In this document: one piece after another, positions 1 through 64,000 of the stretch
Position numbering within the stretch: position 1 is the first letter of the stretch
Layout: every line of letters starts with the position of its first letter
From: Thioploca sp.
GTDB lineage: Bacteria; Pseudomonadota; Gammaproteobacteria; Beggiatoales; Beggiatoaceae
Direction of reading: 5' to 3'
Assembly: GCA_012032555.1 (NCBI GenBank)
Contig: JAAUSR010000023.1
Location: 1 to 64,000, forward strand
Length of the DNA: 64,000 nt
Made by a program: the position numbers and the translations under genes
The notes under the pieces: model-generated
Seen by the model: the letters and a program-made list of their open reading frames with translations, nothing else
What the model was told of the DNA's origin: nothing
Database searches by the model: none

Positions 1-4
1 TAAT

Positions 5-63
5 TACCACCCCCTCCACCCCTCTTAGTAAGAGGGGAAACTACGCTTAACTTAATGGCAGTG
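5..63 (+). repeat. Right half of a MITE-like repeat, cut by the window edge
   Basis: A C-rich stretch with a perfect hairpin (CCCCTCTT / AAGAGGGG, about 20-38) is followed by TTAACTTAATGGCAGTG at 47-63. The same architecture (C-rich block, AAGGGG-type block, then this 17-mer) ends the elements at 1843-1994 and 59007-59150. The matching left end would lie before base 1, so this is read as a truncated copy. Confidence 0.5.
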
Positions 64-64
64 T

Positions 65-141
65 GGCAATGCCCACCCTACTTTTTAGGCTTAACTTAAT
101 AGCAGTGACGCAGAGCGTGGGAGCGTAGGAACGAAAGAAAC
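65..141. repeat. 77-bp direct repeat, copy 1
   Basis: Bases 65-141 recur almost exactly at 204-281; the second copy has one extra T in the T-run. The unit starts with the palindromic GGCAATGCCCACCCTAC, continues with TTAACTTAATAGCAGTG (a variant of the MITE terminal repeat), and ends in ACGCAGAGCGTGGGAGCG and AGGAACGAAAGAAAC. No coding potential was seen. Confidence 0.85.
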
Positions 142-203
142 TGAGTAGGGTGGGCACCGCCCACCATAACCGGTGCCTAAGCCGAGATCTTACCCTCATG
201 GTG

Positions 204-281
204 GGCAATGCCCACCCTACTTTTTTAGGCTTAACTTAATAGCAGTGACGCAGAGCGTGGGAGCGTAGGAACGAAAGAAAC
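204..281. repeat. 77-bp direct repeat, copy 2
   Basis: Second copy of the unit at 65-141. Between the copies (142-203) is another palindrome of the GGGTGGGCA / TGCCCACC type. The whole stretch 1-358 holds only repeats and no gene. Confidence 0.85.
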
Positions 282-358
282 GAGAGAACATTGTATTGTG
301 GCCACTTAAAAATGCAAAATTATTTTTGAACGACTCCTAAGTCTTCAAATTTTATGTT

Positions 359-1708
359 TTATTCCTTCAACCCCATGATGATATATTCAATTGGATACGC
401 ATGCCGATTGGCTTGAGTGGCGCTGGCAAATCGGCCCGTTTTATCATCCCGGGTTGGTGGAAGGATTTTTGACGGAATTGCTCTTTTAATGATTCTATCG
501 ATAAGAAAACCAGCTTGTTGTAAACTTTCCACAAACACCTCGGCATTAAGAATTTCAATCCCCTTCAATTGGGTGTTTCCTATGACGTAACAACACCGGC
601 CGCCATTTTTTAGTATCCGATAACTTTCGTTAAAAACGGCTTGCATGTCGATAAAGTAGGCATCAATTTCGCTGGCCATTTTCCGGCTGACCAGTGACAT
701 TTGAGAGACGATATCTTGAGCAATGGCGCTTTGCGTGTGCCTATCATGATATTTTTTATGGGCCGTTCCGATAAATTCTTGTCGGTATTCCGAAAGGTTG
801 TCAAACAGATCGAGCCATAAGGTAGAAAGTTGGTGTAAGTCCGCATATTCGTAGCTAGTAACATAGGGGCTAGACGTGACAATTAAGTCAACAGATGAAT
901 TTTCTACCGGTTGTTGCCGAGCGTCACCATTTTTAATATTTAAGTGGGTTGATAGGCTTTGCCTGATTGCTACGGGAACAATCTTGAAAAAAACCGCATT
1001 GCCTTGTTGCATTTTATTTAAATGGCGTTTGAATATAGCGTAAGGTTTTACCGGTGGTTTTTTTAAGTCACGAGTTGGTTTCGTGCTACCTTGTAGCCAA
1101 ATTGAACAATTTTTTAAAATATGACTAAAAGCCACTAAGAAAAAATTCCGGATATCTTTATCATCTTCGCTATGAATTGCTTGCAATATGATACCTAATT
1201 CGGTTTTATTTGCCGATGTAAACCAGTAATTAATTTTTTCCAGATGTTTTGCCGGGATTAGCGGTTCGATGACGCCCAATAGGGGTATCGATGAAGTGTC
1301 AAGAAAACTTAATTTTGACAGCAGCAGTTGGATTTTTTTGTTGAGATAAATGGGTTCTATCGGAGTCGATTTGACTTTAGTGATCAGAAAAGCAATTTTG
1401 TTTATATCCGTCCCACTGGCAAAGAAACCTTTAGAAATCGCTGTGACAATTGTGGTTCCACAACCCATAAAAGGATCGTTAATATGAACATCGCGCTCAG
1501 AAACATATTCAACCGCCAATTGTTCAACTAACTGGGGGATAAATTTTGCTGGATAGCGATGATAACCATGCGTCCATTTACTAGTATCAGACGGTTTCGA
1601 TTCCGCAAAGGACCACTCTTTGTCTATGCCCTTCGCTTTAAACAATTCCAGAATGGCTTCTGGCGATAAATTTTCTGATTGAGTGGGAATTTTGATAATA
1701 TTAATCAT
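359..1708 (-). CDS. Site-specific DNA methyltransferase (amino-methyltransferase fold)
   Basis: This 449-residue protein probably transfers a methyl group from S-adenosylmethionine to an exocyclic amino group of adenine or cytosine in DNA. Near residues 78-86 it has a SAM-binding motif I of the form DPFMGCGTT. About 200 residues later it has a catalytic motif IV, DLIVTSSPY, a variant of the usual TSPPY. The segment before motif I (KWTHGYHRYPAKFIPQ) is typical of a methyltransferase family often annotated only as 'DNA methyltransferase'. The SAM motif comes before the catalytic motif, the reverse of classical beta-class N4/N6 enzymes. No restriction endonuclease gene is adjacent, so it may be an orphan methyltransferase or part of a dispersed system. 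A TATAAT on the minus strand (1718-1723) lies only 9 bases from the start codon. Specificity cannot be read from the sequence. Confidence 0.8.
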   Translation of the reverse strand: MINIIKIPTQSENLSPEAILELFKAKGIDKEWSFAESKPSDTSKWTHGYHRYPAKFIPQLVEQLAVEYVSERDVHINDPFMGCGTTIVTAISKGFFASGTDINKIAFLITKVKSTPIEPIYLNKKIQLLLSKLSFLDTSSIPLLGVIEPLIPAKHLEKINYWFTSANKTELGIILQAIHSEDDKDIRNFFLVAFSHILKNCSIWLQGSTKPTRDLKKPPVKPYAIFKRHLNKMQQGNAVFFKIVPVAIRQSLSTHLNIKNGDARQQPVENSSVDLIVTSSPYVTSYEYADLHQLSTLWLDLFDNLSEYRQEFIGTAHKKYHDRHTQSAIAQDIVSQMSLVSRKMASEIDAYFIDMQAVFNESYRILKNGGRCCYVIGNTQLKGIEILNAEVFVESLQQAGFLIDRIIKRAIPSKILPPTRDDKTGRFASATQANRHAYPIEYIIMGLKE

Positions 1709-1842
1709 AGTGAGGCTATTATAATAAAACTCGAGGGGGTATCATTAATTAATTTCAACTCATTGAAAATATGAAATAAATATCGCTAGCCTGCGGAGGA
1801 TACGGTTTGCCAAGCTTCACCGCATCTTACACTCGCTGGCTT

Positions 1843-1994
1843 CAATGCCATGACGTTAAGGGATCATTCCACCTCCTTCTAGAGGAGGGGTGAAGGGGTG
1901 GTTTAAAAAATTCTATCGAATTGAGTGACTTTAAAACCACCCCCCCAGCCCGCCTTGATAAAGGGGAGTAATTTTTCTTAACTTAATGGCCGTG
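1843..1994. mobile_element. MITE-like element, about 152 bp
   Basis: The left end CAATGCCATGACGTTAA (1843-1859) and the right end TTAACTTAATGGCCGTG (1978-1994) are imperfect inverted repeats. They match the ends of the element at 59007-59150. Inside, GGGGTGGTTTAAAA and TTTAAAACCACCCC form a second inverted pair around a short centre. It has no reading frame. I see no clear target-site duplication at this copy. It fills most of the gene-free stretch 1709-2247. Confidence 0.55.
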
Positions 1995-2044
1995 ATGCTG
2001 CACTGCCCTCAACTTAAGGCCTAAAATATATTATAATAGCTCAG

Positions 2045-2185
2045 ATTTTCCCCAAAAAAGGCAAAAAAGACCGTCTAGAAATAAGCAGAGCGCTCATTCA
2101 ATCAGAAGCATTCAAAGAAAGACATAAAAAATACCCAAAAAATTTCACCCGCAAGGGCAGTTTAGAACCTAATCCATGTCTATGA
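2045..2185 (+). pseudogene. Short IS4-like transposase N-terminal remnant
   Basis: This open stretch of 46 codons before TGA (2183-2185) has no start codon; a stop lies in frame at 2015-2017. It encodes a segment with the keys SEAFKERHKK and FTRKGSL, which resembles the N-terminal 'FKxRH..P..FTRxRKL' signature of IS4-family transposases. The rest of the transposase is missing. An 8-bp inverted pair (AATCCATG 2171-2178 / CATGGATT 2204-2211) covers the end. The match is by eye and short, so identification is tentative. Confidence 0.45.
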
Positions 2186-2247
2186 AAGGGCATTAAGCCG
2201 TAGCATGGATTGAATCGCTAATTTAAAATTAACTAATTCATATCTCT

Positions 2248-4422
2248 ATGAAAATAAGATACAAAATTAATTTATTTATCTTGTTGATGTTAGCCGTATC
2301 TAATATTCTGCTTATGCTATTGGGTTACTTCATCATCAATCAAATGAGTTATCAACTGTATGCCGAGTTACTAACTAAAGAATTAAATCATGTTATTCAC
2401 CAAGATATGATCCGTAACGACAATGATTTCAATTCTACAGCGACTGTTCATCACCAAGATAATAAAAATAACCTATCACCAACTCAATTAGAAAACATTT
2501 ACCACCACATGGTTAAAGATATTGGTAATACGACTTACTTTTACGTTTTTGATAGTCATGCTCAAGTGATTTTGCACAAAGATTATTCTCCGGGGCAAAT
2601 GTTTGCATTTGATTTTGCTAAAGATATGCTGCAACAACGAAAGGGCAAGATTCAGTATATCTATCAAGGCAAACCGTATTTTGCAGTGTTCTCAACCCTG
2701 CCAACCGGGTGGATGGTCGTGTTAGCGATGACTGAAGAGGAAATGTTTACTTACCGGGACTTTTACTTTCGATGGGCTAGCCTTATCAGCTTAGTTCTAT
2801 TGTTGACCATATTGCTCTTTACTTTAGTATTCAGTAGGCGATTGACTAAAAAAATTCAGGCTATTTTACGATTTTTAAAAACGGTTAAAACCGGTAATCT
2901 CACTATACCACCGCTCACGATTGCTGGTCACGACGAACTGAATCTTATCCAGACTGGTATTAATGCTATGGTAGCTAAAGTGGTTGAAACCACAACGACG
3001 CTCAATCAATTTAAAACAACCTTAGATTTAACTTTAGATTGTATCTTTATACTGGATGCAGAAACTACAAAATTTATTTATGTTAATCAAGGTGCTATCA
3101 ATCAAGTTGGTTATACCTATGAAGAATTACTCCAAATGACTCCGCTCGAGTTTGCACCATTAGAAACTAAAGAAAGTCTAGGAAAAATTTTTCTGCCACT
3201 GTTGAACGGTTCTAGAAAATCCATAACCGTTGAAAGTGTTCATCAACATAAACAGGGTAAACGAATCCCAGTAGAAGTATTTATACAGTATATTCAAATA
3301 GAGGGGCAAAGAGACCGCTTTGTAGCCATTGCACGTAATATTAGCGATCGCAAACAGGCAGAAGCTAATTTACTGCAAACCACTGAAGAAATTAATCAAG
3401 TGATGCAATTAGCTTCTCAAGGTGATTTTAAGCAACGAATTCAACTCACTGATAAAACCGGTCTTTTTAAGACATTTGCTGAAGCAATTAATCAAACTTT
3501 AGAATTCAATCAACAAATTATTGAAGAACTCACCCAAGTCATTGGTGCATTAGCCCAAGGTGATTTAACACAAACGATTAAACGCAATTATGCTGGTGCG
3601 CTAGAGCAACTCAAAAATGATATTAATACTACAATTGCTCAATTAACTAATGTAGTTAATCTCATTCAACCGGCGGCAACCGCACTAACCATGACAGCAA
3701 CTCATATTTTACAAGGTAGTGTAACCTTAAATAATAGTACTGATCAACAAATGACTTCTCTACAGCAAACCACCATTCGCCTAGAGCAAATGATGACTAT
3801 TCTCCATCAAATGGCTAATAATGCTCGACAAGCAACCCATATTGCGATGACTGCCCGGGCACAAGCTTCTCAAGGTCAAGAAGTCATTAAATTAGCGGTT
3901 ATGGCTATGAATGAAATCAACGCCAGTAGTAACAAAATAGCTGATATTACCGGTGTTATTGATGATATTGCTTTTCAAACTAATTTATTGGCTTTGAACG
4001 CCGCTGTCGAAGCCGCACGTGCTGGTCAACATGGACGTGGTTTCGCAGTTGTCGCTACCGAAGTTCGTCATTTAGCGCAACGGAGTGCCACAGCAGCTAA
4101 AAAGATTAAGGAAATCATCAAAATCAGTGTCAATCAAATTGCTCAGGGAACCGAACGAGTAAATCAATCGGGTACGACTTTAGAAGATATTGTGTCAGCC
4201 GTAATAAAATTCAGCGAAATCATCGTTGAAATAGCCGCTAGTGGTCAAGAACAGTCCAGCAACATTGAACAAATTAATAAAGTAATTAAACGATTAGATA
4301 AAATTGCGCAACAAAATGCTTCCTTAGTTGAAGAATCAGCTACAACCAGTGAAATTTTAACTGAACAAGCTAACCAGCTTAAAGAACATATTGCTTTTTT
4401 TTACGATCCAAAAATAAATTAA
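2248..4422 (+). CDS. Methyl-accepting chemotaxis protein with Cache, HAMP and PAS domains
   Basis: This 724-residue receptor should sit in the inner membrane and control the CheA kinase in response to a ligand or redox cue. A first membrane helix covers about residues 8-30. A single-Cache-like periplasmic domain follows, with FYVFDSHAQVILH and a WMVVLAM strand, and a second membrane helix at about 176-197. Next come a HAMP linker (about 198-250), a PAS domain (about 256-366, FVAIARNISDRK at its end) and two HAMP-like linker segments (ASQGDF, AQGDLT). The signalling domain fills the C-terminal third. Its hairpin tip (about 570-625) has the conserved FQTNLLALNAAVEAARAG and GFAVVATEVR motifs. 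There is no C-terminal NWETF-type pentapeptide for CheR/CheB tethering. No chemotaxis genes are adjacent. No good ribosome-binding site is seen before the ATG. Confidence 0.93.
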   Translation: MKIRYKINLFILLMLAVSNILLMLLGYFIINQMSYQLYAELLTKELNHVIHQDMIRNDNDFNSTATVHHQDNKNNLSPTQLENIYHHMVKDIGNTTYFYVFDSHAQVILHKDYSPGQMFAFDFAKDMLQQRKGKIQYIYQGKPYFAVFSTLPTGWMVVLAMTEEEMFTYRDFYFRWASLISLVLLLTILLFTLVFSRRLTKKIQAILRFLKTVKTGNLTIPPLTIAGHDELNLIQTGINAMVAKVVETTTTLNQFKTTLDLTLDCIFILDAETTKFIYVNQGAINQVGYTYEELLQMTPLEFAPLETKESLGKIFLPLLNGSRKSITVESVHQHKQGKRIPVEVFIQYIQIEGQRDRFVAIARNISDRKQAEANLLQTTEEINQVMQLASQGDFKQRIQLTDKTGLFKTFAEAINQTLEFNQQIIEELTQVIGALAQGDLTQTIKRNYAGALEQLKNDINTTIAQLTNVVNLIQPAATALTMTATHILQGSVTLNNSTDQQMTSLQQTTIRLEQMMTILHQMANNARQATHIAMTARAQASQGQEVIKLAVMAMNEINASSNKIADITGVIDDIAFQTNLLALNAAVEAARAGQHGRGFAVVATEVRHLAQRSATAAKKIKEIIKISVNQIAQGTERVNQSGTTLEDIVSAVIKFSEIIVEIAASGQEQSSNIEQINKVIKRLDKIAQQNASLVEESATTSEILTEQANQLKEHIAFFYDPKIN

Positions 4423-4492
4423 ATTTTATAATTAATAGGTTGAATGTCACATAGCATTATATTACTTCATCTCCTTCGATTCCAAATAGATT

Positions 4493-5062
4493 ATGTCAGT
4501 ACCAGAAAAGCAACTTTACTATTCTCCACAAGAATATCTAGCATTAGAAACACAAGCGGAGTATAAAAGCGAATATCACTCTGGGGAAATTTTTCCAATG
4601 GTTGGTGCCTCCATTAATCACAACCGTATAACCGTCAATTTATGTACTATTTTAAATAGTGGACTTCAAGATTCCAATCATGAAGTCTTCATGAACGATA
4701 TGAAGGTATGGATACCCACAGCCCAAACATTTTTCTATCCAGATATCACTGTCATTCGTAACCTACCCGAATTTTATGAAGATCGGACGGATACCATTCT
4801 AAACCCGTGTTTAATTATTGAAGTATTATCGCAATCAACCCAAAATTATGATAAAGGTGGAAAATTTGATGCCTATCGTTCCATTCCATCCTTTCAGGAA
4901 TATCTTTTAGTTAATCAATATTGTTTCCAAGTCGAACAATTTAGTAAACAAGCTGATAAACAATGGTTATTTAGAGAATATGATGAGAGTGATGTTAAAT
5001 TACAGTTGGTGACCGTTGATTTGACAATTAACTTAGTCGATATCTATAAAAAAGTTATCTGA
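4493..5062 (+). CDS. Uma2 family (DUF820) endonuclease-fold protein
   Basis: A 189-residue protein of the Uma2 family, which has the PD-(D/E)XK nuclease fold but whose cellular role is not established. Diagnostic segments are YSPQEYLALE near the N-terminus, the FYPDITVI strand with the first acidic residue, and LIIEVLSQST with the second, followed by YDKGGKFDAYR. It is one of three Uma2 genes in this window (also 6708-7355 and 47211-47771), all in different contexts. Family members are greatly expanded in cyanobacteria and large sulfur bacteria. No partner gene is evident. Nuclease activity is inferred from the fold only. Confidence 0.85.
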   Translation: MSVPEKQLYYSPQEYLALETQAEYKSEYHSGEIFPMVGASINHNRITVNLCTILNSGLQDSNHEVFMNDMKVWIPTAQTFFYPDITVIRNLPEFYEDRTDTILNPCLIIEVLSQSTQNYDKGGKFDAYRSIPSFQEYLLVNQYCFQVEQFSKQADKQWLFREYDESDVKLQLVTVDLTINLVDIYKKVI

Positions 5063-5166
5063 AGAATTCCTACCCGACTTAACTTGGACTTTTAATTTGA
5101 ATTTTATTATGATGGTTTAGCTTTGGTGCTCATAACAACGACCTGAAATCCAGGAGGATCAATACG

Positions 5167-6159
5167 ATGAAACGATTGCCAGTTTTGCTCGGCTTAGTAG
5201 TAGCCACGCTGATTTTTGCTGCTAATGCCGCCGAACCCATTGTCATTAAATTTAGTCATGTCGTGGCACCCGATACGCCCAAAGGCAAAGCTGCAAACTA
5301 TTTCCAAAAATTAGTCGCCGAACGAACTCAAGGTAAAGTCAAAGTAGAAGTTTATCCTAATAGTCAGTTGTACAAAGATAAGGAAGAATTAGAAGCTTTA
5401 CAAATGGGTGTGGTGCAAATGTTAGCACCTTCATTAGCGAAATTTGGCCCATTGGGCGTACGTGAGTTTGAAGTATTTGATCTGCCTTATTTATTTGATG
5501 GCTACAATTCATTGCATCAAGTTACCCAAGGTTCGTTAGGAAAAGAATTGTTAAAAAAACTGGAATCCAAAGGTATTTTGGGCTTGGGCTTCTGGGATAA
5601 CGGTTTTAAGCAGATGAGCGCCAATAAGCCACTGAAAATGCCGGCAGATTTTAAGGGACTGAAACTGCGAATTCAATCTTCTAAAATTCTCGACGCGCAG
5701 ATGCGTGCCTTGGGCGCTAATCCTCAAGTCATGGCTTTTTCTGAAGTGTATCAGGCACTACAAACCGGTGTGGTAGATGGCACTGAAAATCCACCTTCTA
5801 ATTTCTACACCCAGAAAATGCACGAAGTACAAAAATATCTCACTCTCTCCGATCATGGCTATCTCGGTTATGCAGTCATTGTCAATAAGAAATTCTGGGA
5901 AGGATTGCCCCCCAACATTCGCGTTGCAATGGAAAAATCAATGGAGGAAGCCACTCGATACGCCAATGAGATTGCCAAACAGGAAAATGACAATGCCCTC
6001 GATCAAGTCAAAGCATCTGGCAAAACCGAAGTGCTTACCCTGACACCAGCAGAAAAGGCCACTTGGCGAAAAGCTTTGCTTACGGTACATGAAACCCAAG
6101 ATCGCGTTCCTCAAGAATTGATAACAAAAGTTTATCAGGCTATTGGTCTCAAACAGTAG
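5167..6159 (+). CDS. dctP: TRAP transporter periplasmic substrate-binding protein, DctP family
   Basis: A 330-residue periplasmic protein that should bind a carboxylic-acid substrate and deliver it to the DctQM membrane unit for Na+-driven uptake. A signal peptide with the cleavage region AANAAEP covers about residues 1-22. The DctP signature is clear: GLKLRIQSS holds the conserved arginine that clamps the carboxylate (about residue 168), and GVVDGTENPPSNF and YLTLSDHGYLGY follow. Start choice is supported by AGGAGG at 5152-5157, nine bases before the ATG. The permease genes follow only at 7709, after an intervening small gene and an opposite-strand Uma2 gene. The ligand may be a C4-dicarboxylate but cannot be fixed from sequence. 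Confidence 0.93.
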   Translation: MKRLPVLLGLVVATLIFAANAAEPIVIKFSHVVAPDTPKGKAANYFQKLVAERTQGKVKVEVYPNSQLYKDKEELEALQMGVVQMLAPSLAKFGPLGVREFEVFDLPYLFDGYNSLHQVTQGSLGKELLKKLESKGILGLGFWDNGFKQMSANKPLKMPADFKGLKLRIQSSKILDAQMRALGANPQVMAFSEVYQALQTGVVDGTENPPSNFYTQKMHEVQKYLTLSDHGYLGYAVIVNKKFWEGLPPNIRVAMEKSMEEATRYANEIAKQENDNALDQVKASGKTEVLTLTPAEKATWRKALLTVHETQDRVPQELITKVYQAIGLKQ

Positions 6160-6165
6160 GGGAAG

Positions 6166-6199
6166 TGGTGGGTAACGCTTCGCTTTTGCCCACCCTGCC
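6166..6199. repeat. Short GGTGGGTAA / TTGCCCACC palindrome
   Basis: An imperfect inverted repeat just after the dctP stop codon, of the same GTGGGCA/TGCCCAC family seen at several intergenic sites. It could fold in RNA and weaken read-through, but it has no T-tract. Confidence 0.5.
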
Positions 6200-6224
6200 C
6201 GGCTGCAAAATAAAGGAATAAGTT

Positions 6225-6587
6225 ATGTCAGAATATTTAGAACTTAAATACAATAAAATAATACCTATTTGCATTCTCGTTGCTAGCTGTTTTATATTGA
6301 GTACCTCTTTTTTGGTAGGATTTTCCATAAATACGCTGACTGGTTTAATACTTTTACCTGTTGCTATTTTAATGCTGGCAAATCCGTTAGTGGTGATTAC
6401 CGCAAATGAAGTTCACCTGAAAAACTTATTTGGGATAACACTAAAAAATTATTCTTATAATAAAAGTGAAATTTCTATAAAGAACAATATGCTTTTCGTA
6501 AAGGATAAAAAAATTATTTCTTTTTGGCCTCTTCGTAAAGACAATGTAGATGCACTTAAATCCTATATAGAAAAATTAGCCAAGTAG
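6225..6587 (+). CDS. Small membrane protein, unknown function
   Basis: A 120-residue protein with two adjacent hydrophobic segments (about residues 14-33 and 36-58) followed by a soluble tail of alternating beta-type residues (VVITANEVHLKNLFG, ISFWPL). This layout recalls bacterial PH-like (YcxB/DUF304-type) membrane proteins, but the similarity is weak and I do not assign a family. AAAGGA precedes the ATG. Its TAG stop lies within the start of the palindromic repeat at 6588-6653, so insertion of that repeat may have set the C-terminus. It lies between dctP and dctQM and is on the same strand. Confidence 0.65.
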   Translation: MSEYLELKYNKIIPICILVASCFILSTSFLVGFSINTLTGLILLPVAILMLANPLVVITANEVHLKNLFGITLKNYSYNKSEISIKNNMLFVKDKKIISFWPLRKDNVDALKSYIEKLAK

Positions 6588-6653
6588 GGTGGGTAAAATG
6601 CCGTCCCGTGCGGTTTGGTATTAGCACGGGATTAACACGGCATTTTGCCCACC
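6588..6653. repeat. Nested palindromic element, 66 bp
   Basis: The outer arms GGTGGGTAAAATGCCG (6588-6603) and CGGCATTTTGCCCACC (6638-6653) enclose inner arms TCCCGTGC (6604-6611) and GCACGGGA (6624-6631). The result is an almost continuous 24-bp stem with a 12-base loop. It sits between two convergent genes (6225-6587 plus, 6708-7355 minus) and could act as a two-way terminator. It belongs to the GTGGGCA-type repeats of this window. Confidence 0.75.
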
Positions 6654-6707
6654 ATTCAGGGGAAGTGTGCAATTGATCAGACCAAAATTTTGGATGGCAT
6701 TGAATGG

Positions 6708-7355
6708 TTACGAATGATTAAGACAGTTTCTCACCCATTCCCTGAAGTCTTTCATAGTTTTCTTACGTCCCAACTGTTTGCTCTCTTGTACATAACGCGG
6801 AATCGCTTCTAGTAAAGCGAGGTGAGGAAATTGACGACTGACAGTTGAAATTTCATAGTGTCCGTTCTGTAATAGACTGATGTGTAATTGTCGTCCATCA
6901 TAACGCCATAATTCCGGAACACCCAGCCGCTCATAATTATAAAAATGAGTGCGTGAAGTTAAATCAATTTCAAGGGCTAAATCCGGTGGTGGATCTTGAG
7001 TTAAATCAATGCGTTCTTGACCACGAATCTGTGATTCATGTTGAATATAGAAGCATTCATCTGGCTCAACAGCTTGTGCCATAGCGGCATTTTTAAAGGT
7101 GGTTGAGCCTAACGCACGATATTCTAGGTCTAATTCTTCTAAAATGATTTCAATAAACCGTCCGATAATTCTTTTATCATCTTCATGTGCTGCCATGGGC
7201 ACCATAATTTCCATAACCCTATCACTATAAGATAAACGTGCGGCTCGATGATCACCTAATTCGTCTAAGATTTGTTCCAAAGTTGGCCAATCAATGTCTT
7301 GTAATAATAATTGATGTCCGGAGGGGATAATTAATTGGTTTAGATTGATTTGCAT
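6708..7355 (-). CDS. Uma2 family (DUF820) endonuclease-fold protein
   Basis: A 215-residue Uma2 protein. Recognisable parts are YSDRVMEIMVPMAAHE near the N-terminus, a PDLALEIDLTS strand holding two acidic positions of the nuclease-like site, YNYERLGVPELWRYD, and a C-terminal helical tail. It differs clearly from the Uma2 copies at 4493 and 47211, so it is not a recent duplicate. It is inserted, opposite in strand, between dctP and dctQM. The upstream region 7356-7708 (353 bp), shared with the divergent dctQ gene, is AT-rich; I see no clear operator there. Confidence 0.85.
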   Translation of the reverse strand: MQINLNQLIIPSGHQLLLQDIDWPTLEQILDELGDHRAARLSYSDRVMEIMVPMAAHEDDKRIIGRFIEIILEELDLEYRALGSTTFKNAAMAQAVEPDECFYIQHESQIRGQERIDLTQDPPPDLALEIDLTSRTHFYNYERLGVPELWRYDGRQLHISLLQNGHYEISTVSRQFPHLALLEAIPRYVQESKQLGRKKTMKDFREWVRNCLNHS

Positions 7356-7708
7356 GGTTTGACAGTTCTCATTGAGGAACGGATATAAAAGACCTGTTCA
7401 GGAAGCGGGCTATACCCACTAGAATGTGTTGAATTTAAATTATTTTAGGGTAGTTAGGAGGATTGTTCAAGGAATTATTTGGCTCAGTACGACGATGACT
7501 TTAAGGAAAATTTTTTTTGCGAAAACCATTCTATGAGAATAAAATCTTTGTTTAAGTAAAAAAATCAGCCATCCCGTTTAATCCGTGGAATCTTGTTCTA
7601 AATTAATTGGCGAAGGGATTATTAAGTTATTTAGAACTTTTAATTTTTAATGTGCTGGACAAAATTGGACTTTATTATAAAAATTATTTAGTTATCAGCT
7701 AATAACCG

Positions 7709-8389
7709 GTGCTAAAACTTTTAGATCACTTAGAAGAATGGTTAATCACCTTTTTAATGGGTGCCGCTACTTTGATTATTTTTATAGCTGTAGTACATCG
7801 TTACCTGTCTGGTCTTGCTATTCCCTACCTACAAGATTATTTACTTAGCCTCAATTTCAGTTGGGCACAGGAATTGTGCATCATTATGTTCGTTTGGATG
7901 GCCAAATTTGGCGCGGCTTATGGTGTGCGCACCGGAATTCATGTGGGTGTAGACGTACTCGTTAACCGCTTATCCGCAAAGAATCGTTTTAAGTTTATTG
8001 TATTTGGCTTGCTGGCGGGTGCGACTTTTACCGGCATTATCGGCACTTTGGGAGGATGGCTCGTGTGGGAAAACGGGATGCATTATGCGGTATTCAACCT
8101 GCTTAACTTAGAAACCGTTGATATTCCTGAAGGTCCAGTAACGCCAGATTTAGAATGGCCTACTTGGATAGTTTACTTAGCCATACCACTCGGCTCTTAT
8201 CTGATGTGTTTTCGCTTTCTACAAGTTACTTGGCGCTTTATCAACACCGGTGAATTACCTCATTCTCAATCGTCGCTGGTAGAAGAAGAGATAGAAAGAC
8301 CGGCTGAAAATATCAATTGGTTGGGAATGGATGATAACCTGCATCCGCATAGCATCACCAAACCACTCAACGGCAAAAGCACGCCATGA
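7709..8389 (+). CDS. dctQ: TRAP transporter small permease, DctQ family
   Basis: A 226-residue membrane protein that pairs with DctM to form the TRAP membrane unit. Four hydrophobic helices are visible (about 11-30, 50-66, 90-114 and 146-166). The DctQ features are SWAQELCIIMFVWMAKFGAAYG and the glycine-rich G-I-H-V-G-V-D-V-L-V stretch. The start is GTG; no ATG is suitably placed. An insertion between helices 3 and 4 and a polar C-terminal tail of about 40 residues make it longer than most DctQ proteins. It overlaps dctM by four bases (8386-8389), so the two are translationally coupled. Confidence 0.92.
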   Translation: MLKLLDHLEEWLITFLMGAATLIIFIAVVHRYLSGLAIPYLQDYLLSLNFSWAQELCIIMFVWMAKFGAAYGVRTGIHVGVDVLVNRLSAKNRFKFIVFGLLAGATFTGIIGTLGGWLVWENGMHYAVFNLLNLETVDIPEGPVTPDLEWPTWIVYLAIPLGSYLMCFRFLQVTWRFINTGELPHSQSSLVEEEIERPAENINWLGMDDNLHPHSITKPLNGKSTP

Positions 8390-9669
8390 ATACAGCCATT
8401 ATCTTTGGTTTGTTGATTGCGTTGATGTTGACTGGTATGCCCATTTCAATTTCCTTGGGGCTAACCGTGCTGATTTTTCTGTTCACGATGACCCAAGTGC
8501 CCCTCCAATCGGTCGCGTTGAAACTGTTTACCGGGATTGAAAAATTTGAAATCATGGCGATTCCTTTTTTCATTCTGGCCGGTAATTTTCTTACTCAGGG
8601 TGGCGTAGCGCGGCGCATGATTAACTTTGCGACCGCGATGGTTGGCCATTACCATGGCGGACTCGGATTAGCGGGTGTTCTGGCCTGTGCTTTGTTTGCG
8701 GCCGTTTCGGGTTCTAGCCCTGCAACCGTCGTCGCTATTGGCTCAATTTTGTTACCGGCGATGGTCAAGCAGGGCTTTCCAGCTCGCTTTGGCGCGGGGG
8801 TGATTACGACTTCCGGAGCATTGGGCATTCTCATTCCACCTTCTATTGTGATGGTAATGTACGCGGTTTCGACTAATAGTTCGGTTGGTCAATTGTTTAT
8901 GGCGGGGGTGGTGCCGGGAATTGTTTTGGCAACGATGCTGGGCTTCACCACTTGGTACCGAGCACGCAAATTCGATTATCCACGGTTGCCTAAAGCCACT
9001 TGGCGCCAACGTTGGCGCACTTTTCGGGAAAGTGTGTGGGGATTATTTTTGATCGTCGTGGTGATTGGGGGGATTTATTCTGGCTTGTTTACGCCTACCG
9101 AAGCAGCGGCAATGAGCGCAGTTTATGCTTTCCTGGTGGCGGTATTCGTTTATAAAGATATGAAACTCAAACAAGTTCCCAGAGTTCTCCTCTCTTCAGC
9201 GAATATGAGCGCGATGTTACTGTACATTATCACCAATGCGGTATTATTTTCCTTTCTCATGACTTACGAAAATATCCCCCAGATCCTGGCGAATTGGATG
9301 TTAGAAAGTGGTTTGGGGACGATTAGTTTTTTATTAGCCGTCAATATCTTATTACTACTCGCCGGCAACGTGATGGAACCCACTTCGATTGTGCTGATTA
9401 TGGCGCCTATTTTATTTCCAGTGGCACTCAAGTTAGGCATTGATCCCATCCATTTTGGTATTTTAATCACCGTCAACATGGAAGTCGGTATGTGTCATCC
9501 GCCAGTGGGACTCAATTTGTATGTTGCCAGTGGAATTACCCGCATGGGCATTACCGAAATAACGATTGCTGTATGGCCTTGGCTGCTTACGATGTTGATA
9601 TTCCTACTCCTAGTGACTTATATCCCTTGGTTGTCATTGATGTTGCCCAAGGCGTTGGGAATAATGTAA
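8386..9669 (+). CDS. dctM: TRAP transporter large permease, DctM family
   Basis: A 427-residue membrane protein, the normal length for DctM, which carries the substrate and Na+ path. It has about 12 hydrophobic helices and the family motifs GMPISISLGLTVL, ILAGNFLTQGG, AVSGSSPATVVAIG, GALGILIPPSIVMV, FTPTEAAAMSAVYA and MCHPPVGLNLYVA. Its ATG lies in the last codons of dctQ, in an ATGA overlap. With DctP (5167-6159) it makes a complete TRAP system. Expression of dctP and dctQM may be uncoupled because of the intervening genes. Confidence 0.95.
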   Translation: MNTAIIFGLLIALMLTGMPISISLGLTVLIFLFTMTQVPLQSVALKLFTGIEKFEIMAIPFFILAGNFLTQGGVARRMINFATAMVGHYHGGLGLAGVLACALFAAVSGSSPATVVAIGSILLPAMVKQGFPARFGAGVITTSGALGILIPPSIVMVMYAVSTNSSVGQLFMAGVVPGIVLATMLGFTTWYRARKFDYPRLPKATWRQRWRTFRESVWGLFLIVVVIGGIYSGLFTPTEAAAMSAVYAFLVAVFVYKDMKLKQVPRVLLSSANMSAMLLYIITNAVLFSFLMTYENIPQILANWMLESGLGTISFLLAVNILLLLAGNVMEPTSIVLIMAPILFPVALKLGIDPIHFGILITVNMEVGMCHPPVGLNLYVASGITRMGITEITIAVWPWLLTMLIFLLLVTYIPWLSLMLPKALGIM

Positions 9670-9888
9670 TTTACGTTATGCGCCAAACGGTTTTCGGTTT
9701 CTCATTTAAAGAAAAGTAATTTAAATAACTTATCAATAAATAGTAATTTTACTTTACGGTATATAAATTTAAATTGTCTATACTTAATAAAGTTTCCATG
9801 CTCGATGACCCAAAATGAAATCTAGTCTCGTGGATTGGAAACCTGATTGTAGTAATATACATACGATTGAATTTAAAGAGTATTTAAT

Positions 9889-11367
9889 ATGTTAGTATTA
9901 AATAGAAATATGGGTAGGTTATCTCAAATGTTCCTAGCTTACTCCCTCCAACAACGATATTTTAATTTCTCTCAACAGGAAAGGTCAAAATTACCCCCCT
10001 CTAATTTACCAAAAAATATAATAACTTCCATACGATTTCTTTTGCTACTGTTACCCCTCTGCATCTGGACAAACTTTGTCAAAGCTGCAACAAATTGCTC
10101 TCAAGTTACTGAAATACCTAAAATTGAATGTGAAGCTTTAATTGCGCTTTATAATAGTACTAATGGACCAGGTTGGAAGAACAAAGCGGGTTGGAATACT
10201 AACAATACACCGTGTAGTTGGTATGGGATAAGCTGTGTTGACGGTTATGTATACTCAATTAGGCTAATTGGTAACTACCTAAGCGGACTGATCCCCCCAG
10301 AGCTAGGTAATCTCAGTAACTTGCAATGGCTTTGGCTATATTACAATAAACTCAGCGGCCCGATTCCCCCAGAGCTAGGTAATCTTGATAACTTGAGAAG
10401 TCTTGAACTAAACAACAACCAACTCAGTGGCCCGATTCCCCCAGAGCTAAGCAATCTTGATAACTTGCAAAGTCTTTCTCTAAATTACAACCCACTCAGT
10501 GGTACGATCCCCTCAGAGCTAAGCAATCTCAGTAACTTGCAAGGTCTTTACCTATATAGCAACCAACTCAGCGGTCCGATTCCCCCAGAGCTAGGTAATC
10601 TCAGTAATTTGCAATGGCTTTTGCTATATGACAATAAACTCAGCGGCCCGATTCCCCCAGAGTTAGGTAATCTTGATAACTTGCGAAGTCTTGAACTAAG
10701 CAACAACCAACTCAGTGGCCCGATTCCCCCAGAGCTAAGCAATCTTAGTAAGTTGCAACATCTTTGGCTAAGTGAAAATCAACTAATCGGCTTGATTCCC
10801 TCAGAGCTAAGCAATCTCAGTAACTTGCAACAACTTTGGCTACATAAAAACCAACTCTGTGGTAATATTCCACTTTCATTGATGAATCTAAATAACTTGT
10901 CCTACTCTGGTTTGGTGTTGCGAAATAATGCCCTGAACATTGATAATCTTGACCCAGCGTTGGGAGCATTTCTTTATTCACATGGTGTTATTTTGGAACC
11001 TCAAAACCCCGCCCCCGCCGTTTGCCCGGCTTTATTAGCAACGTTAGCTTATTTTGAAGCCATGCCCGTTTCAACCGGGATTCGGTTAAACTGGCAAACG
11101 TTAGTTGAGGCTGATAATGCTGGTTTTGTCATTTGGCGGGGACAACCAACCGGCTCGCAATGCAGTTCTTACCCAGCGGATTACCATGAGATTGTGCAAA
11201 TCGGTTTTGAAATCAGCCAAGGTAACGGATTCTCCGGGACGACTTATTTCCATCAAGATAACACGGTCGAACCAGAAACCACTTATTGTTATCTCCTGGA
11301 AGATATCGATTTTGAAGCTAATGGTACTTTTCATTGGGATTCAATCGCGTCAGTCACTACGCCTTAA
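9889..11367 (+). CDS. Secreted leucine-rich-repeat protein with C-terminal Fn3-like domain
   Basis: A 492-residue probably exported protein. The longest frame starts at 9889, but the hydrophobic export segment (FLLLLLPLCIW) lies at about residues 53-63, so the true start may be internal. After it comes an LRRNT-like cap with two cysteines (about 82-120: WNTNNTPCSWYGISC). Eight 24-residue repeats follow, of the plant-specific type (LSGPIPPEL, then NLxNLxxLxLxxNx), coded by exactly 72-bp units at 10279-10854, with a degenerate ninth. The C-terminal about 120 residues (GIRLNWQTLVEADNAGFVIWR) form an Fn3-like module. The LRR scaffold suggests protein or glycan binding at the cell surface; the ligand is unknown. 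Repeat units 1-3 and 5-7 are nearly identical in DNA, a sign of recent internal duplication. Confidence 0.85.
   Translation: MLVLNRNMGRLSQMFLAYSLQQRYFNFSQQERSKLPPSNLPKNIITSIRFLLLLLPLCIWTNFVKAATNCSQVTEIPKIECEALIALYNSTNGPGWKNKAGWNTNNTPCSWYGISCVDGYVYSIRLIGNYLSGLIPPELGNLSNLQWLWLYYNKLSGPIPPELGNLDNLRSLELNNNQLSGPIPPELSNLDNLQSLSLNYNPLSGTIPSELSNLSNLQGLYLYSNQLSGPIPPELGNLSNLQWLLLYDNKLSGPIPPELGNLDNLRSLELSNNQLSGPIPPELSNLSKLQHLWLSENQLIGLIPSELSNLSNLQQLWLHKNQLCGNIPLSLMNLNNLSYSGLVLRNNALNIDNLDPALGAFLYSHGVILEPQNPAPAVCPALLATLAYFEAMPVSTGIRLNWQTLVEADNAGFVIWRGQPTGSQCSSYPADYHEIVQIGFEISQGNGFSGTTYFHQDNTVEPETTYCYLLEDIDFEANGTFHWDSIASVTTP
10279..10854 (+). repeat. Eight tandem 72-bp LRR coding units
   Basis: Eight in-frame 72-bp repeats within the LRR gene. 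Units 2 and 6 differ at only a few bases, and units 1-3 match 5-7 better than their direct neighbours. This implies duplication of a four-unit, 288-bp block. Confidence 0.85.
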
Positions 11368-11389
11368 TCGTGATTGTTTAGTAATCGTA

Positions 11390-11486
11390 GACTGCCATTA
11401 AGAGGGCGAACACGCAGGTTCGCCCCTACAGAAGGAATGTTTTGTAGGGGCAGACCGACGTGTCTGCCCTTAACTGAGTAGCATTT
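11390..11486. repeat. Small palindromic element with MITE-like ends
   Basis: Two hairpins, GGGCGAAC/GTTCGCCC (11404-11425) and GGGCAGAC/GTCTGCCC (11448-11469), are joined by a CTACA...TGTAG inverted pair. The outer ends (ACTGCCATTAAG at 11391; TTAACTGAGTAGCA at 11470) resemble the terminal repeats of the MITE-like elements at 1843 and 59007. It lies after the LRR gene and before the next gene, where it could also act as a terminator. Confidence 0.55.
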
Positions 11487-11601
11487 TAACTTGATTTAAA
11501 CAAGCAGTCGTGATAAACCGGTAATGCTTTTTGTTTTAGAGTGGCGTCTCTTGGTGTCAGTAACCTGACTTGTACAAAATTACCCACAAAGGAAACATGT
11601 A

Positions 11602-12303
11602 ATGAGCGATAAAGACAAAATCATTATTTTAATACTCTTCTCGGTATTTTTAGCCAGCTTTTTTGCTATGTTTAAACTAGGTGACTACCCCAACAGTAGC
11701 TTGTTCCAATATCTTTTTTTTATCGCAGCCCTCACCATGACTTTCACGGGATTTTTAGGCGCTACGGGTACCTTTAGCACCACCGGCCAAACGCTCGGAG
11801 GAGGTGCTGCTATCTTTATCGCTATGGTACTGGCTGTTGTCGGACTTAAACCCTATTTTGATATTAACAATTCTCTTAACGAATTAGTGCTGTTAATGAA
11901 ATTCCCACCTGAGGAAAAATTATCCCCCAACGAAGCCGTGTTACGGGCTAATAACCAAATTAAAGAATACCGTGAAGAAATTCCTACTCTTACTAAGAAG
12001 ATTTTTCAAAATAAACAAGAACTTACTCTCTGTGAATCAAAGCAGGATAAACTCAGTCTTGCTATCCGTTACTGGGATTTTCCACAACAACAGATAAAAC
12101 CAGACGATGACCTCTTTGGGGTGTCTGCTGGGACTGTAGTGCCTAAAATCAAAGAAGACAAGTATGAACTATCTACTAAAGATTTGCAAAAAGAGTATGT
12201 CTATATTGCACCTCGTACCGACAAACTCGATTTTGGCCCCGCCATGTTGCTGAAATATGACGATAACATTCCTGAATTGCAATTGTTTGTTAGGAAAAAA
12301 TAA
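11602..12303 (+). CDS. Membrane protein with cytoplasmic or periplasmic coiled coil, unknown function
   Basis: A 233-residue protein with three hydrophobic helices in the first 88 residues (about 7-25, 34-56, 66-88). A predicted coiled coil rich in K and E (about 113-150) and a mixed tail follow. AAAGGA stands about six bases before the ATG. The next gene starts two bases after its stop codon, so the two are surely co-transcribed. I recognise no family. The glycine-rich third helix (TTGQTLGGGAAIF) may serve oligomerisation. Confidence 0.7.
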   Translation: MSDKDKIIILILFSVFLASFFAMFKLGDYPNSSLFQYLFFIAALTMTFTGFLGATGTFSTTGQTLGGGAAIFIAMVLAVVGLKPYFDINNSLNELVLLMKFPPEEKLSPNEAVLRANNQIKEYREEIPTLTKKIFQNKQELTLCESKQDKLSLAIRYWDFPQQQIKPDDDLFGVSAGTVVPKIKEDKYELSTKDLQKEYVYIAPRTDKLDFGPAMLLKYDDNIPELQLFVRKK

Positions 12304-12305
12304 TT

Positions 12306-13331
12306 ATGCGTAACCCTCATTATACCTTGGTCCGCTTTAACTTTTTCTGGCAGTGGCTCATCATGGTTCTGGTGATGACTATTTCGTCGACACTGGTTGC
12401 CCAAGACGCCTTAAAACTAAACCAATTGGTTCAAGCCTTAGAATCAACCGAGCCAATGCAACGACTTCAAGCACGAATTGACTTGAAAAATTATCTAGAA
12501 AATAGCGATGATAACCAGCGAGCGGAACTTCTTCAAACTCTAATCACTGCCTTGCCTTCACATAACCAATTGATTAAAAATGGCATTTGTAGCACACTCG
12601 ATGCGTTAAAGCTATTTTGGATAGCGACTCGTCAAGACGAAGTTGAACAAGTGCTTTATACGCTTTACCAACAAGAAACGGATGAAGCGCTCAAAGCTCT
12701 CCTAGACCGAGCACTAATGCGAGCTAAAGGACTCTACCGAGACGCGATGGAAGACTTTAATAATGACAAAGTTGACCCTTCAGTAGAAGCCAAATTTCGG
12801 CGTGTTTATGAAACCTATCCCAAGAGTACTTACGCCCCCAAAGCACATTTTTTTCTCGGTCAATACTACCTCCGTTCTTTGGCTATTCTCAAAGAACGCA
12901 ACCAGCCGACCCAGCCAGAAGAATATCTCAATAAAGCCAACCAAGTTTTTCAAGACTTACTTGACAAAAGTAAAACGGTTTATGAACCCCCTCTTGAACA
13001 TCTATTGGATGCCCATTACTTCCGAGCACTGAATTTCGTGCAGCTTAACCAAGTGAATGACGCCCTCAAGGAATTGAAAGATATTCAAACACAACCCCCT
13101 GCGGATGAAAAAATTTATATCTACCAATTCTTTTACTCCAATCTGTTAGCAGACCAGCCGAGTCATTCCTTGTTGCTCAAAACCGATATTATTGACAAGT
13201 TTCTTGATAGCACCGAATTAGCGCGGTATACCCAACAATATCTTGAAACCAATCAAAATAAAAACTTCAAAGAAGTTGCTAATTTGCGTGATTTTTCTGC
13301 TTACCTCCAAAAACGATATAAGGAGAAGTGA
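12306..13331 (+). CDS. Exported TPR-like helical repeat protein, unknown function
   Basis: A 341-residue protein with an N-terminal hydrophobic segment (about residues 16-32, ending near LVAQDA) that looks like a signal peptide or anchor. The remainder is all helical. The first part recalls HEAT-type repeats (about 40-140). The second has TPR-like units: AKFRRVYETYPKSTYAPKAHF, where the final residues pack against YLNKANQVFQDLL and AHYFRALNFVQLNQVNDALKEL. Such proteins usually act as scaffolds. It forms a two-gene unit with 11602-12303, and the pair may make one envelope complex; this is inference from spacing only. Confidence 0.65.
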   Translation: MRNPHYTLVRFNFFWQWLIMVLVMTISSTLVAQDALKLNQLVQALESTEPMQRLQARIDLKNYLENSDDNQRAELLQTLITALPSHNQLIKNGICSTLDALKLFWIATRQDEVEQVLYTLYQQETDEALKALLDRALMRAKGLYRDAMEDFNNDKVDPSVEAKFRRVYETYPKSTYAPKAHFFLGQYYLRSLAILKERNQPTQPEEYLNKANQVFQDLLDKSKTVYEPPLEHLLDAHYFRALNFVQLNQVNDALKELKDIQTQPPADEKIYIYQFFYSNLLADQPSHSLLLKTDIIDKFLDSTELARYTQQYLETNQNKNFKEVANLRDFSAYLQKRYKEK

Positions 13332-13479
13332 GGCAGAACCAGTAGGATATGGCAGAAGTTCTGCTAACCGATTACTTCGCGATTAATGCGGTTCGTTCCT
13401 CGCCACATCCATCGACATCATCCCAGAATGCTGTCAAACTTTTTTAAATATTGTTTATTTATCTTCAGGTTTTCTTAAT

Positions 13480-14544
13480 ATGTTAGAAGAATTACGTACC
13501 CATTTACAACAAGAACTCCGTATTCCCACAATTCGCAGTGAACGTTGTGTACATGCTCATATTGAAACCGCATCCTGTCGTGCTTGTGTGGAAAGTTGTC
13601 CTCAACAGGCTTGGCATTTAGATGATAACAGTTTAGGAATTGATATCGAAGCGTGTGACGGTTGCGGATTATGTGCGCCAGTTTGTCCACAAGGTGCTAT
13701 TCTACATGCTCATGAGCCACTATTACGCCAACTTAATCAAACGGTGGTGGCACTAGCGGCTTGTGAACACACTCAACTCAATGGCGAAGGGATTATGCCT
13801 TGTTTACATGCTCTGGGGTTACATGATTTGCTCAAACTTTATCGGCAAGGCGTACGTGGTTTGATGACAAGTATGGGCGATTGTACACCCTGTTCCCGTC
13901 AGGTTAATCGTACTCACTTAGCAGAAGCTTTAACGACAGTTAATGCTGCTTTAACTCAACGGCATTACCCGACTTTTACCTACCAGGAATTACCGGCGGA
14001 GGCTTGGCAAACACAACGACAACAGTTAACACCACCCCTATCGCAACAACAACTGAGCCGGCGACATTTTTTACGGCGTGGTCTGCAAAACGCGGTGCAG
14101 GAAACTTTAAGATGGCAAGGATTATTGCCTCAAGATAGCGAGAAATTTTTACCACCAGGAACACTACTCCCGAAAACACCAGAGCCGGCTAATTTACCTT
14201 ACGTTCCTCAAATTGATTCCAGCCGCTGTGATGGATGTGATGCTTGTTTTAACGTTTGTCCACACGAAGTCTTATTTTTAGATATTGATAATCCACAATA
14301 TGTTATTGTAGCTGAACAATGTACCGGCTGCCAAATCTGTGTTGATGTTTGCAAACCGCAGGCGATTCATATTGAACAGTGGATTATACCCCCGGTGACT
14401 CATTTACCTTTACATTATCAGCAATGTCGTCGTTGTGGTGTACCTTTTCATCGTCCTATCGATTATGTGGCTAATCAGAACCTTTGTCATATTTGTAATC
14501 AAGTGAATCATCATCGCAATCTATTTCAAGTTATTAGTGAGTAA
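13480..14544 (+). CDS. Multi-cluster 4Fe-4S ferredoxin-type protein with zinc-ribbon-like tail
   Basis: A 354-residue, probably cytoplasmic electron carrier. Four cysteine clusters are visible: C23...C33-C36-C40 (the first spacing is atypical), C59-C62-C65-C69, C250-C253-C256-C260 and C281-C284-C287-C291. The middle region has four further cysteines (C95, C108, C135, C138) in a setting that recalls MvhD-like or heterodisulfide-reductase subunits. The C-terminus has two CxxC pairs (C316/C319 and C336/C339) like a zinc ribbon. An internal SRRHFLRRG at about 193-201 is not at the N-terminus, so it is not a Tat signal. It resembles NapF-type proteins loosely. The redox partner is unknown; the following genes do not code for a dehydrogenase. 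It heads a plus-strand run with short gaps. Confidence 0.75.
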   Translation: MLEELRTHLQQELRIPTIRSERCVHAHIETASCRACVESCPQQAWHLDDNSLGIDIEACDGCGLCAPVCPQGAILHAHEPLLRQLNQTVVALAACEHTQLNGEGIMPCLHALGLHDLLKLYRQGVRGLMTSMGDCTPCSRQVNRTHLAEALTTVNAALTQRHYPTFTYQELPAEAWQTQRQQLTPPLSQQQLSRRHFLRRGLQNAVQETLRWQGLLPQDSEKFLPPGTLLPKTPEPANLPYVPQIDSSRCDGCDACFNVCPHEVLFLDIDNPQYVIVAEQCTGCQICVDVCKPQAIHIEQWIIPPVTHLPLHYQQCRRCGVPFHRPIDYVANQNLCHICNQVNHHRNLFQVISE

Positions 14545-14607
14545 ACTCTATCAAGCGCTTGTGAAAAAAGATTTTTCTCCGGTAGCACTCATTTAGTTTA
14601 AATTATT

Positions 14608-16401
14608 ATGAACATTTGGCAAAAATTAGCTTGGATTGAATGGTACCGAAGTTTTCGTTTAACCGGTAAAGACAATCACGATTTTTTTTGGTTAGCGGTG
14701 TTGTTGTTTTTAACCTTGGCATTAGCCCTGTTGTTATGGGGAAGTCGCGAAGGGTTATTAAATAAATTTGTGGATGTTTCTTTAGGTCGCCTTGAAGGGA
14801 TTGGTATTCCGATTTGGGTGGCAGCTAATAATGAGGAAGGTTTAGATCGACAGTGGTTACAATCAGCGGGTATTCAATTTTATCCTTATCGTGAAGTCGA
14901 GTCGTATGAAGCGAGTTTACCCGTCAGTACCCATCCGGTATGGGATAACAAAGTTTCTTTTGAAGGTTGGGCCGTTTCCTCGATTGATCCCCTTTGGCAA
15001 TTGGGAGTCAATAACTCCGTTACCACCGTCACGACCCAATCTTTGCCAGTGCCATTGGAAATAGTTGTAAGCGAAAGCTTGTTTAAACAGTATTTTAATT
15101 GTGCTGCTTATATTGCGGCTGTGCAACAACAATTGCCTTTTTGGTCGCCACCCTCCGCCCCAACCGAGGGAAATCCACTGGCTTGTCTAGCCGATAATAC
15201 CCTGTGGTTAGATGTCAAAGTGGGTACGGAACGACGTGAATTATTATCTTTTCATATTCACTGGCAACCCCGCATTCCGACTATGCACCAGTTGGCTTTT
15301 TTATTACCATTAAGTACTTTACACGCCTTAAAAGTGTCTACTTATTTCACGAATCTGAAATATTATCCAGAAGCGCAATTGGATAAAAGCCGTCGAATTA
15401 AAGAACTGATGTTGTGGACTGATACCAATACGACGACTCAATCGGTTAAATCACTTGAGCATTGCTTAAAACAAGTTCAACTGATTGATAATAATCGCAT
15501 TAGCTTGACTTACCCGTTACCAAGAACTTGGGTGATGTCTTGTATCAAACAAAGTGGTATTCCCTTGCAAAGTGGCGATAAGCCATTGTCACCGCCTTAT
15601 CTGACGATTACCGAAGCATCAGAAAGTCATTATTTTCAATACGATGATAAAGATTATTTGACTATAGCTTGTGGGCAGGATCAACCTCGTTGTCAACCTT
15701 GCGAAAAAGTGATTCAATCACCGGTTTGGCGTTCCTTAAAAACGACAGTCTGTACTCAAACTCAAACAATTGCTGATATGATTGTGTTAATTGGTAGTTA
15801 CCAAAAAGCGTTAACTTATGTTAAGAATCGAGATGAATTAGCAACTTATTTAGAGAAGATCACTAATTTACCTCAAAGTAGCACCGATACCAGTAAAGCG
15901 CTTTATATCCATCCCACTTATCGCGACGCGCATGTCCGCTTTTTATTTATCCAAAAAGTGATAGAGATGTTAAAAATGGTTTATAGTCCGTTCTTCTTTA
16001 TATTATTATTGATTTTATTAGTGGTACAAATTGGTATTGTTATTACACATCGTCAACATCATTACGGCATACTGCTAGCAAAAGGAATATCTTGGCAACA
16101 AATTTACTATCTCATTCTGATGCAAATTACTTTAAGTTTTATCGTAGCTTGGGGGGGTGCACTTTGGTTAATCGAAAGTGTAAGATATTTATTAAGTTGG
16201 CGTTTTGCGGATATTGTTACCCAAAAACCCTATATTGATCACGTATTAGTCAATAATTTTGATTTGCTACCATTAACCTTTACGGATTATGGGTTAGTGA
16301 GTCTAATTATCTTGGGGATGTCTTATCTGATCGCGACGGCTATGTTAAAACGAACTATTTCGACGCAACCACTAGAACCAGCTTATCTATTTAAATTATA
16401 G
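14608..16401 (+). CDS. FtsX-like ABC transporter permease, orphan
   Basis: A 597-residue inner-membrane protein with one N-terminal helix (about 29-46), a large periplasmic domain of about 400 residues with six or more cysteines, and three C-terminal helices (about 460-480, 505-530, 557-580). HRQHHYGILLAKGISWQQIYY between helices two and three is the FtsX/MacB-type coupling region that contacts an ATPase. The helix count (1+3) fits the MacB/LolE topology. No ATP-binding subunit or membrane-fusion gene is adjacent, so the ATPase must be coded elsewhere or the protein acts alone. The cargo is unknown; family members move lipoproteins, lipids or peptides or transmit force across the membrane. 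A lipase gene follows 20 bases later. Confidence 0.75.
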   Translation: MNIWQKLAWIEWYRSFRLTGKDNHDFFWLAVLLFLTLALALLLWGSREGLLNKFVDVSLGRLEGIGIPIWVAANNEEGLDRQWLQSAGIQFYPYREVESYEASLPVSTHPVWDNKVSFEGWAVSSIDPLWQLGVNNSVTTVTTQSLPVPLEIVVSESLFKQYFNCAAYIAAVQQQLPFWSPPSAPTEGNPLACLADNTLWLDVKVGTERRELLSFHIHWQPRIPTMHQLAFLLPLSTLHALKVSTYFTNLKYYPEAQLDKSRRIKELMLWTDTNTTTQSVKSLEHCLKQVQLIDNNRISLTYPLPRTWVMSCIKQSGIPLQSGDKPLSPPYLTITEASESHYFQYDDKDYLTIACGQDQPRCQPCEKVIQSPVWRSLKTTVCTQTQTIADMIVLIGSYQKALTYVKNRDELATYLEKITNLPQSSTDTSKALYIHPTYRDAHVRFLFIQKVIEMLKMVYSPFFFILLLILLVVQIGIVITHRQHHYGILLAKGISWQQIYYLILMQITLSFIVAWGGALWLIESVRYLLSWRFADIVTQKPYIDHVLVNNFDLLPLTFTDYGLVSLIILGMSYLIATAMLKRTISTQPLEPAYLFKL

Positions 16402-16421
16402 TAGTTACCTCAATAAAAAAT

Positions 16422-17303
16422 ATGTCAACCGAATTCGATAATAGTTGGGGGGCATTGCTCAATCCGGGAAAAGCAACACAATACTTTAATATTGATTATC
16501 CCAAACTATCGCTTGATGCCTCAGCTTATAGCAGCAGTACCGCGCTTTGGTTAGCCGAATTATCACGGTTAATTTACCGAAAAGATAAAAATAAGCAAAA
16601 TAAACTGATTGTTCCTAATCGCTCAGAAATACTTAACAAGGTCTCTCTTCAAGAAACTCGTTTTTTTAGTCAACGCCATACCACCGGCGCTATCATTGAA
16701 TGTCAGGAAAATGTTCTCGATCCATTTGCGGTATTAGTGTTTCGTGGCACGCAGGAATCTCAAGATTGGTTTACTAATTTGAATACCTTACCAATTCGTT
16801 GGTCAGCGGAAGGAGGACGGGTTCATCGCGGATTTAAAAATGCCTTGGAACAGGTTTGGCCAATTGTTGAAACCTACTTATCAACACTGACAGTACCCGT
16901 TTTTTACACGGGTCACAGTTTAGGTGCTGCTCTAGCAACACTGGCTGCTGCTCGAAGACCGCCACAGGCTTTATATACTTTTGGTACCCCTCGAGTGGGT
17001 GATGCTGAATTTAGCCAGATTTTTGGGAATATAAAAGCTTACCGAATTGTTAATCATCGTGATTTAATTACCACTGTGCCGCTAGCCGCTTTGGGTTTTT
17101 GTCATGTTGGTGAATTACATTACATTACTCACGATAATAAAATGTTAATTACGCCTCATGAAGAAGTCGTGGTAGCAGACCGGAAAAAAACCAATTTTAC
17201 TTGGCAAAACCGTGTTGATTATTCTCGTTGGTCTGATCCGCCAGAATGTTTATCTGATCATGCCCCCGTTAATTATGTGGCTCTTCTAGAAAGGCAATTA
17301 TAA
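16422..17303 (+). CDS. Class 3 lipase (alpha/beta hydrolase)
   Basis: A 293-residue alpha/beta hydrolase of the fungal-type lipase_3 family, which hydrolyses acylglycerol or other ester bonds. The nucleophile elbow GHSLGAALA gives Ser166. VFRGTQESQDW gives the oxyanion-hole region. Asp214 in NHRDLITTVP and His280 in SDHAPVNYV complete the triad. No signal peptide is seen, so it is probably cytoplasmic or leaves by another route. It is 20 bases after the FtsX-like gene and 12 bases before a small membrane-protein gene, which suggests one transcript. A lipid-related role for the group is a reasonable but unproven inference. Confidence 0.88.
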   Translation: MSTEFDNSWGALLNPGKATQYFNIDYPKLSLDASAYSSSTALWLAELSRLIYRKDKNKQNKLIVPNRSEILNKVSLQETRFFSQRHTTGAIIECQENVLDPFAVLVFRGTQESQDWFTNLNTLPIRWSAEGGRVHRGFKNALEQVWPIVETYLSTLTVPVFYTGHSLGAALATLAAARRPPQALYTFGTPRVGDAEFSQIFGNIKAYRIVNHRDLITTVPLAALGFCHVGELHYITHDNKMLITPHEEVVVADRKKTNFTWQNRVDYSRWSDPPECLSDHAPVNYVALLERQL

Positions 17304-17315
17304 GAGAATTGTTTC

Positions 17316-17762
17316 ATGAATCGACTCTCAAAACTGGGAAATTACCCCTTGACTATTATTACCAGTAATATTTCTACTTTATTCATAGGGATAGCGCTTA
17401 TTTGGCTAGCTTATGAATTAGGTGCGGATGATCAAGCTTACCTATTCAATTGGTTGATTATTTTGCTTGGCTTTGTCATCGGCTGGGGAATTGGAACTTT
17501 ATTATCACCTTTTAATCCAGACGAAAAGGAAAATTTTTCTGGTATGGTAAAGGCTATTTCTGCTTTCATCTCGGGTTATATTCTTGCTAAGATGGATAAA
17601 TTTTTTGAGGTAATACCATCAAGGGATTTTTTCCAAGAAAGCACTTTAGAAAGAATAATTTTATTTTTAGTGGCTTTTTTCCTCTCGATGATTATTGTGT
17701 TTATTAACCGAACTTATTTTCTTAAAATATTGGAAAGACCAAATCAATCTGAAAATCAATAG
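17316..17762 (+). CDS. Small four-helix membrane protein, unknown
   Basis: A 148-residue protein with hydrophobic segments at about 19-36, 43-63, 74-90 and 113-132. I recognise no domain. It closes the plus-strand run 13480-17762 and ends just before a palindrome that separates it from the convergent M16 peptidase genes. Confidence 0.65.
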   Translation: MNRLSKLGNYPLTIITSNISTLFIGIALIWLAYELGADDQAYLFNWLIILLGFVIGWGIGTLLSPFNPDEKENFSGMVKAISAFISGYILAKMDKFFEVIPSRDFFQESTLERIILFLVAFFLSMIIVFINRTYFLKILERPNQSENQ

Positions 17763-17784
17763 AGTCACTATTTTAAAAATAAGT

Positions 17785-17804
17785 GGCGGGAAGGAATTCC
17801 CGCC
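17785..17804. terminator. GGCGGGAA / TTCCCGCC hairpin between convergent genes
   Basis: A perfect 8-bp stem with a 4-base loop lies between the ends of two convergent genes. It lacks a T-run and has the look of the dispersed palindromes of this genome, but position favours use as a transcription end in both directions. Confidence 0.5.
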
Positions 17805-17840
17805 CTACGAAATGAAGATTTTCTCGGCGACAACTGAGTA

Positions 17841-19178
17841 TTAGCGATTTTCTTCTGGATTTTGTGGACTACCACCCACCGTAATGGTTACCAATTTATC
17901 TAACTGGAGACGCCGCTGAAAAACAGCCTTGATATTGTCCAAAGTAACCGCTTCAATTTTCTGATTGAAAGTCTGTAAATAATCTAAAGGTAACTGATAG
18001 AAACCAATTACGGCTAAATAGCCAATAATATTGCTATTACTTTTAATGCGTAAAGGAAAACTACCGGTAATGCCTTGTTTAGCCTCTTTAAGTTCGGTGG
18101 TTGATGGCCCGAATTCAACAAAATCCTGTAAGGTACTTTGTACCACTTGCAAAGCCTGTTGTGCTTGATCGTTGCGCGTTTCTAAGCTAGCGATAAATGG
18201 TCCAGTTTCTCTCAATGGTAAAAAATAACTATAAACACTATAAGCCAAGCCTCGTTCTTCACGAACGGCTTTAGCTAATCGAGAAACGAGTCCATTATCT
18301 CCTAAAATGTAGTTACCAACATACAAAGTAAAATAATCTGGATCTTTCCGTGCAGTACCGGGTTGACCAATAATCAAGTGCGTCTGGGTAGAAGGATGAT
18401 TGAGGTGAAGCGTTTTTGCCTCAATAAGCGGTTTAACCGGCGGTAAAGCCGGTGCTTTGTCACCTTTAACGAGTGGCTTGACCAACGTATTAGCGAGTTG
18501 TTCTGCTGCGGTTCGTGCTAAGGCACCGGTGATAGCGACGATAACATTATTAGCGACATAATAACGGTTGTGAAAAGCCTTCAAATCTTCTCGAGTTAAT
18601 TGAGCTACACTTTCTGGGGTGCCATCAGCTAAGGTAGCATAAGGATGTTCAGCAAAGACCGCTTGATAAAAGGCTCGTTCCGCAATGGCATCGGGAGATT
18701 GTTGTTGATATTTTAAACCCGCTAAAGTTTGTTGACGGACGCGTTCAAAAGTGCTTGCCTCAAAATCCGGTTGGGTGATTAATACCGCTAACATTTCTAA
18801 CGCGGGTTGTAACAATTTCGTGTCTGTCAAACTACGCAAACTGATGGTTGCCATATCACGATCAACTGAATAGCTGACTTGAGCACCTAAGTTATCAAAA
18901 TGTTCGGCAATTTGATCCGCAGAATGTCCACCCGCACCTTCATTTAATAAACTGTTGGTTAGCATAGCGAGACCTGGTTTATCGCCATCTCGGGCACTTC
19001 CAGCATCAAAGACGATTTCGACATCAACCATAGGTAATTCGGGTGCTGGCACAAAATAAACCGGTATGCCATTATCAGTTTGCCAAGATTGAATCGTGGG
19101 GATTGCCCAGCTAGAACGTTCGCTGCTTAATCCCATCAAGAGTAACAAAATCAATAAATTAACAAACCCAGTTTTCAT
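17841..19178 (-). CDS. M16 family peptidase-like protein, non-catalytic partner
   Basis: This subunit of a bacterial M16 (pitrilysin-type) pair has no HXXEH zinc site: the equivalent segment is LTNSLLNEGAGG. It keeps the other M16 features, including a GLAYSVYSYF segment near the middle of the second half that fits the R/Y substrate-binding region. The longest frame starts at 19214, but ATG at 19178 is preferred. It follows the upstream stop codon by one base, is preceded by AGGAG, and gives a good signal peptide (MKTGFVNLLILLLLMG). The protein is then 445 residues and probably periplasmic. In two-component M16 enzymes such partners help to form the closed chamber that degrades peptides. Confidence 0.88.
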   Translation of the reverse strand: MKTGFVNLLILLLLMGLSSERSSWAIPTIQSWQTDNGIPVYFVPAPELPMVDVEIVFDAGSARDGDKPGLAMLTNSLLNEGAGGHSADQIAEHFDNLGAQVSYSVDRDMATISLRSLTDTKLLQPALEMLAVLITQPDFEASTFERVRQQTLAGLKYQQQSPDAIAERAFYQAVFAEHPYATLADGTPESVAQLTREDLKAFHNRYYVANNVIVAITGALARTAAEQLANTLVKPLVKGDKAPALPPVKPLIEAKTLHLNHPSTQTHLIIGQPGTARKDPDYFTLYVGNYILGDNGLVSRLAKAVREERGLAYSVYSYFLPLRETGPFIASLETRNDQAQQALQVVQSTLQDFVEFGPSTTELKEAKQGITGSFPLRIKSNSNIIGYLAVIGFYQLPLDYLQTFNQKIEAVTLDNIKAVFQRRLQLDKLVTITVGGSPQNPEENR

Positions 19179-19179
19179 A

Positions 19180-20571
19180 TTAACGAATAACTCCTGTCGT
19201 TGGTTGAGTATCATCTGTCGGGGTATTATTAGCCAACGGTTGAGGTTCTAAAACCGCAACGGTTAAATTTTTATCTATCAAATACTTTTTGGCAACTTGT
19301 TGAATTTGTTCCGGGGTAATGGCTTTAATTTGATCTAAATACTGATCTAGTAATCGCCAATCTAATCCGACTGTCGTGAGCATACCAATTTGCATTCCTT
19401 GGTAAAATGAGGAATCACGTTTATAAACTTCTTCTGCTTGTAACTGAATTTTAATGCGCTCTAATTCAGTTTTAGTGACCAGGGTAGTTTGTAGTTGTTG
19501 AATTTGTTCCCGTAAAGCAGCCTCTAATTCAGCAATAGTATGCTGTTCGGTGGGGATGCCTGATAGTGAAAATAACGTGCTTAAGCGACTATAAAGGTCA
19601 TAATCTACACTGGTAGAAATCGCTATTTGGTTACCACGTACTAAATGCTTCGCTAAACGGGCACTGTTACCGCCATCCAGAATGTAAGCTAAAACTTCTA
19701 AAGCATACGCTTCCCATTGTTCTGACGGTGCTAAAGCAGTTAAAACTGGGGTTTTATAGCCCATAGCTAGATAAGGTAATTTAGCGGGACGAGCAACCGT
19801 AATGCGTTTAATGCCCCATTGCTCAGTTTCAGGACGGCTGGGTGGTGGTGTGATTTGACTGGGTTTTAATGGACCAAAGTACTGTTGAGCAAGTTTCAAA
19901 ACAGCTTGAGCTTCAACATCACCGACCACCACCACTGTCGCATTATTCGGTGCATACCACTGCTGATACCAAGTTTGTAAATCGGCTAAGGTGCAATTTT
20001 CAATATCACTCATCCAACCAATAATGGGATTATGGTAGGGACTCGTTTGATAAGCCGTTGCTTGGAAATGTTCCAACATCAAACTAATCGGTTTATCTTC
20101 TATTCGTGAGCGCCGTTCTTCTAGAACCACTTGTTTCTCTTTAGCAAAGGCTTGATCATTCAACATCAAATGACGCATCCGATCGGCTTCCATTTCAAAA
20201 CTAATCGGTAAGCGGCTTTTTTCTAAGGTTTGAAAGTAACTGGTAAAATCAGTATGAGTAAAGGCATTTTCGCTCGCACCTTGCTTAGCCATGATGTGAG
20301 AAAATTCCCCAGCAGGATACTTTTGAGTGCCTTTAAACATCATATGTTCCAATAGGTGTGATAAACCAGTTTTACCAGCTGGTTCGTAACTACTACCAAC
20401 CTGATACCAAATTTGACTGACCACCACGGGAGCACGATGATCGGCTTTAACGATTAATTTTAAGCCATTATCTAAAGTAAATTCCTGAACTTCACCATTG
20501 GCTTGCAAGGTAATCGAGTAGAGACACAACCCGCCTACCATAACCAAGGGAAGTAATTTATTATAAAACAT
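19180..20571 (-). CDS. M16 family zinc metallopeptidase, catalytic subunit
   Basis: A 463-residue periplasmic peptidase. A signal peptide (about 1-24) precedes the M16 domain. The inverted zinc motif HLLEH gives His72, Glu75 and His76; the distal zinc ligand should be in the KQVVLEERRSR helix. It pairs with the inactive homologue directly downstream, an arrangement common in proteobacteria. AAAGGAG lies upstream of the ATG. The 50-bp gap to xthA on the other strand must hold both promoters. Confidence 0.93.
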   Translation of the reverse strand: MFYNKLLPLVMVGGLCLYSITLQANGEVQEFTLDNGLKLIVKADHRAPVVVSQIWYQVGSSYEPAGKTGLSHLLEHMMFKGTQKYPAGEFSHIMAKQGASENAFTHTDFTSYFQTLEKSRLPISFEMEADRMRHLMLNDQAFAKEKQVVLEERRSRIEDKPISLMLEHFQATAYQTSPYHNPIIGWMSDIENCTLADLQTWYQQWYAPNNATVVVVGDVEAQAVLKLAQQYFGPLKPSQITPPPSRPETEQWGIKRITVARPAKLPYLAMGYKTPVLTALAPSEQWEAYALEVLAYILDGGNSARLAKHLVRGNQIAISTSVDYDLYSRLSTLFSLSGIPTEQHTIAELEAALREQIQQLQTTLVTKTELERIKIQLQAEEVYKRDSSFYQGMQIGMLTTVGLDWRLLDQYLDQIKAITPEQIQQVAKKYLIDKNLTVAVLEPQPLANNTPTDDTQPTTGVIR

Positions 20572-20621
20572 GGATTAATTTCTCCTTTGTTATCACTATT
20601 CCTATTAAATAAAGAAGTAAT

Positions 20622-21398
20622 ATGCTCAAAATAGCTACTTGGAACGTAAATTCTTTACGAGTTCGCTTACCTCAATTGTTAGATTGGTTAAACCGCACCA
20701 CCCCGGATATTGTTGCTTTGCAGGAAACTAAAATAACCGATGAACAATTTCCTTGGGAACCGATACAAGCAGCGGGTTATCATGCGATTTTTTCCGGACA
20801 AAAATCTTACAATGGTGTCGCTTTGTTGAGTCGTATTGTGGGTCAAGAAATCGTTACCGATTTGCCTCGTTGGGTTGATTCACCACGCCGGTTACTGGGC
20901 GCCACTTATCAACAGTTACGCGTGCTTAATTTATATATACCGAATGGTGCTATGGTTTATTCTGATAAATATCAATATAAGTTGAATTGGTTGCAACACC
21001 TACAATATTATGTCGAGGAAAGTCTAAAACAATATGCTTATTTAATTGTCTTAGGTGATTTCAACATTGCACCAGAGGACAGCGATCTTCATGATCCCGG
21101 CGCATGGCAAGGTGGCATTATGGTGAGCAAACCCGAGCGGGAAGCTTTGCAAAAATTACTCGCGCTGGGATTATACGACACTTTTCGTTTATTTGAACAA
21201 CCCCCCCAAACTTTTAGTTGGTGGGATTATCGCACCCGCGCTTTTCAACGTAACCATGGGGTTCGCATTGACTTAATTTTAACCAGTCAAGCATTGGCTA
21301 CCGTTTGTACAACTTGTTTCATTGATATTAACTTACGGCGGTTACCACGTCCCTCGGATCATGCGCCAGTCATGGCTACATTTAATCTGTCAATTTAA
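20622..21398 (+). CDS. xthA: Exodeoxyribonuclease III (AP endonuclease)
   Basis: A 258-residue enzyme of the exonuclease III / APE1 family, which cuts DNA 5' of abasic sites and trims 3' blocks in base excision repair. The family landmarks are present in order: TWNVNSLRVRLPQ, LQETKI with the metal-binding glutamate, LGDFNIAPED with the catalytic Asp-Asn pair, RIDLILTS and the final SDHAPV with the catalytic histidine. Length is normal. It is divergent from the M16 genes and followed by sixA 44 bases later. Confidence 0.95.
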   Translation: MLKIATWNVNSLRVRLPQLLDWLNRTTPDIVALQETKITDEQFPWEPIQAAGYHAIFSGQKSYNGVALLSRIVGQEIVTDLPRWVDSPRRLLGATYQQLRVLNLYIPNGAMVYSDKYQYKLNWLQHLQYYVEESLKQYAYLIVLGDFNIAPEDSDLHDPGAWQGGIMVSKPEREALQKLLALGLYDTFRLFEQPPQTFSWWDYRTRAFQRNHGVRIDLILTSQALATVCTTCFIDINLRRLPRPSDHAPVMATFNLSI

Positions 21399-21442
21399 AA
21401 ATTAGGGATCTTTTTTACTAGAATGATGAGGTAAATCACTTT

Positions 21443-21934
21443 ATGCAAGTTTTAATCATCCGTCACGCTGATGCTGAAAATGAGGCTAAAACCGATGAAT
21501 TGCGTTCGCTCAGTTCCAAAGGCAAAGCTGATATGTGGGAAAATGCCCAAGGGTTAAAACAAATTGTACCCCAAATCGATCACATTGCCCACAGTCCCCT
21601 ACTGCGTGCCCAACAAACGGCAGAGATAATTGCCCAAGTTTACTCAAAAGTGCCGCTAGAAATTTTACATCCCCTTGCACCCGGTCATCCCATGATAGCG
21701 ATACTGACTTATTTACAACAACAAGCTCAAATCGCACCCATTATGGCTTTAGTAGGACATGAACCCACTTTAGGACAACTAGCCAGTTGGTTATTGACCG
21801 GACAGATTGGTCAGTGGATGCCTTTGAAAAAAGGCGCTGTTTGTTCACTGGAATTTTCTCATCAGCTAGAAGTTGGCCAAGCTATTTTAAATTGGATGCT
21901 CAGACCGAAACAGTTGCGCCAGTTAGTTGATTAA
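21443..21934 (+). CDS. sixA: Phosphohistidine phosphatase SixA
   Basis: A 163-residue histidine-phosphatase-superfamily protein of the short SixA type. The catalytic RHA motif gives His8 (LIIRHADAENEA). The second histidine is in LVGHEPTLGQLASWL. SixA removes phosphate from phosphohistidine proteins, for example NPr in E. coli or hybrid-kinase HPt domains. No phosphotransfer partner is adjacent. Confidence 0.92.
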   Translation: MQVLIIRHADAENEAKTDELRSLSSKGKADMWENAQGLKQIVPQIDHIAHSPLLRAQQTAEIIAQVYSKVPLEILHPLAPGHPMIAILTYLQQQAQIAPIMALVGHEPTLGQLASWLLTGQIGQWMPLKKGAVCSLEFSHQLEVGQAILNWMLRPKQLRQLVD

Positions 21935-21962
21935 TCTACTGTAAATCTGATGAACTCCTATT

Positions 21963-22304
21963 ATGAAATACCTTTTGTTTCTCGTTATTGGATTAATTTT
22001 CAGTAATGTTTTTATGACCTTTGCTTGGTATGCTCATTTGAAAAATTTGAATGATAAGCCTTGGCTTATTGCTGCTATGGTGAGTTGGGGAATTGCTTTT
22101 TTTGAATATCTTATTCAGGTACCGGCAAATCGAGTCGGTCACACGATACTTTCTTTGAGTCAGTTGAAAATTATTCAGGAAGTCATTACTTTGAGTGTAT
22201 TTTTGCCATTCTCACTGTTTTATATGAAAGAGAAAATTTCCCTGAATTATTTATGGGCTGGTTTTTGTCTACTCGGAGCAGTATATTTTATTTTTAAAAA
22301 ATAA
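21963..22304 (+). CDS. DMT-family small membrane protein (DUF486)
   Basis: A 113-residue protein with four hydrophobic helices. It matches the DUF486 pattern: TFAWYAHLK, WGIAFFEYLIQVPANRVG, and LKIIQEVITLSVF. DUF486 proteins belong to the drug/metabolite transporter clan, but no substrate is known. It lies 28 bases after sixA on the same strand. Confidence 0.88.
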   Translation: MKYLLFLVIGLIFSNVFMTFAWYAHLKNLNDKPWLIAAMVSWGIAFFEYLIQVPANRVGHTILSLSQLKIIQEVITLSVFLPFSLFYMKEKISLNYLWAGFCLLGAVYFIFKK

Positions 22305-22308
22305 TGAA

Positions 22309-22740
22309 CCAATGTAGGGCGAGTCATCAATGAGTTCCTTCCGTCAAAATGACAGACATGAAAAAACCGCAAGATGACGGGTGCGGTGACCGTTCTAAAT
22401 TTAGTAGTAAATCGGTTGTATCAGGTGTTAGGAGAAAGTCAATAGTTTCCTTAGGTAGCCTGGATTTCACTTCAAGCGTGCTCCGACTGCTGAGAGTAAC
22501 CGACCATTTGAATAGTCATTACCTCAATTTGTATCAATAAGGGTCGGTTTCGCGTTGCTGCACCGACCCTACAAACTACTTATATCTATATAAATTAGAT
22601 TTCTAAATAGACAAAGCGCTATAAATATTACATGATACTATTAAAAAGTTACCCATCTTTATTAAAAGCATGGCTGTAGCGATTTTACCTCCATTAATGG
22701 GGCGTAAATAGAGCAACAATTTTTTAGGAATAGCGTAATT
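22309..22740. other. Gene-free stretch of 432 bp before ilvD
   Basis: This stretch holds a dispersed palindrome (GGGTCGGT 22541-22548 / ACCGACCC 22562-22569) and no gene. A 63-codon frame at 22349-22540 has no recognisable product. A leader-peptide attenuator or riboswitch for ilvD was sought by eye and not seen. Confidence 0.6.
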
Positions 22741-24423
22741 ATGACCGACTCAATTAATAAAATTAGTAAAAAAATCACTCAGCCTAAATCGCAGGGAGCT
22801 TCTCAAGCCATGCTATATGGTACCGGCTTAACCCCAGCTGAGATGAATAAAGCTCAAATAGGTATTGCTAGCGTTTGGTATGAAGGCAATACTTGTAACA
22901 TGCATTTATTGGATTTAGCCGCTAAAGTTAAAGAAGGTGTTATCGCCGCTGGGATGGTGGGGATGCGGTTTAATACCATTGGCGTCAGTGATGGGATTTC
23001 TATGGGAACGCGCGGCATGAGTTTTTCTTTGCAATCAAGGGATTTAATTGCAGATTCCATTGAAACAGTTATGGGTGGACAATGGTATGATGCGAATATT
23101 TCGTTACCGGGTTGTGATAAAAATATGCCGGGTTGTCTCATGGCGATGGGACGGCTGAATCGACCGGCTTTAATGATTTACGGTGGGACTATTAAACCGG
23201 GTCATGATAACAATAATCAACCCTTAGATATTGTGTCTGCTTTTCAATCCTATGGACAATATCTCGCTGGGACTATTACAGAAGAAGAACGTCAAACGAT
23301 TGTGAGACAAGCTTGTCCAGGTGCGGGTGCTTGTGGTGGGATGTATACGGCTAATACGATGGCTTGCGCGATAGAAGCTTTGGGTATGAGTTTACCTTAT
23401 AGCTCTTCAACGCCAGCAGAGGATGCAAACAAATTAAACGAATGTTTTCAAGCCGGTGCAGCTATCCGTTATTTGCTAGAACAAGATATTAAACCTCGCG
23501 ATATTATGACGCGTGCCGCCTTCGAGAACGCAATAGTCATTGTCATGGCGTTAGGTGGTTCTACTAATGCCGTATTACACTTAATTGCTATGGCTAAAGC
23601 CGTTGAAGTGAGTTTAACGATTGACGATTTTCAACAAGTTAGTAACCGAGTGCCCTTCATTGCTAATCTGAAGCCAAGTGGACAATATGTTATGGAAGAT
23701 TTACACCAGATTGGCGGCACCCCGGCGGTTATGAAATATTTGTTAACACAAGGTTTATTAAAGGGTGATTGTTTAACCGTCACCGGCAAAACGATAGCAG
23801 AGAATTTAGCTCATGTACCCGATTTAGCGGTGGATCAAACGATTATTCATCCGCTGGAAAATCCCATTAAACCCAATGGACACATTCAAATTTTGAAAGG
23901 TAATTTAGCCCCGGGTGGTGCAGTCGCTAAGATTACTGGAAAAGAAGGTCTTAGTTTCAGGGGTACGGCTAAAGTTTATGATAGCGAAGAAGACATGCTT
24001 GCAGCACTAGAGCGAAAAGAAATTGTTAAAGGTGATGTAGTAGTTATTCGCTATGAAGGACCCAAAGGTGGACCCGGCATGCCAGAAATGCTCACCCCAA
24101 CTTCGGCTATTATCGGTGCTGGTTTAGGCAAAGACGTGGCATTGATAACCGACGGCCGATTTTCCGGGGGTTCACATGGTTTTATTGTTGGCCACATTGT
24201 ACCAGAAGCTCAAGAAGGTGGGCCGATTGCCGTCATTAAAAATGGTGATGTTATTACCATCGATGCACAAAATAATCAATTAAATGTGGCCCTTAGCGCT
24301 GAAGAAATGGCTCAACGTCAGGCTCAGTGGATTAGCCCACCCTATAAAGCCACCCGTGGTACCTTATATAAATATATTAAAAATGTTAAGAATGCTTCAG
24401 AAGGTTGTGTAACCGATGAATAA
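22741..24423 (+). CDS. ilvD: Dihydroxy-acid dehydratase
   Basis: A 560-residue Fe-S dehydratase that makes 2-oxo acids from dihydroxy acids in valine, isoleucine, leucine and pantothenate synthesis. Cluster-binding cysteines are in [11 protein letters not shown] and [26 protein letters not shown] and [11 protein letters not shown] are the substrate and C-terminal signatures. Length fits the short IlvD type, as in cyanobacteria and many autotrophs. No other ilv gene is near. Confidence 0.97.
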
Positions 24424-24455
24424 AAGAGAGTGTACGCCGTTAAGGAAGGACAAAT

Positions 24456-25220
24456 CTAAGTATTTTTAACTAAATAAACATCAAATCGAGTGTTTTCACT
24501 ATGAATACTAAAATTGGGATGGCTATCACCTAAAGTCGGTGCCCATTGAGGGCGTTTTACCACGACTCGTTGATTGGCATGGGATAATGCGGTTTGCAGT
24601 AAACAATAGGCATCGTGGTCATCGCCGACTAATTGCCGAAGTAAGCGCATTTCTTTTTTGACTAAAGCCGATTGATGGCGGTGAGGATACATGGGATCTA
24701 AGTAAACAACATCATAGCGTGGTGATTCCGATCTCAACCAATCTTGAGCATCATAATGCAATAATTGCAAGTGTGCTGTTATAAAAGCGTTGAGTTGTGG
24801 ATTTTGTTGGGCACGTTGTAAACCATCCTGTAACAAAGCGGCAGCAGCCGGTGAACGTTCCACCATGTGTACCCGGCAATTCAATCCCGCTAACACAAAA
24901 GCATCCCGACCTAAACCGGCGGTGGCATCCAGTATGGTGGGACAAATTCCTTTTTTTAAACCAATGGCTTTGGCTAAAGGTTGGGTACGCCCACCACCAT
25001 GACGATGACGATAACCTAATGTTCCACCAACAAAATCAACATAAACTGGTCCAGTTGCAATAGTTGGATCTCTTAATTCTAAACGGGTTTCAGTGAGGTA
25101 TAAAAACCAAGATGGTGTCGTTGGTGGCTGGTTGATGATAGTAAAACGGAAAGCCGCCGCTAATTGTTGGGCGGCTTCCTGTAAGTAAGTGGTAGCTGGT
25201 AATAGCAAAGTGGGGGTCAA
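24456..25220 (-). CDS. rsmJ: 16S rRNA (guanine(1516)-N(2))-methyltransferase RsmJ
   Basis: A 254-residue SAM-dependent methyltransferase that modifies G1516 of 16S rRNA. Motif I is DATAGLGRDAFVLAG (starts at about residue 98), with VERSP after it. The catalytic YLDPMYPHR is at about 171-179. The TGPVYVDFVGGTLGYRHRHGGG block before motif I is typical of RsmJ. Its ATG overlaps the end of the upstream lipoprotein gene by four bases, so the two are translationally coupled. Confidence 0.94.
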   Translation of the reverse strand: MTPTLLLPATTYLQEAAQQLAAAFRFTIINQPPTTPSWFLYLTETRLELRDPTIATGPVYVDFVGGTLGYRHRHGGGRTQPLAKAIGLKKGICPTILDATAGLGRDAFVLAGLNCRVHMVERSPAAAALLQDGLQRAQQNPQLNAFITAHLQLLHYDAQDWLRSESPRYDVVYLDPMYPHRHQSALVKKEMRLLRQLVGDDHDAYCLLQTALSHANQRVVVKRPQWAPTLGDSHPNFSIHSENTRFDVYLVKNT

Positions 25221-25684
25221 AGTTTAGCAACTCGTTTGGTATTATCTACTCGGCTGCTAAAAACGTTAACCCGTTCGCCTCGTTGAAAAGTGACATCGGC
25301 TTCTTGTACGATCACAATTTTCTTGCCACTCTGTAATCTCACGACGACTTTTAGCGCATCGCGGTCAGTAACCCCTTGCTCGATTAAGTGTCCCAGTAAG
25401 CCACCGAGAATAATGCCACCGGTGGTTGCAATGGCTTGACCTTTACCACCGCCTACCCCGCTGGCCGCAATTCCACCGATAACTGACCCCCCAACTGAGC
25501 CGACAATCGTACCATCTTTTCTAATCGTAGCGGCTTCGACACTTTCTACTACACCTTCTTCAACATCTTCTGCTTCTAGTGCTTGACCTTCCGTGTAGAC
25601 ATTAGTTGAACGACTGGTGACACAACCTATCAATAACAAATTGATAATGAACAACGCTAGGATAATTTTTACGGTTTGCATCAT
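25217..25684 (-). CDS. Glycine-zipper outer-membrane lipoprotein, SlyB-like
   Basis: The mature protein should be a small lipoprotein: LLLIGC is a good lipobox. The glycine-zipper stretch GSVGGSVIGGIAASGVGGGKG...GGIILGGLLGHLIEQG resembles SlyB/Pcp-type proteins and can span a membrane. The C-terminal part (KKIVIVQEADVTFQRGERV) is the usual SlyB tail. The open frame reaches 25717, but ATG at 25684 is preferred because GAGGT lies seven bases upstream and the signal peptide then starts correctly; it encodes 155 residues. SlyB-like proteins support outer-membrane integrity. It is coupled to rsmJ. Confidence 0.88.
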   Translation of the reverse strand: MMQTVKIILALFIINLLLIGCVTSRSTNVYTEGQALEAEDVEEGVVESVEAATIRKDGTIVGSVGGSVIGGIAASGVGGGKGQAIATTGGIILGGLLGHLIEQGVTDRDALKVVVRLQSGKKIVIVQEADVTFQRGERVNVFSSRVDNTKRVAKL

Positions 25685-25783
25685 AATGACCTCATTGTTA
25701 CTAGTTAATAATTGCATTTTTATTCATTTAAGTTTAGTCAATTTTAGCGGGAAAATATTCGTCTCAAATAACAACTGAACTAA

Positions 25784-27265
25784 TTAATTAGCTACGATGG
25801 CTTGATCTCGTCCTTGAGCCTTAGCATGATATAAAGCGACATCGGCAGCGTGTAAAACATCCTCTGCGGTGCTGCCATGTTGGGGAAAACAAGCGACACC
25901 TATCGATAAAGTAATCACGCCTAAGTCTTGGTTTCGATGTTGCACTGAAAGCTTCTTGACTTTGGTATTTAATACTTTGGCGCGGGTATGAACCACTTCT
26001 AAAGCTGCACCAGGTAAAATGAGAGTAAATTCTTCACCACCATATCGACAAGCAATATCACCCTTGCGAATATGTTCATTTAAAAATTGACCTAATTGTT
26101 GCAGTACCACATCTCCAGCATCATGCCCAAATTGATCATTAAACTGCTTAAAGTAATCAATATCGACCATAATTACGCCAACAGTTTGATTATGGCGTTG
26201 AGCGCGGTGAAATTCTCGTTCTAAAGTTTCTTCCAAATAGCGGCGATTATACAATCCAGTTAGCGGATCACGGGTAGATTGGTTTTGTAAATTTTGACGT
26301 AATTTGAGATTAGCCAATGCCAGGGCAATTTGATCAGCAACGGTTTCGGCGAGGCGTTGATGAGATTCACCCAAAGGTTCGGTCGTTAAATGAGATTGGG
26401 CAATATGAAGCAACCCGAGTAATTCACCTTGCGCCATCAGCGGAACACATAAATAAATAGCTACTGAATTGGGCAAAATATGGTGACAAAGTGGATAGGT
26501 TGCTGAATTGCCCATATAATAAATACGGTTCTGATGCAAAGCCCAACAATCTTTTACGGCAAAAACGGTTTTGGGTATTTTTTCATCTGACTTATTTTCT
26601 TTCCATCGGGCAACACTTTCTAACTGAGTAGCACTGTCATCAAGTAGCGCTAACATGCCTTGTGTTTGTGGAAATAATTGCTTCATGAAGCGGACAATAA
26701 CCCGATAAGCTTCTTCTATGGTCAAACAGATTTGTAATGAATTACTCATTTTACTGAGTAAAATAATTTCCTGATGCCGCTGATCTAATTCATCGATTTT
26801 TATCGTCAGTTGTTTATTAATATGCCGTAAAGACTCTTCCACCTGTTTTAATTCGGTAATATTCCTACCTAATATGACCAAACCTTGGCGATTACCTTGA
26901 ACATCGAAAATAGGTACCTTGATCACATCAAAAATCAAGTTTTCACCCGCTGCAATCGGAATCGTTTCGATTTGACGAATAGGCAACTGGGCTTGCCACG
27001 CCATCTTGTCTGAAATTTCACTAACTAATAAAGTATTTCGATACATCGGGTGAGTTAAACGGGCTAGTTGGTAATCCGTTTTGCCTTGATAGTCTATTTT
27101 TTCTAATTGAAATAATTTGAGAATAGCCTGATTAGCCTCTAACCAACATCCTTGTCCGTCTTTGAAACAGATAATATCTGGCGAGGCATTAATTAAGGTG
27201 CGTAACAATTCCACACTATCACGCCATGGCTTCTCTTGTTGGGTGGAGGTTGTTAGTTTATTCAC
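25784..27265 (-). CDS. Diguanylate cyclase with PAS and GAF domains
   Basis: A 493-residue cytoplasmic enzyme that should make cyclic di-GMP. PAS domain: about residues 20-140 (DIICFKDGQGCWLEAN, VILGRNITELK). GAF domain: about 165-320 (ISNSLQICLTIEEAYR). GGDEF domain: about 330-490, with the active-site motif GGEEF at residues 408-412. The inhibitory RxxD site is present as RKGD, five residues before it, so product feedback is likely. No EAL or HD-GYP phosphodiesterase domain is fused. The input signal is unknown; there is no heme-binding or flavin-binding signature visible to me. Confidence 0.93.
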   Translation of the reverse strand: MNKLTTSTQQEKPWRDSVELLRTLINASPDIICFKDGQGCWLEANQAILKLFQLEKIDYQGKTDYQLARLTHPMYRNTLLVSEISDKMAWQAQLPIRQIETIPIAAGENLIFDVIKVPIFDVQGNRQGLVILGRNITELKQVEESLRHINKQLTIKIDELDQRHQEIILLSKMSNSLQICLTIEEAYRVIVRFMKQLFPQTQGMLALLDDSATQLESVARWKENKSDEKIPKTVFAVKDCWALHQNRIYYMGNSATYPLCHHILPNSVAIYLCVPLMAQGELLGLLHIAQSHLTTEPLGESHQRLAETVADQIALALANLKLRQNLQNQSTRDPLTGLYNRRYLEETLEREFHRAQRHNQTVGVIMVDIDYFKQFNDQFGHDAGDVVLQQLGQFLNEHIRKGDIACRYGGEEFTLILPGAALEVVHTRAKVLNTKVKKLSVQHRNQDLGVITLSIGVACFPQHGSTAEDVLHAADVALYHAKAQGRDQAIVAN

Positions 27266-27469
27266 AGCTAATCAATCAGTTAGTTTATAATTTTGGGTAT
27301 TTTTAGTTGTGGTTAATCCGGTCGATAAGTGAGTGTTCATTTTTTCTTACTGCTCATCGGTAGATTCAAAAAATAATGGCTGGAAAATTTATTTCTTATC
27401 CACTTAATTTTATCGTTAAAAAAGTGCATACTACGCGCTATCTCCTTAGTTAACTGTGAGAACAACCAT

Positions 27470-30400
27470 ATGATTCAGCTAAGTTCCTTTGGGTTATTAT
27501 GCTTCACCTGGATTAATCTACTCGGTGTGGTACCGGTATGGGCTGCCTTCGATTCAGCCACCTTAAATGAGTCAAAACCACTAGAAATACTTAGAATTAT
27601 CCCCAGTGGTGAAGATGTCCCAGTAGAACGACAAGTTGTTTTTACTTTCAATCAAGCCGTGGTGCCACTTGGTAAAATGGAGCGGGAGGCGGCTGAAATT
27701 CCGATTACTATCACCCCGGCTTTAAATTGCCAATGGCGTTGGCTTAACACTTCTAGTTTAGCTTGTCAATTGGGTGATGAGACCGCTTTCCAACCAGCAA
27801 CACGCTATGAAATTGAAGTTAAGCCCGGCATTATGACAGAAAATAAGCAAACTTTGACCCAACCGGTTCGCCAAGTTTTTATTACACAACGACCGGCTAT
27901 TAGTGATACTTCGTTTCAAACTTGGGAAGCACCAGGTATGCCTAAAATTCGGGTAGAGTTTAACCAATTGGTCAAGCGTGATTCAGTAGAGAAACATCTT
28001 TACTTTCAAAAACCAAATGGCCAACGAATTGCGCTCAAAGAAGCTCAGCCCATTAAGGATGAAGAAGAACAATCTACTGACTTACCAGCTACTGTAGCCC
28101 AGACTTGGTTGGTTGCTCCTAATTCATTATTACCCTTAGATACCCCAATTCAACTTAAAGTTGAGCCAGGAATTCAATCTTATCTGGGAACGATGCCGAG
28201 TATTGAAAAACGGGAAGTAGTTGCCTTTCACACTTTTCCGCAATTTCAATTTTTAGGGGTACAATGTACCACCTTACAAGACGAATCGGTTTTCATTGCC
28301 TTTCCCGGTGAACCTAATGAACCACAACGTTGTGATCCATTAGCCAGCGTAGCTTTACGTTTTTCTAGTCCGATAATCAAAGAAGTTGCGAAACAACATT
28401 TATTAATTTTGCCAGATTTAGCTGGTGGGCGCACCGATTACGATCCCTGGGAAAATATTTATACTGACTCACAGTTAGACAGCCCTCATAAAAAAGATCA
28501 AATTTATTCCATTGACTTACCAGAGAATTTAAAAGCTTATCATACTTACCAGTTAAAAATAGATAATATCGGTTTTAAAGATAATTTTGGTAGAACTTTA
28601 GCGGTTCCAGTGGAAATGTCTTTTCTGACTGATCACCGGGCACCAAAGCACGTATTTGAACATGAAATCTCTGTTTTAGAACAAGGGGTTGACAGTGAAG
28701 TTCCCTTATATGTCACTAACATAGACCAAGTCAATTATTATTATCATTTACTCAATCCAACCGGTTGGTCAGTAAAGAAAAATCACCATTTGTCTCCACC
28801 CCGTGTCAAAGATATTGCCTTTAAAATGCCTTTCGGTATTCGTGAGTTAATTCCAACGCCTTCTGGAGTAGTACAAGGTTATTTTACTACACAACCGGAT
28901 ATTAATAATGCCGATGCTAAGACCTATAACTGGTTTTTTAGCCAAGTTACCCCATTTCATCTCCAAGCGAAGTTGGGTCATCATAATACGTTGGTGTGGG
29001 TAACCGATTTTGCCACGGGACAACCGGTTGTTGGTGCGAATATTTCTATTTATCTCGATACCTATGCACCCGATAATAACCTACCTGAGCCACTTGCCAC
29101 AGCGGTAACAGATAGCCAAGGCAGGGCCTTTCTACCCGGCACCGCGACTTTAGATCCAAAATTAAGTTATGCTTATGTGTATGGCGATTATCAAACCGAA
29201 CCCCGATTTTTTATCCGTTGCCAAAAAAATCAAGATATCGCTTTACTTCCTATTGATTCTTCATTTCGAGTTTATTTTTCTGATTTAGTAACCGATTATA
29301 GTTTTTACCCGGATATGCAGCCAAAATATGGCCATATTCACACTTGGGGTACGACAGCTCAAGGGGTTTATAAAGTAGGTGATACGGTACAATACAAGTT
29401 ATTGGTTCGTGACCAAAGTAATGAAACTTTTGTGGCTGCACCCACCGAGGGTTATACGTTAAAAGTATTAGACCCCTTAGGAAAAGTCGTTCATGAAGTC
29501 AAAAATTTTAACCTATCCGAATTTGGTGCTCACCACGGTGAATTTACCATTCCGGAAACGGCAGCGGTTGGTTGGTATTCCTTCGAGTTATCAGCTAACT
29601 TTAAAGAAGGCACCACTTGGCAACCGATGCGGGTATTGGTGAGTGACTTTACCCCATCACCTTTTCGAGTTTATACCGAACTGAATGGTAAACAGTTCCA
29701 TTTAGGCGAACCAGTGACGGTTAATACGCATGCTAATTTACATGCCGGTGGACCTTATGTTGATGCCCAAACTAAAGTGAACGCTATTTTAAGCCAGCAA
29801 CCATTGATACCAGAATATCCACAAACTAAAGGTTTTAGCTTTGATGTCTATCTGGATGATATCGATGATGAAACCATTTATAGTACTGAAGCCAAACTCA
29901 ATGACCAAGGTGAATTATCAACGACTTTTACGGTACCAGCAACCTCTAAAGTATTGTATGGTAAATTAACTGTAGAAAGTGCGGTACGCGATGATCGCGG
30001 CAAAGATGTGGCTAATAGCACGACGGCTGATTATGTTGGTCGGGATCGTTTTGTGGGCCTCAAAGAAACGAGTTGGATGTTAACGACGGGGAAAGCCGCC
30101 AAAATTCTGCTGATGGTTATTGACGAACAAGGTAACCCGGTGACAGACACGGCCATGACCATCAAAATAGAACACGAAATTGCAAAAGCGGCCCAAGTCA
30201 AAGGTGCCGGTAACGCTTATTTAACTCACTATGAATATGAATGGGTAACCGTCAATTCTTGTCAAGAAAACTTAGCTCAGTTGACTTCGGTACCGGCAAC
30301 TTGTACTTTTGTCCCCGCTAAAGCCGGTGCTTACCAGATAACCGCTCAAATTAAAGATAAACAGGGTCGTGTCCATCAAACGAAACTAGAACAATGGGCA

Positions 30401-33325
30401 ATGGGGCAAGATTATGTTTTGTGGGAAACCGAGCCTGGTAATGGTTTGGAGATTGTCCCGGAACAAACTAGCTATAAAGTCGGCGAAACCGCTCGTTATC
30501 TGGTAAAAAATCCCTATCCGGGAAGCCAAGCCCTGGTTACAGTGGAACGTTTGGGAATTATGAAAAGTTGGGTAACCCCCTTAGCTCAGAGTATGGAAAT
30601 AGTCGAAGTTCCCGTTGAACCGGATTATGTTCCGGGTTTCTTTGTTTCAGTCACCGTAATGTCACCGCGAGTTGATAAGCCATTAGACCAAAATCAGGTT
30701 GACCTCGGTAAGCCCGCTTTTCGCATGGGTTATGTGCAAACTGAGGTAAAAGATCCTTATAAAGAATTAGTGGTTGATATTCAAACTGATAAACCAGTTT
30801 ATAAACCGCGTGAACAAGTAACTGTTCATCTGCAAGCTAAAGCGCGACAATCAGAGGTAAAAGCTCAACCCATAGAACTAGCGATTACGGTACTAGATGA
30901 ATCTGTATTTGACTTGTTAACCCAAGGACGAAATTATTTTGATCCGTATAAAGGCTTTTATACCTTAGATGGTTTGGATATGGAGAACTTTAGTTTATTA
31001 ATGCGGTTAATTGGGCGTCAAAAATTTGAGAAAAAAGGGGCTAATGCTGGTGGTGATGGTGGCACCGGTTTGAGTATGCGATCGCTATTTAAATTTGTTA
31101 GCTATTGGAATCCGGCTCTAAAAACCGACGCTGCTGGTCAAGCGCAGTTTCAATTTACGGTGCCAGATAACTTGACCGGTTGGCGGGTATTAGTGATGGC
31201 GGTAACACCAACCGATCGTATGGGTTTAGGTGATACAACCTTTAAAGTTAATCAACCCATCGAAATTCGACCCGTTTTACCCAATCAAGTGATGACTGGT
31301 GATAGTTTTCAAGCTGGCTTCAATATCATGAATCGAACTGAACAACCGCTTGATATAGAAGTAATTTTATCGGCTAGTGGCCCGGTAACCATGCCGGTAA
31401 CAACGGATAATGCGGTTACACCAGCACAGCGTACTTATCAGTTCAAAGCTAAGCCTTATCAACGTTATACACGTTGGTTACCACTCAAAACCCTGGCAAC
31501 AGGTACCATTCATTTTGATGCTACGGCGACTACTATCGATAAGTCTGAACGAGACGGGTTAACCAAAACTTTAGAAATACGACCACGTCAGCCACATACT
31601 ACTGTAGCGACTTATGGTACCACCGTAAAAAATGCGGTCACAGAATCTATCCAATTTCCAAGTGATATTTATACAGATGTGGGTGGTTTGAGTGTCATCG
31701 CTTCTCCCACCGTGATAGGCGGAATTGATGGTGCTTTTGAATATATGCGTGATTATCCTTATGCTTGTTGGGAACAAAAACTGAGTAAAGGAATGATGGC
31801 TTCTCACTACCAACAATTGCAAGCCTATTTGTCTACTAGCCTAACTTGGCCAGATAGTGCAACTTTACCCGATAAAACTTTGCAAGAACACGCGGCTGAG
31901 TATCAAGCTCCCAATGGGGGTATGGCTTACTATATCCCTACCGATGAGCGAGTGAGTCCTTATTTAAGTGCTTATACTGCTTTAGCTTTCAATTGGTTAC
32001 GTGAGGCCGGTTATAAGATTCCCTCAATGGTAGAAAACAAATTACATGAATATTTACTCACTTTATTACGCAAAAATATAACTCCGGACTTTTATGATTC
32101 CGGCATGGCTTCCTCAGTTCGAGCCGTTGCTTTAGCGGCTTTAGCTAAATCGGGTAAAGTGACTCGCAGTGATTTACACCGTTATCAAAGACATGTCAAA
32201 GAAATGGATTTATTTGGTCAAGCACAATTTTTAGCGGCGGCCTTGCAGATACCCGGAACGCAAAGTATACGTACTCAAGTCGTGGATATGATTCTAGCTC
32301 ATGCCGACCAAACGGCTGGGAGAATTGCTTTTACCGAAAATTTAGATGCGGGTTATCAACATTTGTTATCTTCTACTTTACGCACACAATGCGCTATTCT
32401 GAGTAGTTTAAGTGAGTATGACGAAAAGACAACAACCGAGTCTAACCAAATTGGAGATATTCTGTTCAAATTGGTTCGACAGATTACCGCACAGCGTAAT
32501 ACTCAAGGTCATTGGGAAAATACTCAAGAAAATCTGTTTTGTATGAATGCACTTATTACTTATGCCCGGATTTACGAAACCGCAGCACCAGTGATGACCG
32601 TGCGGGGTTGGCTAGATACTCAGCAACTGGGTGAAACTCAATTTGATAATGTCAAAAATCCACCGGTGACTTTTAGCCATGCGATGACCGCAACTGGTCC
32701 GGGAAAGAAAGCTCAAGTTAAATTGGAACGTGAAGGACAGGGACGACTGTATTACACGGTGCGACTAGCTTATTCTGAAAAAAATGCGAAAGCAAATGCT
32801 ATTAATGCCGGGATTGAAGTCAAGCGCGAATATCATGTTGAACGTAATGGGAAGTGGTCGCAACTAGGTAATCCACTAACCCTAAAAACGGGTGAACTCG
32901 TTCGAGTTGATCTTTACGTATCGCTACCAGCGCCACGTTACTTTGTCGTAGTCAATGACCCCATACCAGGTGGTTTAGAACCCGTTAATCGGGATTTAGC
33001 TACTGCCTCACAAACCGATGCTGCTAAAGCTAAAGGGCAATATGCAGGTGGTTCAATTTGGTTCAGTCATAACGATTGGGAAGAATATAATGTGGCTTTC
33101 TGGAGTTTCTATCACCAAGAATTACGTCATCATGCCGCTATTTTTTATTCAGATTATCTGCCAGCCGGAAACTATCATTTAGCTTATGTAGCCCAAGCGA
33201 TAGCACCGGGTGAATTTAATATCATGGCAACCCAGGCAGAAGAAATGTATGAACCGGATATTTATGGTAAAAGTGTTCCAGCTACCTTAAAAGTGGTCAG
33301 CGAGCCAGTGGTTAATTCCGACTAA
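27470..33325 (+). CDS. Bacterial alpha-2-macroglobulin, thioester type
   Basis: A 1951-residue envelope protein that should trap attacking proteases. A signal peptide (about 1-26, ending VWAA) shows export. Macroglobulin-like domains fill the N-terminal half. DKPVYKPREQVTVHL, VLDESVFDLL and TDRMGLGDTTFKV are typical of the A2M core. The thioester motif CWEQ lies at residues 1433-1436, followed by an alpha-helical ring domain (GGMAYYIPTDE, YTALAFNWL) and a C-terminal receptor-like domain. It is longer than E. coli YfhM (about 1650 residues). No lipobox cysteine follows the signal, so unlike YfhM it is not an obvious inner-membrane lipoprotein. The usual partner gene pbpC is not adjacent; trmJ and slt follow. 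The stretch is free of frameshifts. Confidence 0.93.
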   Translation: MIQLSSFGLLCFTWINLLGVVPVWAAFDSATLNESKPLEILRIIPSGEDVPVERQVVFTFNQAVVPLGKMEREAAEIPITITPALNCQWRWLNTSSLACQLGDETAFQPATRYEIEVKPGIMTENKQTLTQPVRQVFITQRPAISDTSFQTWEAPGMPKIRVEFNQLVKRDSVEKHLYFQKPNGQRIALKEAQPIKDEEEQSTDLPATVAQTWLVAPNSLLPLDTPIQLKVEPGIQSYLGTMPSIEKREVVAFHTFPQFQFLGVQCTTLQDESVFIAFPGEPNEPQRCDPLASVALRFSSPIIKEVAKQHLLILPDLAGGRTDYDPWENIYTDSQLDSPHKKDQIYSIDLPENLKAYHTYQLKIDNIGFKDNFGRTLAVPVEMSFLTDHRAPKHVFEHEISVLEQGVDSEVPLYVTNIDQVNYYYHLLNPTGWSVKKNHHLSPPRVKDIAFKMPFGIRELIPTPSGVVQGYFTTQPDINNADAKTYNWFFSQVTPFHLQAKLGHHNTLVWVTDFATGQPVVGANISIYLDTYAPDNNLPEPLATAVTDSQGRAFLPGTATLDPKLSYAYVYGDYQTEPRFFIRCQKNQDIALLPIDSSFRVYFSDLVTDYSFYPDMQPKYGHIHTWGTTAQGVYKVGDTVQYKLLVRDQSNETFVAAPTEGYTLKVLDPLGKVVHEVKNFNLSEFGAHHGEFTIPETAAVGWYSFELSANFKEGTTWQPMRVLVSDFTPSPFRVYTELNGKQFHLGEPVTVNTHANLHAGGPYVDAQTKVNAILSQQPLIPEYPQTKGFSFDVYLDDIDDETIYSTEAKLNDQGELSTTFTVPATSKVLYGKLTVESAVRDDRGKDVANSTTADYVGRDRFVGLKETSWMLTTGKAAKILLMVIDEQGNPVTDTAMTIKIEHEIAKAAQVKGAGNAYLTHYEYEWVTVNSCQENLAQLTSVPATCTFVPAKAGAYQITAQIKDKQGRVHQTKLEQWAMGQDYVLWETEPGNGLEIVPEQTSYKVGETARYLVKNPYPGSQALVTVERLGIMKSWVTPLAQSMEIVEVPVEPDYVPGFFVSVTVMSPRVDKPLDQNQVDLGKPAFRMGYVQTEVKDPYKELVVDIQTDKPVYKPREQVTVHLQAKARQSEVKAQPIELAITVLDESVFDLLTQGRNYFDPYKGFYTLDGLDMENFSLLMRLIGRQKFEKKGANAGGDGGTGLSMRSLFKFVSYWNPALKTDAAGQAQFQFTVPDNLTGWRVLVMAVTPTDRMGLGDTTFKVNQPIEIRPVLPNQVMTGDSFQAGFNIMNRTEQPLDIEVILSASGPVTMPVTTDNAVTPAQRTYQFKAKPYQRYTRWLPLKTLATGTIHFDATATTIDKSERDGLTKTLEIRPRQPHTTVATYGTTVKNAVTESIQFPSDIYTDVGGLSVIASPTVIGGIDGAFEYMRDYPYACWEQKLSKGMMASHYQQLQAYLSTSLTWPDSATLPDKTLQEHAAEYQAPNGGMAYYIPTDERVSPYLSAYTALAFNWLREAGYKIPSMVENKLHEYLLTLLRKNITPDFYDSGMASSVRAVALAALAKSGKVTRSDLHRYQRHVKEMDLFGQAQFLAAALQIPGTQSIRTQVVDMILAHADQTAGRIAFTENLDAGYQHLLSSTLRTQCAILSSLSEYDEKTTTESNQIGDILFKLVRQITAQRNTQGHWENTQENLFCMNALITYARIYETAAPVMTVRGWLDTQQLGETQFDNVKNPPVTFSHAMTATGPGKKAQVKLEREGQGRLYYTVRLAYSEKNAKANAINAGIEVKREYHVERNGKWSQLGNPLTLKTGELVRVDLYVSLPAPRYFVVVNDPIPGGLEPVNRDLATASQTDAAKAKGQYAGGSIWFSHNDWEEYNVAFWSFYHQELRHHAAIFYSDYLPAGNYHLAYVAQAIAPGEFNIMATQAEEMYEPDIYGKSVPATLKVVSEPVVNSD

Positions 33326-33494
33326 ATCAACTCTCAGCGGTTTTAATACTCTATGGTGTTCAGGAATAAAGCTTAGTTAGTAAGCCGTTACCGACCAGTG
33401 TGGTGGGAAAGAATTTTTGCCCGATGGAATGGAACTATTCTTGGTAGCAACCGAGTATAACAATTGCTGAGTTAATGACCGGAACGATAAAGCC

Positions 33495-34244
33495 GTGCTG
33501 GACCATATTAAAATTGTTTTAGTGGGCATTACTCACCCAGGTAATATTGGTGCTGCTGCCCGTGCTATGAAAACCATGGGTTTATCTCAATTAGCACTGG
33601 TACAACCCCAACAATTTCCTTGTGCCGAAGCCACGGCACGTGCCACTGGTGCCGATGATGTGTTAGCACATGCCCAACTATTTGACAATCTCGCGGCGAG
33701 TATCCAAGATTGTCATTTAATCTTGGGTACCAGTGCTCGGCAACGCAGTATCGCTTGGCCAGTACTAACGCCACGTACTTGTGCCGAACAACTGCTGGCT
33801 ATACCTCACCATAAAGTTGCTATTATTTTTGGTAGAGAACATTCTGGATTAACTAATCAAGAATTAGATCAATGTCACGCTATGATAAAAATTCCAACCA
33901 ATCAATCCTTTGGTTCGTTGAATGTCGCTGCTGCAGTTCAAATCATCGCTTATGAATTAAGAATAATCAGTGAAGAATTGCAATTAACCACTGAAGGGAA
34001 TTTAAAGAAAAAATCACTGACTTTCAGAGTTATCCCCGCTTCAGCGGCAGCCATGGCACAATTTTATCAACATCTAGAACAAACCTTAATTGATATTGGT
34101 TTTTTAGACCCGCTCAAACCCAGACGATTAATGCGACGGCTGCATCGCCTATTTAACAGAATACAACTGATTGATTCAGAAGTTAATATTTTAAGGGGTA
34201 TTTTAACTGCCGCTCAAGAACAAGGCCGACGCCATAAAGATTAA
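33495..34244 (+). CDS. trmJ: tRNA (cytidine/uridine-32-2'-O)-methyltransferase TrmJ
   Basis: A 249-residue SPOUT-class enzyme that methylates the ribose of nucleotide 32 in tRNA anticodon loops. Motifs: THPGNIGAAARAMKTMGL, IIFGREHSGLTNQELDQC and IPTNQSFGSLNVAAAVQII, which forms the SAM-binding knot. The start is GTG; it places the IKIVLVG strand at the same position as in known TrmJ, and no in-frame ATG is close. It sits between the macroglobulin gene and slt. Confidence 0.94.
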   Translation: MLDHIKIVLVGITHPGNIGAAARAMKTMGLSQLALVQPQQFPCAEATARATGADDVLAHAQLFDNLAASIQDCHLILGTSARQRSIAWPVLTPRTCAEQLLAIPHHKVAIIFGREHSGLTNQELDQCHAMIKIPTNQSFGSLNVAAAVQIIAYELRIISEELQLTTEGNLKKKSLTFRVIPASAAAMAQFYQHLEQTLIDIGFLDPLKPRRLMRRLHRLFNRIQLIDSEVNILRGILTAAQEQGRRHKD

Positions 34245-34301
34245 ATGATTAATAAGCGCTCACCCTGATCCCGAATATGCTAATTTTCAAGTAGGTGTAC
34301 T

Positions 34302-36263
34302 ATGACAATTATTCATTTTTCGATTAAAACAATAAATCGTCTTTGCCTATGGAGCCTTTGCCTGTTATTTATGCCTATTTCATCAGGGTACGCTAGTGAT
34401 GATTGGTTGCAACAACGTTGGCATTTTAAAGAAGCTCATCAAGCCATTCTAACTAAAAATTTTGATACTTTTAAACAATTATCAACCAAATTAGCAGATT
34501 ACCCGATTATACCTTATTTACAATACCTCTATCTAAAAAATACTTTTAATCAAGAAAATAAGCAGATTATCTCTGATTTTCTCAACCAATACCAAACCAG
34601 TCTCGTTAGTTCATTATTAAGAACAGAATGGCTAACTTATCTTGCTCAGCAGCGTGACTGGGAAACTTTTCTGACCGCTTATCAACCGCAAAAAAGTACT
34701 GTTTTACAATGCTATCTTTGGCAAGCGCGTATTAATACTAAACAACTGAACGGTGTAGTAAACGCGGTTAAAAAATTATGGTTAGTCGGTCAATCGCAAC
34801 CGCAAGCTTGTGACCCGCTATTTAACTATCTGCTTGACGAAGGTTCCCTCACTGATGAGTTACGCTGGCAACGTATTCACCTCGCCATGGCTAAAGGTAA
34901 TAATCGGTTAGTTAATTATCTCGCTAAAAATTTAACATCCGATACCTATAAAAAATGGGTTAGTCGCTGGCAAGCGATGCATAATGACCCCGCTACTACG
35001 ATTAAAAATTTTGACTATTCTGATTCACCATTGGCACAAGAAATCCTGCTCTATGGATTGAAAAAGCTAGCGAATCAAGATCTCGATAAAGCTTACCCAG
35101 CGTGGAGTGAATTGCAGAAGAAATATGCTTTTAAATCATCAGCAAAAGCTGAATTTTCCCGTTACTTAGCTTTGAGCGGTGCTCAACAAAATCATCCCCA
35201 AGCTGGAGTTTGGTTAGCGGCTATTGATAAACATTTTGCTGATAAAACCCTTAACCAAGCTCGATTACAAGTAGCGCTAGTTCACCAAGATTGGTCAACT
35301 GTGCTAAAACTAATCCAAGCTTTACCTCCGTCAGAACGAAGCGAATATCAGTGGCAATATTGGCAGGCACGTGCCCTAGAACAAAATGGCGAAACTGAGC
35401 CAGCGGAGCAATTATTTCAGGACTTATCCCGACATCGTCACTATTATGGTTTTTTAGCGGCGGAACGACTTGGTAAACCCTATTATCTCCGATCGCAATC
35501 ATTACCACCGGTTAATCAGTCCGTTCAAGATCAGTTGTTAGCGCAAAAAAGCGGTTTGCTACGTGCCCGGGAATTATACTTTGTTGGTTTAACCGCTTAT
35601 GCCCGAGAAGAATGGCAAGCGGTGTTACCCACTTTGAATATCGAAGAATTAAAAACCGCCGCAGTGCTAGCTCACCAATGGGGATGGCATGATCGTGCTA
35701 TTGCTACTATTGCTAAAGCGAATTATGACGATGATCTCAAAATACGGTTTCCCTTACCTTTTTATGATACTGTTCTAACTCATGCTCAAAAACAAGATAT
35801 TGAGTTTGAATGGGTTTATGGTATTATTCGCCAAGAAAGTGCTTTTCAAACGGATGCCGTCTCCAGCGCCGGGGCGCTAGGACTCATGCAATTGATGCCA
35901 GCTACTGCGCAAGAGATCGCCAATCAGCAACAAATTGAATTAAAAAATGACGAAGATATTTTAGCTCCAGATATCAATATTCAATTGGGTACTCGTTATT
36001 TAAGATCTTTGTTAGATCGTTTCAATAATAATCATCTATTGGCTACAGTCGCTTATAATGCTGGTCCCACTCGTGTCAAACGCTGGATAGAACAATATCG
36101 TTGTTTCCCGCCCGATATTTGGGTAGAGCTAATTCCATTTAATCAAACTCGTGATTATGTTGAACGGGTATTAAGTTACACCCCTATTTTTGAATCCCAG
36201 ATGGTGAAACATCAAAAAGTTAAACCGATGTTGCTTGAACCGATTCAAGGAGACGGTTGTTAG
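34302..36263 (+). CDS. slt: Soluble lytic murein transglycosylase
   Basis: A 653-residue periplasmic enzyme that cuts the MurNAc-GlcNAc bond of peptidoglycan and leaves 1,6-anhydro ends. A signal peptide (about 1-31, ending GYAS) precedes a long superhelical U/L domain (about 35-470, many helix pairs). The C-terminal SLT domain has IIRQESAFQTDAVSSAGALGL with catalytic Glu512, MQLMPATAQ and AYNAGPTRV. Layout and length match E. coli Slt70. It is probably transcribed alone or with trmJ (57-bp gap). Confidence 0.95.
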   Translation: MTIIHFSIKTINRLCLWSLCLLFMPISSGYASDDWLQQRWHFKEAHQAILTKNFDTFKQLSTKLADYPIIPYLQYLYLKNTFNQENKQIISDFLNQYQTSLVSSLLRTEWLTYLAQQRDWETFLTAYQPQKSTVLQCYLWQARINTKQLNGVVNAVKKLWLVGQSQPQACDPLFNYLLDEGSLTDELRWQRIHLAMAKGNNRLVNYLAKNLTSDTYKKWVSRWQAMHNDPATTIKNFDYSDSPLAQEILLYGLKKLANQDLDKAYPAWSELQKKYAFKSSAKAEFSRYLALSGAQQNHPQAGVWLAAIDKHFADKTLNQARLQVALVHQDWSTVLKLIQALPPSERSEYQWQYWQARALEQNGETEPAEQLFQDLSRHRHYYGFLAAERLGKPYYLRSQSLPPVNQSVQDQLLAQKSGLLRARELYFVGLTAYAREEWQAVLPTLNIEELKTAAVLAHQWGWHDRAIATIAKANYDDDLKIRFPLPFYDTVLTHAQKQDIEFEWVYGIIRQESAFQTDAVSSAGALGLMQLMPATAQEIANQQQIELKNDEDILAPDINIQLGTRYLRSLLDRFNNNHLLATVAYNAGPTRVKRWIEQYRCFPPDIWVELIPFNQTRDYVERVLSYTPIFESQMVKHQKVKPMLLEPIQGDGC

Positions 36264-36271
36264 TATTAGAT

Positions 36272-36290
36272 TAGCCGAAAATTTCGGCTA
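36272..36290. terminator. TAGCCGAAA / TTTCGGCTA palindrome after slt
   Basis: A perfect 9-bp inverted repeat around one base, nine bases after the slt stop codon. No T-tract follows, so its use as an intrinsic terminator is uncertain. Confidence 0.4.
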
Positions 36291-36526
36291 CGAGGTAAAA
36301 TCAGTTATCAGTTAACTGTTATCAGGTTTTTGACTGATTTAAATAGGTATACCTAGTTACCAAGGCAATAAAAGATACCACTAATACTTAGCCGGTCTAT
36401 CACCATTCCTATTGAATTCCCACAATTTAATTTAGATAAAAATAATAAAAACAATTAGTTGCATATAACGCGTAACTTGGTTTAATATTTACCATTCTCA
36501 AATAATGAATTTTCTCCCAATCGAGC

Positions 36527-36532
36527 AGAGGA
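36527..36532 (+). promoter_or_regulatory. Ribosome-binding site that sets the glgB start
   Basis: AGAGGA stands five bases before the ATG at 36538. The upstream in-frame ATG at 36505 has no such site, so the downstream start is preferred. Confidence 0.7.
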
Positions 36533-36537
36533 AGCAC

Positions 36538-38877
36538 ATGACAACCACACATTTGGATCTCGAATTACAAAAAGTTATCGAAGCGCGTCATCATGATCCC
36601 TTTTCTGTGCTAGGCAAGCATACCATTGGCAATCGCACGATTATCCGTGCTTATATTCCCTATGCCGAAGAAGTGGCTATTACTGAGGGTAATCTCCAGA
36701 TGCAACGTATTCCTAATACTGATTTATTTGAATGGGAAGGTGAAGCAACCGTCAAAATACCGAATCATTATCGCTTTATTTGGCGAGATAAAGATCACCG
36801 CGAACACATTACCCATGATCCTTATTGCTTTTTACCGCAATTATCTGATTTTGACATGCATTTATTTAGCGAAGGTAAACATTGGCATGCTTACCGATTT
36901 TTAGGGGCACATGTCCATGAAGTCGATGGAATAGGCGGTGTTTTATTTGCCGTCTGGGCACCCAATGCTGAGCGGGTTAGTGTGGTTGGAGACTTTAATC
37001 GGTGGGATGGGCGAAGTCATACGATGCGAAGCCACGGTAGTAATGGAATTTGGGAATTGTTTATTCCCGATGTTGGCACAGGAACATTTTACAAATATGA
37101 AATTCGCAATCGTCAAACCGGTAATGTCTTTTATAAATCTGATCCTTATGGGCAATATTTTGAAGTACGTCCTAAAACCGCCTCTATTGTAGTCAATGAT
37201 ACGGCTTATGTTTGGACTGATAACCAATGGCTAGAACAACGTCAAAAAAGAGATTGGCTTCATGAACCGATGTCAATTTATGAAGTTCACTTAGGTTCTT
37301 GGCAACGTGGTCCCGAAGGAGAATTGCTCAATTATCGTGAATTAGCACATCGCTTAATAGAATATGTCACTGCTCTAGGTTTCAGCCATATTGAACTATT
37401 ACCGGTTACTGAACATCCCTATGATGCCTCTTGGGGGTATCAAACAACGGGTTACTATGCCCCTACTAGCCGCCATGGTAATCCGGATGATTTTCGTTAT
37501 TTTGTCAATTATTGTCACCAACATCATGTCGGCGTGTTTTTAGATTGGGTCCCCGCCCATTTTCCTAAAGATGCACATGGATTAGCTCGTTTTGATGGTA
37601 CTCCGGTTTACGAACATGAAGATCCGCGGAAAGGAGAACATTTAGACTGGGCAACCTTGATTTATAATTACAGTCGTTATGAAGTGAAGAACTTCCTCCT
37701 ATCTAGTGCATTGTATTGGCTCGAAGAATTTCATATTGATGGCTTACGGGTCGATGCGGTTGCTTCGATGCTTTATTTAGATTATTCCCGTAGCGAGTGG
37801 ATTCCTAACCAATATGGCGGCAGGGAGAATTTAGAAGCCATTGCTTTTTTAAGAGAATTAAACACGGTTGCTCATGGTGAACATACCGGTGTATTAATTA
37901 TGGCAGAAGAATCTACTTCTTGGCCTCAAGTTACTCGTCCAGTAGAAACCGGTGGATTAGGTTTTAGCCTGAAATGGAATATGGGGTGGATGAACGACAC
38001 TTTGAGTTACATCTCCAAAGAATCAGTTCATCGTAAATATCATCAAAACATGTTAACTTTCAGTATGTTATATGCGTTTACGGAAAATTTCTTGTTACCT
38101 TTTTCCCATGATGAAGTGGTGCATGGTAAACAATCGATGCTCAATAAAATGCCAGGGGATGAATGGCAACGCTTTGCCAATTTGCGTTTAATCTACACTT
38201 ATATGTTTACTCATCCTGGCAAAAAATTACTCTTTATGGGAACTGAATTTGGTCAGGGAACCGAATGGAATAGTGCCCAAATTCTGGATTGGTACGTACT
38301 AGAATACCCTTTTCATCAAGGTGTACGATCATTGGTTAAAGATTTAAATAAGCTTTATCACCAATCAGAAGCATTGTATAAATACGAATTTGAATGGCAA
38401 GGTTTTGAATGGATTGATTGTCACGATGCCGAACAATCTATACTCGTTGCTTTGCGTAAAAGTGATAAAGAAATGCTGATTATCGCCCTTAATTTCACGC
38501 CGGTACCCCGTCATAATTACCGCATTGGTGTGCCCAAACCGGGTCGTTATGATGAAATTTTTAATTCCGATGCTCAATGCTATGGTGGTAGCAATGTCGG
38601 CAATGGTGCTAATGTACTCATGGCTGAAAAATATCCTTGGATGGATAGGCCTTATTCTATGCCAATTACGTTGCCACCACTTGCTGGTATTATTCTTAAG
38701 CCCGCTCTAGAAGAAGAGGAAGATGAAATAGAAGAAGACACCGATGAGAAATTGATCCAGTCCACGGAAACTAAGATAAATCAAGCCGATTCGGCGAAAA
38801 TTTCTTCAACTACAAAAACGCCATCAACTTCTCGTAAAAAACGTTCTACTACTCGCAAGAAATCTGAGCAAGAATAA
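36538..38877 (+). CDS. glgB: 1,4-alpha-glucan branching enzyme
   Basis: A 779-residue GH13 enzyme that forms alpha-1,6 branches in glycogen. An N-terminal CBM48-type region ([11 protein letters not shown]) and a second carbohydrate-binding module ([20 protein letters not shown]) precede the TIM barrel. Catalytic residues are Asp406 in [10 protein letters not shown], Glu457 in MAEESTSWP and the Asp of SHDEVVHGK, near E. coli positions 405, 458 and 526. The frame is open from 36505, but 36538 has the ribosome-binding site. The C-terminus has an unusual tail of about 55 residues, first acidic ([13 protein letters not shown]), then S/T/K-rich ([11 protein letters not shown]), not seen in typical GlgB; it may be disordered. 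No other glg gene is adjacent. A strong hairpin follows. Confidence 0.95.
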
Positions 38878-38904
38878 TTAAATCTGGTTATTTTATTACC
38901 TAAA

Positions 38905-38935
38905 GCCTTCATAAAATTACTTTTTTTATGAAGGC
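38905..38935 (+). terminator. Hairpin terminator after glgB
   Basis: GCCTTCATAAAA (38905-38916) and TTTTATGAAGGC (38924-38935) form a 12-bp perfect stem with a 7-base T-rich loop, 27 bases after the glgB stop. The downstream T-run is short, but the A-T base of the stem and the position fit a terminator. The remaining stretch to 39255 shows no gene. Confidence 0.65.
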
Positions 38936-39255
38936 AAGCCATTTTAAGGTATATTAAAAATAATCTCTAATATCAATATTTTAGACAGTTTTTAGTCAGG
39001 TGCGTTAGGCGATGGTCATCACGCACCGACCGTGAGGAGTCAAAAGCTAGCGACTTTGAAAAATAGGTGTGAAGACTATTTTGTATCAGGCTAAGAGTAA
39101 ACCAGTACGCTACGGGTGTTGGTAAACCAAATTCTTCATAACACCGGCAGCATGATAAGATAAACCAACTTAGGCATAATCATTTTGGGAAAATGCACCT
39201 AGTATGGTGTACATCCTTAAGCTTAGGATTTATTTAGGTTGACATCTCCAACTAC

Positions 39256-40298
39256 CTACTTAGGAATATTCCAGTGTAATTCAGGAGTTTTATCCGCAAA
39301 TCTTCTAAAAATCGGTAACACACTACTTAACCAATCGCGAATAGCTTGTAGGGGTTTGGGTTCTAAATAAAATTCTGCTAGTGGTTTTTTAACCGCGATG
39401 ACCAACCAATTTGGCCTTTCTTCAATCGCTAAACCCGGGAAGTTAACAAATAATCGCTGATGTTTTTTAATGAGTTTTTCAACAATTCATATTGGCTATG
39501 GGTTCTACCACACCAATACCAAACTATTAATTTAGTGGGTTCTTCATTATAGGCAAAGCTAATACGAATATCTGACCATCCCCACTCACCATTACCACCT
39601 TGTAATAATGGATGTTTACTCATATGATATTGCTTAAAAGTGCCTAGGTCACGTAATCGTTCTTGATGGTTTTTGGGGGAGCCGATGGTGGGATTACCGA
39701 ATAATTCGGTCATTTCAGCGGCTATTGAATCTAGACAAATATCCATTTTCTCAAGGGTTTCATGTAAATGATTGATAGCAACTAAATCTTCAGTATTCAA
39801 CTCAGTTAGGTGGTTCATATTTTTTTCCTTAAGAAAATCAAGAAATAGTTGAACTAACAGATTGGTTGAATAAAATGTTTCCAAGAAAGTATAGATATCT
39901 GACCAGAAGAATTGTTTGAAATTAATATCTTTAATATTTTTCTTTTCGTAATATTGAGTGCAATATCTCAGGTAGACTTTCAGATCGGCGGGTTGATCTT
40001 GCAGAAAAATTTTATAGGTTTCTAACTGGCTATTTTCTTCAAAGGATTCAACTTTATTTTCGAGAAAACACAACGAATCTTTATTGAAGAAACTCATACT
40101 GGGCTTTATCTCACCGTAATTTTGATCCGTTTCGACTTGGAATTGAGTTCCTTTAATATTTAAGATCGTGTTAACAAATTTATCTAATAAACTCTGTTCA
40201 GAACGTAAGATACCAGCAAGTATTTCAGTGATAAATTTTTCCATTGACACGGGCGAGGTGTATAAACTTAATAGTCGGCTAAACAAAACATTTTTCAT
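39256..40298 (-). CDS. PD-(D/E)XK nuclease superfamily protein, frameshifted copy
   Basis: A paralogue of 40395-41435. As written, the first frame ends at 39429 after SLKNISDYLLTSRV. If one base is added to the six-T run at 39463-39468 (A-run in the coding strand), translation continues as LFVNFPGLAIEERP to ADKTPELHWNIPK and stops at 39256. The repaired product is 347 residues, against 346 in the intact paralogue, and the restored tail aligns closely to it. The start is set at 40298 rather than 40361: it aligns with the paralogue start (LFSRLL) and has AAAGGG upstream. Nuclease-type residues are IKPSMSF in place of the first acid and CFLENKVESF. The first acidic position, Asp in the paralogue (IDMVF), is replaced by Ser (PSMSF), so activity is doubtful even if intact. 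Decay or a base-calling error both fit. Confidence 0.75.
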
Positions 40299-40394
40299 CG
40301 TGAAACCCTTTCTAACGGCACGGTACTGATAGATTTGACCTCCTCCCAGTTCTGGAATCACATCTCGTTTTATAGACTACCTCTAGTTTAGCGA

Positions 40395-41435
40395 TTAAGT
40401 GGGCAAGTTCCACTGGAGTTGGGGCGTTTTATCAGCGAATTTTCTAAAGACCCATAAAGTTTCAACGAACCAGTCATGAATAGCCTGTAACTGATGTGAT
40501 TCGTCCTTAAAATCGGTTAAGGATTTTTGAATGAGCATCCTCAAACCGATGGGTCTTTCTTCAAACAAAAATCCTGGTTGAATGGCAAAAATATGTTTAT
40601 TTTGTTTAAAAAGCTCTTTTAAGGATTCATACTGGCTATGAGAACGATCACACCAATACCATACGGCTAACATAGTTGAAGGGCTAGTTAATTTTTCATA
40701 ATCAAAGCAAACGGTGATTTCAGACCACCCCCCTTCACCCCCAAGAATATCTTGTTTCATCATTCGATAAGAGTTGAGTTGCACTAATAATTTCAAGCGT
40801 TCCAACGTTTCCTTGGGTCTACCCCTCGTTGGATAACCAAATAGCATAGTAAATTCAGCCGCAATAGAGTCTAAACATTCATCCATTTTCCTAATGGTAT
40901 TATTTAAGGCTGACATAGCCAGCAAATCATCAGCATCCAATTCGGTTATCCCTTTCATTTCCCTTTCCTTAATAAAATCCAGCAGTGCACTGACTAATGG
41001 ATTATGGGTATAGGTTTCTAAAAAGATGCATACATCTGCCCAGCGAAATTGGGCAAAATTAATACCCTTGATGGGTTGGGTATCGTAATATTTAGAACAG
41101 TACCTTAAATAGACATTTTGATTATCACGTTGTTCTGTTAACAAGATGGCTTCACATTTTTCGAGATGAGCCATTTGCTCTCTCATAAAAGCATCGATTT
41201 TATTTTCCAAAAAACATAAAGTTTGTTCATTGTAAAAAACCATATCGATAGTTAAATCATGGTAAGTGGCCTGTGTTTCTATACTAAACTGCTTACCTTT
41301 GATACCTAGTACTTGGTTAACAAAGTTATCTAATAAAGTTTGATCAGAACGTAATACCCCGCCCAATATTTCGGTGGCAAAATCTTCTAATTCATAAGCC
41401 TGGTTAAATAATCTACTAAACAAAGGATTTTCCAT
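40395..41435 (-). CDS. PD-(D/E)XK nuclease superfamily protein (PDDEXK_4-like)
   Basis: A 346-residue protein with a predicted nuclease core in the first 110 residues: FATEILGGVLRSDQ, LTIDMVFYN with the acidic residue, and CFLENKIDAFMREQ with the E-x-K pair. This resembles the PDDEXK_4 family, whose members are found singly or in defence regions and whose role is not known. The C-terminal 200 residues have WYWCDRSHSQYE and may bind a ligand. AGAGGA lies before the ATG. It is in tandem with the frameshifted paralogue (about 100 bp gap), so the pair arose by duplication. No methylase or ATPase partner is beside it. Confidence 0.72.
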   Translation of the reverse strand: MENPLFSRLFNQAYELEDFATEILGGVLRSDQTLLDNFVNQVLGIKGKQFSIETQATYHDLTIDMVFYNEQTLCFLENKIDAFMREQMAHLEKCEAILLTEQRDNQNVYLRYCSKYYDTQPIKGINFAQFRWADVCIFLETYTHNPLVSALLDFIKEREMKGITELDADDLLAMSALNNTIRKMDECLDSIAAEFTMLFGYPTRGRPKETLERLKLLVQLNSYRMMKQDILGGEGGWSEITVCFDYEKLTSPSTMLAVWYWCDRSHSQYESLKELFKQNKHIFAIQPGFLFEERPIGLRMLIQKSLTDFKDESHQLQAIHDWFVETLWVFRKFADKTPQLQWNLPT

Positions 41436-42076
41436 AATGACTTCCTCTGAATAAGGTTTTATAATGATCTGTTATATACTCACTAGCAGAACTGAACAAC
41501 CTAAAAATTTATCTGGTTAATAAAGTATCAAGCGTAATTGGTGAGCGGTAAATAGATTGGTTAAGGTGAAAAAATGACTTTAGGAATAATACCTTTATTT
41601 GATAATACTTAATTTCAATTCTAGAGAGTATAAATGGCACTAAAAATGATATTAAAACTTCTCGTGTTTAGGTAAATCTTTTCTAATCAGAATAGACATT
41701 ATGCTCCTCACTATTAATTACATTATTGTAAAGTATTTTGTATATTAAATATAGGATTGAAGTTTATCAGTTACTCAATTGTCAGTGAATAGTTATTTTT
41801 GAAATGGATAACTGTTAACCGATACAAAAATTTTCTCAGTAGTGAGTTGTTACTTATTAATAGCAAGAAAATTGCTTTAACTTCCACTTAAAGCCATTAA
41901 ACTGGACTCAGTCATTAATCTGATTCGTCATCACTGAATTTAGCTAACCTGTTCATTATCCAGAAGGATAGATTAGTATGCCCGGATGGGCAAGTAGGGA
42001 ATGGTAGGTTATTCCAGTCAGGTAGTTTTCAAGGGATATTGATATCATTGACCTATTTTTAATCAGGAGGTGTTCG
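41436..42076. other. Gene-free stretch of 641 bp
   Basis: AT-rich DNA between divergent genes (nuclease-like gene on minus, protoglobin on plus). I see no reading frame, strong palindrome or dispersed repeat of the kinds found elsewhere. It must contain the promoters of both genes; AGGAGG at 42065-42070 is the protoglobin ribosome-binding site. Confidence 0.6.
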
Positions 42077-42670
42077 ATGGAACAAACCTTTAAGCATCTG
42101 GTGGCATTGACCGGATTATCGGCACAAGATTATAAAATTTTGCAAAATACGGCCGCTCAAACTCAACCTTGGGCAGATGAAATTGTCAAAGTTTTTTACG
42201 ATATTTTATTTAACTATGCGCCCACAGCTCATATTTTTAAAACCGGTGAACGTACTGAACGCGAAACCGTTCTCCATACCTGGTATTTAAAAGTAACAAC
42301 GGGAAAGCTTGACCGACAATTTTGGCGTCGAATCTGGTTAGTGGGTTCGGTACACATTGCTCGAGGCGTGACTAATCCACTGATGTTAGGGATGATGAGC
42401 CAAATTCAACAACGGTTTTTGCATAAATGTCTACAAACTTTTGAAGTTAAACAAGCAGAGCAAGTCTATAATGCTTTTAAGCGTATAACCGATATCGTGG
42501 CGGCACTGATTGCGGATAGCTATTTAACCAGTCATCGTATCGAAGCGATAGAAAAGGTCAAAACTAAAAAGCGAATGGAAAACTCACTGTTGCTATGGAA
42601 CCATCTGATAACAGCTCCAGATGTAGATGAAGAAAATCATGATGGGAAAGTAGTAGAAGCATCTCACTAA
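42077..42670 (+). CDS. Protoglobin-domain protein (heme sensor globin)
   Basis: A 197-residue protein with the protoglobin fold: globin helices from LSAQDYKILQ, a distal region with YDILFNYAPTAHIF, and WRRIWLVGSVHIARGV with the probable proximal heme ligand His93. It should bind heme and through it O2, NO or CO. The tail (about 160-197) is short and lacks a GGDEF or MCP output domain, so it is a stand-alone globin. A strong AGGAGG lies six bases before the ATG. A hairpin follows. Whether it senses gas for a partner or detoxifies NO cannot be told; no partner is adjacent except a receiver-like protein on the other strand. Confidence 0.88.
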   Translation: MEQTFKHLVALTGLSAQDYKILQNTAAQTQPWADEIVKVFYDILFNYAPTAHIFKTGERTERETVLHTWYLKVTTGKLDRQFWRRIWLVGSVHIARGVTNPLMLGMMSQIQQRFLHKCLQTFEVKQAEQVYNAFKRITDIVAALIADSYLTSHRIEAIEKVKTKKRMENSLLLWNHLITAPDVDEENHDGKVVEASH

Positions 42671-42678
42671 ATGATAAC

Positions 42679-42702
42679 AGCCCTACAGTCAGTTGTAGGG
42701 CT
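42679..42702. terminator. Hairpin between convergent genes
   Basis: AGCCCTACA (42679-42687) and TGTAGGGCT (42694-42702) form a perfect 9-bp stem with a 6-base loop. It lies between the stop codons of the protoglobin and the minus-strand gene, so it could end transcription both ways. Confidence 0.6.
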
Positions 42703-42714
42703 GGTTTAGGAAAA

Positions 42715-43104
42715 TTAGCCGCTTAAACATTTAAACAATAACTCGGATTCAATCGGATAGAAAAGCCAATCCACTTTGACCATATTGGCATAACGTTGAT
42801 GCAATTTTTCGAGATGATGCATTTCGGTTTTATCAACAAAGAGAATTAATTTTGTTTCAGGATGTTTACTTGCTAACATAGCTAATAAGGAATCTATATT
42901 ACTCACTACAAAACTATGCGTTGGACCGAAAATAAATTCAGCAACAATAACTGCGGGATGATTTTTATTTAAGATAGATAAGGCTTTGCGCATGGTGTTG
43001 GTTTTCAACACTTGGTATCCGGCTTGTTGATAAAGTTTGGAAAAATCTGGATAGCCACCGATTTCAATAATAGCGAGTAAAGTTTTTGCGGATGACATAA
43101 TCAT
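42715..43104 (-). CDS. Receiver-like small protein, unknown
   Basis: A 129-residue protein whose pattern of alternating strands and helices (LLAIIEIGGYPDF, YQVLKTNTMRKAL, AVIVAEFIFGP, ETKLILFVD, LFYPIESELLFKCL) resembles a CheY-like receiver fold. The acidic pocket and the phospho-acceptor Asp are not evident: the expected site reads AEFIFG, with Glu. It may be a degenerate receiver or another Rossmann-like protein. The start may be the first or third codon (MIM). It is convergent with the protoglobin gene. Confidence 0.55.
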   Translation of the reverse strand: MIMSSAKTLLAIIEIGGYPDFSKLYQQAGYQVLKTNTMRKALSILNKNHPAVIVAEFIFGPTHSFVVSNIDSLLAMLASKHPETKLILFVDKTEMHHLEKLHQRYANMVKVDWLFYPIESELLFKCLSG

Positions 43105-43322
43105 AACCGTTTACAGTTTAGTTATTTTAAGTAGCGTTATTTTAGCAAAAATACTTGATCTTTTTTGGCTGTTCAGATCTGGTATTTAACTTATTAAAAA
43201 AATTTTGCGATGACCGACAGAAAAAAAGTTTGGACTACGTTTAAGGTTATAAGAAAGTGTTGCGCAACTCAACTTTCTCTAAACCGTGTTGTAAAGCAAC
43301 CTAAATTATAAGGAGTATTACC

Positions 43323-43913
43323 ATGAAAGCGATAATAACTTTTGCCGCTATGATGACGTTGAATTTAGTTGTCCAAACTAGTTTTGCGGTTAATAATAAT
43401 CTCACTTATTCTTATGGAAATGGTTATGGTAACCCGGGACAAAGACAAGCATTGCGTATTGAAAGAATGATGTCTCGCCTCGATCTGAATCAAGATGGGC
43501 AAATCACCTTAAATGAAGCACAATCTTTCCATGCCAGTTTATTTAAACCGGCAGATGTGGATGGCAATGGTATGCTCAATCTAGCCGAATTTCAAAACGT
43601 AACCGGTATAATGCGGGGACCACAAAATCCAGTTGGCGCTGGCAATGGTAGAGGACAAGGTTGGGGCAATGGTAGAGGTCGGGGGAATCCTAGTGGTGGT
43701 AAAGGCCAAAATCCATCATGCCCACGCCTCAACGGTAACTGGAACGATATGGATTGGACACAAGCTCGGTTTGCCCGTTTTGATAATAATGGCGATGGTC
43801 AAATTACGTTAACTGAATTTACTGCTAATATGCCGATGTTTGATCGATTTGATGTCAATAACAATGGGGTTATTACCCTAGAAGAATTAAGTCAAATGCC
43901 ACGTCCTTGGTAA
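43323..43913 (+). CDS. Secreted EF-hand calcium-binding protein
   Basis: A 196-residue exported protein. A signal peptide (about 1-22, ending SFAV) is followed by two pairs of EF-hand loops: DLNQDGQITLNE and DVDGNGMLNLAE near residues 55-90, and DNNGDGQITLTE and DVNNNGVITLEE near 155-190. The loops keep the Asp/Asn and Glu ligands for Ca2+. A G/N/R-rich flexible linker lies between the pairs. AGGAG is seven bases before the ATG. It precedes an ECF sigma factor gene by 61 bases and is likely part of, or a target of, that regulatory unit. Confidence 0.88.
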   Translation: MKAIITFAAMMTLNLVVQTSFAVNNNLTYSYGNGYGNPGQRQALRIERMMSRLDLNQDGQITLNEAQSFHASLFKPADVDGNGMLNLAEFQNVTGIMRGPQNPVGAGNGRGQGWGNGRGRGNPSGGKGQNPSCPRLNGNWNDMDWTQARFARFDNNGDGQITLTEFTANMPMFDRFDVNNNGVITLEELSQMPRPW

Positions 43914-43974
43914 TTAACTGAATTTCGATAGTGACTAACGTGATGATAATAACCGATAGAGAGAGGAATAGTGG

Positions 43975-44538
43975 GTGAAATCAACCGCTGGGGATGATGA
44001 ACTCATGCAGAGAGTCCAACAACAGGATCAACAAGCCTTTGCGACGTTAGTAGACCACTATTTAAGTACTTTACATGGGTTTGCCCAGAGAATGCTGGGC
44101 AATCCCATCGAGGCAGATGACATCGTTCAAGAAGCTTTTTTACGAGTCTGGCAAAAATCAACCCAATGGCATCCTCAGTCTGCTCAACTATCAACTTGGT
44201 TACATCGGATTGTTTACAATCTGTGTATTGATTACTATCGATGCCAGAAAGGAGAATATGTCGATATAGAAGCGCTTGACTTGTCAGATAACCATCAACC
44301 TACAGAATATCGGCAACAAGAGGATGTTGAAATCCAGGTTAAAGCAGCCTTGCAACAACTTCCTGAAACTCAACGTAGTGCTATTATTCTTTGCCATTAT
44401 CAAGAACTGAGTAATCGTGAAGCCGCTGCGGTATTAGGAATTAGTGTAGCTGCCTTAGAATCACTTATGGCAAGAGGAAGACGAACTTTGAAAAAAATTC
44501 TGCAAGTGCAAGCAGATAACCTATTGGGGGAATTATAA
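43975..44538 (+). CDS. ECF-type RNA polymerase sigma factor
   Basis: A 187-residue sigma-70 family protein with regions 2 and 4 only. Region 2: FATLVDHYLSTLHGFAQRML and EADDIVQEAFLRVWQ. Region 4: LPETQRSAIILCHYQELSNREAAAVLGISVAALES, the -35-binding helix-turn-helix. The start is GTG at 43975, with GAGAGG upstream. The following two genes code for a small membrane protein and a periplasmic metal-sensor-like protein, as in the CnrYXH logic, where release of the sigma factor follows a periplasmic signal. Confidence 0.9.
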   Translation: MKSTAGDDELMQRVQQQDQQAFATLVDHYLSTLHGFAQRMLGNPIEADDIVQEAFLRVWQKSTQWHPQSAQLSTWLHRIVYNLCIDYYRCQKGEYVDIEALDLSDNHQPTEYRQQEDVEIQVKAALQQLPETQRSAIILCHYQELSNREAAAVLGISVAALESLMARGRRTLKKILQVQADNLLGEL

Positions 44539-45015
44539 ATGAATCAAACGGACCCTGTTGCTGATACTGACATAACGCTGACACGGCTTTCCCAATTGGT
44601 AGCGGCTTATGGAAGTCATACCAAACGTTGGCCTTTAGAAGAACAAGTCACGGCGGCACAATTACTTGAAAATTCTGCAGAAGCACGTCTTTTGCAGCAA
44701 GCGGCTGTTAGTCTGGATGATTTATTAGACCGAGTTACCGTTACGCCACCTTCACCGCAATTACGTCATCGTATTCTCGCCACAGTGGAGTCCCATAATC
44801 AATCCCCCCTCGCTATGGGACAATGGTTAAGTCAATTGTTGCTGGGTACCACGTTTCGTGAACATATTTGGCGTCCGGCTATTACTTTACTGATCCCCTT
44901 ATTACTGGGAATGGTGATGGGATTTAGCTTGGCTTCTTGGGCTAATAATGGTGCTTGGGTAATTGAAGAAGAATTAAGTTTATTAGGACTCGGTACTTTA
45001 GAGCAACAGTTATGA
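44539..45015 (+). CDS. Probable membrane anti-sigma factor
   Basis: A 158-residue protein whose ATG follows the sigma factor stop codon directly. The first about 110 residues are helical and polar, and a single membrane helix (about 116-136, TLLIPLLLGMVMGFSLASW) leaves a short outer tail. That topology and position fit an anti-sigma factor, although it has no zinc HXXXCXXC motif. It overlaps the next gene by four bases. Assignment rests on context and shape, not on a family match. Confidence 0.65.
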   Translation: MNQTDPVADTDITLTRLSQLVAAYGSHTKRWPLEEQVTAAQLLENSAEARLLQQAAVSLDDLLDRVTVTPPSPQLRHRILATVESHNQSPLAMGQWLSQLLLGTTFREHIWRPAITLLIPLLLGMVMGFSLASWANNGAWVIEEELSLLGLGTLEQQL

Positions 45016-45497
45016 ATCAAAGTCAGTTACGCCTAATTGGTATCCTTTTGTTGACTTCGTTAGCATTAAATCTATTTCTGGGTGGTTGGTTAGTGGGACA
45101 TTTTTTAAACCCAATCATTCAGCAAAGTGGTACTCATCGAGGTCCCATGATGATGAAATTTCATTGGTTAATTCAAGCATTACCAACCACAAGCCAAAAG
45201 AAACTTTTACCTATACTTCAAGAACATCGACAACATACCCAACCTCAATTTCAGCGTATTCAACAAGCACGGCAAGTCGTCTATCAACAATTGATTGCAC
45301 CAGACTTTAATGCCGATGCACTGGCAAATGCTCTAGCAAACCTTCATCAACAAGTGGGTCAAATGCAACAAATGATGCAAACGGATTTAGTTAAGATAGC
45401 CAGTCAACTCACTGTTGAGGAAAGACGCCAACTAGTGAAAGTGGCTCAAAGTTCTAAACCACATCACCGTGCTTTTTCTAACACTGAGTTGAAATGA
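45012..45497 (+). CDS. CnrX/ZraP-like periplasmic metal-sensor-type protein
   Basis: A 161-residue protein with an N-terminal membrane helix (about 9-30) and a periplasmic helical hairpin. LQEHRQHTQPQFQRIQQARQ and ALANALANLHQQVGQMQQMMQ form the pair of amphipathic helices seen in CnrX, ZraP and CpxP-like proteins (PF13801 type). An H/M-rich stretch, HRGPMMMKFH, lies just outside the membrane and could bind a metal. Translationally coupled to the putative anti-sigma gene. Proposed role: gate release of the sigma factor. Confidence 0.75.
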   Translation: MNQSQLRLIGILLLTSLALNLFLGGWLVGHFLNPIIQQSGTHRGPMMMKFHWLIQALPTTSQKKLLPILQEHRQHTQPQFQRIQQARQVVYQQLIAPDFNADALANALANLHQQVGQMQQMMQTDLVKIASQLTVEERRQLVKVAQSSKPHHRAFSNTELK

Positions 45498-45988
45498 AGC
45501 CGAATTTAGCCGTTCCATCATTAGCATAAGGCCAAGAAAGAAGCCATTAAAGGGTGGTTGAGGTTAAGATAAGATGGTCAGGAGAGAGAACCCTCCAACA
45601 CGACTTAAGCACCAATGACTACCTCGGTACAATATTAACACGGTTCACTCCGGTTTAAATTTAGTCCAGAACTATAGAGCAAGCACCTATAAAAAATAGT
45701 GGCAGTTTTCATGCGGTTGCTGGCGGGATTATTTATGCCGGTATTGTGTATTTCTACGAGAAAACGCGGTATAAATTGTGTTCGCATGGTTAGGGAATTA
45801 GTTTTTGCTACGTCTTATTCTGTTGCATGATTGGGTAGGTCGTTACAATTTAACTTGAATTACAATTCAACCAATTAATATCTAGTTAAATAGATTACGA
45901 TGAAAAAAAGTATTCAAACGATTGTTTATAATTTAAATCTGAGTAAAATCTAAATTGATTAATTAATCACCAGAGCAGACTAGTAACT
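45498..45988. other. Gene-free stretch of 491 bp
   Basis: No gene is supported. Around 45700-45830 there are short open stretches in two frames (one encoding AGGIIYAGIVYFYEKTRYK, the other starting MRLLAGLFMPV) that could be a remnant of a small membrane-protein gene. I could not place them in a family. Confidence 0.45.
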
Positions 45989-47119
45989 ATGTTGCATACG
46001 ATAAAACATCAAATAAAAAAACATTTTGGTCACCAAATTAGCCCCGATGTTGTTATTCTTACCAGAAAATATGTTGATATGGTAGAAATCAACTTGAATG
46101 CTCTATTAGGGAGGCATTTTTTACCACATCCCCGACAAAAAATAGAGATAGAAACATCAAGTCGTTGTAATCTATCCTGTCGGTTTTGTGCTTATTCAAA
46201 AAAAATAACAGCCAAAGTTATTATGCCTATAAGCTTATTTCAAAATATTGTTGAACAAGCCGTCGCTATGGGATTTTCAGAGATTGGACTGACGCCGATA
46301 ACTGGTGAAGTGTTTATGGACAAAGGGATTATCGAAAAAATGCACTATTTAGATGTTCATCCTCAAATAAAAAGCTATTACTTTTTCACCAATTTTGTCG
46401 TACCTTCGGAGCAAACTATTAAAGAATTGTTTAATCTGCATAAGCTTAAATTCATAAACATTAGTTTGTATGGACATGATGAGAAATCTTTTTGTAACTT
46501 AACCCAAGCTACTGCCAAGGAATATCACAGATTAATTAACAATTTAAACTATTTATATGATCTCTATCATAATAAACGTTCATTTATATTAAGAATCGGT
46601 TGGAGAACTATGCCTAGTTTTTTTAAACTCGAACAATCTTCACCAATCAGTGAATTACAAGAGATCTTTTTAAAATTTCAGACATATCACAAAATTAAGT
46701 CTAATAACACGTTACTATATAATAATTGGGGTGGTGAAATAACTCAAGCTGATGTTCAAAATACCGGGTTGAGAATCAATGATGGTACTCAAGTTTACCG
46801 CAAAGGGCTTTGTAGTGTTATTTTTAGATTTAGTGGGATACTAGCAGATGGTCGGGTAAGTGCCTGTGTTTGCCGAGATGTTAATGGCTCCTTAGTAATA
46901 GGTGATCTGAAAAAAGAATCACTTTCTTATGTATTGTCTTTAAACAATCCTCTTTATGCTAATCTTATTCAGGAACAACTGGACTCTAAATTTAGACCAG
47001 TTTGTTTGACTTGTGATTTTTATAATAGTTTCTATCAGAAAATGAGAATGAATGCTTCAATTAAAGATTATTACCAGCTTAACTTCGTTAAAACACTATT
47101 GAATCAACCACTAAGTTAA
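45989..47119 (+). CDS. Radical SAM/SPASM protein
   Basis: A 376-residue iron-sulfur enzyme. The radical SAM motif CNLSCRFC gives C60, C64 and C67, which hold the 4Fe-4S cluster that cleaves SAM. The C-terminal third has further cysteines (GLCSVIFRF, SACVCRD, PVCLTCDF) typical of a SPASM region with auxiliary clusters, and the phrase LADGRVSACVC is characteristic. Such enzymes modify peptides or sugars. No small precursor-peptide gene was seen next to it. It is isolated, with 491 bp of gene-free DNA before it and an Uma2 gene on the other strand after it, so its substrate is open. Confidence 0.88.
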   Translation: MLHTIKHQIKKHFGHQISPDVVILTRKYVDMVEINLNALLGRHFLPHPRQKIEIETSSRCNLSCRFCAYSKKITAKVIMPISLFQNIVEQAVAMGFSEIGLTPITGEVFMDKGIIEKMHYLDVHPQIKSYYFFTNFVVPSEQTIKELFNLHKLKFINISLYGHDEKSFCNLTQATAKEYHRLINNLNYLYDLYHNKRSFILRIGWRTMPSFFKLEQSSPISELQEIFLKFQTYHKIKSNNTLLYNNWGGEITQADVQNTGLRINDGTQVYRKGLCSVIFRFSGILADGRVSACVCRDVNGSLVIGDLKKESLSYVLSLNNPLYANLIQEQLDSKFRPVCLTCDFYNSFYQKMRMNASIKDYYQLNFVKTLLNQPLS

Positions 47120-47210
47120 TAGTAAAAAAGATTAATTAACCATTTAAAGTTAAAACCAACAATATTGATTCGATGCAAGTAGTCATATTTAAATAACAAT
47201 TACTTACCGG

Positions 47211-47771
47211 TTAACTGAATACTTCAGCAACAATAACTTTTATCTGAGCTAGCTGTGAAGGAATAATCACCTCACCGCGTTGAAAGATATGTTTTTCCTG
47301 ATAACCGAGTTCTTGGGGTTTTAGGTAGATTTCAATGCAATTTTGTTCTAAATTGACTATCCAGGTTTCAATAATACCATGACGAGCATAGAGTGGTACC
47401 TTAGTGTGGCGATCATAATGAAGCGTACTTTCAGAGACTTCAATAAGTAACAACACGTCAGTTGGAGTAGGATGTCTTTTGCTATAAAAATGCAATTCTG
47501 GACGTAATATCATCAAATCAGGTTGCGGTTCGGAAAAATTTCCCAATTGCACCGGATCTTGTACACTTACAATCGCTGAACCGACCAGTTGAGTAACAAA
47601 AAATTGGGTTAACCATTTGACACGTCCTCCATGAGAACTACCTATAGGAACCATATCGATAATTTCTCCTTCAATTAATTCCATACGTGCATCCGGCAAG
47701 AAAAAGTTCTTTTCCCCCAGTTGATGCCAGTCTGAAACATTGAAGCGATGTTTTTGTGGCGTAATCATCAT
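47211..47771 (-). CDS. Uma2 family (DUF820) endonuclease-fold protein
   Basis: A 186-residue Uma2 protein. RMELIEGEIIDMVPIGSSHGG, the acidic strand PQPDLMIL, LLLIEVSESTLHYDRHTKVPLYARHGI and ETWIVNLEQN are full matches to the common Uma2 pattern, clearer than in the other two copies. The catalytic-type residues (E in LIEGE, D in PDLM, E in IEVS, K in TKVP) are all kept. Role unknown. Confidence 0.88.
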   Translation of the reverse strand: MMITPQKHRFNVSDWHQLGEKNFFLPDARMELIEGEIIDMVPIGSSHGGRVKWLTQFFVTQLVGSAIVSVQDPVQLGNFSEPQPDLMILRPELHFYSKRHPTPTDVLLLIEVSESTLHYDRHTKVPLYARHGIIETWIVNLEQNCIEIYLKPQELGYQEKHIFQRGEVIIPSQLAQIKVIVAEVFS

Positions 47772-47909
47772 GGTTAATCACTTGCTGTTCGAATGAGTTA
47801 CACTTTTTCCATAATTAAGAATCTATTCAACTAGATAAACTAATACTTCTCTTTGACTAACCACAGAAGTAAATCACCTCATGTTAGAATTATGAGTCTA
47901 GGGTAAAAA

Positions 47910-49525
47910 TTACCAAAATTTCCCAATGAGACCGGCTGTTAATATGATAAGTAGCACTGATAAAATTCTATAATTTTGATACCAAGGTAGGGTTCGCAAT
48001 TCTTGCGTTTCAGCCTGATAAAATTTGATGGTCCACATACAACCCTCTAGCTGTTCTAGTCTGGGAACTGGCGTAAGCAAACTAACAATTATGCCAGCGA
48101 TTAAACTAACCATGAATAATATTGGAGCAATATAAAGAAAATGAATCGATATCCAACCAAATACAACATTAGCCATAAACAGAAAACTACCTACCACTAA
48201 ACCAACCATTAGTGCAGCAAAAGCTCCAGATTGATTGGCTCGATGCCAAAAAATTCCTAAAAAGAACACCGCCACCACTGGAGAAACCGCATAAGCAAGT
48301 ACTTGTTGCAAGTAATTGAATAGCCCCTTAAAATTTTCAATTTGTGGTGCCCACGCTATGGCAAGCAACATAAACAATAAAGTGGTAATCCGTCCAATCC
48401 ACATGAGCTGTTTAGAGTTAATTTGGGGGTAAAATTTGTAAATAAAATCCATGGTAACTAAAGTGGAAGCTGAATTGAGTGTTGAATCAATACTTGACAT
48501 CAAGGCTGCGATTAAACCCGCTACAGCTAAACCCAAAATACCCACTGGTAATAAATCAAATAATAAAGTCGGGTATACTTGATCGGGATTAGGTAAATCA
48601 GGGTATAATAGCCGGGCTATAACTCCTGGTAATACCATAATAAATAATACTGGCAATTTTAATAAGCCCGCGAATAAAACGCCCCAACGACCATGGTTGA
48701 CATTCTTAGCACTTAGTACTCGTTGAGTGATAAATTGATTGGTAGCCCAAAAATAAAAACCGAGTAAAAATACGCCTATCAGACCCAGCCAGGGTAAATG
48801 GGGATCATCCAGCGGTTGAATCAGACTTAAATCTCGTGCGGGAATTTTGTTAACGACCGACTCCCAGCCACCAATTTGTGACAGTGCAATAACAGTGACT
48901 ACCACTGAAGTAATTAAAAGTAAAATGGCTTGAATCGCATCAGTATAAATGACTGCTGCGAGTCCACCGGCAATAGTATAGATTCCCGCCATCAAAGCTA
49001 AGATCGCAATACTTTCCCACAAAGGCACTTCGGGAAAGATGAGTTTCATTACCAAACCACCGGCATACAAAGTCCCAGCAGTATCGACAACAATATTAAG
49101 AAACAGGGTCAACAGAGAAAAGGAGTAGCGCGAACGAACATCAAAACGTCTTTCTAAAAATCCGGGGATGGTAAAAATTATGTCATCCTCAGGTACCCCT
49201 TCTTGTTGTTTCTTTTTCTTTTGTAAATAAAAGGGTAACAAGAATATGGCAAAAATAATGAGCACCAGGACAGCCATCCATTCATAATTGTAAATAGCAA
49301 TACTACCACTGTAAGCACCTCCCGCTAAACCTACCAATGTGGTACTCGAAATATTAGAAGCAAACAAGGAAAGCCCAATAAAAGGCCAAGTCATGCTTCG
49401 CCCAGCTAAGAAGTATTCTTCGGCATTCATCTTTTTTGGCTTAAAATTAAGCCTAAGAAAATAATAACAACCGCATAGGTTGCAATAACTAGCCAATCAA
49501 TCATAGCGAGCTGAAAAGAAGGCAT
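47910..49525 (-). CDS. Sodium:solute symporter family protein, frameshifted near the N-terminus
   Basis: An SSS-family membrane transporter, about 538 residues if repaired. The long open frame starts at 49496 but its first 22 residues (MASYCNLCGCYY) are not SSS-like. In the next frame, ATG at 49525 gives MPSFQLAMIDWLVIATYAV and LGLILSQK, a normal SSS first helix. It joins KMNAEEYFLAGRSM if one A is added to the six-A run (six T at 49432-49437). AAGGAG lies before 49525. Downstream landmarks: LSLFASNISSTTLVGLAGGAY, FLERRFDVRSRY, GGLAAVIYTDAIQ and SSIDSTLNSASTL. About 13 helices are visible. Substrate (sugar, amino acid or other) is not determined. The GLAGGAYSGSIAIYNYEW segment forms part of the Na+ path. 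An internal start at 49430 (MNAEEYF) is the fallback. Confidence 0.85.
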
Positions 49526-49711
49526 AACCGTTACTTCTCCTTGGTGCTGAAATTATTTGGATTAAGGGAATTGAATTAGGGTGTTCTTCTCCGGTAAAGC
49601 TATCCCTCACCCAAATCGTTTGAGTTCATAATATACTTCTCAATCTGAATTATTAAGTCAGTAATAGCAATAAATGACCGTGTAAAGAAGATTTTTTTGG
49701 TTTGCTTAGGT

Positions 49712-50449
49712 TCACCAGGGCATAAAACTGTTAGCAAATGACATTGGTCGGGAAAAATTAGATATATTGTGGCTCATCAAGGTTAAATCACGCCGCATTT
49801 GATCCGTTGTGGCGGTTATTACTCGCATAGATTGATCCATCGTTCGCATCGAATCATCCATCGTTGCAATCGATTTATCCATCTGCGCAATCGATTTATC
49901 CATCTGCGCAATCGATTTATCCATATGTGTCATTGATTGATCCATTTGAGTCATCATGTTGTCCATATGGGAAATAGAAGTCACCATATTAGCCATGGAA
50001 TTATCCATTTTACCTACATGTTGCAACATAATTGGTAAGGTATCCAATTTATCTGAAATGTTGGTCATGGTATAAGTCATTACTTGAATTTGTTGAGACA
50101 TGATTTCAATTTGTTTTGATAGAGTAACGATGCTCTTGGACATAGATTCCATATGTTCTCCCATGTTAGGGTCCATGCTCCGTGCCATAGAGGACATATC
50201 ACCGGTTAAACTATAAATTAGAAAGAAACCATAACCAGCCAAGACAACAAAAGCAAATAAAGCCGGATAGACAACGACTTCCCAGCGTCGAGTACTTTGT
50301 TGGAAGGAATTGACAAATTGCTCCATTTGACCTTTACTAATAGCCGCACCACATTCCATCATTTGTGGTATCTGAGGGTTGGGCATCAGTGGAGGTGACT
50401 GTATTCCACGATCACCCGGTTTTTCCGGAGGCAGTGGTGTTATTGCCAT
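49712..50449 (-). CDS. Single-span membrane protein with long periplasmic or cytoplasmic coiled coil
   Basis: A 245-residue protein: a proline-rich polar N-terminus (about 1-30), one membrane helix (about 58-78, YPALFAFVVLAGYGFFLIYSL), then a continuous heptad-repeat coiled coil to about residue 235. The centre is a run of seven-residue repeats of the form MDKSIAQ, MDDSMRT, MDQSMRV with Met and Ile at core positions, coded by 21-bp tandem repeats (49865-49925). The pattern resembles methyl-accepting or DUF1640-like coiled coils, but I name no family. It probably forms a rod-like oligomer. Confidence 0.7.
   Translation of the reverse strand: MAITPLPPEKPGDRGIQSPPLMPNPQIPQMMECGAAISKGQMEQFVNSFQQSTRRWEVVVYPALFAFVVLAGYGFFLIYSLTGDMSSMARSMDPNMGEHMESMSKSIVTLSKQIEIMSQQIQVMTYTMTNISDKLDTLPIMLQHVGKMDNSMANMVTSISHMDNMMTQMDQSMTHMDKSIAQMDKSIAQMDKSIATMDDSMRTMDQSMRVITATTDQMRRDLTLMSHNISNFSRPMSFANSFMPW
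49865..49925 (-). repeat. Tandem 21-bp repeats coding coiled-coil heptads
   Basis: GCAATCGATTTATCCATCT recurs every 21 bases, about three times, inside the coiled-coil gene, and encodes repeated M-D-K-S-I-A-Q heptads. More diverged heptad copies extend to both sides. Confidence 0.85.
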
Positions 50450-50763
50450 AGCGGTTGCTCCTTAATTAGGGGTATTATCGTTGTTATTCTAGTTATACCA
50501 AATATTGTCATTTGAATATGGGATTAATTCAAGTTAAAATTTAAACTTGTCTTCTTTGCTAATGAGCGTCATAAAGTAAAAAAGTATTTATTTATCAAAA
50601 TAATATAGGTAATCCACCTTCCTCACGAAATTATTTGACTTTTCTAAGTTAATTATAGTCAATTTACTTGAGTTCGTCAGTTAGCAATTTCATGCTTTTA
50701 GTCATAAATGGACTATTTTTTCCAAGCCAAAACCATAAAAAATGATAATACCAGGTATTCTTT
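50450..50763. other. Gene-free stretch of 314 bp
   Basis: AT-rich DNA between two divergent genes. I see no repeat, frame or regulatory motif I can name in it. Confidence 0.5.
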
Positions 50764-51024
50764 ATGAATGTAGAATCAACCCAACCATCCCAACTACAAC
50801 TTGCTTTAAATGCTTTCCTTAATACCATGACACTAGAAGAAGCTTATCAAGTTATTCAACAACATCCTATTTTATTAACTGATCAAGCGGATCTTTTTTT
50901 CAGTTCAATTATAAGCAGTGCTCGGAAACAAGGTCATGAAGAAACCGCTATGGCTCTCGATGAACGTCGTGACTTTATTAGAAGTGTACGACAAGAATTG
51001 GCTGAAAATGAGAGCCATCACTAA
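50764..51024 (+). CDS. Small helical protein, CHAT/TPR-N-terminus-like
   Basis: An 86-residue all-helical protein. LNAFLNTMTLEEAYQVIQQHPILLTDQADLFFSSII and HEETAMALDERRDFIRSVR fit a helical unit that occurs, often repeated, at the N-termini of CHAT-protease and TPR proteins in cyanobacteria and large sulfur bacteria. Here it stands alone. Codon use and its intact frame suggest a real gene, but a remnant of a longer one is possible. Function unknown. Confidence 0.6.
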   Translation: MNVESTQPSQLQLALNAFLNTMTLEEAYQVIQQHPILLTDQADLFFSSIISSARKQGHEETAMALDERRDFIRSVRQELAENESHH

Positions 51025-51087
51025 ATCGAAATCATGAGTTGTCGTTGAAAGCAAAACATTTTTTGAAAAATTTCCGATATTATTTAG

Positions 51088-51852
51088 CTATAACTGCAAT
51101 TTTTCTCGAATATCGACTAAAGTGCCTTCTTTCACTTGTTTAAATAAGTCAATAACATCGCGATTATTCATTCTAATACAACCATGTGAAGCCGGTTGAC
51201 CAATTTTATTTTCTTCAACCGTGCCATGGATATAAATATAGCGTTGGTAAGAGTCAATACCAGCGCCTTGATTTTTATTCGGTTCTAAACCTTTTAACCA
51301 CATAATACGAGTCGTTACTAAATCGCCGGCATCGGCTTGATTGATCTCGGCAATTTTTCCCGTGCTTTGGCGGGATTTAAAAATCATACCAGCGGGTACA
51401 TTGGCGCCAATTTTTTGCTCAATGCGGTGTAACCCTAACGGAGTTTTATTACTACGTGCTTGATTTCCAATACCATATTTTGAAGTTGATACTGGATAAG
51501 ATAGGATAAAATTATTTTCCACCAACTTACCTTTCAAAAGTTTACAACTTTGATAAAGAGACAACTTTTGTTCAGAAATATCAACGATAATACAAGCTTC
51601 TTCTAACGTACTATCTTGAGTATCTATTTTGGGCAACAGAATTGGTTGGGGAGAGCTTGATAATTTAGTTTCTTGCCATTGTAGTGAATGAGAAGGTAGC
51701 ACTGTAATTTTAGTAGAATCTTGAAGCGTAGGATTTTCCTTTGAGCAATTGACTACCGACGTGAACAATAAAAATATCGCCAAGAAATAACTCATCAGTT
51801 GGACTAGATGATTATTAATACCGTTATAAGGTTGTTTGAAAAGGGGATGCAT
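51088..51852 (-). CDS. L,D-transpeptidase (YkuD domain)
   Basis: A 254-residue envelope enzyme that should form 3-3 cross-links in peptidoglycan or attach lipoproteins to it. Catalytic motif: HGTVEENKIG at about 209, then SHGCIRMNNRDV with His223 and Cys225. IIVDISEQKLSLYQ opens the YkuD domain. The N-terminus has an export segment (about 20-36, MSYFLAIFLLFTSVVNC); the cysteine does not fit the standard lipobox. The frame start at 51852 has only a weak ribosome-binding site; ATG at residue 20 is an alternative. There is no LysM or PG-binding domain. Confidence 0.88.
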   Translation of the reverse strand: MHPLFKQPYNGINNHLVQLMSYFLAIFLLFTSVVNCSKENPTLQDSTKITVLPSHSLQWQETKLSSSPQPILLPKIDTQDSTLEEACIIVDISEQKLSLYQSCKLLKGKLVENNFILSYPVSTSKYGIGNQARSNKTPLGLHRIEQKIGANVPAGMIFKSRQSTGKIAEINQADAGDLVTTRIMWLKGLEPNKNQGAGIDSYQRYIYIHGTVEENKIGQPASHGCIRMNNRDVIDLFKQVKEGTLVDIREKLQL

Positions 51853-51956
51853 GCGATTATTGTCCCTATCAAAAAATAATATATATTAGAATAACATTTT
51901 AGTATATAAATAACCAGATAAGCTCGTGCTAGGGTAGGGTTACTTCATATTAAAAT

Positions 51957-52440
51957 ATGCTAATATTAGCGGGTTTCATGGTATTAGAGTGGCTCAAGCA
52001 CTGGTTAGGGTTGCCGCATGGTATTTCCTCTGATGACACCTATCGGTGGGTGTTTTCACAGTTAAAACCAATGGCTTTTAAGCAAGCATTTCGTGCTGGG
52101 ATACCAACACTTATGACTAATTTGCGGGTGATGTCATTCCCATTGATGGCAAACGTTTAGGTGGGACATTCCGAACTTCCAAGTCAGTGTGTATCGGTTG
52201 GTCTTAGGGGTAATCAACCCGACTATTACCTCAGGCGTTTATCCGGTTCAGCGAAACTATCACTGGAAATCGTACATGTTCATTGACAAATTGAAAAACA
52301 TCGGCATGGGGTGTTTGAGGTGAGTTTTTGGGATGATGCGTCACTCGTTAATCAATCGAAAGGATCTCTCCAGGATAAACGAAAACGCACCGGGTGGAAC
52401 AATGACTTCTTCTCTTTAATGACAACTGTTCTATTCCAAA
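51957..52440 (+). mobile_element. Decayed ISAs1-family transposase
   Basis: Pieces of an ISAs1 / 'H-repeat' transposase are found in several frames. Piece 1 (51957-52110): LEWLKHWLGLPHGISSDDTYRWVFSQL. Piece 2 (about 52127-52170): DVIPIDGKRLGGTFR, the first catalytic-Asp region. Piece 3 (about 52285-52420): IEKHRHGVFEVSFWDDAS with the catalytic acidic residue, then KRKRTGWNNDFF. Stops and frameshifts separate them and the middle is shortened, so it is inactive. Terminal inverted repeats were not found by eye. It ends against the 3' end of the first LbtU-like gene. Confidence 0.75.
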
Positions 52441-52455
52441 TGAGGTGGCCCGGTC

Positions 52456-53505
52456 TTAGAATTCCACCGCTAGCTGTAAAGTGGCTGTTTTTGCTGATTC
52501 GCCAGTTCCCCCGTCAGTTAGGTCATAATCTTCATCAATAGCATATTCCAAACCTAGCGTGGTATTATCATCTATCGCCCAGGAAAGCGCTGATAAAATA
52601 CGTGATTGTGGTAAATTTAAAGCCAATGCTTCCTCAGTTGCTTGGTAACCCGCCGCTAAAGTTAATTTTTTACCGACTAAGTTAAAACGATAAGCGGCTT
52701 CTAAGTTCCAGGCTTGTGGTTGGGCACCCTGTCCAGCAAAAGCAAAATGGTTGACTTTAAATTCATTCAAAGCGGTAATGTATTCGCCAATCAAACTGAC
52801 GTTGCCCCAGTTTAAAATCAGGTGAGTACTCAAACCATCAACATAATCATACTCTGTCGGTTCCACTGGCAGGATCCCAGCGATAGTGAAACTATTACCG
52901 ATACTATTGATATAACCAATTCCTATATCATAACTGTGAAAGTCGGTTTCTTGAGCGAAGCCTAAATTACTGCCATAATTATCAATGGTATCATTTTGGT
53001 CATCGTCAGGATTACCATTAAATCCGTAAATTGAACCATAGACGCTGGCAGATTTAAACCCGAGTTGTACCGCTTGTGCTCGAATGAGTGCCATTTCGTA
53101 AGTGAGCGGATAAGAAATTAAGTTGGATTCAAATCGACCAAAAGGCACGTACATTTGCCCCATAGCCAAATAAATTGGAGTAACTGTATCATTACCCAGG
53201 GTAATGAAAGCTTCATCAATTTCGAGTGGAGTTAATACTTCCGGTAACCGTTCTTCATAAAGTAAGGAAAGCCGTGCTGTAGACCATTCATGAACACGAG
53301 CAGTTAGACCGAAAGCGACTGTGTGAGCGATAATATCACTCGCCTCATGTTTTTGGTAATCTTGATGGTAAACACCTTGGATTTTAACTAACCCATCTAA
53401 GGACACTTCATTATTGTTATTTTCTACTTCAGCTTTCAGTGGATGATTATTGACCCAGTTTATTAGACTAGCAGCGATTACTAATGCCCTTAATCTGAAT
53501 ATCAT
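52456..53505 (-). CDS. LbtU-family outer-membrane porin
   Basis: A 349-residue outer-membrane beta-barrel, similar to the Legionella siderophore porin LbtU. An N-terminal hydrophobic export segment (about 5-25) is followed by VSLDGLVKIQGVYHQDY, ALGQMYVPFGRFESNL-type strands (here AMGQMYVPFGRF), GSIYGFNGNPDDDQNDTIDNYGSNLGF and GISTHLILNWGN-type strands (here GLSTHLILNWGN). The final strand ends in LAVEF, the terminal Phe signal for barrel assembly. It is a tandem paralogue of 53730-54788 (224 bp between them). The siderophore role is from the family only; ligand is unknown. The ISAs1 remnant abuts its 3' end. Confidence 0.8.
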   Translation of the reverse strand: MIFRLRALVIAASLINWVNNHPLKAEVENNNNEVSLDGLVKIQGVYHQDYQKHEASDIIAHTVAFGLTARVHEWSTARLSLLYEERLPEVLTPLEIDEAFITLGNDTVTPIYLAMGQMYVPFGRFESNLISYPLTYEMALIRAQAVQLGFKSASVYGSIYGFNGNPDDDQNDTIDNYGSNLGFAQETDFHSYDIGIGYINSIGNSFTIAGILPVEPTEYDYVDGLSTHLILNWGNVSLIGEYITALNEFKVNHFAFAGQGAQPQAWNLEAAYRFNLVGKKLTLAAGYQATEEALALNLPQSRILSALSWAIDDNTTLGLEYAIDEDYDLTDGGTGESAKTATLQLAVEF

Positions 53506-53650
53506 TTATAAATTCTCGCTAAAGGAACACAACTTAATTATCTTTTCGCCAGCGTTTAAAACCCGTTATCTGTTACCCTGACAGAATAAACCGGATGTAT
53601 AACAACCAGTTGTCAAACTTTGAATAGATTTGAACAATTGCTATTGTTAG

Positions 53651-53677
53651 GGTGGGTTTCGCTTGGCTCTACCCACC
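53651..53677. repeat. GGTGGGT / ACCCACC palindrome
   Basis: A short inverted repeat between the two porin genes, of the same GGGTGGG-type seen elsewhere in the window. It could weaken read-through between the paralogues. Confidence 0.5.
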
Positions 53678-53729
53678 TTACACCAAATCAAACCAATCAG
53701 GTATTACACTTGATGTATAGTAAATATCA

Positions 53730-54788
53730 CTAAAATGTAACAGCTAACACCAAACCTGCACTTTCAGCATCTTCGCCGCTGCCACCATCTTCAACATCAT
53801 AATCCTCATCAACAGCGTATTCTAAAGAGACTGTAGTATTTTTATAAATTTCCATCGCCACAGTTCCTAATATACGTGACGCTGGCAACTGTATTCCAGA
53901 GCGTGGATCTTTAAGTCCTATAGCTTCATCAGTACCTTGATAACCCAGTGCGAAGGTGAGATCTTGACCCATAGTGTTAAAGGTTAAACCGGCTTCAACG
54001 TTCCAAGCTTTAGGTTCTGCACCTTCACCTTTATAAGCAAAGTGTTCCACTTTGAAATTGTCTAATGCCGTAATATATTCACCAATCAGGAAAGCCGGAC
54101 CCACGTTAACAACAAGATGAACACCGGCGCCATCGACATAATCATAATCTCCGGTATTAGGTCCATTTGGCACCTTTTCACTAATTGTCCCGGTATCACC
54201 AATATCACTTAAGTAACTGACACCCACATCAAAACTCATTTTTTCCATTTTTTTGGCAAAACCAGCCTGTGCACCAAAGTGATCAATGGTGTCATTGGTA
54301 TCATCGTTAGTTGCACCATTGAAACTGAATACAGAAGCATAAGCGCCATTCATGTCGAAACCAAGTAAAACGGCCTTTTCAACCGTTTCGCCCACAACCA
54401 GGGTAAGCGGGTCAGAATTCATATGCGAAGTAAATTTACCAAAAGGCACAACAAATTGTCCCATTTTAAGATAACCCGGTGATTTATCAAGATTACCTAA
54501 AATAATGTAAGCGTCATCTACACTAAGCGGCGTTTTATTCTCTTCGTATTTATAAGTTAAACGTCCAGTTGTCCATTCATTGGGCTTAGCCGTAATGCCT
54601 AGAATAGCGGTGTGTACAATAATATCGCTTGCATCCTTATCTGCATAATCTTTGCTGTAACCTGCCATTATTTTCAGGACACCGTCCACTGCTACGCCAG
54701 AAAGCCAATCATTTTCAGCAAATGCAACCTCATTGCTCACTAATCCAATCATGGCTATCGCTGTAACTAGGGGTCTGAGTTGAAACAT
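53730..54788 (-). CDS. LbtU-family outer-membrane porin
   Basis: A 352-residue paralogue of the porin at 52456-53505. A signal peptide (about 1-24, ending VAFA) precedes VDGVLKIMAGYSKDYADKDASDIIVHTAILG, LKMGQFVVPFGKFTSH, SVFSFNGATNDDTNDTIDHFGAQAGF and VHLVVNVGP. The last strand ends in LAVTF. AGGAGG lies about 11 bases before the ATG. The acidic loops (DEDYDVEDGGSGEDAES) near the C-terminus are similar in both copies and may bind Ca2+; this is inference. The 334-bp gap up to 55122 holds no gene, only a short CCCAAGCT/AGCTTGGG inverted pair. Confidence 0.82.
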   Translation of the reverse strand: MFQLRPLVTAIAMIGLVSNEVAFAENDWLSGVAVDGVLKIMAGYSKDYADKDASDIIVHTAILGITAKPNEWTTGRLTYKYEENKTPLSVDDAYIILGNLDKSPGYLKMGQFVVPFGKFTSHMNSDPLTLVVGETVEKAVLLGFDMNGAYASVFSFNGATNDDTNDTIDHFGAQAGFAKKMEKMSFDVGVSYLSDIGDTGTISEKVPNGPNTGDYDYVDGAGVHLVVNVGPAFLIGEYITALDNFKVEHFAYKGEGAEPKAWNVEAGLTFNTMGQDLTFALGYQGTDEAIGLKDPRSGIQLPASRILGTVAMEIYKNTTVSLEYAVDEDYDVEDGGSGEDAESAGLVLAVTF

Positions 54789-55122
54789 TTTAGATTTATC
54801 CTCCTGATTTTCCTAAAAAATTAACCAAGAAACAACACATCCATCAAAACAAACTCTCTGCTGAGATTGGAGCGTATAATAAATGAATCAAATAGAATAT
54901 GCTACTATCTAATTAGTTAGCTATTTTAACCGGATAAAAATGCTAAACCCAAGCTCTACCAGATTAAGCCTAGAACCAAGCTTGGGCATATAAACCAAGC
55001 GGATGCGGTGGCTTTCCTCCGGCAACAACGCGGCACGGGAAATCATTCTTGGCAAAATACCAGTAGCTGTCGATTGGATTAGCGTAGCGTAACCCAACTA
55101 TCAACGTTGCTATCGTTATATT
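54789..55122. other. Gene-free stretch of 334 bp
   Basis: It contains the inverted pair CCCAAGCT (54948-54955) / AGCTTGGG (54979-54986) and a GATTAGCGTAGCGTAACCC segment. No gene or family of elements could be assigned. Confidence 0.5.
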
Positions 55123-57684
55123 TCATATTTCCACCTCCGTACCAAAACGAACCAACTGGCGCGGTTGTTCAGCGTGACTAAAATAGCTATTGCTCAAAGC
55201 ATTGGATAAGTTGGCAAGATTTTGTCCCAGTTTTAACAATAATTGGTTTAAGGCGGGACGAAGATAATTGTCACTAACTGGTGCTAATTGATCCACATCG
55301 GCTAATCGTAGTTGAGTTAATGCTTCCAGAATTAAGCGTTCTTCAGCTGAATGATAAGGCACATCATGACGTGGTAACTCCCTAATATGTCGCTGTAAGC
55401 TTTCTAGCTGATAACCGACTGATCGGGGATTACTTTCACTTTGTAAAACTAACTCTAGCACGGCATTAACTTGGACTTGGGAACGATAGCGGCGCCGATA
55501 AGTTAATAAACTGTCGGTAATAACTAATAAATACTCAAGCAACACTGCATCATCGGCAATCACATGCGTTAATAGCGCTTGCAATAAGTAAGTGCTTTGG
55601 GTTGCTCGTTCTAAGCGTCGCCCTATCAGTAAAAAATGCCAACCCATTTCATGAGTGATATTTTCAATACTAAAACCAGCAAAGGCGGCTAAGGCGTGAA
55701 TTAAATTATCTAGCTCATCTAGGAGATCATCAATTCTTAGTGAGGTGCTTTGTTGTAAACTTTGTAATTGTTCATCAATATCACTGATAACATGCCATAA
55801 ATCGAGAGAAATCCGATCTCGTACTGAACGAGCGGCATTAAGCAAAGACTGTAACGTGGAAGATAAACTTCCAAAACGATTTTTATCTAAGAACACTGAC
55901 AATAATTCTTTTTCCGGCATAGCTAATGCTACTTCCGCACCATCACCAACAAATCCGGGATAAGTTTGTGTCAAATAAGTAACGGCTTTTAACAACGTCT
56001 GTAAACAAGCATCATGTTGCGGAGTTTGAAAGTCGTAAGGTTCGGATAAATAAAATGAAACTGCCCGTAATAATCGAATTGTTCCTTCTGCCCGTTCCGC
56101 ATATCGCCCTAACCAAAATAAATTTTCGGCAACGCGACTAGGTAATTCTCTTTGTCCTTCAAAACGGATGATAGGTTGAACACTCGGTAGTAATGTTAAT
56201 TGCGCAACGGGTTCAGAAGCCAGTACCCACGTATCTTTAGTTAAATTCTCGCTTTGACCTATGGTGTATAAACTATCGCTATTAGCAGAAACGCGGGTTA
56301 AACCACCTGGCATGACTTGATAATGATTATGACAACTCACTAAAAAACTGCGTAAAATCACTTGCCGTGGTTCTAAACGACCGGCTATAAAAATGGGTGC
56401 CGTTGAGCGAGGCGGTTCTTCAATCCCAACAAACCACTGTGGCTTTGCTCGAATTTGTTCACGTAACTGTTCGCGTTGATGTTCATTCAGAAATTGACCA
56501 TGAATCGCGGTTTTCCCGGGTTGAATGGATTTGATAACTAGTTTATCTAAATGAGTTAATACATGATCACAAGCGAGAGGCTGCCCACACCACCAAGCCG
56601 TTGGTGAAGGAATCAGTAACTCGTCGCCTAAAAAATACTGAGCCAAGGGGTTAATAAAAGCCAACCAGCCTGGATTTTCTAACACCCCCATACCGAGTGG
56701 ATTAGCTATCACTACATTCCCCATCCGCACAGCCTGCGTCAAACCAGCTACTCCAGAATAAGAATTCGGCTCAAGTTCCAGGGGATCACAAAGCAGATCA
56801 TCAACCCGTCTTAAAATGACATCAACTGGTTGTAATCCATCTAATGTTTTTAGCCGGACTTTACCCTCTCTAACCGTTAAATCAGCACCTTGTACCAAGG
56901 TATAACCCAAATATTTGGCGAGATAGGCATGTTCAAAATAAGTTTCATCTTCCGGACCGCTGGAAAGCAATACAATACGATGATCTTGATGTCCAGAAAG
57001 TTCAGCGAGAGTTGTACGTAAAGTGCGGAAAAATAAGGCCAAACGATGGACATGGGAATCGCGAAATAATCTGGGTAAAATCCGTGACATCACTAACCGA
57101 TTTTCTAAGGCATAACCGGCACCGGCGGGTGCTTGAGTCCGATCAGCAATAGCCCAAAAGCGTCCATCTGGCGAACGAATTAAATCAACTGCATACAGCA
57201 GTAAATGATGATGTTTAGGGAAATTAATCCCATGACAAGGACGAAGAAATCCAGGGAAATTAGCAATGAATTCAATAGGTAATAAACCATTTTGTAGGGT
57301 CCGACGTGGTCCATATAAATCCGCAACCAGTAAATTCATTAACTCGGCTCTTTGAACTAGCCCTCGTTCTATTGTAGCCCACTCTTCACTCGAAATGAGT
57401 AAAGGAATCGGGTCTAATTGCCAAGTTCGATCTCGTCCCTGCGGATCACCGAATACATTGTAAGTTACTCCATTATCACGTAGTAAACGATGCGCCTCTT
57501 GTAAACGTAGTTCTAATTCTCTTTTTCCTAGCGTCTTTAAAGATTGAATTAAATATTCCCAATAAGGGCGGATTTGATTATCGTTAACACACATTTCATC
57601 GAATAGACCATCAATAGATTTATAATGGCTACCCAATTCATCCAGGGTATTTAAATTACAGGAGAGAGAAGGAGTCTCTTGCAT
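55123..57684 (-). CDS. Circularly permuted ATP-grasp / alpha-E domain fusion
   Basis: An 853-residue cytoplasmic protein. The N-terminal about 490 residues are a circularly permuted type 2 ATP-grasp domain: FNVFGDPQGRDRTWQ-like (here YNVFGDPQGRDRTW), LLVADLYGPRR, RPCHGI, VVIANPLGMGVLENPG and PGGLTRVS. The C-terminal about 330 residues are an alpha-E (DUF403) domain starting at RVAENLFWLGRYAERAEGTIRLLRA. The two families are usually separate neighbouring genes or fused as here, often beside a transglutaminase-like gene and proposed to form a peptide-ligase system. No transglutaminase gene is in this window. The substrate is unknown. Confidence 0.9.
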   Translation of the reverse strand: MQETPSLSCNLNTLDELGSHYKSIDGLFDEMCVNDNQIRPYWEYLIQSLKTLGKRELELRLQEAHRLLRDNGVTYNVFGDPQGRDRTWQLDPIPLLISSEEWATIERGLVQRAELMNLLVADLYGPRRTLQNGLLPIEFIANFPGFLRPCHGINFPKHHHLLLYAVDLIRSPDGRFWAIADRTQAPAGAGYALENRLVMSRILPRLFRDSHVHRLALFFRTLRTTLAELSGHQDHRIVLLSSGPEDETYFEHAYLAKYLGYTLVQGADLTVREGKVRLKTLDGLQPVDVILRRVDDLLCDPLELEPNSYSGVAGLTQAVRMGNVVIANPLGMGVLENPGWLAFINPLAQYFLGDELLIPSPTAWWCGQPLACDHVLTHLDKLVIKSIQPGKTAIHGQFLNEHQREQLREQIRAKPQWFVGIEEPPRSTAPIFIAGRLEPRQVILRSFLVSCHNHYQVMPGGLTRVSANSDSLYTIGQSENLTKDTWVLASEPVAQLTLLPSVQPIIRFEGQRELPSRVAENLFWLGRYAERAEGTIRLLRAVSFYLSEPYDFQTPQHDACLQTLLKAVTYLTQTYPGFVGDGAEVALAMPEKELLSVFLDKNRFGSLSSTLQSLLNAARSVRDRISLDLWHVISDIDEQLQSLQQSTSLRIDDLLDELDNLIHALAAFAGFSIENITHEMGWHFLLIGRRLERATQSTYLLQALLTHVIADDAVLLEYLLVITDSLLTYRRRYRSQVQVNAVLELVLQSESNPRSVGYQLESLQRHIRELPRHDVPYHSAEERLILEALTQLRLADVDQLAPVSDNYLRPALNQLLLKLGQNLANLSNALSNSYFSHAEQPRQLVRFGTEVEI

Positions 57685-57812
57685 AACTATTTGTTTGTCC
57701 TACTTAATATCGATAATAAAATTCATCATACCATAAGTATTATTTTAATAAAGGTATTGTTATTGTCATAAAAACCCTTGCCCTTTTGGCTGAGCACTGA
57801 TTTTAATAAACT

Positions 57813-58844
57813 ATGTTAATGACTTCACACCTAACTGACGAAGCTTATCAAAGCTATATTTTACAAGGGGTTTCTCGTACCTTTGCTCTCACTATTCCAC
57901 AATTACCGCCAGATTTATCTCAAGTAGTCGGTAATGGCTATTTATTATGCCGTATTGCCGATACGATTGAAGATGAACCGCAATTAACGCCAACGCAAAA
58001 AAGGTTTTTTTCGCAACAATTTACTCAAGTTGTTGCCGGGGAACTATCAGCGGAAGCCTTTAGTCAAGCTTTATTTCCCCGGCTTTCTGAACACACGCTG
58101 ATTGCAGAAAAGGACCTGATTTCCAATATGCCACGCGTGATTCGATTAACTCATCGTTTTAATGCTTCTCAACGAGCCGCTTTATATCGCTGTGTCCGGA
58201 TCATGGCAAAAGGGATGGCTGATTTTCAACAAAATAACACTTTAGCTGGCTTAAAAGATCTCTCAGAAATGAATCGTTACTGTTATTATGTAGCCGGTGT
58301 TGTCGGTGAAATGTTAACGGATTTATTTTGTTATTATTCGCCCTATATTGCACAAAACCAAGTGACTTTACAAGCCTTAGCGGTTTCATTTGGGCAGGCT
58401 TTACAAATGACCAATATTCTCAAAGACATTTGGGAAGATCGACAACGCGGTGCTTGTTGGTTACCTCAAGAAATATTTACTCAAGTGGGATTTGATTTAC
58501 AAAATCTTTCACCGAACTATTATGATCCGGCTTTTGGTGAAGGTTTAGCAAAACTGATTGGTATTACTTATACTCATTTACATAATGCCCTTTGTTATAT
58601 TTTACTTATTCCACCTCATGAAAGCGGTATTCGACGTTTTTGTTTATGGGCTTTAGGGATGGCTATATTGACTTTACGGCGTATTAACCAGCGGCGTGAT
58701 TTTTGTCAGGGACAGCAAGTGAAAATTTCTCGGCGTAGTGTTAAAGCGACTATTTTAGTAAGTAACTGGTTTACTTGCAGTGATATTAGTTTACGGGCCT
58801 TATTTTATTTACTCACTAGAGCGTTACCACGAGAAACCCGTTGA
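57813..58844 (+). CDS. Squalene/phytoene synthase family protein, probable squalene synthase
   Basis: A 343-residue head-to-head prenyl synthase. The two Mg2+-binding acidic motifs are DTIED at residues 50-54 and DIWED at 205-209. GVSRTFALTIPQLP, MAKGMADFQ, YCYYVAGVVGEMLTDLF and QMTNILKDIWEDRQRG resemble the one-enzyme (eukaryote/Methylococcus-type) squalene synthases more than the HpnC/HpnD pair. Expected product: squalene from two farnesyl diphosphates, for hopanoids or sterols. The usual C-terminal membrane helix is not clear. No hopanoid or carotenoid gene is adjacent. Phytoene or dehydrosqualene synthesis cannot be excluded. Confidence 0.85.
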   Translation: MLMTSHLTDEAYQSYILQGVSRTFALTIPQLPPDLSQVVGNGYLLCRIADTIEDEPQLTPTQKRFFSQQFTQVVAGELSAEAFSQALFPRLSEHTLIAEKDLISNMPRVIRLTHRFNASQRAALYRCVRIMAKGMADFQQNNTLAGLKDLSEMNRYCYYVAGVVGEMLTDLFCYYSPYIAQNQVTLQALAVSFGQALQMTNILKDIWEDRQRGACWLPQEIFTQVGFDLQNLSPNYYDPAFGEGLAKLIGITYTHLHNALCYILLIPPHESGIRRFCLWALGMAILTLRRINQRRDFCQGQQVKISRRSVKATILVSNWFTCSDISLRALFYLLTRALPRETR

Positions 58845-59006
58845 TTGTTATCCGTTAATTGTTCGAATAACTTTGATACAATATTCTGGATAGTTATATA
58901 TAAATAATTGTTTTATATAAATTTTATTTTTTAGCACCATGAATATAGACTCAAATTCTTGAAAAAAGTGCTTGTCTGCTTACTCATTAACCGGTACTGG
59001 AGAGGT

Positions 59007-59150
59007 CACTGCCATTAAGTTAAACATAGCTTTCTCCCTCATTACTAAAGAGGATTGTCATTAACCAGTTGAATAAGAATAACTTTTTTAACAACCCCCG
59101 GCACCTCCTTATCAAGGCGGGAAGAAATTTCTCTTAACTTAATGGCATTG
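59007..59150. mobile_element. MITE-like element, 144 bp, with flanking direct repeats
   Basis: CACTGCCATTAAGTTAA (59007-59023) and TTAACTTAATGGCATTG (59134-59150) are inverted repeats with 16 of 17 matches. The 13-mer GTACTGGAGAGGT lies directly outside both ends (58994-59006 and 59150-59162; the second shares one base with the end), as a target-site duplication would. The inside has no gene. The same ends occur at 1843-1994 and, as right ends, at 47-63 and in the direct repeat near 91-107 and 231-247. It occupies the middle of the gene-free stretch 58845-59310. Confidence 0.65.
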
Positions 59151-59310
59151 TACTGGAGAGGTAGGAAGAAACCGGTGTGTTGTGAACTCATTTTTTCTCA
59201 AGCGTTCATCTTTAGAAATTCTATGACACATTAGGTAGTTAGTCGTGGTGAATCGTGAAAAATTATGATAAATCACTTTTCACTTCTGAGTATGGAAACA
59301 AAAATTCTCT

Positions 59311-61391
59311 ATGAAAAAGTTACTATTACATAATTTGCGCTTGCGGATGATTATTTTAGTCTTGTTGGGTGTGATACCACCTATGCTAGTCGCTATTTGG
59401 TTTGCCAGTTCACAAGCAGCTAGCATTATTCGCCAAGAAGTGGAAGAGAATCTCGCTTTGCGTGCCAATGAGTTAGCGGATAATGTATTAAGGTGGGATC
59501 AAATGAATGTGCTCGCTTTACGTAGCCTCAGCGAAAATCCCAAATTTGCTAATATGGAAGAAGAACAACAATTAGCACATTTATCAACAACTTACCGTTT
59601 ATATACAGAAATATATGGTCTGGCCACTTTAGATCGGGAGGGTTACGTTATTGCGAAGGAAACGGGGAAGGTAGCCGAGCTCGCTAACCTAAGTACCCAC
59701 GATTATTTTAAACGTGCTCTAGCGGGGGAAGAAATTATTCGCGAAGCCATTATATCTCATTCTTTTAAACAGCCAACGATGACCTTTGCTACGCCGATCC
59801 GTCGCTTACCTACCCTGAATTTGGGTGCGAAAGGTACTTTAGTTGAACAATTACAACAGAAACTTAAAGAAAAGGATTACTACCACGGTGAAATTAACGG
59901 AATTTATGATATGAGCACGGCAGAAGCGGTTCGTCAATTTCAAGCGCATTATGGTGGATTAGCCGCGAATGGAATTGCTGATCCACTCACGTTACACTTA
60001 ATTCGGTATCAAGAAGCTAAACCCCCCCCCAACCTAGAGGAGTCGGGTGAGATTGTTGGTGTTGCCGTTATTGCAACTTTTCTAACTGATCTCGCTAAAA
60101 CAGTCGGTGCTATTCGCTTAGGTAAAACCGGTTATGCTTTCCTGGTTGATGAACTCGGTCGAGTGTTAGCTCATCCAGAATCCAAATTCGTTGTCGGTGA
60201 TGAATTAACTAATTTGAGTCATTATCCACCAGTTAAGGCTATTTTAGAAGGTAAAAGTGGTTTTTATTCTTTTAACGATGAAAATCAAGTAAAATGGTTA
60301 TCCTATGGCATTCATTTACAAAATAAATGGAACGTCATTGCGTTACAACAACAAGCGGAAGTACTAGAAAAAGAATACTTTTTTATCAATTTAGTCATTT
60401 TAATTGCGACGGTGGCGGTGTTAAGTGTCATGATTTTAATCTGGTTATTGACCACGCGGTTATTGAAACCTATCACGGATCTGACCTTAGCCGCTAAAAC
60501 GCTTTCTAAAGGCGAGTGGCAACAACAAGTTCAAGTTAAATATCGAGATGAATTAGGCACTTTGGCCAGTACCTTTAACCAAATGGCTAAGCAACTTCGT
60601 ATTTCTTTTGCTATTCTAGAAGCTAAAAATGAAGAGGCACAAAAAGCGCGAGCCGAAGCAGAAGAAGCGAGTAAAGCTAAAAGTGTTTTTGTCGCTAATA
60701 TGACTCATGAACTGAGAACCCCTTTAAATGCCATTATTGGTTACAGCGAAATGTTACAAGAAGAAGCGGAAGATATGGGATTAGAGGATTTTATTCCCGA
60801 TTTGAAAAAAATTGGTAGTGCGGGTAAACATTTATTAGCTTTAATTAATGATGTCCTCGATTTTTCTAAAGTAGAAGCCGGACGCATGGAACTGTTTTTA
60901 GAAACTTTTGCCATTGAGACCATGTTAGAGGATGTGAGAGCAACGATTGAACCCCTGATAGAAAAAAATAACAATCAGTTACATATTAACAAAGCTGAAC
61001 CACTAGGCCAAATGCAGGCTGATGTCACTAAAGTTCGCCAATGTCTTTTTAACTTATTGAGTAATGCCAGTAAATTTACTGAGGAAGGGATTATTACTTT
61101 AGAAGTTCATCGTTACTGTGCTGCTGATAATAAAGATTGGATCACTTTTCAAGTCAGTGATTCCGGGATTGGGATGACTTCAGAACAAATGAGTAAATTA
61201 TTTAGCGCTTTTATGCAAGCCGATTCTTCAACTACCCGCAAATATGGTGGGACTGGCTTAGGATTAGTTATTACTAAACAATTTTGTCAATGATGGGAGG
61301 AAATGTTACAGTAGCCAGTGAATATGGTAAAGGGACCACCTTTAGCATTCATTTACCGAGTGAAGTAATCGATCTAAAAAAATTAGCCTAA
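59311..61391 (+). CDS. Sensor histidine kinase with PG-binding-like domain inserted in its Cache sensor; frameshifted near the end
   Basis: An inner-membrane kinase of about 693 residues if repaired. Order: membrane helix (about 14-34); first part of a Cache sensor (about 40-165, [27 protein letters not shown]); a peptidoglycan-binding-1-like domain (about 171-235, [36 protein letters not shown]); the second part of the Cache (about 245-345, [19 protein letters not shown]); second membrane helix (about 357-380); HAMP; coiled coil; HisKA with phospho-acceptor His466 ([18 protein letters not shown]); HATPase ([27 protein letters not shown]). As written, the frame stops at 61293 after TKQFCQ; one A added at about 61290 continues it as [23 protein letters not shown], ending at 61391. 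No response regulator is adjacent. A STAND NTPase gene follows 65 bases later. Confidence 0.87.
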
Positions 61392-61442
61392 TAAACTGAA
61401 TAAATTCAATTAAAACCCGGTTCCTTAAAATAGCCTATTACC

Positions 61443-61449
61443 AGAGGAG
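61443..61449 (+). promoter_or_regulatory. Ribosome-binding site of the STAND NTPase gene
   Basis: AGAGGAG stands seven bases before the ATG at 61457, a strong site that supports this start and efficient translation. Confidence 0.7.
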
Positions 61450-61456
61450 AATAGCG

Positions 61457-63325
61457 ATGAATCTAGCCACGACAATCGATAAAAAATCAATTAAAACACA
61501 AACCATTTTAGATGAAAACGGTAACAAAGTTGCCGTTATTTTATCCTTGAATCAATTTGATGAGTTATTAGCAAGAATTGTCAAACTGGCTAAAAAAATT
61601 GAAGAAATATCAGCGACAGCCAGTTCTCAGACTCAAACAGCTACGATAACACCTTCAAGCCTGGGTGACGATAAAAATGCTTTACAATTTCAAGTGACCC
61701 TTCGGCAACAACACCATGATACACTCAATCATATTGTCGAGGATTTACGCAAATATGATGATCTCAAAACCGAACTAGAGCGCAAACTCCAGATCCAGCG
61801 ACTCATTAAATTTATTGATAGTGAGCAACAAACGCTTAGGCAACAACTCACTCAAGTTAAAAAAAATATTCGCTCGGCAACGCTATATCAGGTACCACCC
61901 CGACCACCGGGCTTGAACAGCAACAACCCGTTATTTAAAGAAATTAAAACCCACTTATTAGCTAAAGCTGTTAATAAGCAAAAACCACCGATAGTTATAC
62001 AAGCTCCCAGTGGCACTGGGAAATCAGTCATGGCGATTGAGTTAGCACGAAATACTGAAGTACAAAACACTTTTCCGGATGGGATTTTTTGGTTAAGTTT
62101 GGGAAAAGACACTGATTTATTAGCTCATCAAATCACGGTTATTCGCTTATTGGATGAAACCACGACTAATGTCTTTGACGTTGAAGAAGGCACTGCTCGT
62201 TTACGTGAGTTATGTACAACTCGAGCCTGTTTAATTATTTTAGATGATGTAACTGATGCACAAGATGTATTGGCCTTTAATATTGAAGGTGAATATTGTC
62301 AGTTATTGATAACCAGTAGTGAAGATAAATTAGCCGATATTTTGCAATATTTTATTAATACGACTCGAGGCTATGAATTAAAACCTTTTACCGAGGAACA
62401 AGCTATTCACTTCTTTTTTCAGTGTGTTGGCGGAAAAAATGTGACACCAGCAACTGTACCCATTGATATAGCCGCAATGGTACGTTCTTGTGCTTACTTA
62501 CCTCTAACCATCAAATTAGCCGCTAATATTGCCCGTGCTCAACCGTTATCTACCTGGCAAACGCTATTAGATAACTTACAAGATAAGACCAATGAATTTC
62601 CAGGTCAATATCCCTATACGTTAATGCAAGCCTTTCAATTAAATATCGAGGTACTCGGAGAAGCAGCCGATTACTACTTGGCATTGGCTGTATTTATTGA
62701 TTACTCTCATATTCCACAGCATGTCGTCCTCATGTTATGGCGTTATTTATACCAATTACGCGATGAAGAATCCTCTAAATTTATCAATGAATTGATTGAG
62801 AAAGCTTTATTATATCGGGATGAAATCGGGACAATTCAATTTCTCCGTTTACATTCTTTTCAACATGATTATTTGTGTGAACAAGCCGAATTAGAAAAAT
62901 TACATAATCATTTATTAGCAGCCTACCGTCGTCAATGTGATCAACATGGTTGGGTCAGTGGACCGAATGATAGTTATTTTTTTGAGTATCTGAGTATTCA
63001 TTTACATCATGCTGGACGTTTAAGCGAATTAAAACCACTATTATTAGATTACGATTGGTTGAATAAGAAATTAACCGCCACTAATATTCATGCGTTACTG
63101 AGTGATTATGAGTGGTTAGATGATAAAGAAGTTAACTTGGTTAAAGAAACACTTTACGATGCGGCTATTGTGTTACATACTCATAAAACTGAACTAGCTA
63201 ATCAATTGTTGGACCGCTTATGGGATAACCCGGCAGTTAAAAGTAATAAAGACATCCAGGCATTATTACATCAAGCTAAAGAAGCTTCTCCTAATTGGCA
63301 TTGGCAACCCCATTTTCCGGATTAA
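61457..63325 (+). CDS. Apaf-1-like STAND NTPase (NB-ARC) with antitoxin-like N-terminus and no WD40 repeats
   Basis: A 622-residue signal-transducing ATPase. Residues about 10-45 (TQTILDENGNKVAVILSLNQFDELL) resemble the start of Phd/YefM-type antitoxins. A coiled coil follows (about 45-140). NB-ARC core: P-loop APSGTGKS with Lys189, Walker B CLIILDD with Asp263/264, LLITSSEDKL sensor region, and the APLTI-like CAYLPLTIKLA segment (GLPLA equivalent). A winged-helix and helical region with LHSFQHDYL, YFFEYLSIHLHHAGRLSEL and LSDYEWL matches the Apaf-1-type linker that usually leads into WD40 propellers. Here the frame ends right there (PNWHWQPHFPD). There is no TIR, CHAT, caspase or nuclease effector domain. 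It probably oligomerises on ATP binding; signal and effector must come from partners. Confidence 0.82.
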   Translation: MNLATTIDKKSIKTQTILDENGNKVAVILSLNQFDELLARIVKLAKKIEEISATASSQTQTATITPSSLGDDKNALQFQVTLRQQHHDTLNHIVEDLRKYDDLKTELERKLQIQRLIKFIDSEQQTLRQQLTQVKKNIRSATLYQVPPRPPGLNSNNPLFKEIKTHLLAKAVNKQKPPIVIQAPSGTGKSVMAIELARNTEVQNTFPDGIFWLSLGKDTDLLAHQITVIRLLDETTTNVFDVEEGTARLRELCTTRACLIILDDVTDAQDVLAFNIEGEYCQLLITSSEDKLADILQYFINTTRGYELKPFTEEQAIHFFFQCVGGKNVTPATVPIDIAAMVRSCAYLPLTIKLAANIARAQPLSTWQTLLDNLQDKTNEFPGQYPYTLMQAFQLNIEVLGEAADYYLALAVFIDYSHIPQHVVLMLWRYLYQLRDEESSKFINELIEKALLYRDEIGTIQFLRLHSFQHDYLCEQAELEKLHNHLLAAYRRQCDQHGWVSGPNDSYFFEYLSIHLHHAGRLSELKPLLLDYDWLNKKLTATNIHALLSDYEWLDDKEVNLVKETLYDAAIVLHTHKTELANQLLDRLWDNPAVKSNKDIQALLHQAKEASPNWHWQPHFPD

Positions 63326-63378
63326 CTAACTAACTAACTGATTATTTACTCTTAATTATTCAACGTATATCATCATAA

Positions 63379-63660
63379 TTAGCCAATTTCAAATTCATCA
63401 GTACAATCATGAGGGCGAGTTATAGCTTGACATTGAACTGAGGTGACATAAGCTAAGGGTGGCCCTTGATGTAACCAAGCATATAATTGTTCTATCGCAC
63501 TGATGTCACCATAGGCGACCACTTCAACTTGTCCATTGGCTAAATTATAAGCCCATCCGGATAGACCTAAACGCTGAGCTTGTTGGCGTGTATAATAACG
63601 AAAAGAAACGCCTTGAACCCGCCCACTGACTAAACAACGCTTACAAATTTTTTTATCCAT
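63379..63660 (-). CDS. acyP: Acylphosphatase
   Basis: A 93-residue enzyme that hydrolyses acyl phosphates. GRVQGVSFRYYTRQQAQRLGL gives the catalytic Arg21, and GWAYNLANGQVEVVAYG gives Asn39, equivalent to Arg23 and Asn41 of the human enzyme. Length and fold pattern are complete. It is convergent with the STAND gene; a TAAC-type tetranucleotide run (63323-63339) lies between them. Confidence 0.95.
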   Translation of the reverse strand: MDKKICKRCLVSGRVQGVSFRYYTRQQAQRLGLSGWAYNLANGQVEVVAYGDISAIEQLYAWLHQGPPLAYVTSVQCQAITRPHDCTDEFEIG

Positions 63661-63783
63661 GTGAAACTCTCTTAATTAAAGAAAGGGGTAAAGTGAATTT
63701 TAGGTAATAAAGTATCTCGTTTATGCTAATGAACCTTAATTAATTGGATTATGGTATTTTAAAATAAAGTGGTTATAAAGATT

Positions 63784-64000
63784 ATGTTTAACAATAAAAA
63801 ATTAACTCATCTATTTCATTACATCGAACTGATTTTATACAAAACTTATGCTGATTTAAGAGCAGAAACCGAACGGACTTATTTAGGTTTTTTATGGTGG
63901 ATTTTTGAACCGATTATGTATATGACCGTTTTTTATGTATTTTTCGGTTTATTACTCGGTCACAAAACTGACGATTTTGTTCCGTTTTTATTGATAGGAT
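63784..64000 (+). CDS. ABC-2 type export permease, partial (right edge)
   Basis: The first 72 codons of a gene cut by the window end. LILYKTYADLRAETERTYLGFLWWIFEPIMYMTVFYVFFGLLLG is, in pieces, the typical start of polysaccharide/O-antigen export permeases (Wzm, KpsM, TagG type): an amphipathic helix with LRxRYxxSxLGxLWxxxxP-like spacing, then the first membrane helix. An ATPase gene and glycosyltransferases would be expected downstream. Confidence 0.85.
   Translation, partial: MFNNKKLTHLFHYIELILYKTYADLRAETERTYLGFLWWIFEPIMYMTVFYVFFGLLLGHKTDDFVPFLLIG

Follow-up and report, generated by a model that had tools for sequence, protein, structure and literature searches.

The sensor histidine kinase described here, from a Thioploca sp. 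genome, carries one extracytoplasmic dCache domain that is split by a PG_binding_1 module. Pfam matches, insert-lacking homologues and two structure predictions support this anatomy, as does its conservation in 10 genomes. Most likely, the protein is a peptidoglycan-tethered or peptidoglycan-sensing kinase, for which we infer both the binding and the signalling.

A dCache sensor split by a PG_binding_1 module

We analysed a stretch of 64,000 nucleotides (hereafter the window), in which the kinase and its parts are arranged as follows:

59311-61293, + strand: sensor histidine kinase open reading frame, 660 aa, cut off early by a frame break
59341-59415, + strand: first transmembrane segment (residues ~11-35; from hydropathy, with basic residues on its N-terminal side read directly)
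59416-59805, + strand: first part of the dCache, comprising the long helix and the distal module up to its next-to-last strand (residues ~36-165; Pfam dCache_1 and model)
59806-60048, + strand: insert between the last two strands of the distal Cache module (residues ~166-246; missing in 12 insert-lacking homologues, alignment A3)
59833-59994, + strand: PG_binding_1 core (residues 175-228; Pfam, and a model that matches solved peptidoglycan-binding domains)
60049-60366, + strand: second part of the dCache, comprising the last distal strand and the proximal module (residues ~247-352; Pfam dCache_1 and model)
60367-60444, + strand: second transmembrane segment (residues ~353-378; hydropathy)
60448-60600, + strand: HAMP domain (Pfam, residues 380-430)
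60679-60882, + strand: HisKA with the H-box HELRTPL (Pfam residues 457-524; motif)
61021-61287, + strand: in-frame part of HATPase_c with the N, G1 and G2 boxes (Pfam residues 571-659; motifs)
61288-61391, + strand: C-terminal remainder of the ATPase domain in another frame (in frame in relatives)

Pfam matched the two sensor domains separately. dCache_1 scored 69.1 bits against a cut-off of 45 (E 5.5e-19) in a match split into two stretches, and PG_binding_1 scored 52.8 bits against a cut-off of 23 (E 4.5e-14) at residues 175-228, between those stretches. A preliminary description had placed a PG_binding_1-type module between two Cache halves, and the separate matches bear this out. It had also run the kinase from 59311 to 61391: the start holds but the end does not, because the frame already meets a stop at 61293 and the stop at 61389-61391 belongs to another frame. 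In phmmer searches against the PDB, the second Cache flank matched McpH-type Cache receptors (E 2.1e-5), and the insert matched the N-terminal domain of SleB (E 2.7e-5).

We compared the sensor with its relatives in an alignment (A3) of the window, four insert-bearing loci and 12 insert-lacking homologues, the latter from cyanobacterial, planctomycete and desulfobacterial genomes (16 of the 31 scan loci were used). The insert of ~80 residues occupied the position of a short loop: in the 12 insert-lacking homologues, four or five residues link the same two Cache strands (for example, KPALVLAVPIK to VGVLA). Because the same strands are joined by a short loop in these homologues, we conclude that the module was inserted into one dCache. 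Large insertions within Cache domains are mentioned in general terms in an excerpt of PMC4822843.

An AlphaFold model of the sensor (17 rows) consisted of two PAS-like modules on one long helix, with the strands that flank the insert at residues 155-164 and 248-257. Most Cache blocks had pLDDT values above 80; those of the insert were 40-62, and its placement relative to the Cache was not fixed. Among the VIA-align rows, the best match was to the dCache sensor 6mni (Z 21.6, rmsd 2.8, 231 aligned), and the kinase sensor 3lif matched with Z 21.1, rmsd 3.5 and 235 aligned; the Foldseek matches listed for the sensor model were likewise of the dCache type. The expectation that the flanks close into one Cache thus held in the prediction, where the flanks form a dCache with Z ~21 to solved sensors. 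The opposite possibility, that the inserted segment is part of the Cache fold, was ruled out by the insert-lacking homologues together with the dCache model of the flanks.

Folded alone, the insert formed three helices (176-187, 201-214 and 225-233), in agreement with the limits of 171-235 given for the module earlier. pLDDT blocks were 86-89 for model residues 11-50, 75-80 for 51-70 and 44-47 in the C-terminal linker. The model was built from an alignment of four orthologues and 28 phage domains, and the phage peptidoglycan-binding domains favour a three-helix result; the Pfam and phmmer matches of the insert are independent of the phage rows. The model superimposed on the N-terminal domain of SleB (6tci) with an rmsd of 0.9 Å and a TMt of 0.85, and matched the phage endolysin 5nm7 with E 4.4e-4. 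Only two of the 30 Foldseek matches reached E 0.001 (5nm7). The list contained mainly peptidoglycan enzymes or binding domains (1lbu, SleC, SltB3, YcbB and the periplasmic domain of the type II secretion protein EpsAB, 4g54); it also held the protease CtpB and, at its end, two unrelated rows. That the insert would fold independently was thus borne out for an alignment that contains phage domains of the same family. A chance match or mis-called domain was excluded by the Pfam E-value, the phmmer match to SleB and the fold match.

The insert keeps the core motif LQ..L, T..[AT]V..[FY]Q. DGxFG is absent: all ten inserts found (see below) read [NST][GS]xYD at that place, where most phage rows read DGxFG, and all ten have NG or TG at the second DG. 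A YD..T signature is invariant in all ten orthologues. We examined 33 other proteobacterial PG_binding_1 domains and found TG at the second place in 16 of them and YD in three (L179, L186 and L188). The changed DGxFG of the insert is thus possibly ordinary variation. Given the three domains with YD, we do not regard DGxFG as strictly defining for PG_binding_1, and its change would bear on binding rather than on fold.

Distribution and constraint

A scan of species genomes for exact peptide stretches, a method that works best for close relatives, gave 31 loci. We also compared the sensor with 57 relatives, of which 36 belong to the window's family and 21 do not. Ten of these genomes matched both Cache parts and the insert. 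All ten belong to the window's family (10 of 36) and fall into six genera (g1, g10, g15, g18, g19 and g20); of the carriers that have names, two are Candidatus Parabeggiatoa, one is Candidatus Halobeggiatoa and one is a Thioploca record. The insert-bearing loci L002-L005 were counted once with G018, G032, G033 and G020, and L006 matched the Cache C half only. The architecture is therefore conserved in other genomes, all of one family, and its presence in ten genomes excludes an assembly artefact. One further relative, G022, has a 114-aa open reading frame (L060:6465-6809) that matches only the first part of the sensor and is possibly a remnant.

Wider samples gave no further match spanning insert and Cache, either among 369 genomes of the class or among 398 of the phylum. 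Three of the class genomes matched: the window's own (whole sensor), G022 (first part) and G331 (Cache C half only); the nine other carriers had no row in this sample and were apparently not drawn. Seven of the phylum genomes matched, the window's over the whole query and six at positions 9-102 of 152, the PG part. PG_binding_1 itself is common, with matches in 98 of 120 phylum genomes. Among 33 PG_binding_1 frames taken from the strongest matches listed, a small and biased sample of mostly long frames, none carried kinase H-box or GGDEF patterns, and 29 of them had no other kinase boxes or chemoreceptor patterns. A viral scan queried with the insert found no relative, and the window's own genome contained no paralogue of the insert at E up to 0.01. 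That genome has seven PG_binding_1 matches in six frames; inspected by eye, one of the frames looks like an ExeA-like ATPase. The titles and abstracts of the open-access literature searched did not describe a Cache kinase with an embedded PG_binding_1.

Both domains are retained among the orthologues scanned. PG_binding_1 was above the Pfam cut-off of 23 bits in all nine orthologues scanned of the 10 found: the window's and eight others, which scored 32.1 to 55.3 bits for PG_binding_1 and 47.8 to 74.9 bits for dCache_1. The H-box, N-box and G2 patterns were present in all ten orthologues and the G1 pattern in nine, with G019 as the exception. One orthologue, that of Thioploca CSMAG_545 (G020; L005, L055), lacks the region of the third helix, and its PG_binding_1 match covers positions 1-41 of 57 of the profile.

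Across the ten orthologues, mean pairwise identity was 56.4% in the first Cache part, 54.9% in the PG core, 63.4% in the second Cache part and 85.4% in HisKA; the PG core is thus less conserved than the Cache C half. Thirteen of the 59 positions of the PG core are invariant. Between the window and G001, NG86 dN/dS values were 0.060 and 0.099 in the first and second Cache parts, 0.084 in the PG core and 0.101 in the insert as a whole. Judged from this one genome pair, purifying selection acts on the insert as it does on the Cache. Divergence of the insert correlated with divergence of the flanks (r 0.94, Mantel p 0.0001, 10 sequences), which fits one ancestral insertion followed by vertical descent. 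The G+C content was 43.2% in the insert, 43.0% and 37.3% in the first and second flanks, and 39.5% in the window.

The window's copy of the kinase is broken near 61288, inside the ATPase domain and past the G2 box. Its HATPase_c is incomplete (profile 2-84 of 111, Pfam), and the remainder of the domain lies in another frame that ends at 61389-61391. The nine other orthologues are 676-705 aa long and have no internal stop; in the eight of them that were scanned, the HATPase_c match reaches position 109 or 110 of 111. Because the sequence behind the break is still similar to G001, the break is either recent or a sequencing error. If it is real, the window's copy may be inactive.

The regions read around the ten genes contained neither a neighbour common to all carriers nor a response regulator gene linked in all of them. 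Wall or division genes adjoin the kinase in two of the ten genomes only. Behind the G015 kinase gene, and on its strand, lie minC, an open reading frame with sub-threshold MinD/ParA-type matches and minE (L058:3850-8208), and in G032 a PBP1C-like gene lies 1.9 kb upstream. In G019, the gene immediately after the kinase gene is YfiR/HmsC-like (DUF4154; L059:5883-6443); YfiR of Pseudomonas acts with a peptidoglycan-binding lipoprotein. These three kinds of neighbour are single cases and weak context. Most neighbours are unrelated, such as a hydrogenase protease and an efflux gene in G033, an H+-pyrophosphatase in G020 and a type II secretion gene in G018.

Two recurrent neighbours were seen besides. 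A divergent gene adjoins the kinase in G015 (L058:8818-10128) and G019 (L059:9146-10450); the starts of the two copies are similar to each other, and Pfam found receiver, HisKA and HATPase_c domains in the G015 copy. In the window, a gene for an NB-ARC/APAF-1-like ATPase lies directly downstream of the kinase (61457-63325); its short first segment resembles an antitoxin (weak RelB/Phd matches). The kinase genes of G018 and G032 also have such an ATPase gene behind them, as does that of G001, judged by N-terminal sequence only.

A proposed wall-coupled sensor and its alternatives

The preliminary description had suggested that the insert would place the sensor on the wall and couple wall state to ligand sensing, a putative role that we find plausible. 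We propose, with moderate confidence, that this HAMP-type kinase docks on the sacculus by a module carried on the distal Cache hairpin and that changes of the wall signal to the kinase. The last two strands of the membrane-distal Cache half form a hairpin whose tip would carry the peptidoglycan-binding module, and docking of this module would tether the sensor to the wall. The hairpin would then be pulled or released as wall occupancy, spacing or tension changes, with or without a contribution from a small ligand in the Cache pocket. The signal would pass through the proximal Cache half, the second membrane helix and HAMP to the kinase. The domain order, the insertion site, both folds, the conservation and the purifying selection come from sequence or prediction; peptidoglycan binding, its coupling to a signal, the direction of that signal and a receiving response regulator are putative parts of the model. 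Three points favour wall binding coupled to the kinase: the fold of the module has been preserved, selection acts on it, and its site is a hairpin of sensor strands. Several findings weigh against this reading: the DGxFG residues are changed in all ten inserts, G020 has lost the region of the third helix, the PG core is less conserved than the Cache C half, wall or division genes adjoin the kinase in two of ten genomes only, and no response regulator gene is linked to it in all ten. More tentatively, such kinases may form a class, so far encountered in a single family of large sulfur bacteria, for which the sacculus is a direct mechanical or occupancy input that is integrated with a small ligand.

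Several other readings have to be weighed against this one. The module may merely fix the position of the kinase (at the septum, at the pole or along the lateral filament wall) while the Cache senses a small molecule independently. PG_binding_1 is generally known as a targeting module, and the Cache needs no insert to complete its fold and so could sense a ligand without it. Also in favour, the Caulobacter scaffold PodJ, which has a periplasmic peptidoglycan-binding domain, is needed to place the Cache kinase PleC at the pole according to an excerpt of PMC8980812, but the direct contact described there is cytoplasmic and joins the disordered region of PodJ to the PAS domains of PleC, not to the Cache. 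The insert, moreover, lies inside the sensor fold at the distal hairpin and is not a terminal tail. We consider an anchoring role on its own less likely than wall binding coupled to the kinase.

The changed DGxFG and the invariant YD..T of all ten orthologues could mean that the surface of the module has changed and that the insert contacts another envelope protein and no longer binds peptidoglycan. This is improbable given that the fold and the core motif are kept, that the nine scanned orthologues stay above the Pfam cut-off and that the regions read hold no neighbour gene common to all ten genomes. Even less probable is a neutral insertion that was tolerated in a surface hairpin and is now decaying: the third-helix region is indeed lost in one of ten orthologues (G020), but dN/dS is ~0.1, like that of the surrounding sensor (one genome pair), and the insert has been kept in six genera with its 13 invariant core positions.

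Relation to known systems

The ways in which Gram-negative bacteria survey their thin wall are, to our knowledge, poorly understood. Beggiatoa and Thioploca relatives form long filaments and very large cells, for which surveillance of the wall may be more important than it is for small rods. A kinase of large sulfur bacteria with a wall-gripping-type domain in a loop of its sensing domain may report the condition of the wall. Removing that one loop could abolish wall contact in a single protein, which makes direct wall sensing testable.

The sensor has the same two-module extracytoplasmic fold as the dCache_1 kinase sensors 3lif, 3li8 and 3lib. In the twelve A3 homologues, by contrast, a short loop closes the hairpin and the peptidoglycan-binding module is missing from this place. 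The insert shares the three-helix fold and most motif residues with the PG_binding_1 modules of SleB, phage endolysins and ExeA/GspA but differs from them in being embedded in a kinase sensor domain and in its changed DGxFG residues. ExeA is a precedent for a peptidoglycan-binding domain in a membrane ATPase that is not a hydrolase; it is a tested case of such a domain that binds peptidoglycan, with multimerization, as an excerpt of PMC4098917 reports.

WalK of Bacillus subtilis, which controls wall hydrolase genes, is likewise a kinase tied to peptidoglycan sensing, a link that is a proposal in our case. The products of peptidoglycan cleavage are the proposed signal of WalK, and its extracellular domain has been suggested to perceive them (PMC7299342, excerpt). 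WalK, however, belongs to a different lineage, and the same excerpt mentions no peptidoglycan-binding domain for it. In the PleC/PodJ pair of Caulobacter, the localisation of a Cache kinase also depends on a periplasmic peptidoglycan-binding domain, but the two domains are in separate proteins that meet through their cytoplasmic parts; PleC has two cytoplasmic PAS domains, and Pfam found no PAS match in our kinase at E up to 1 (PMC8980812, excerpt, for PleC and PodJ).
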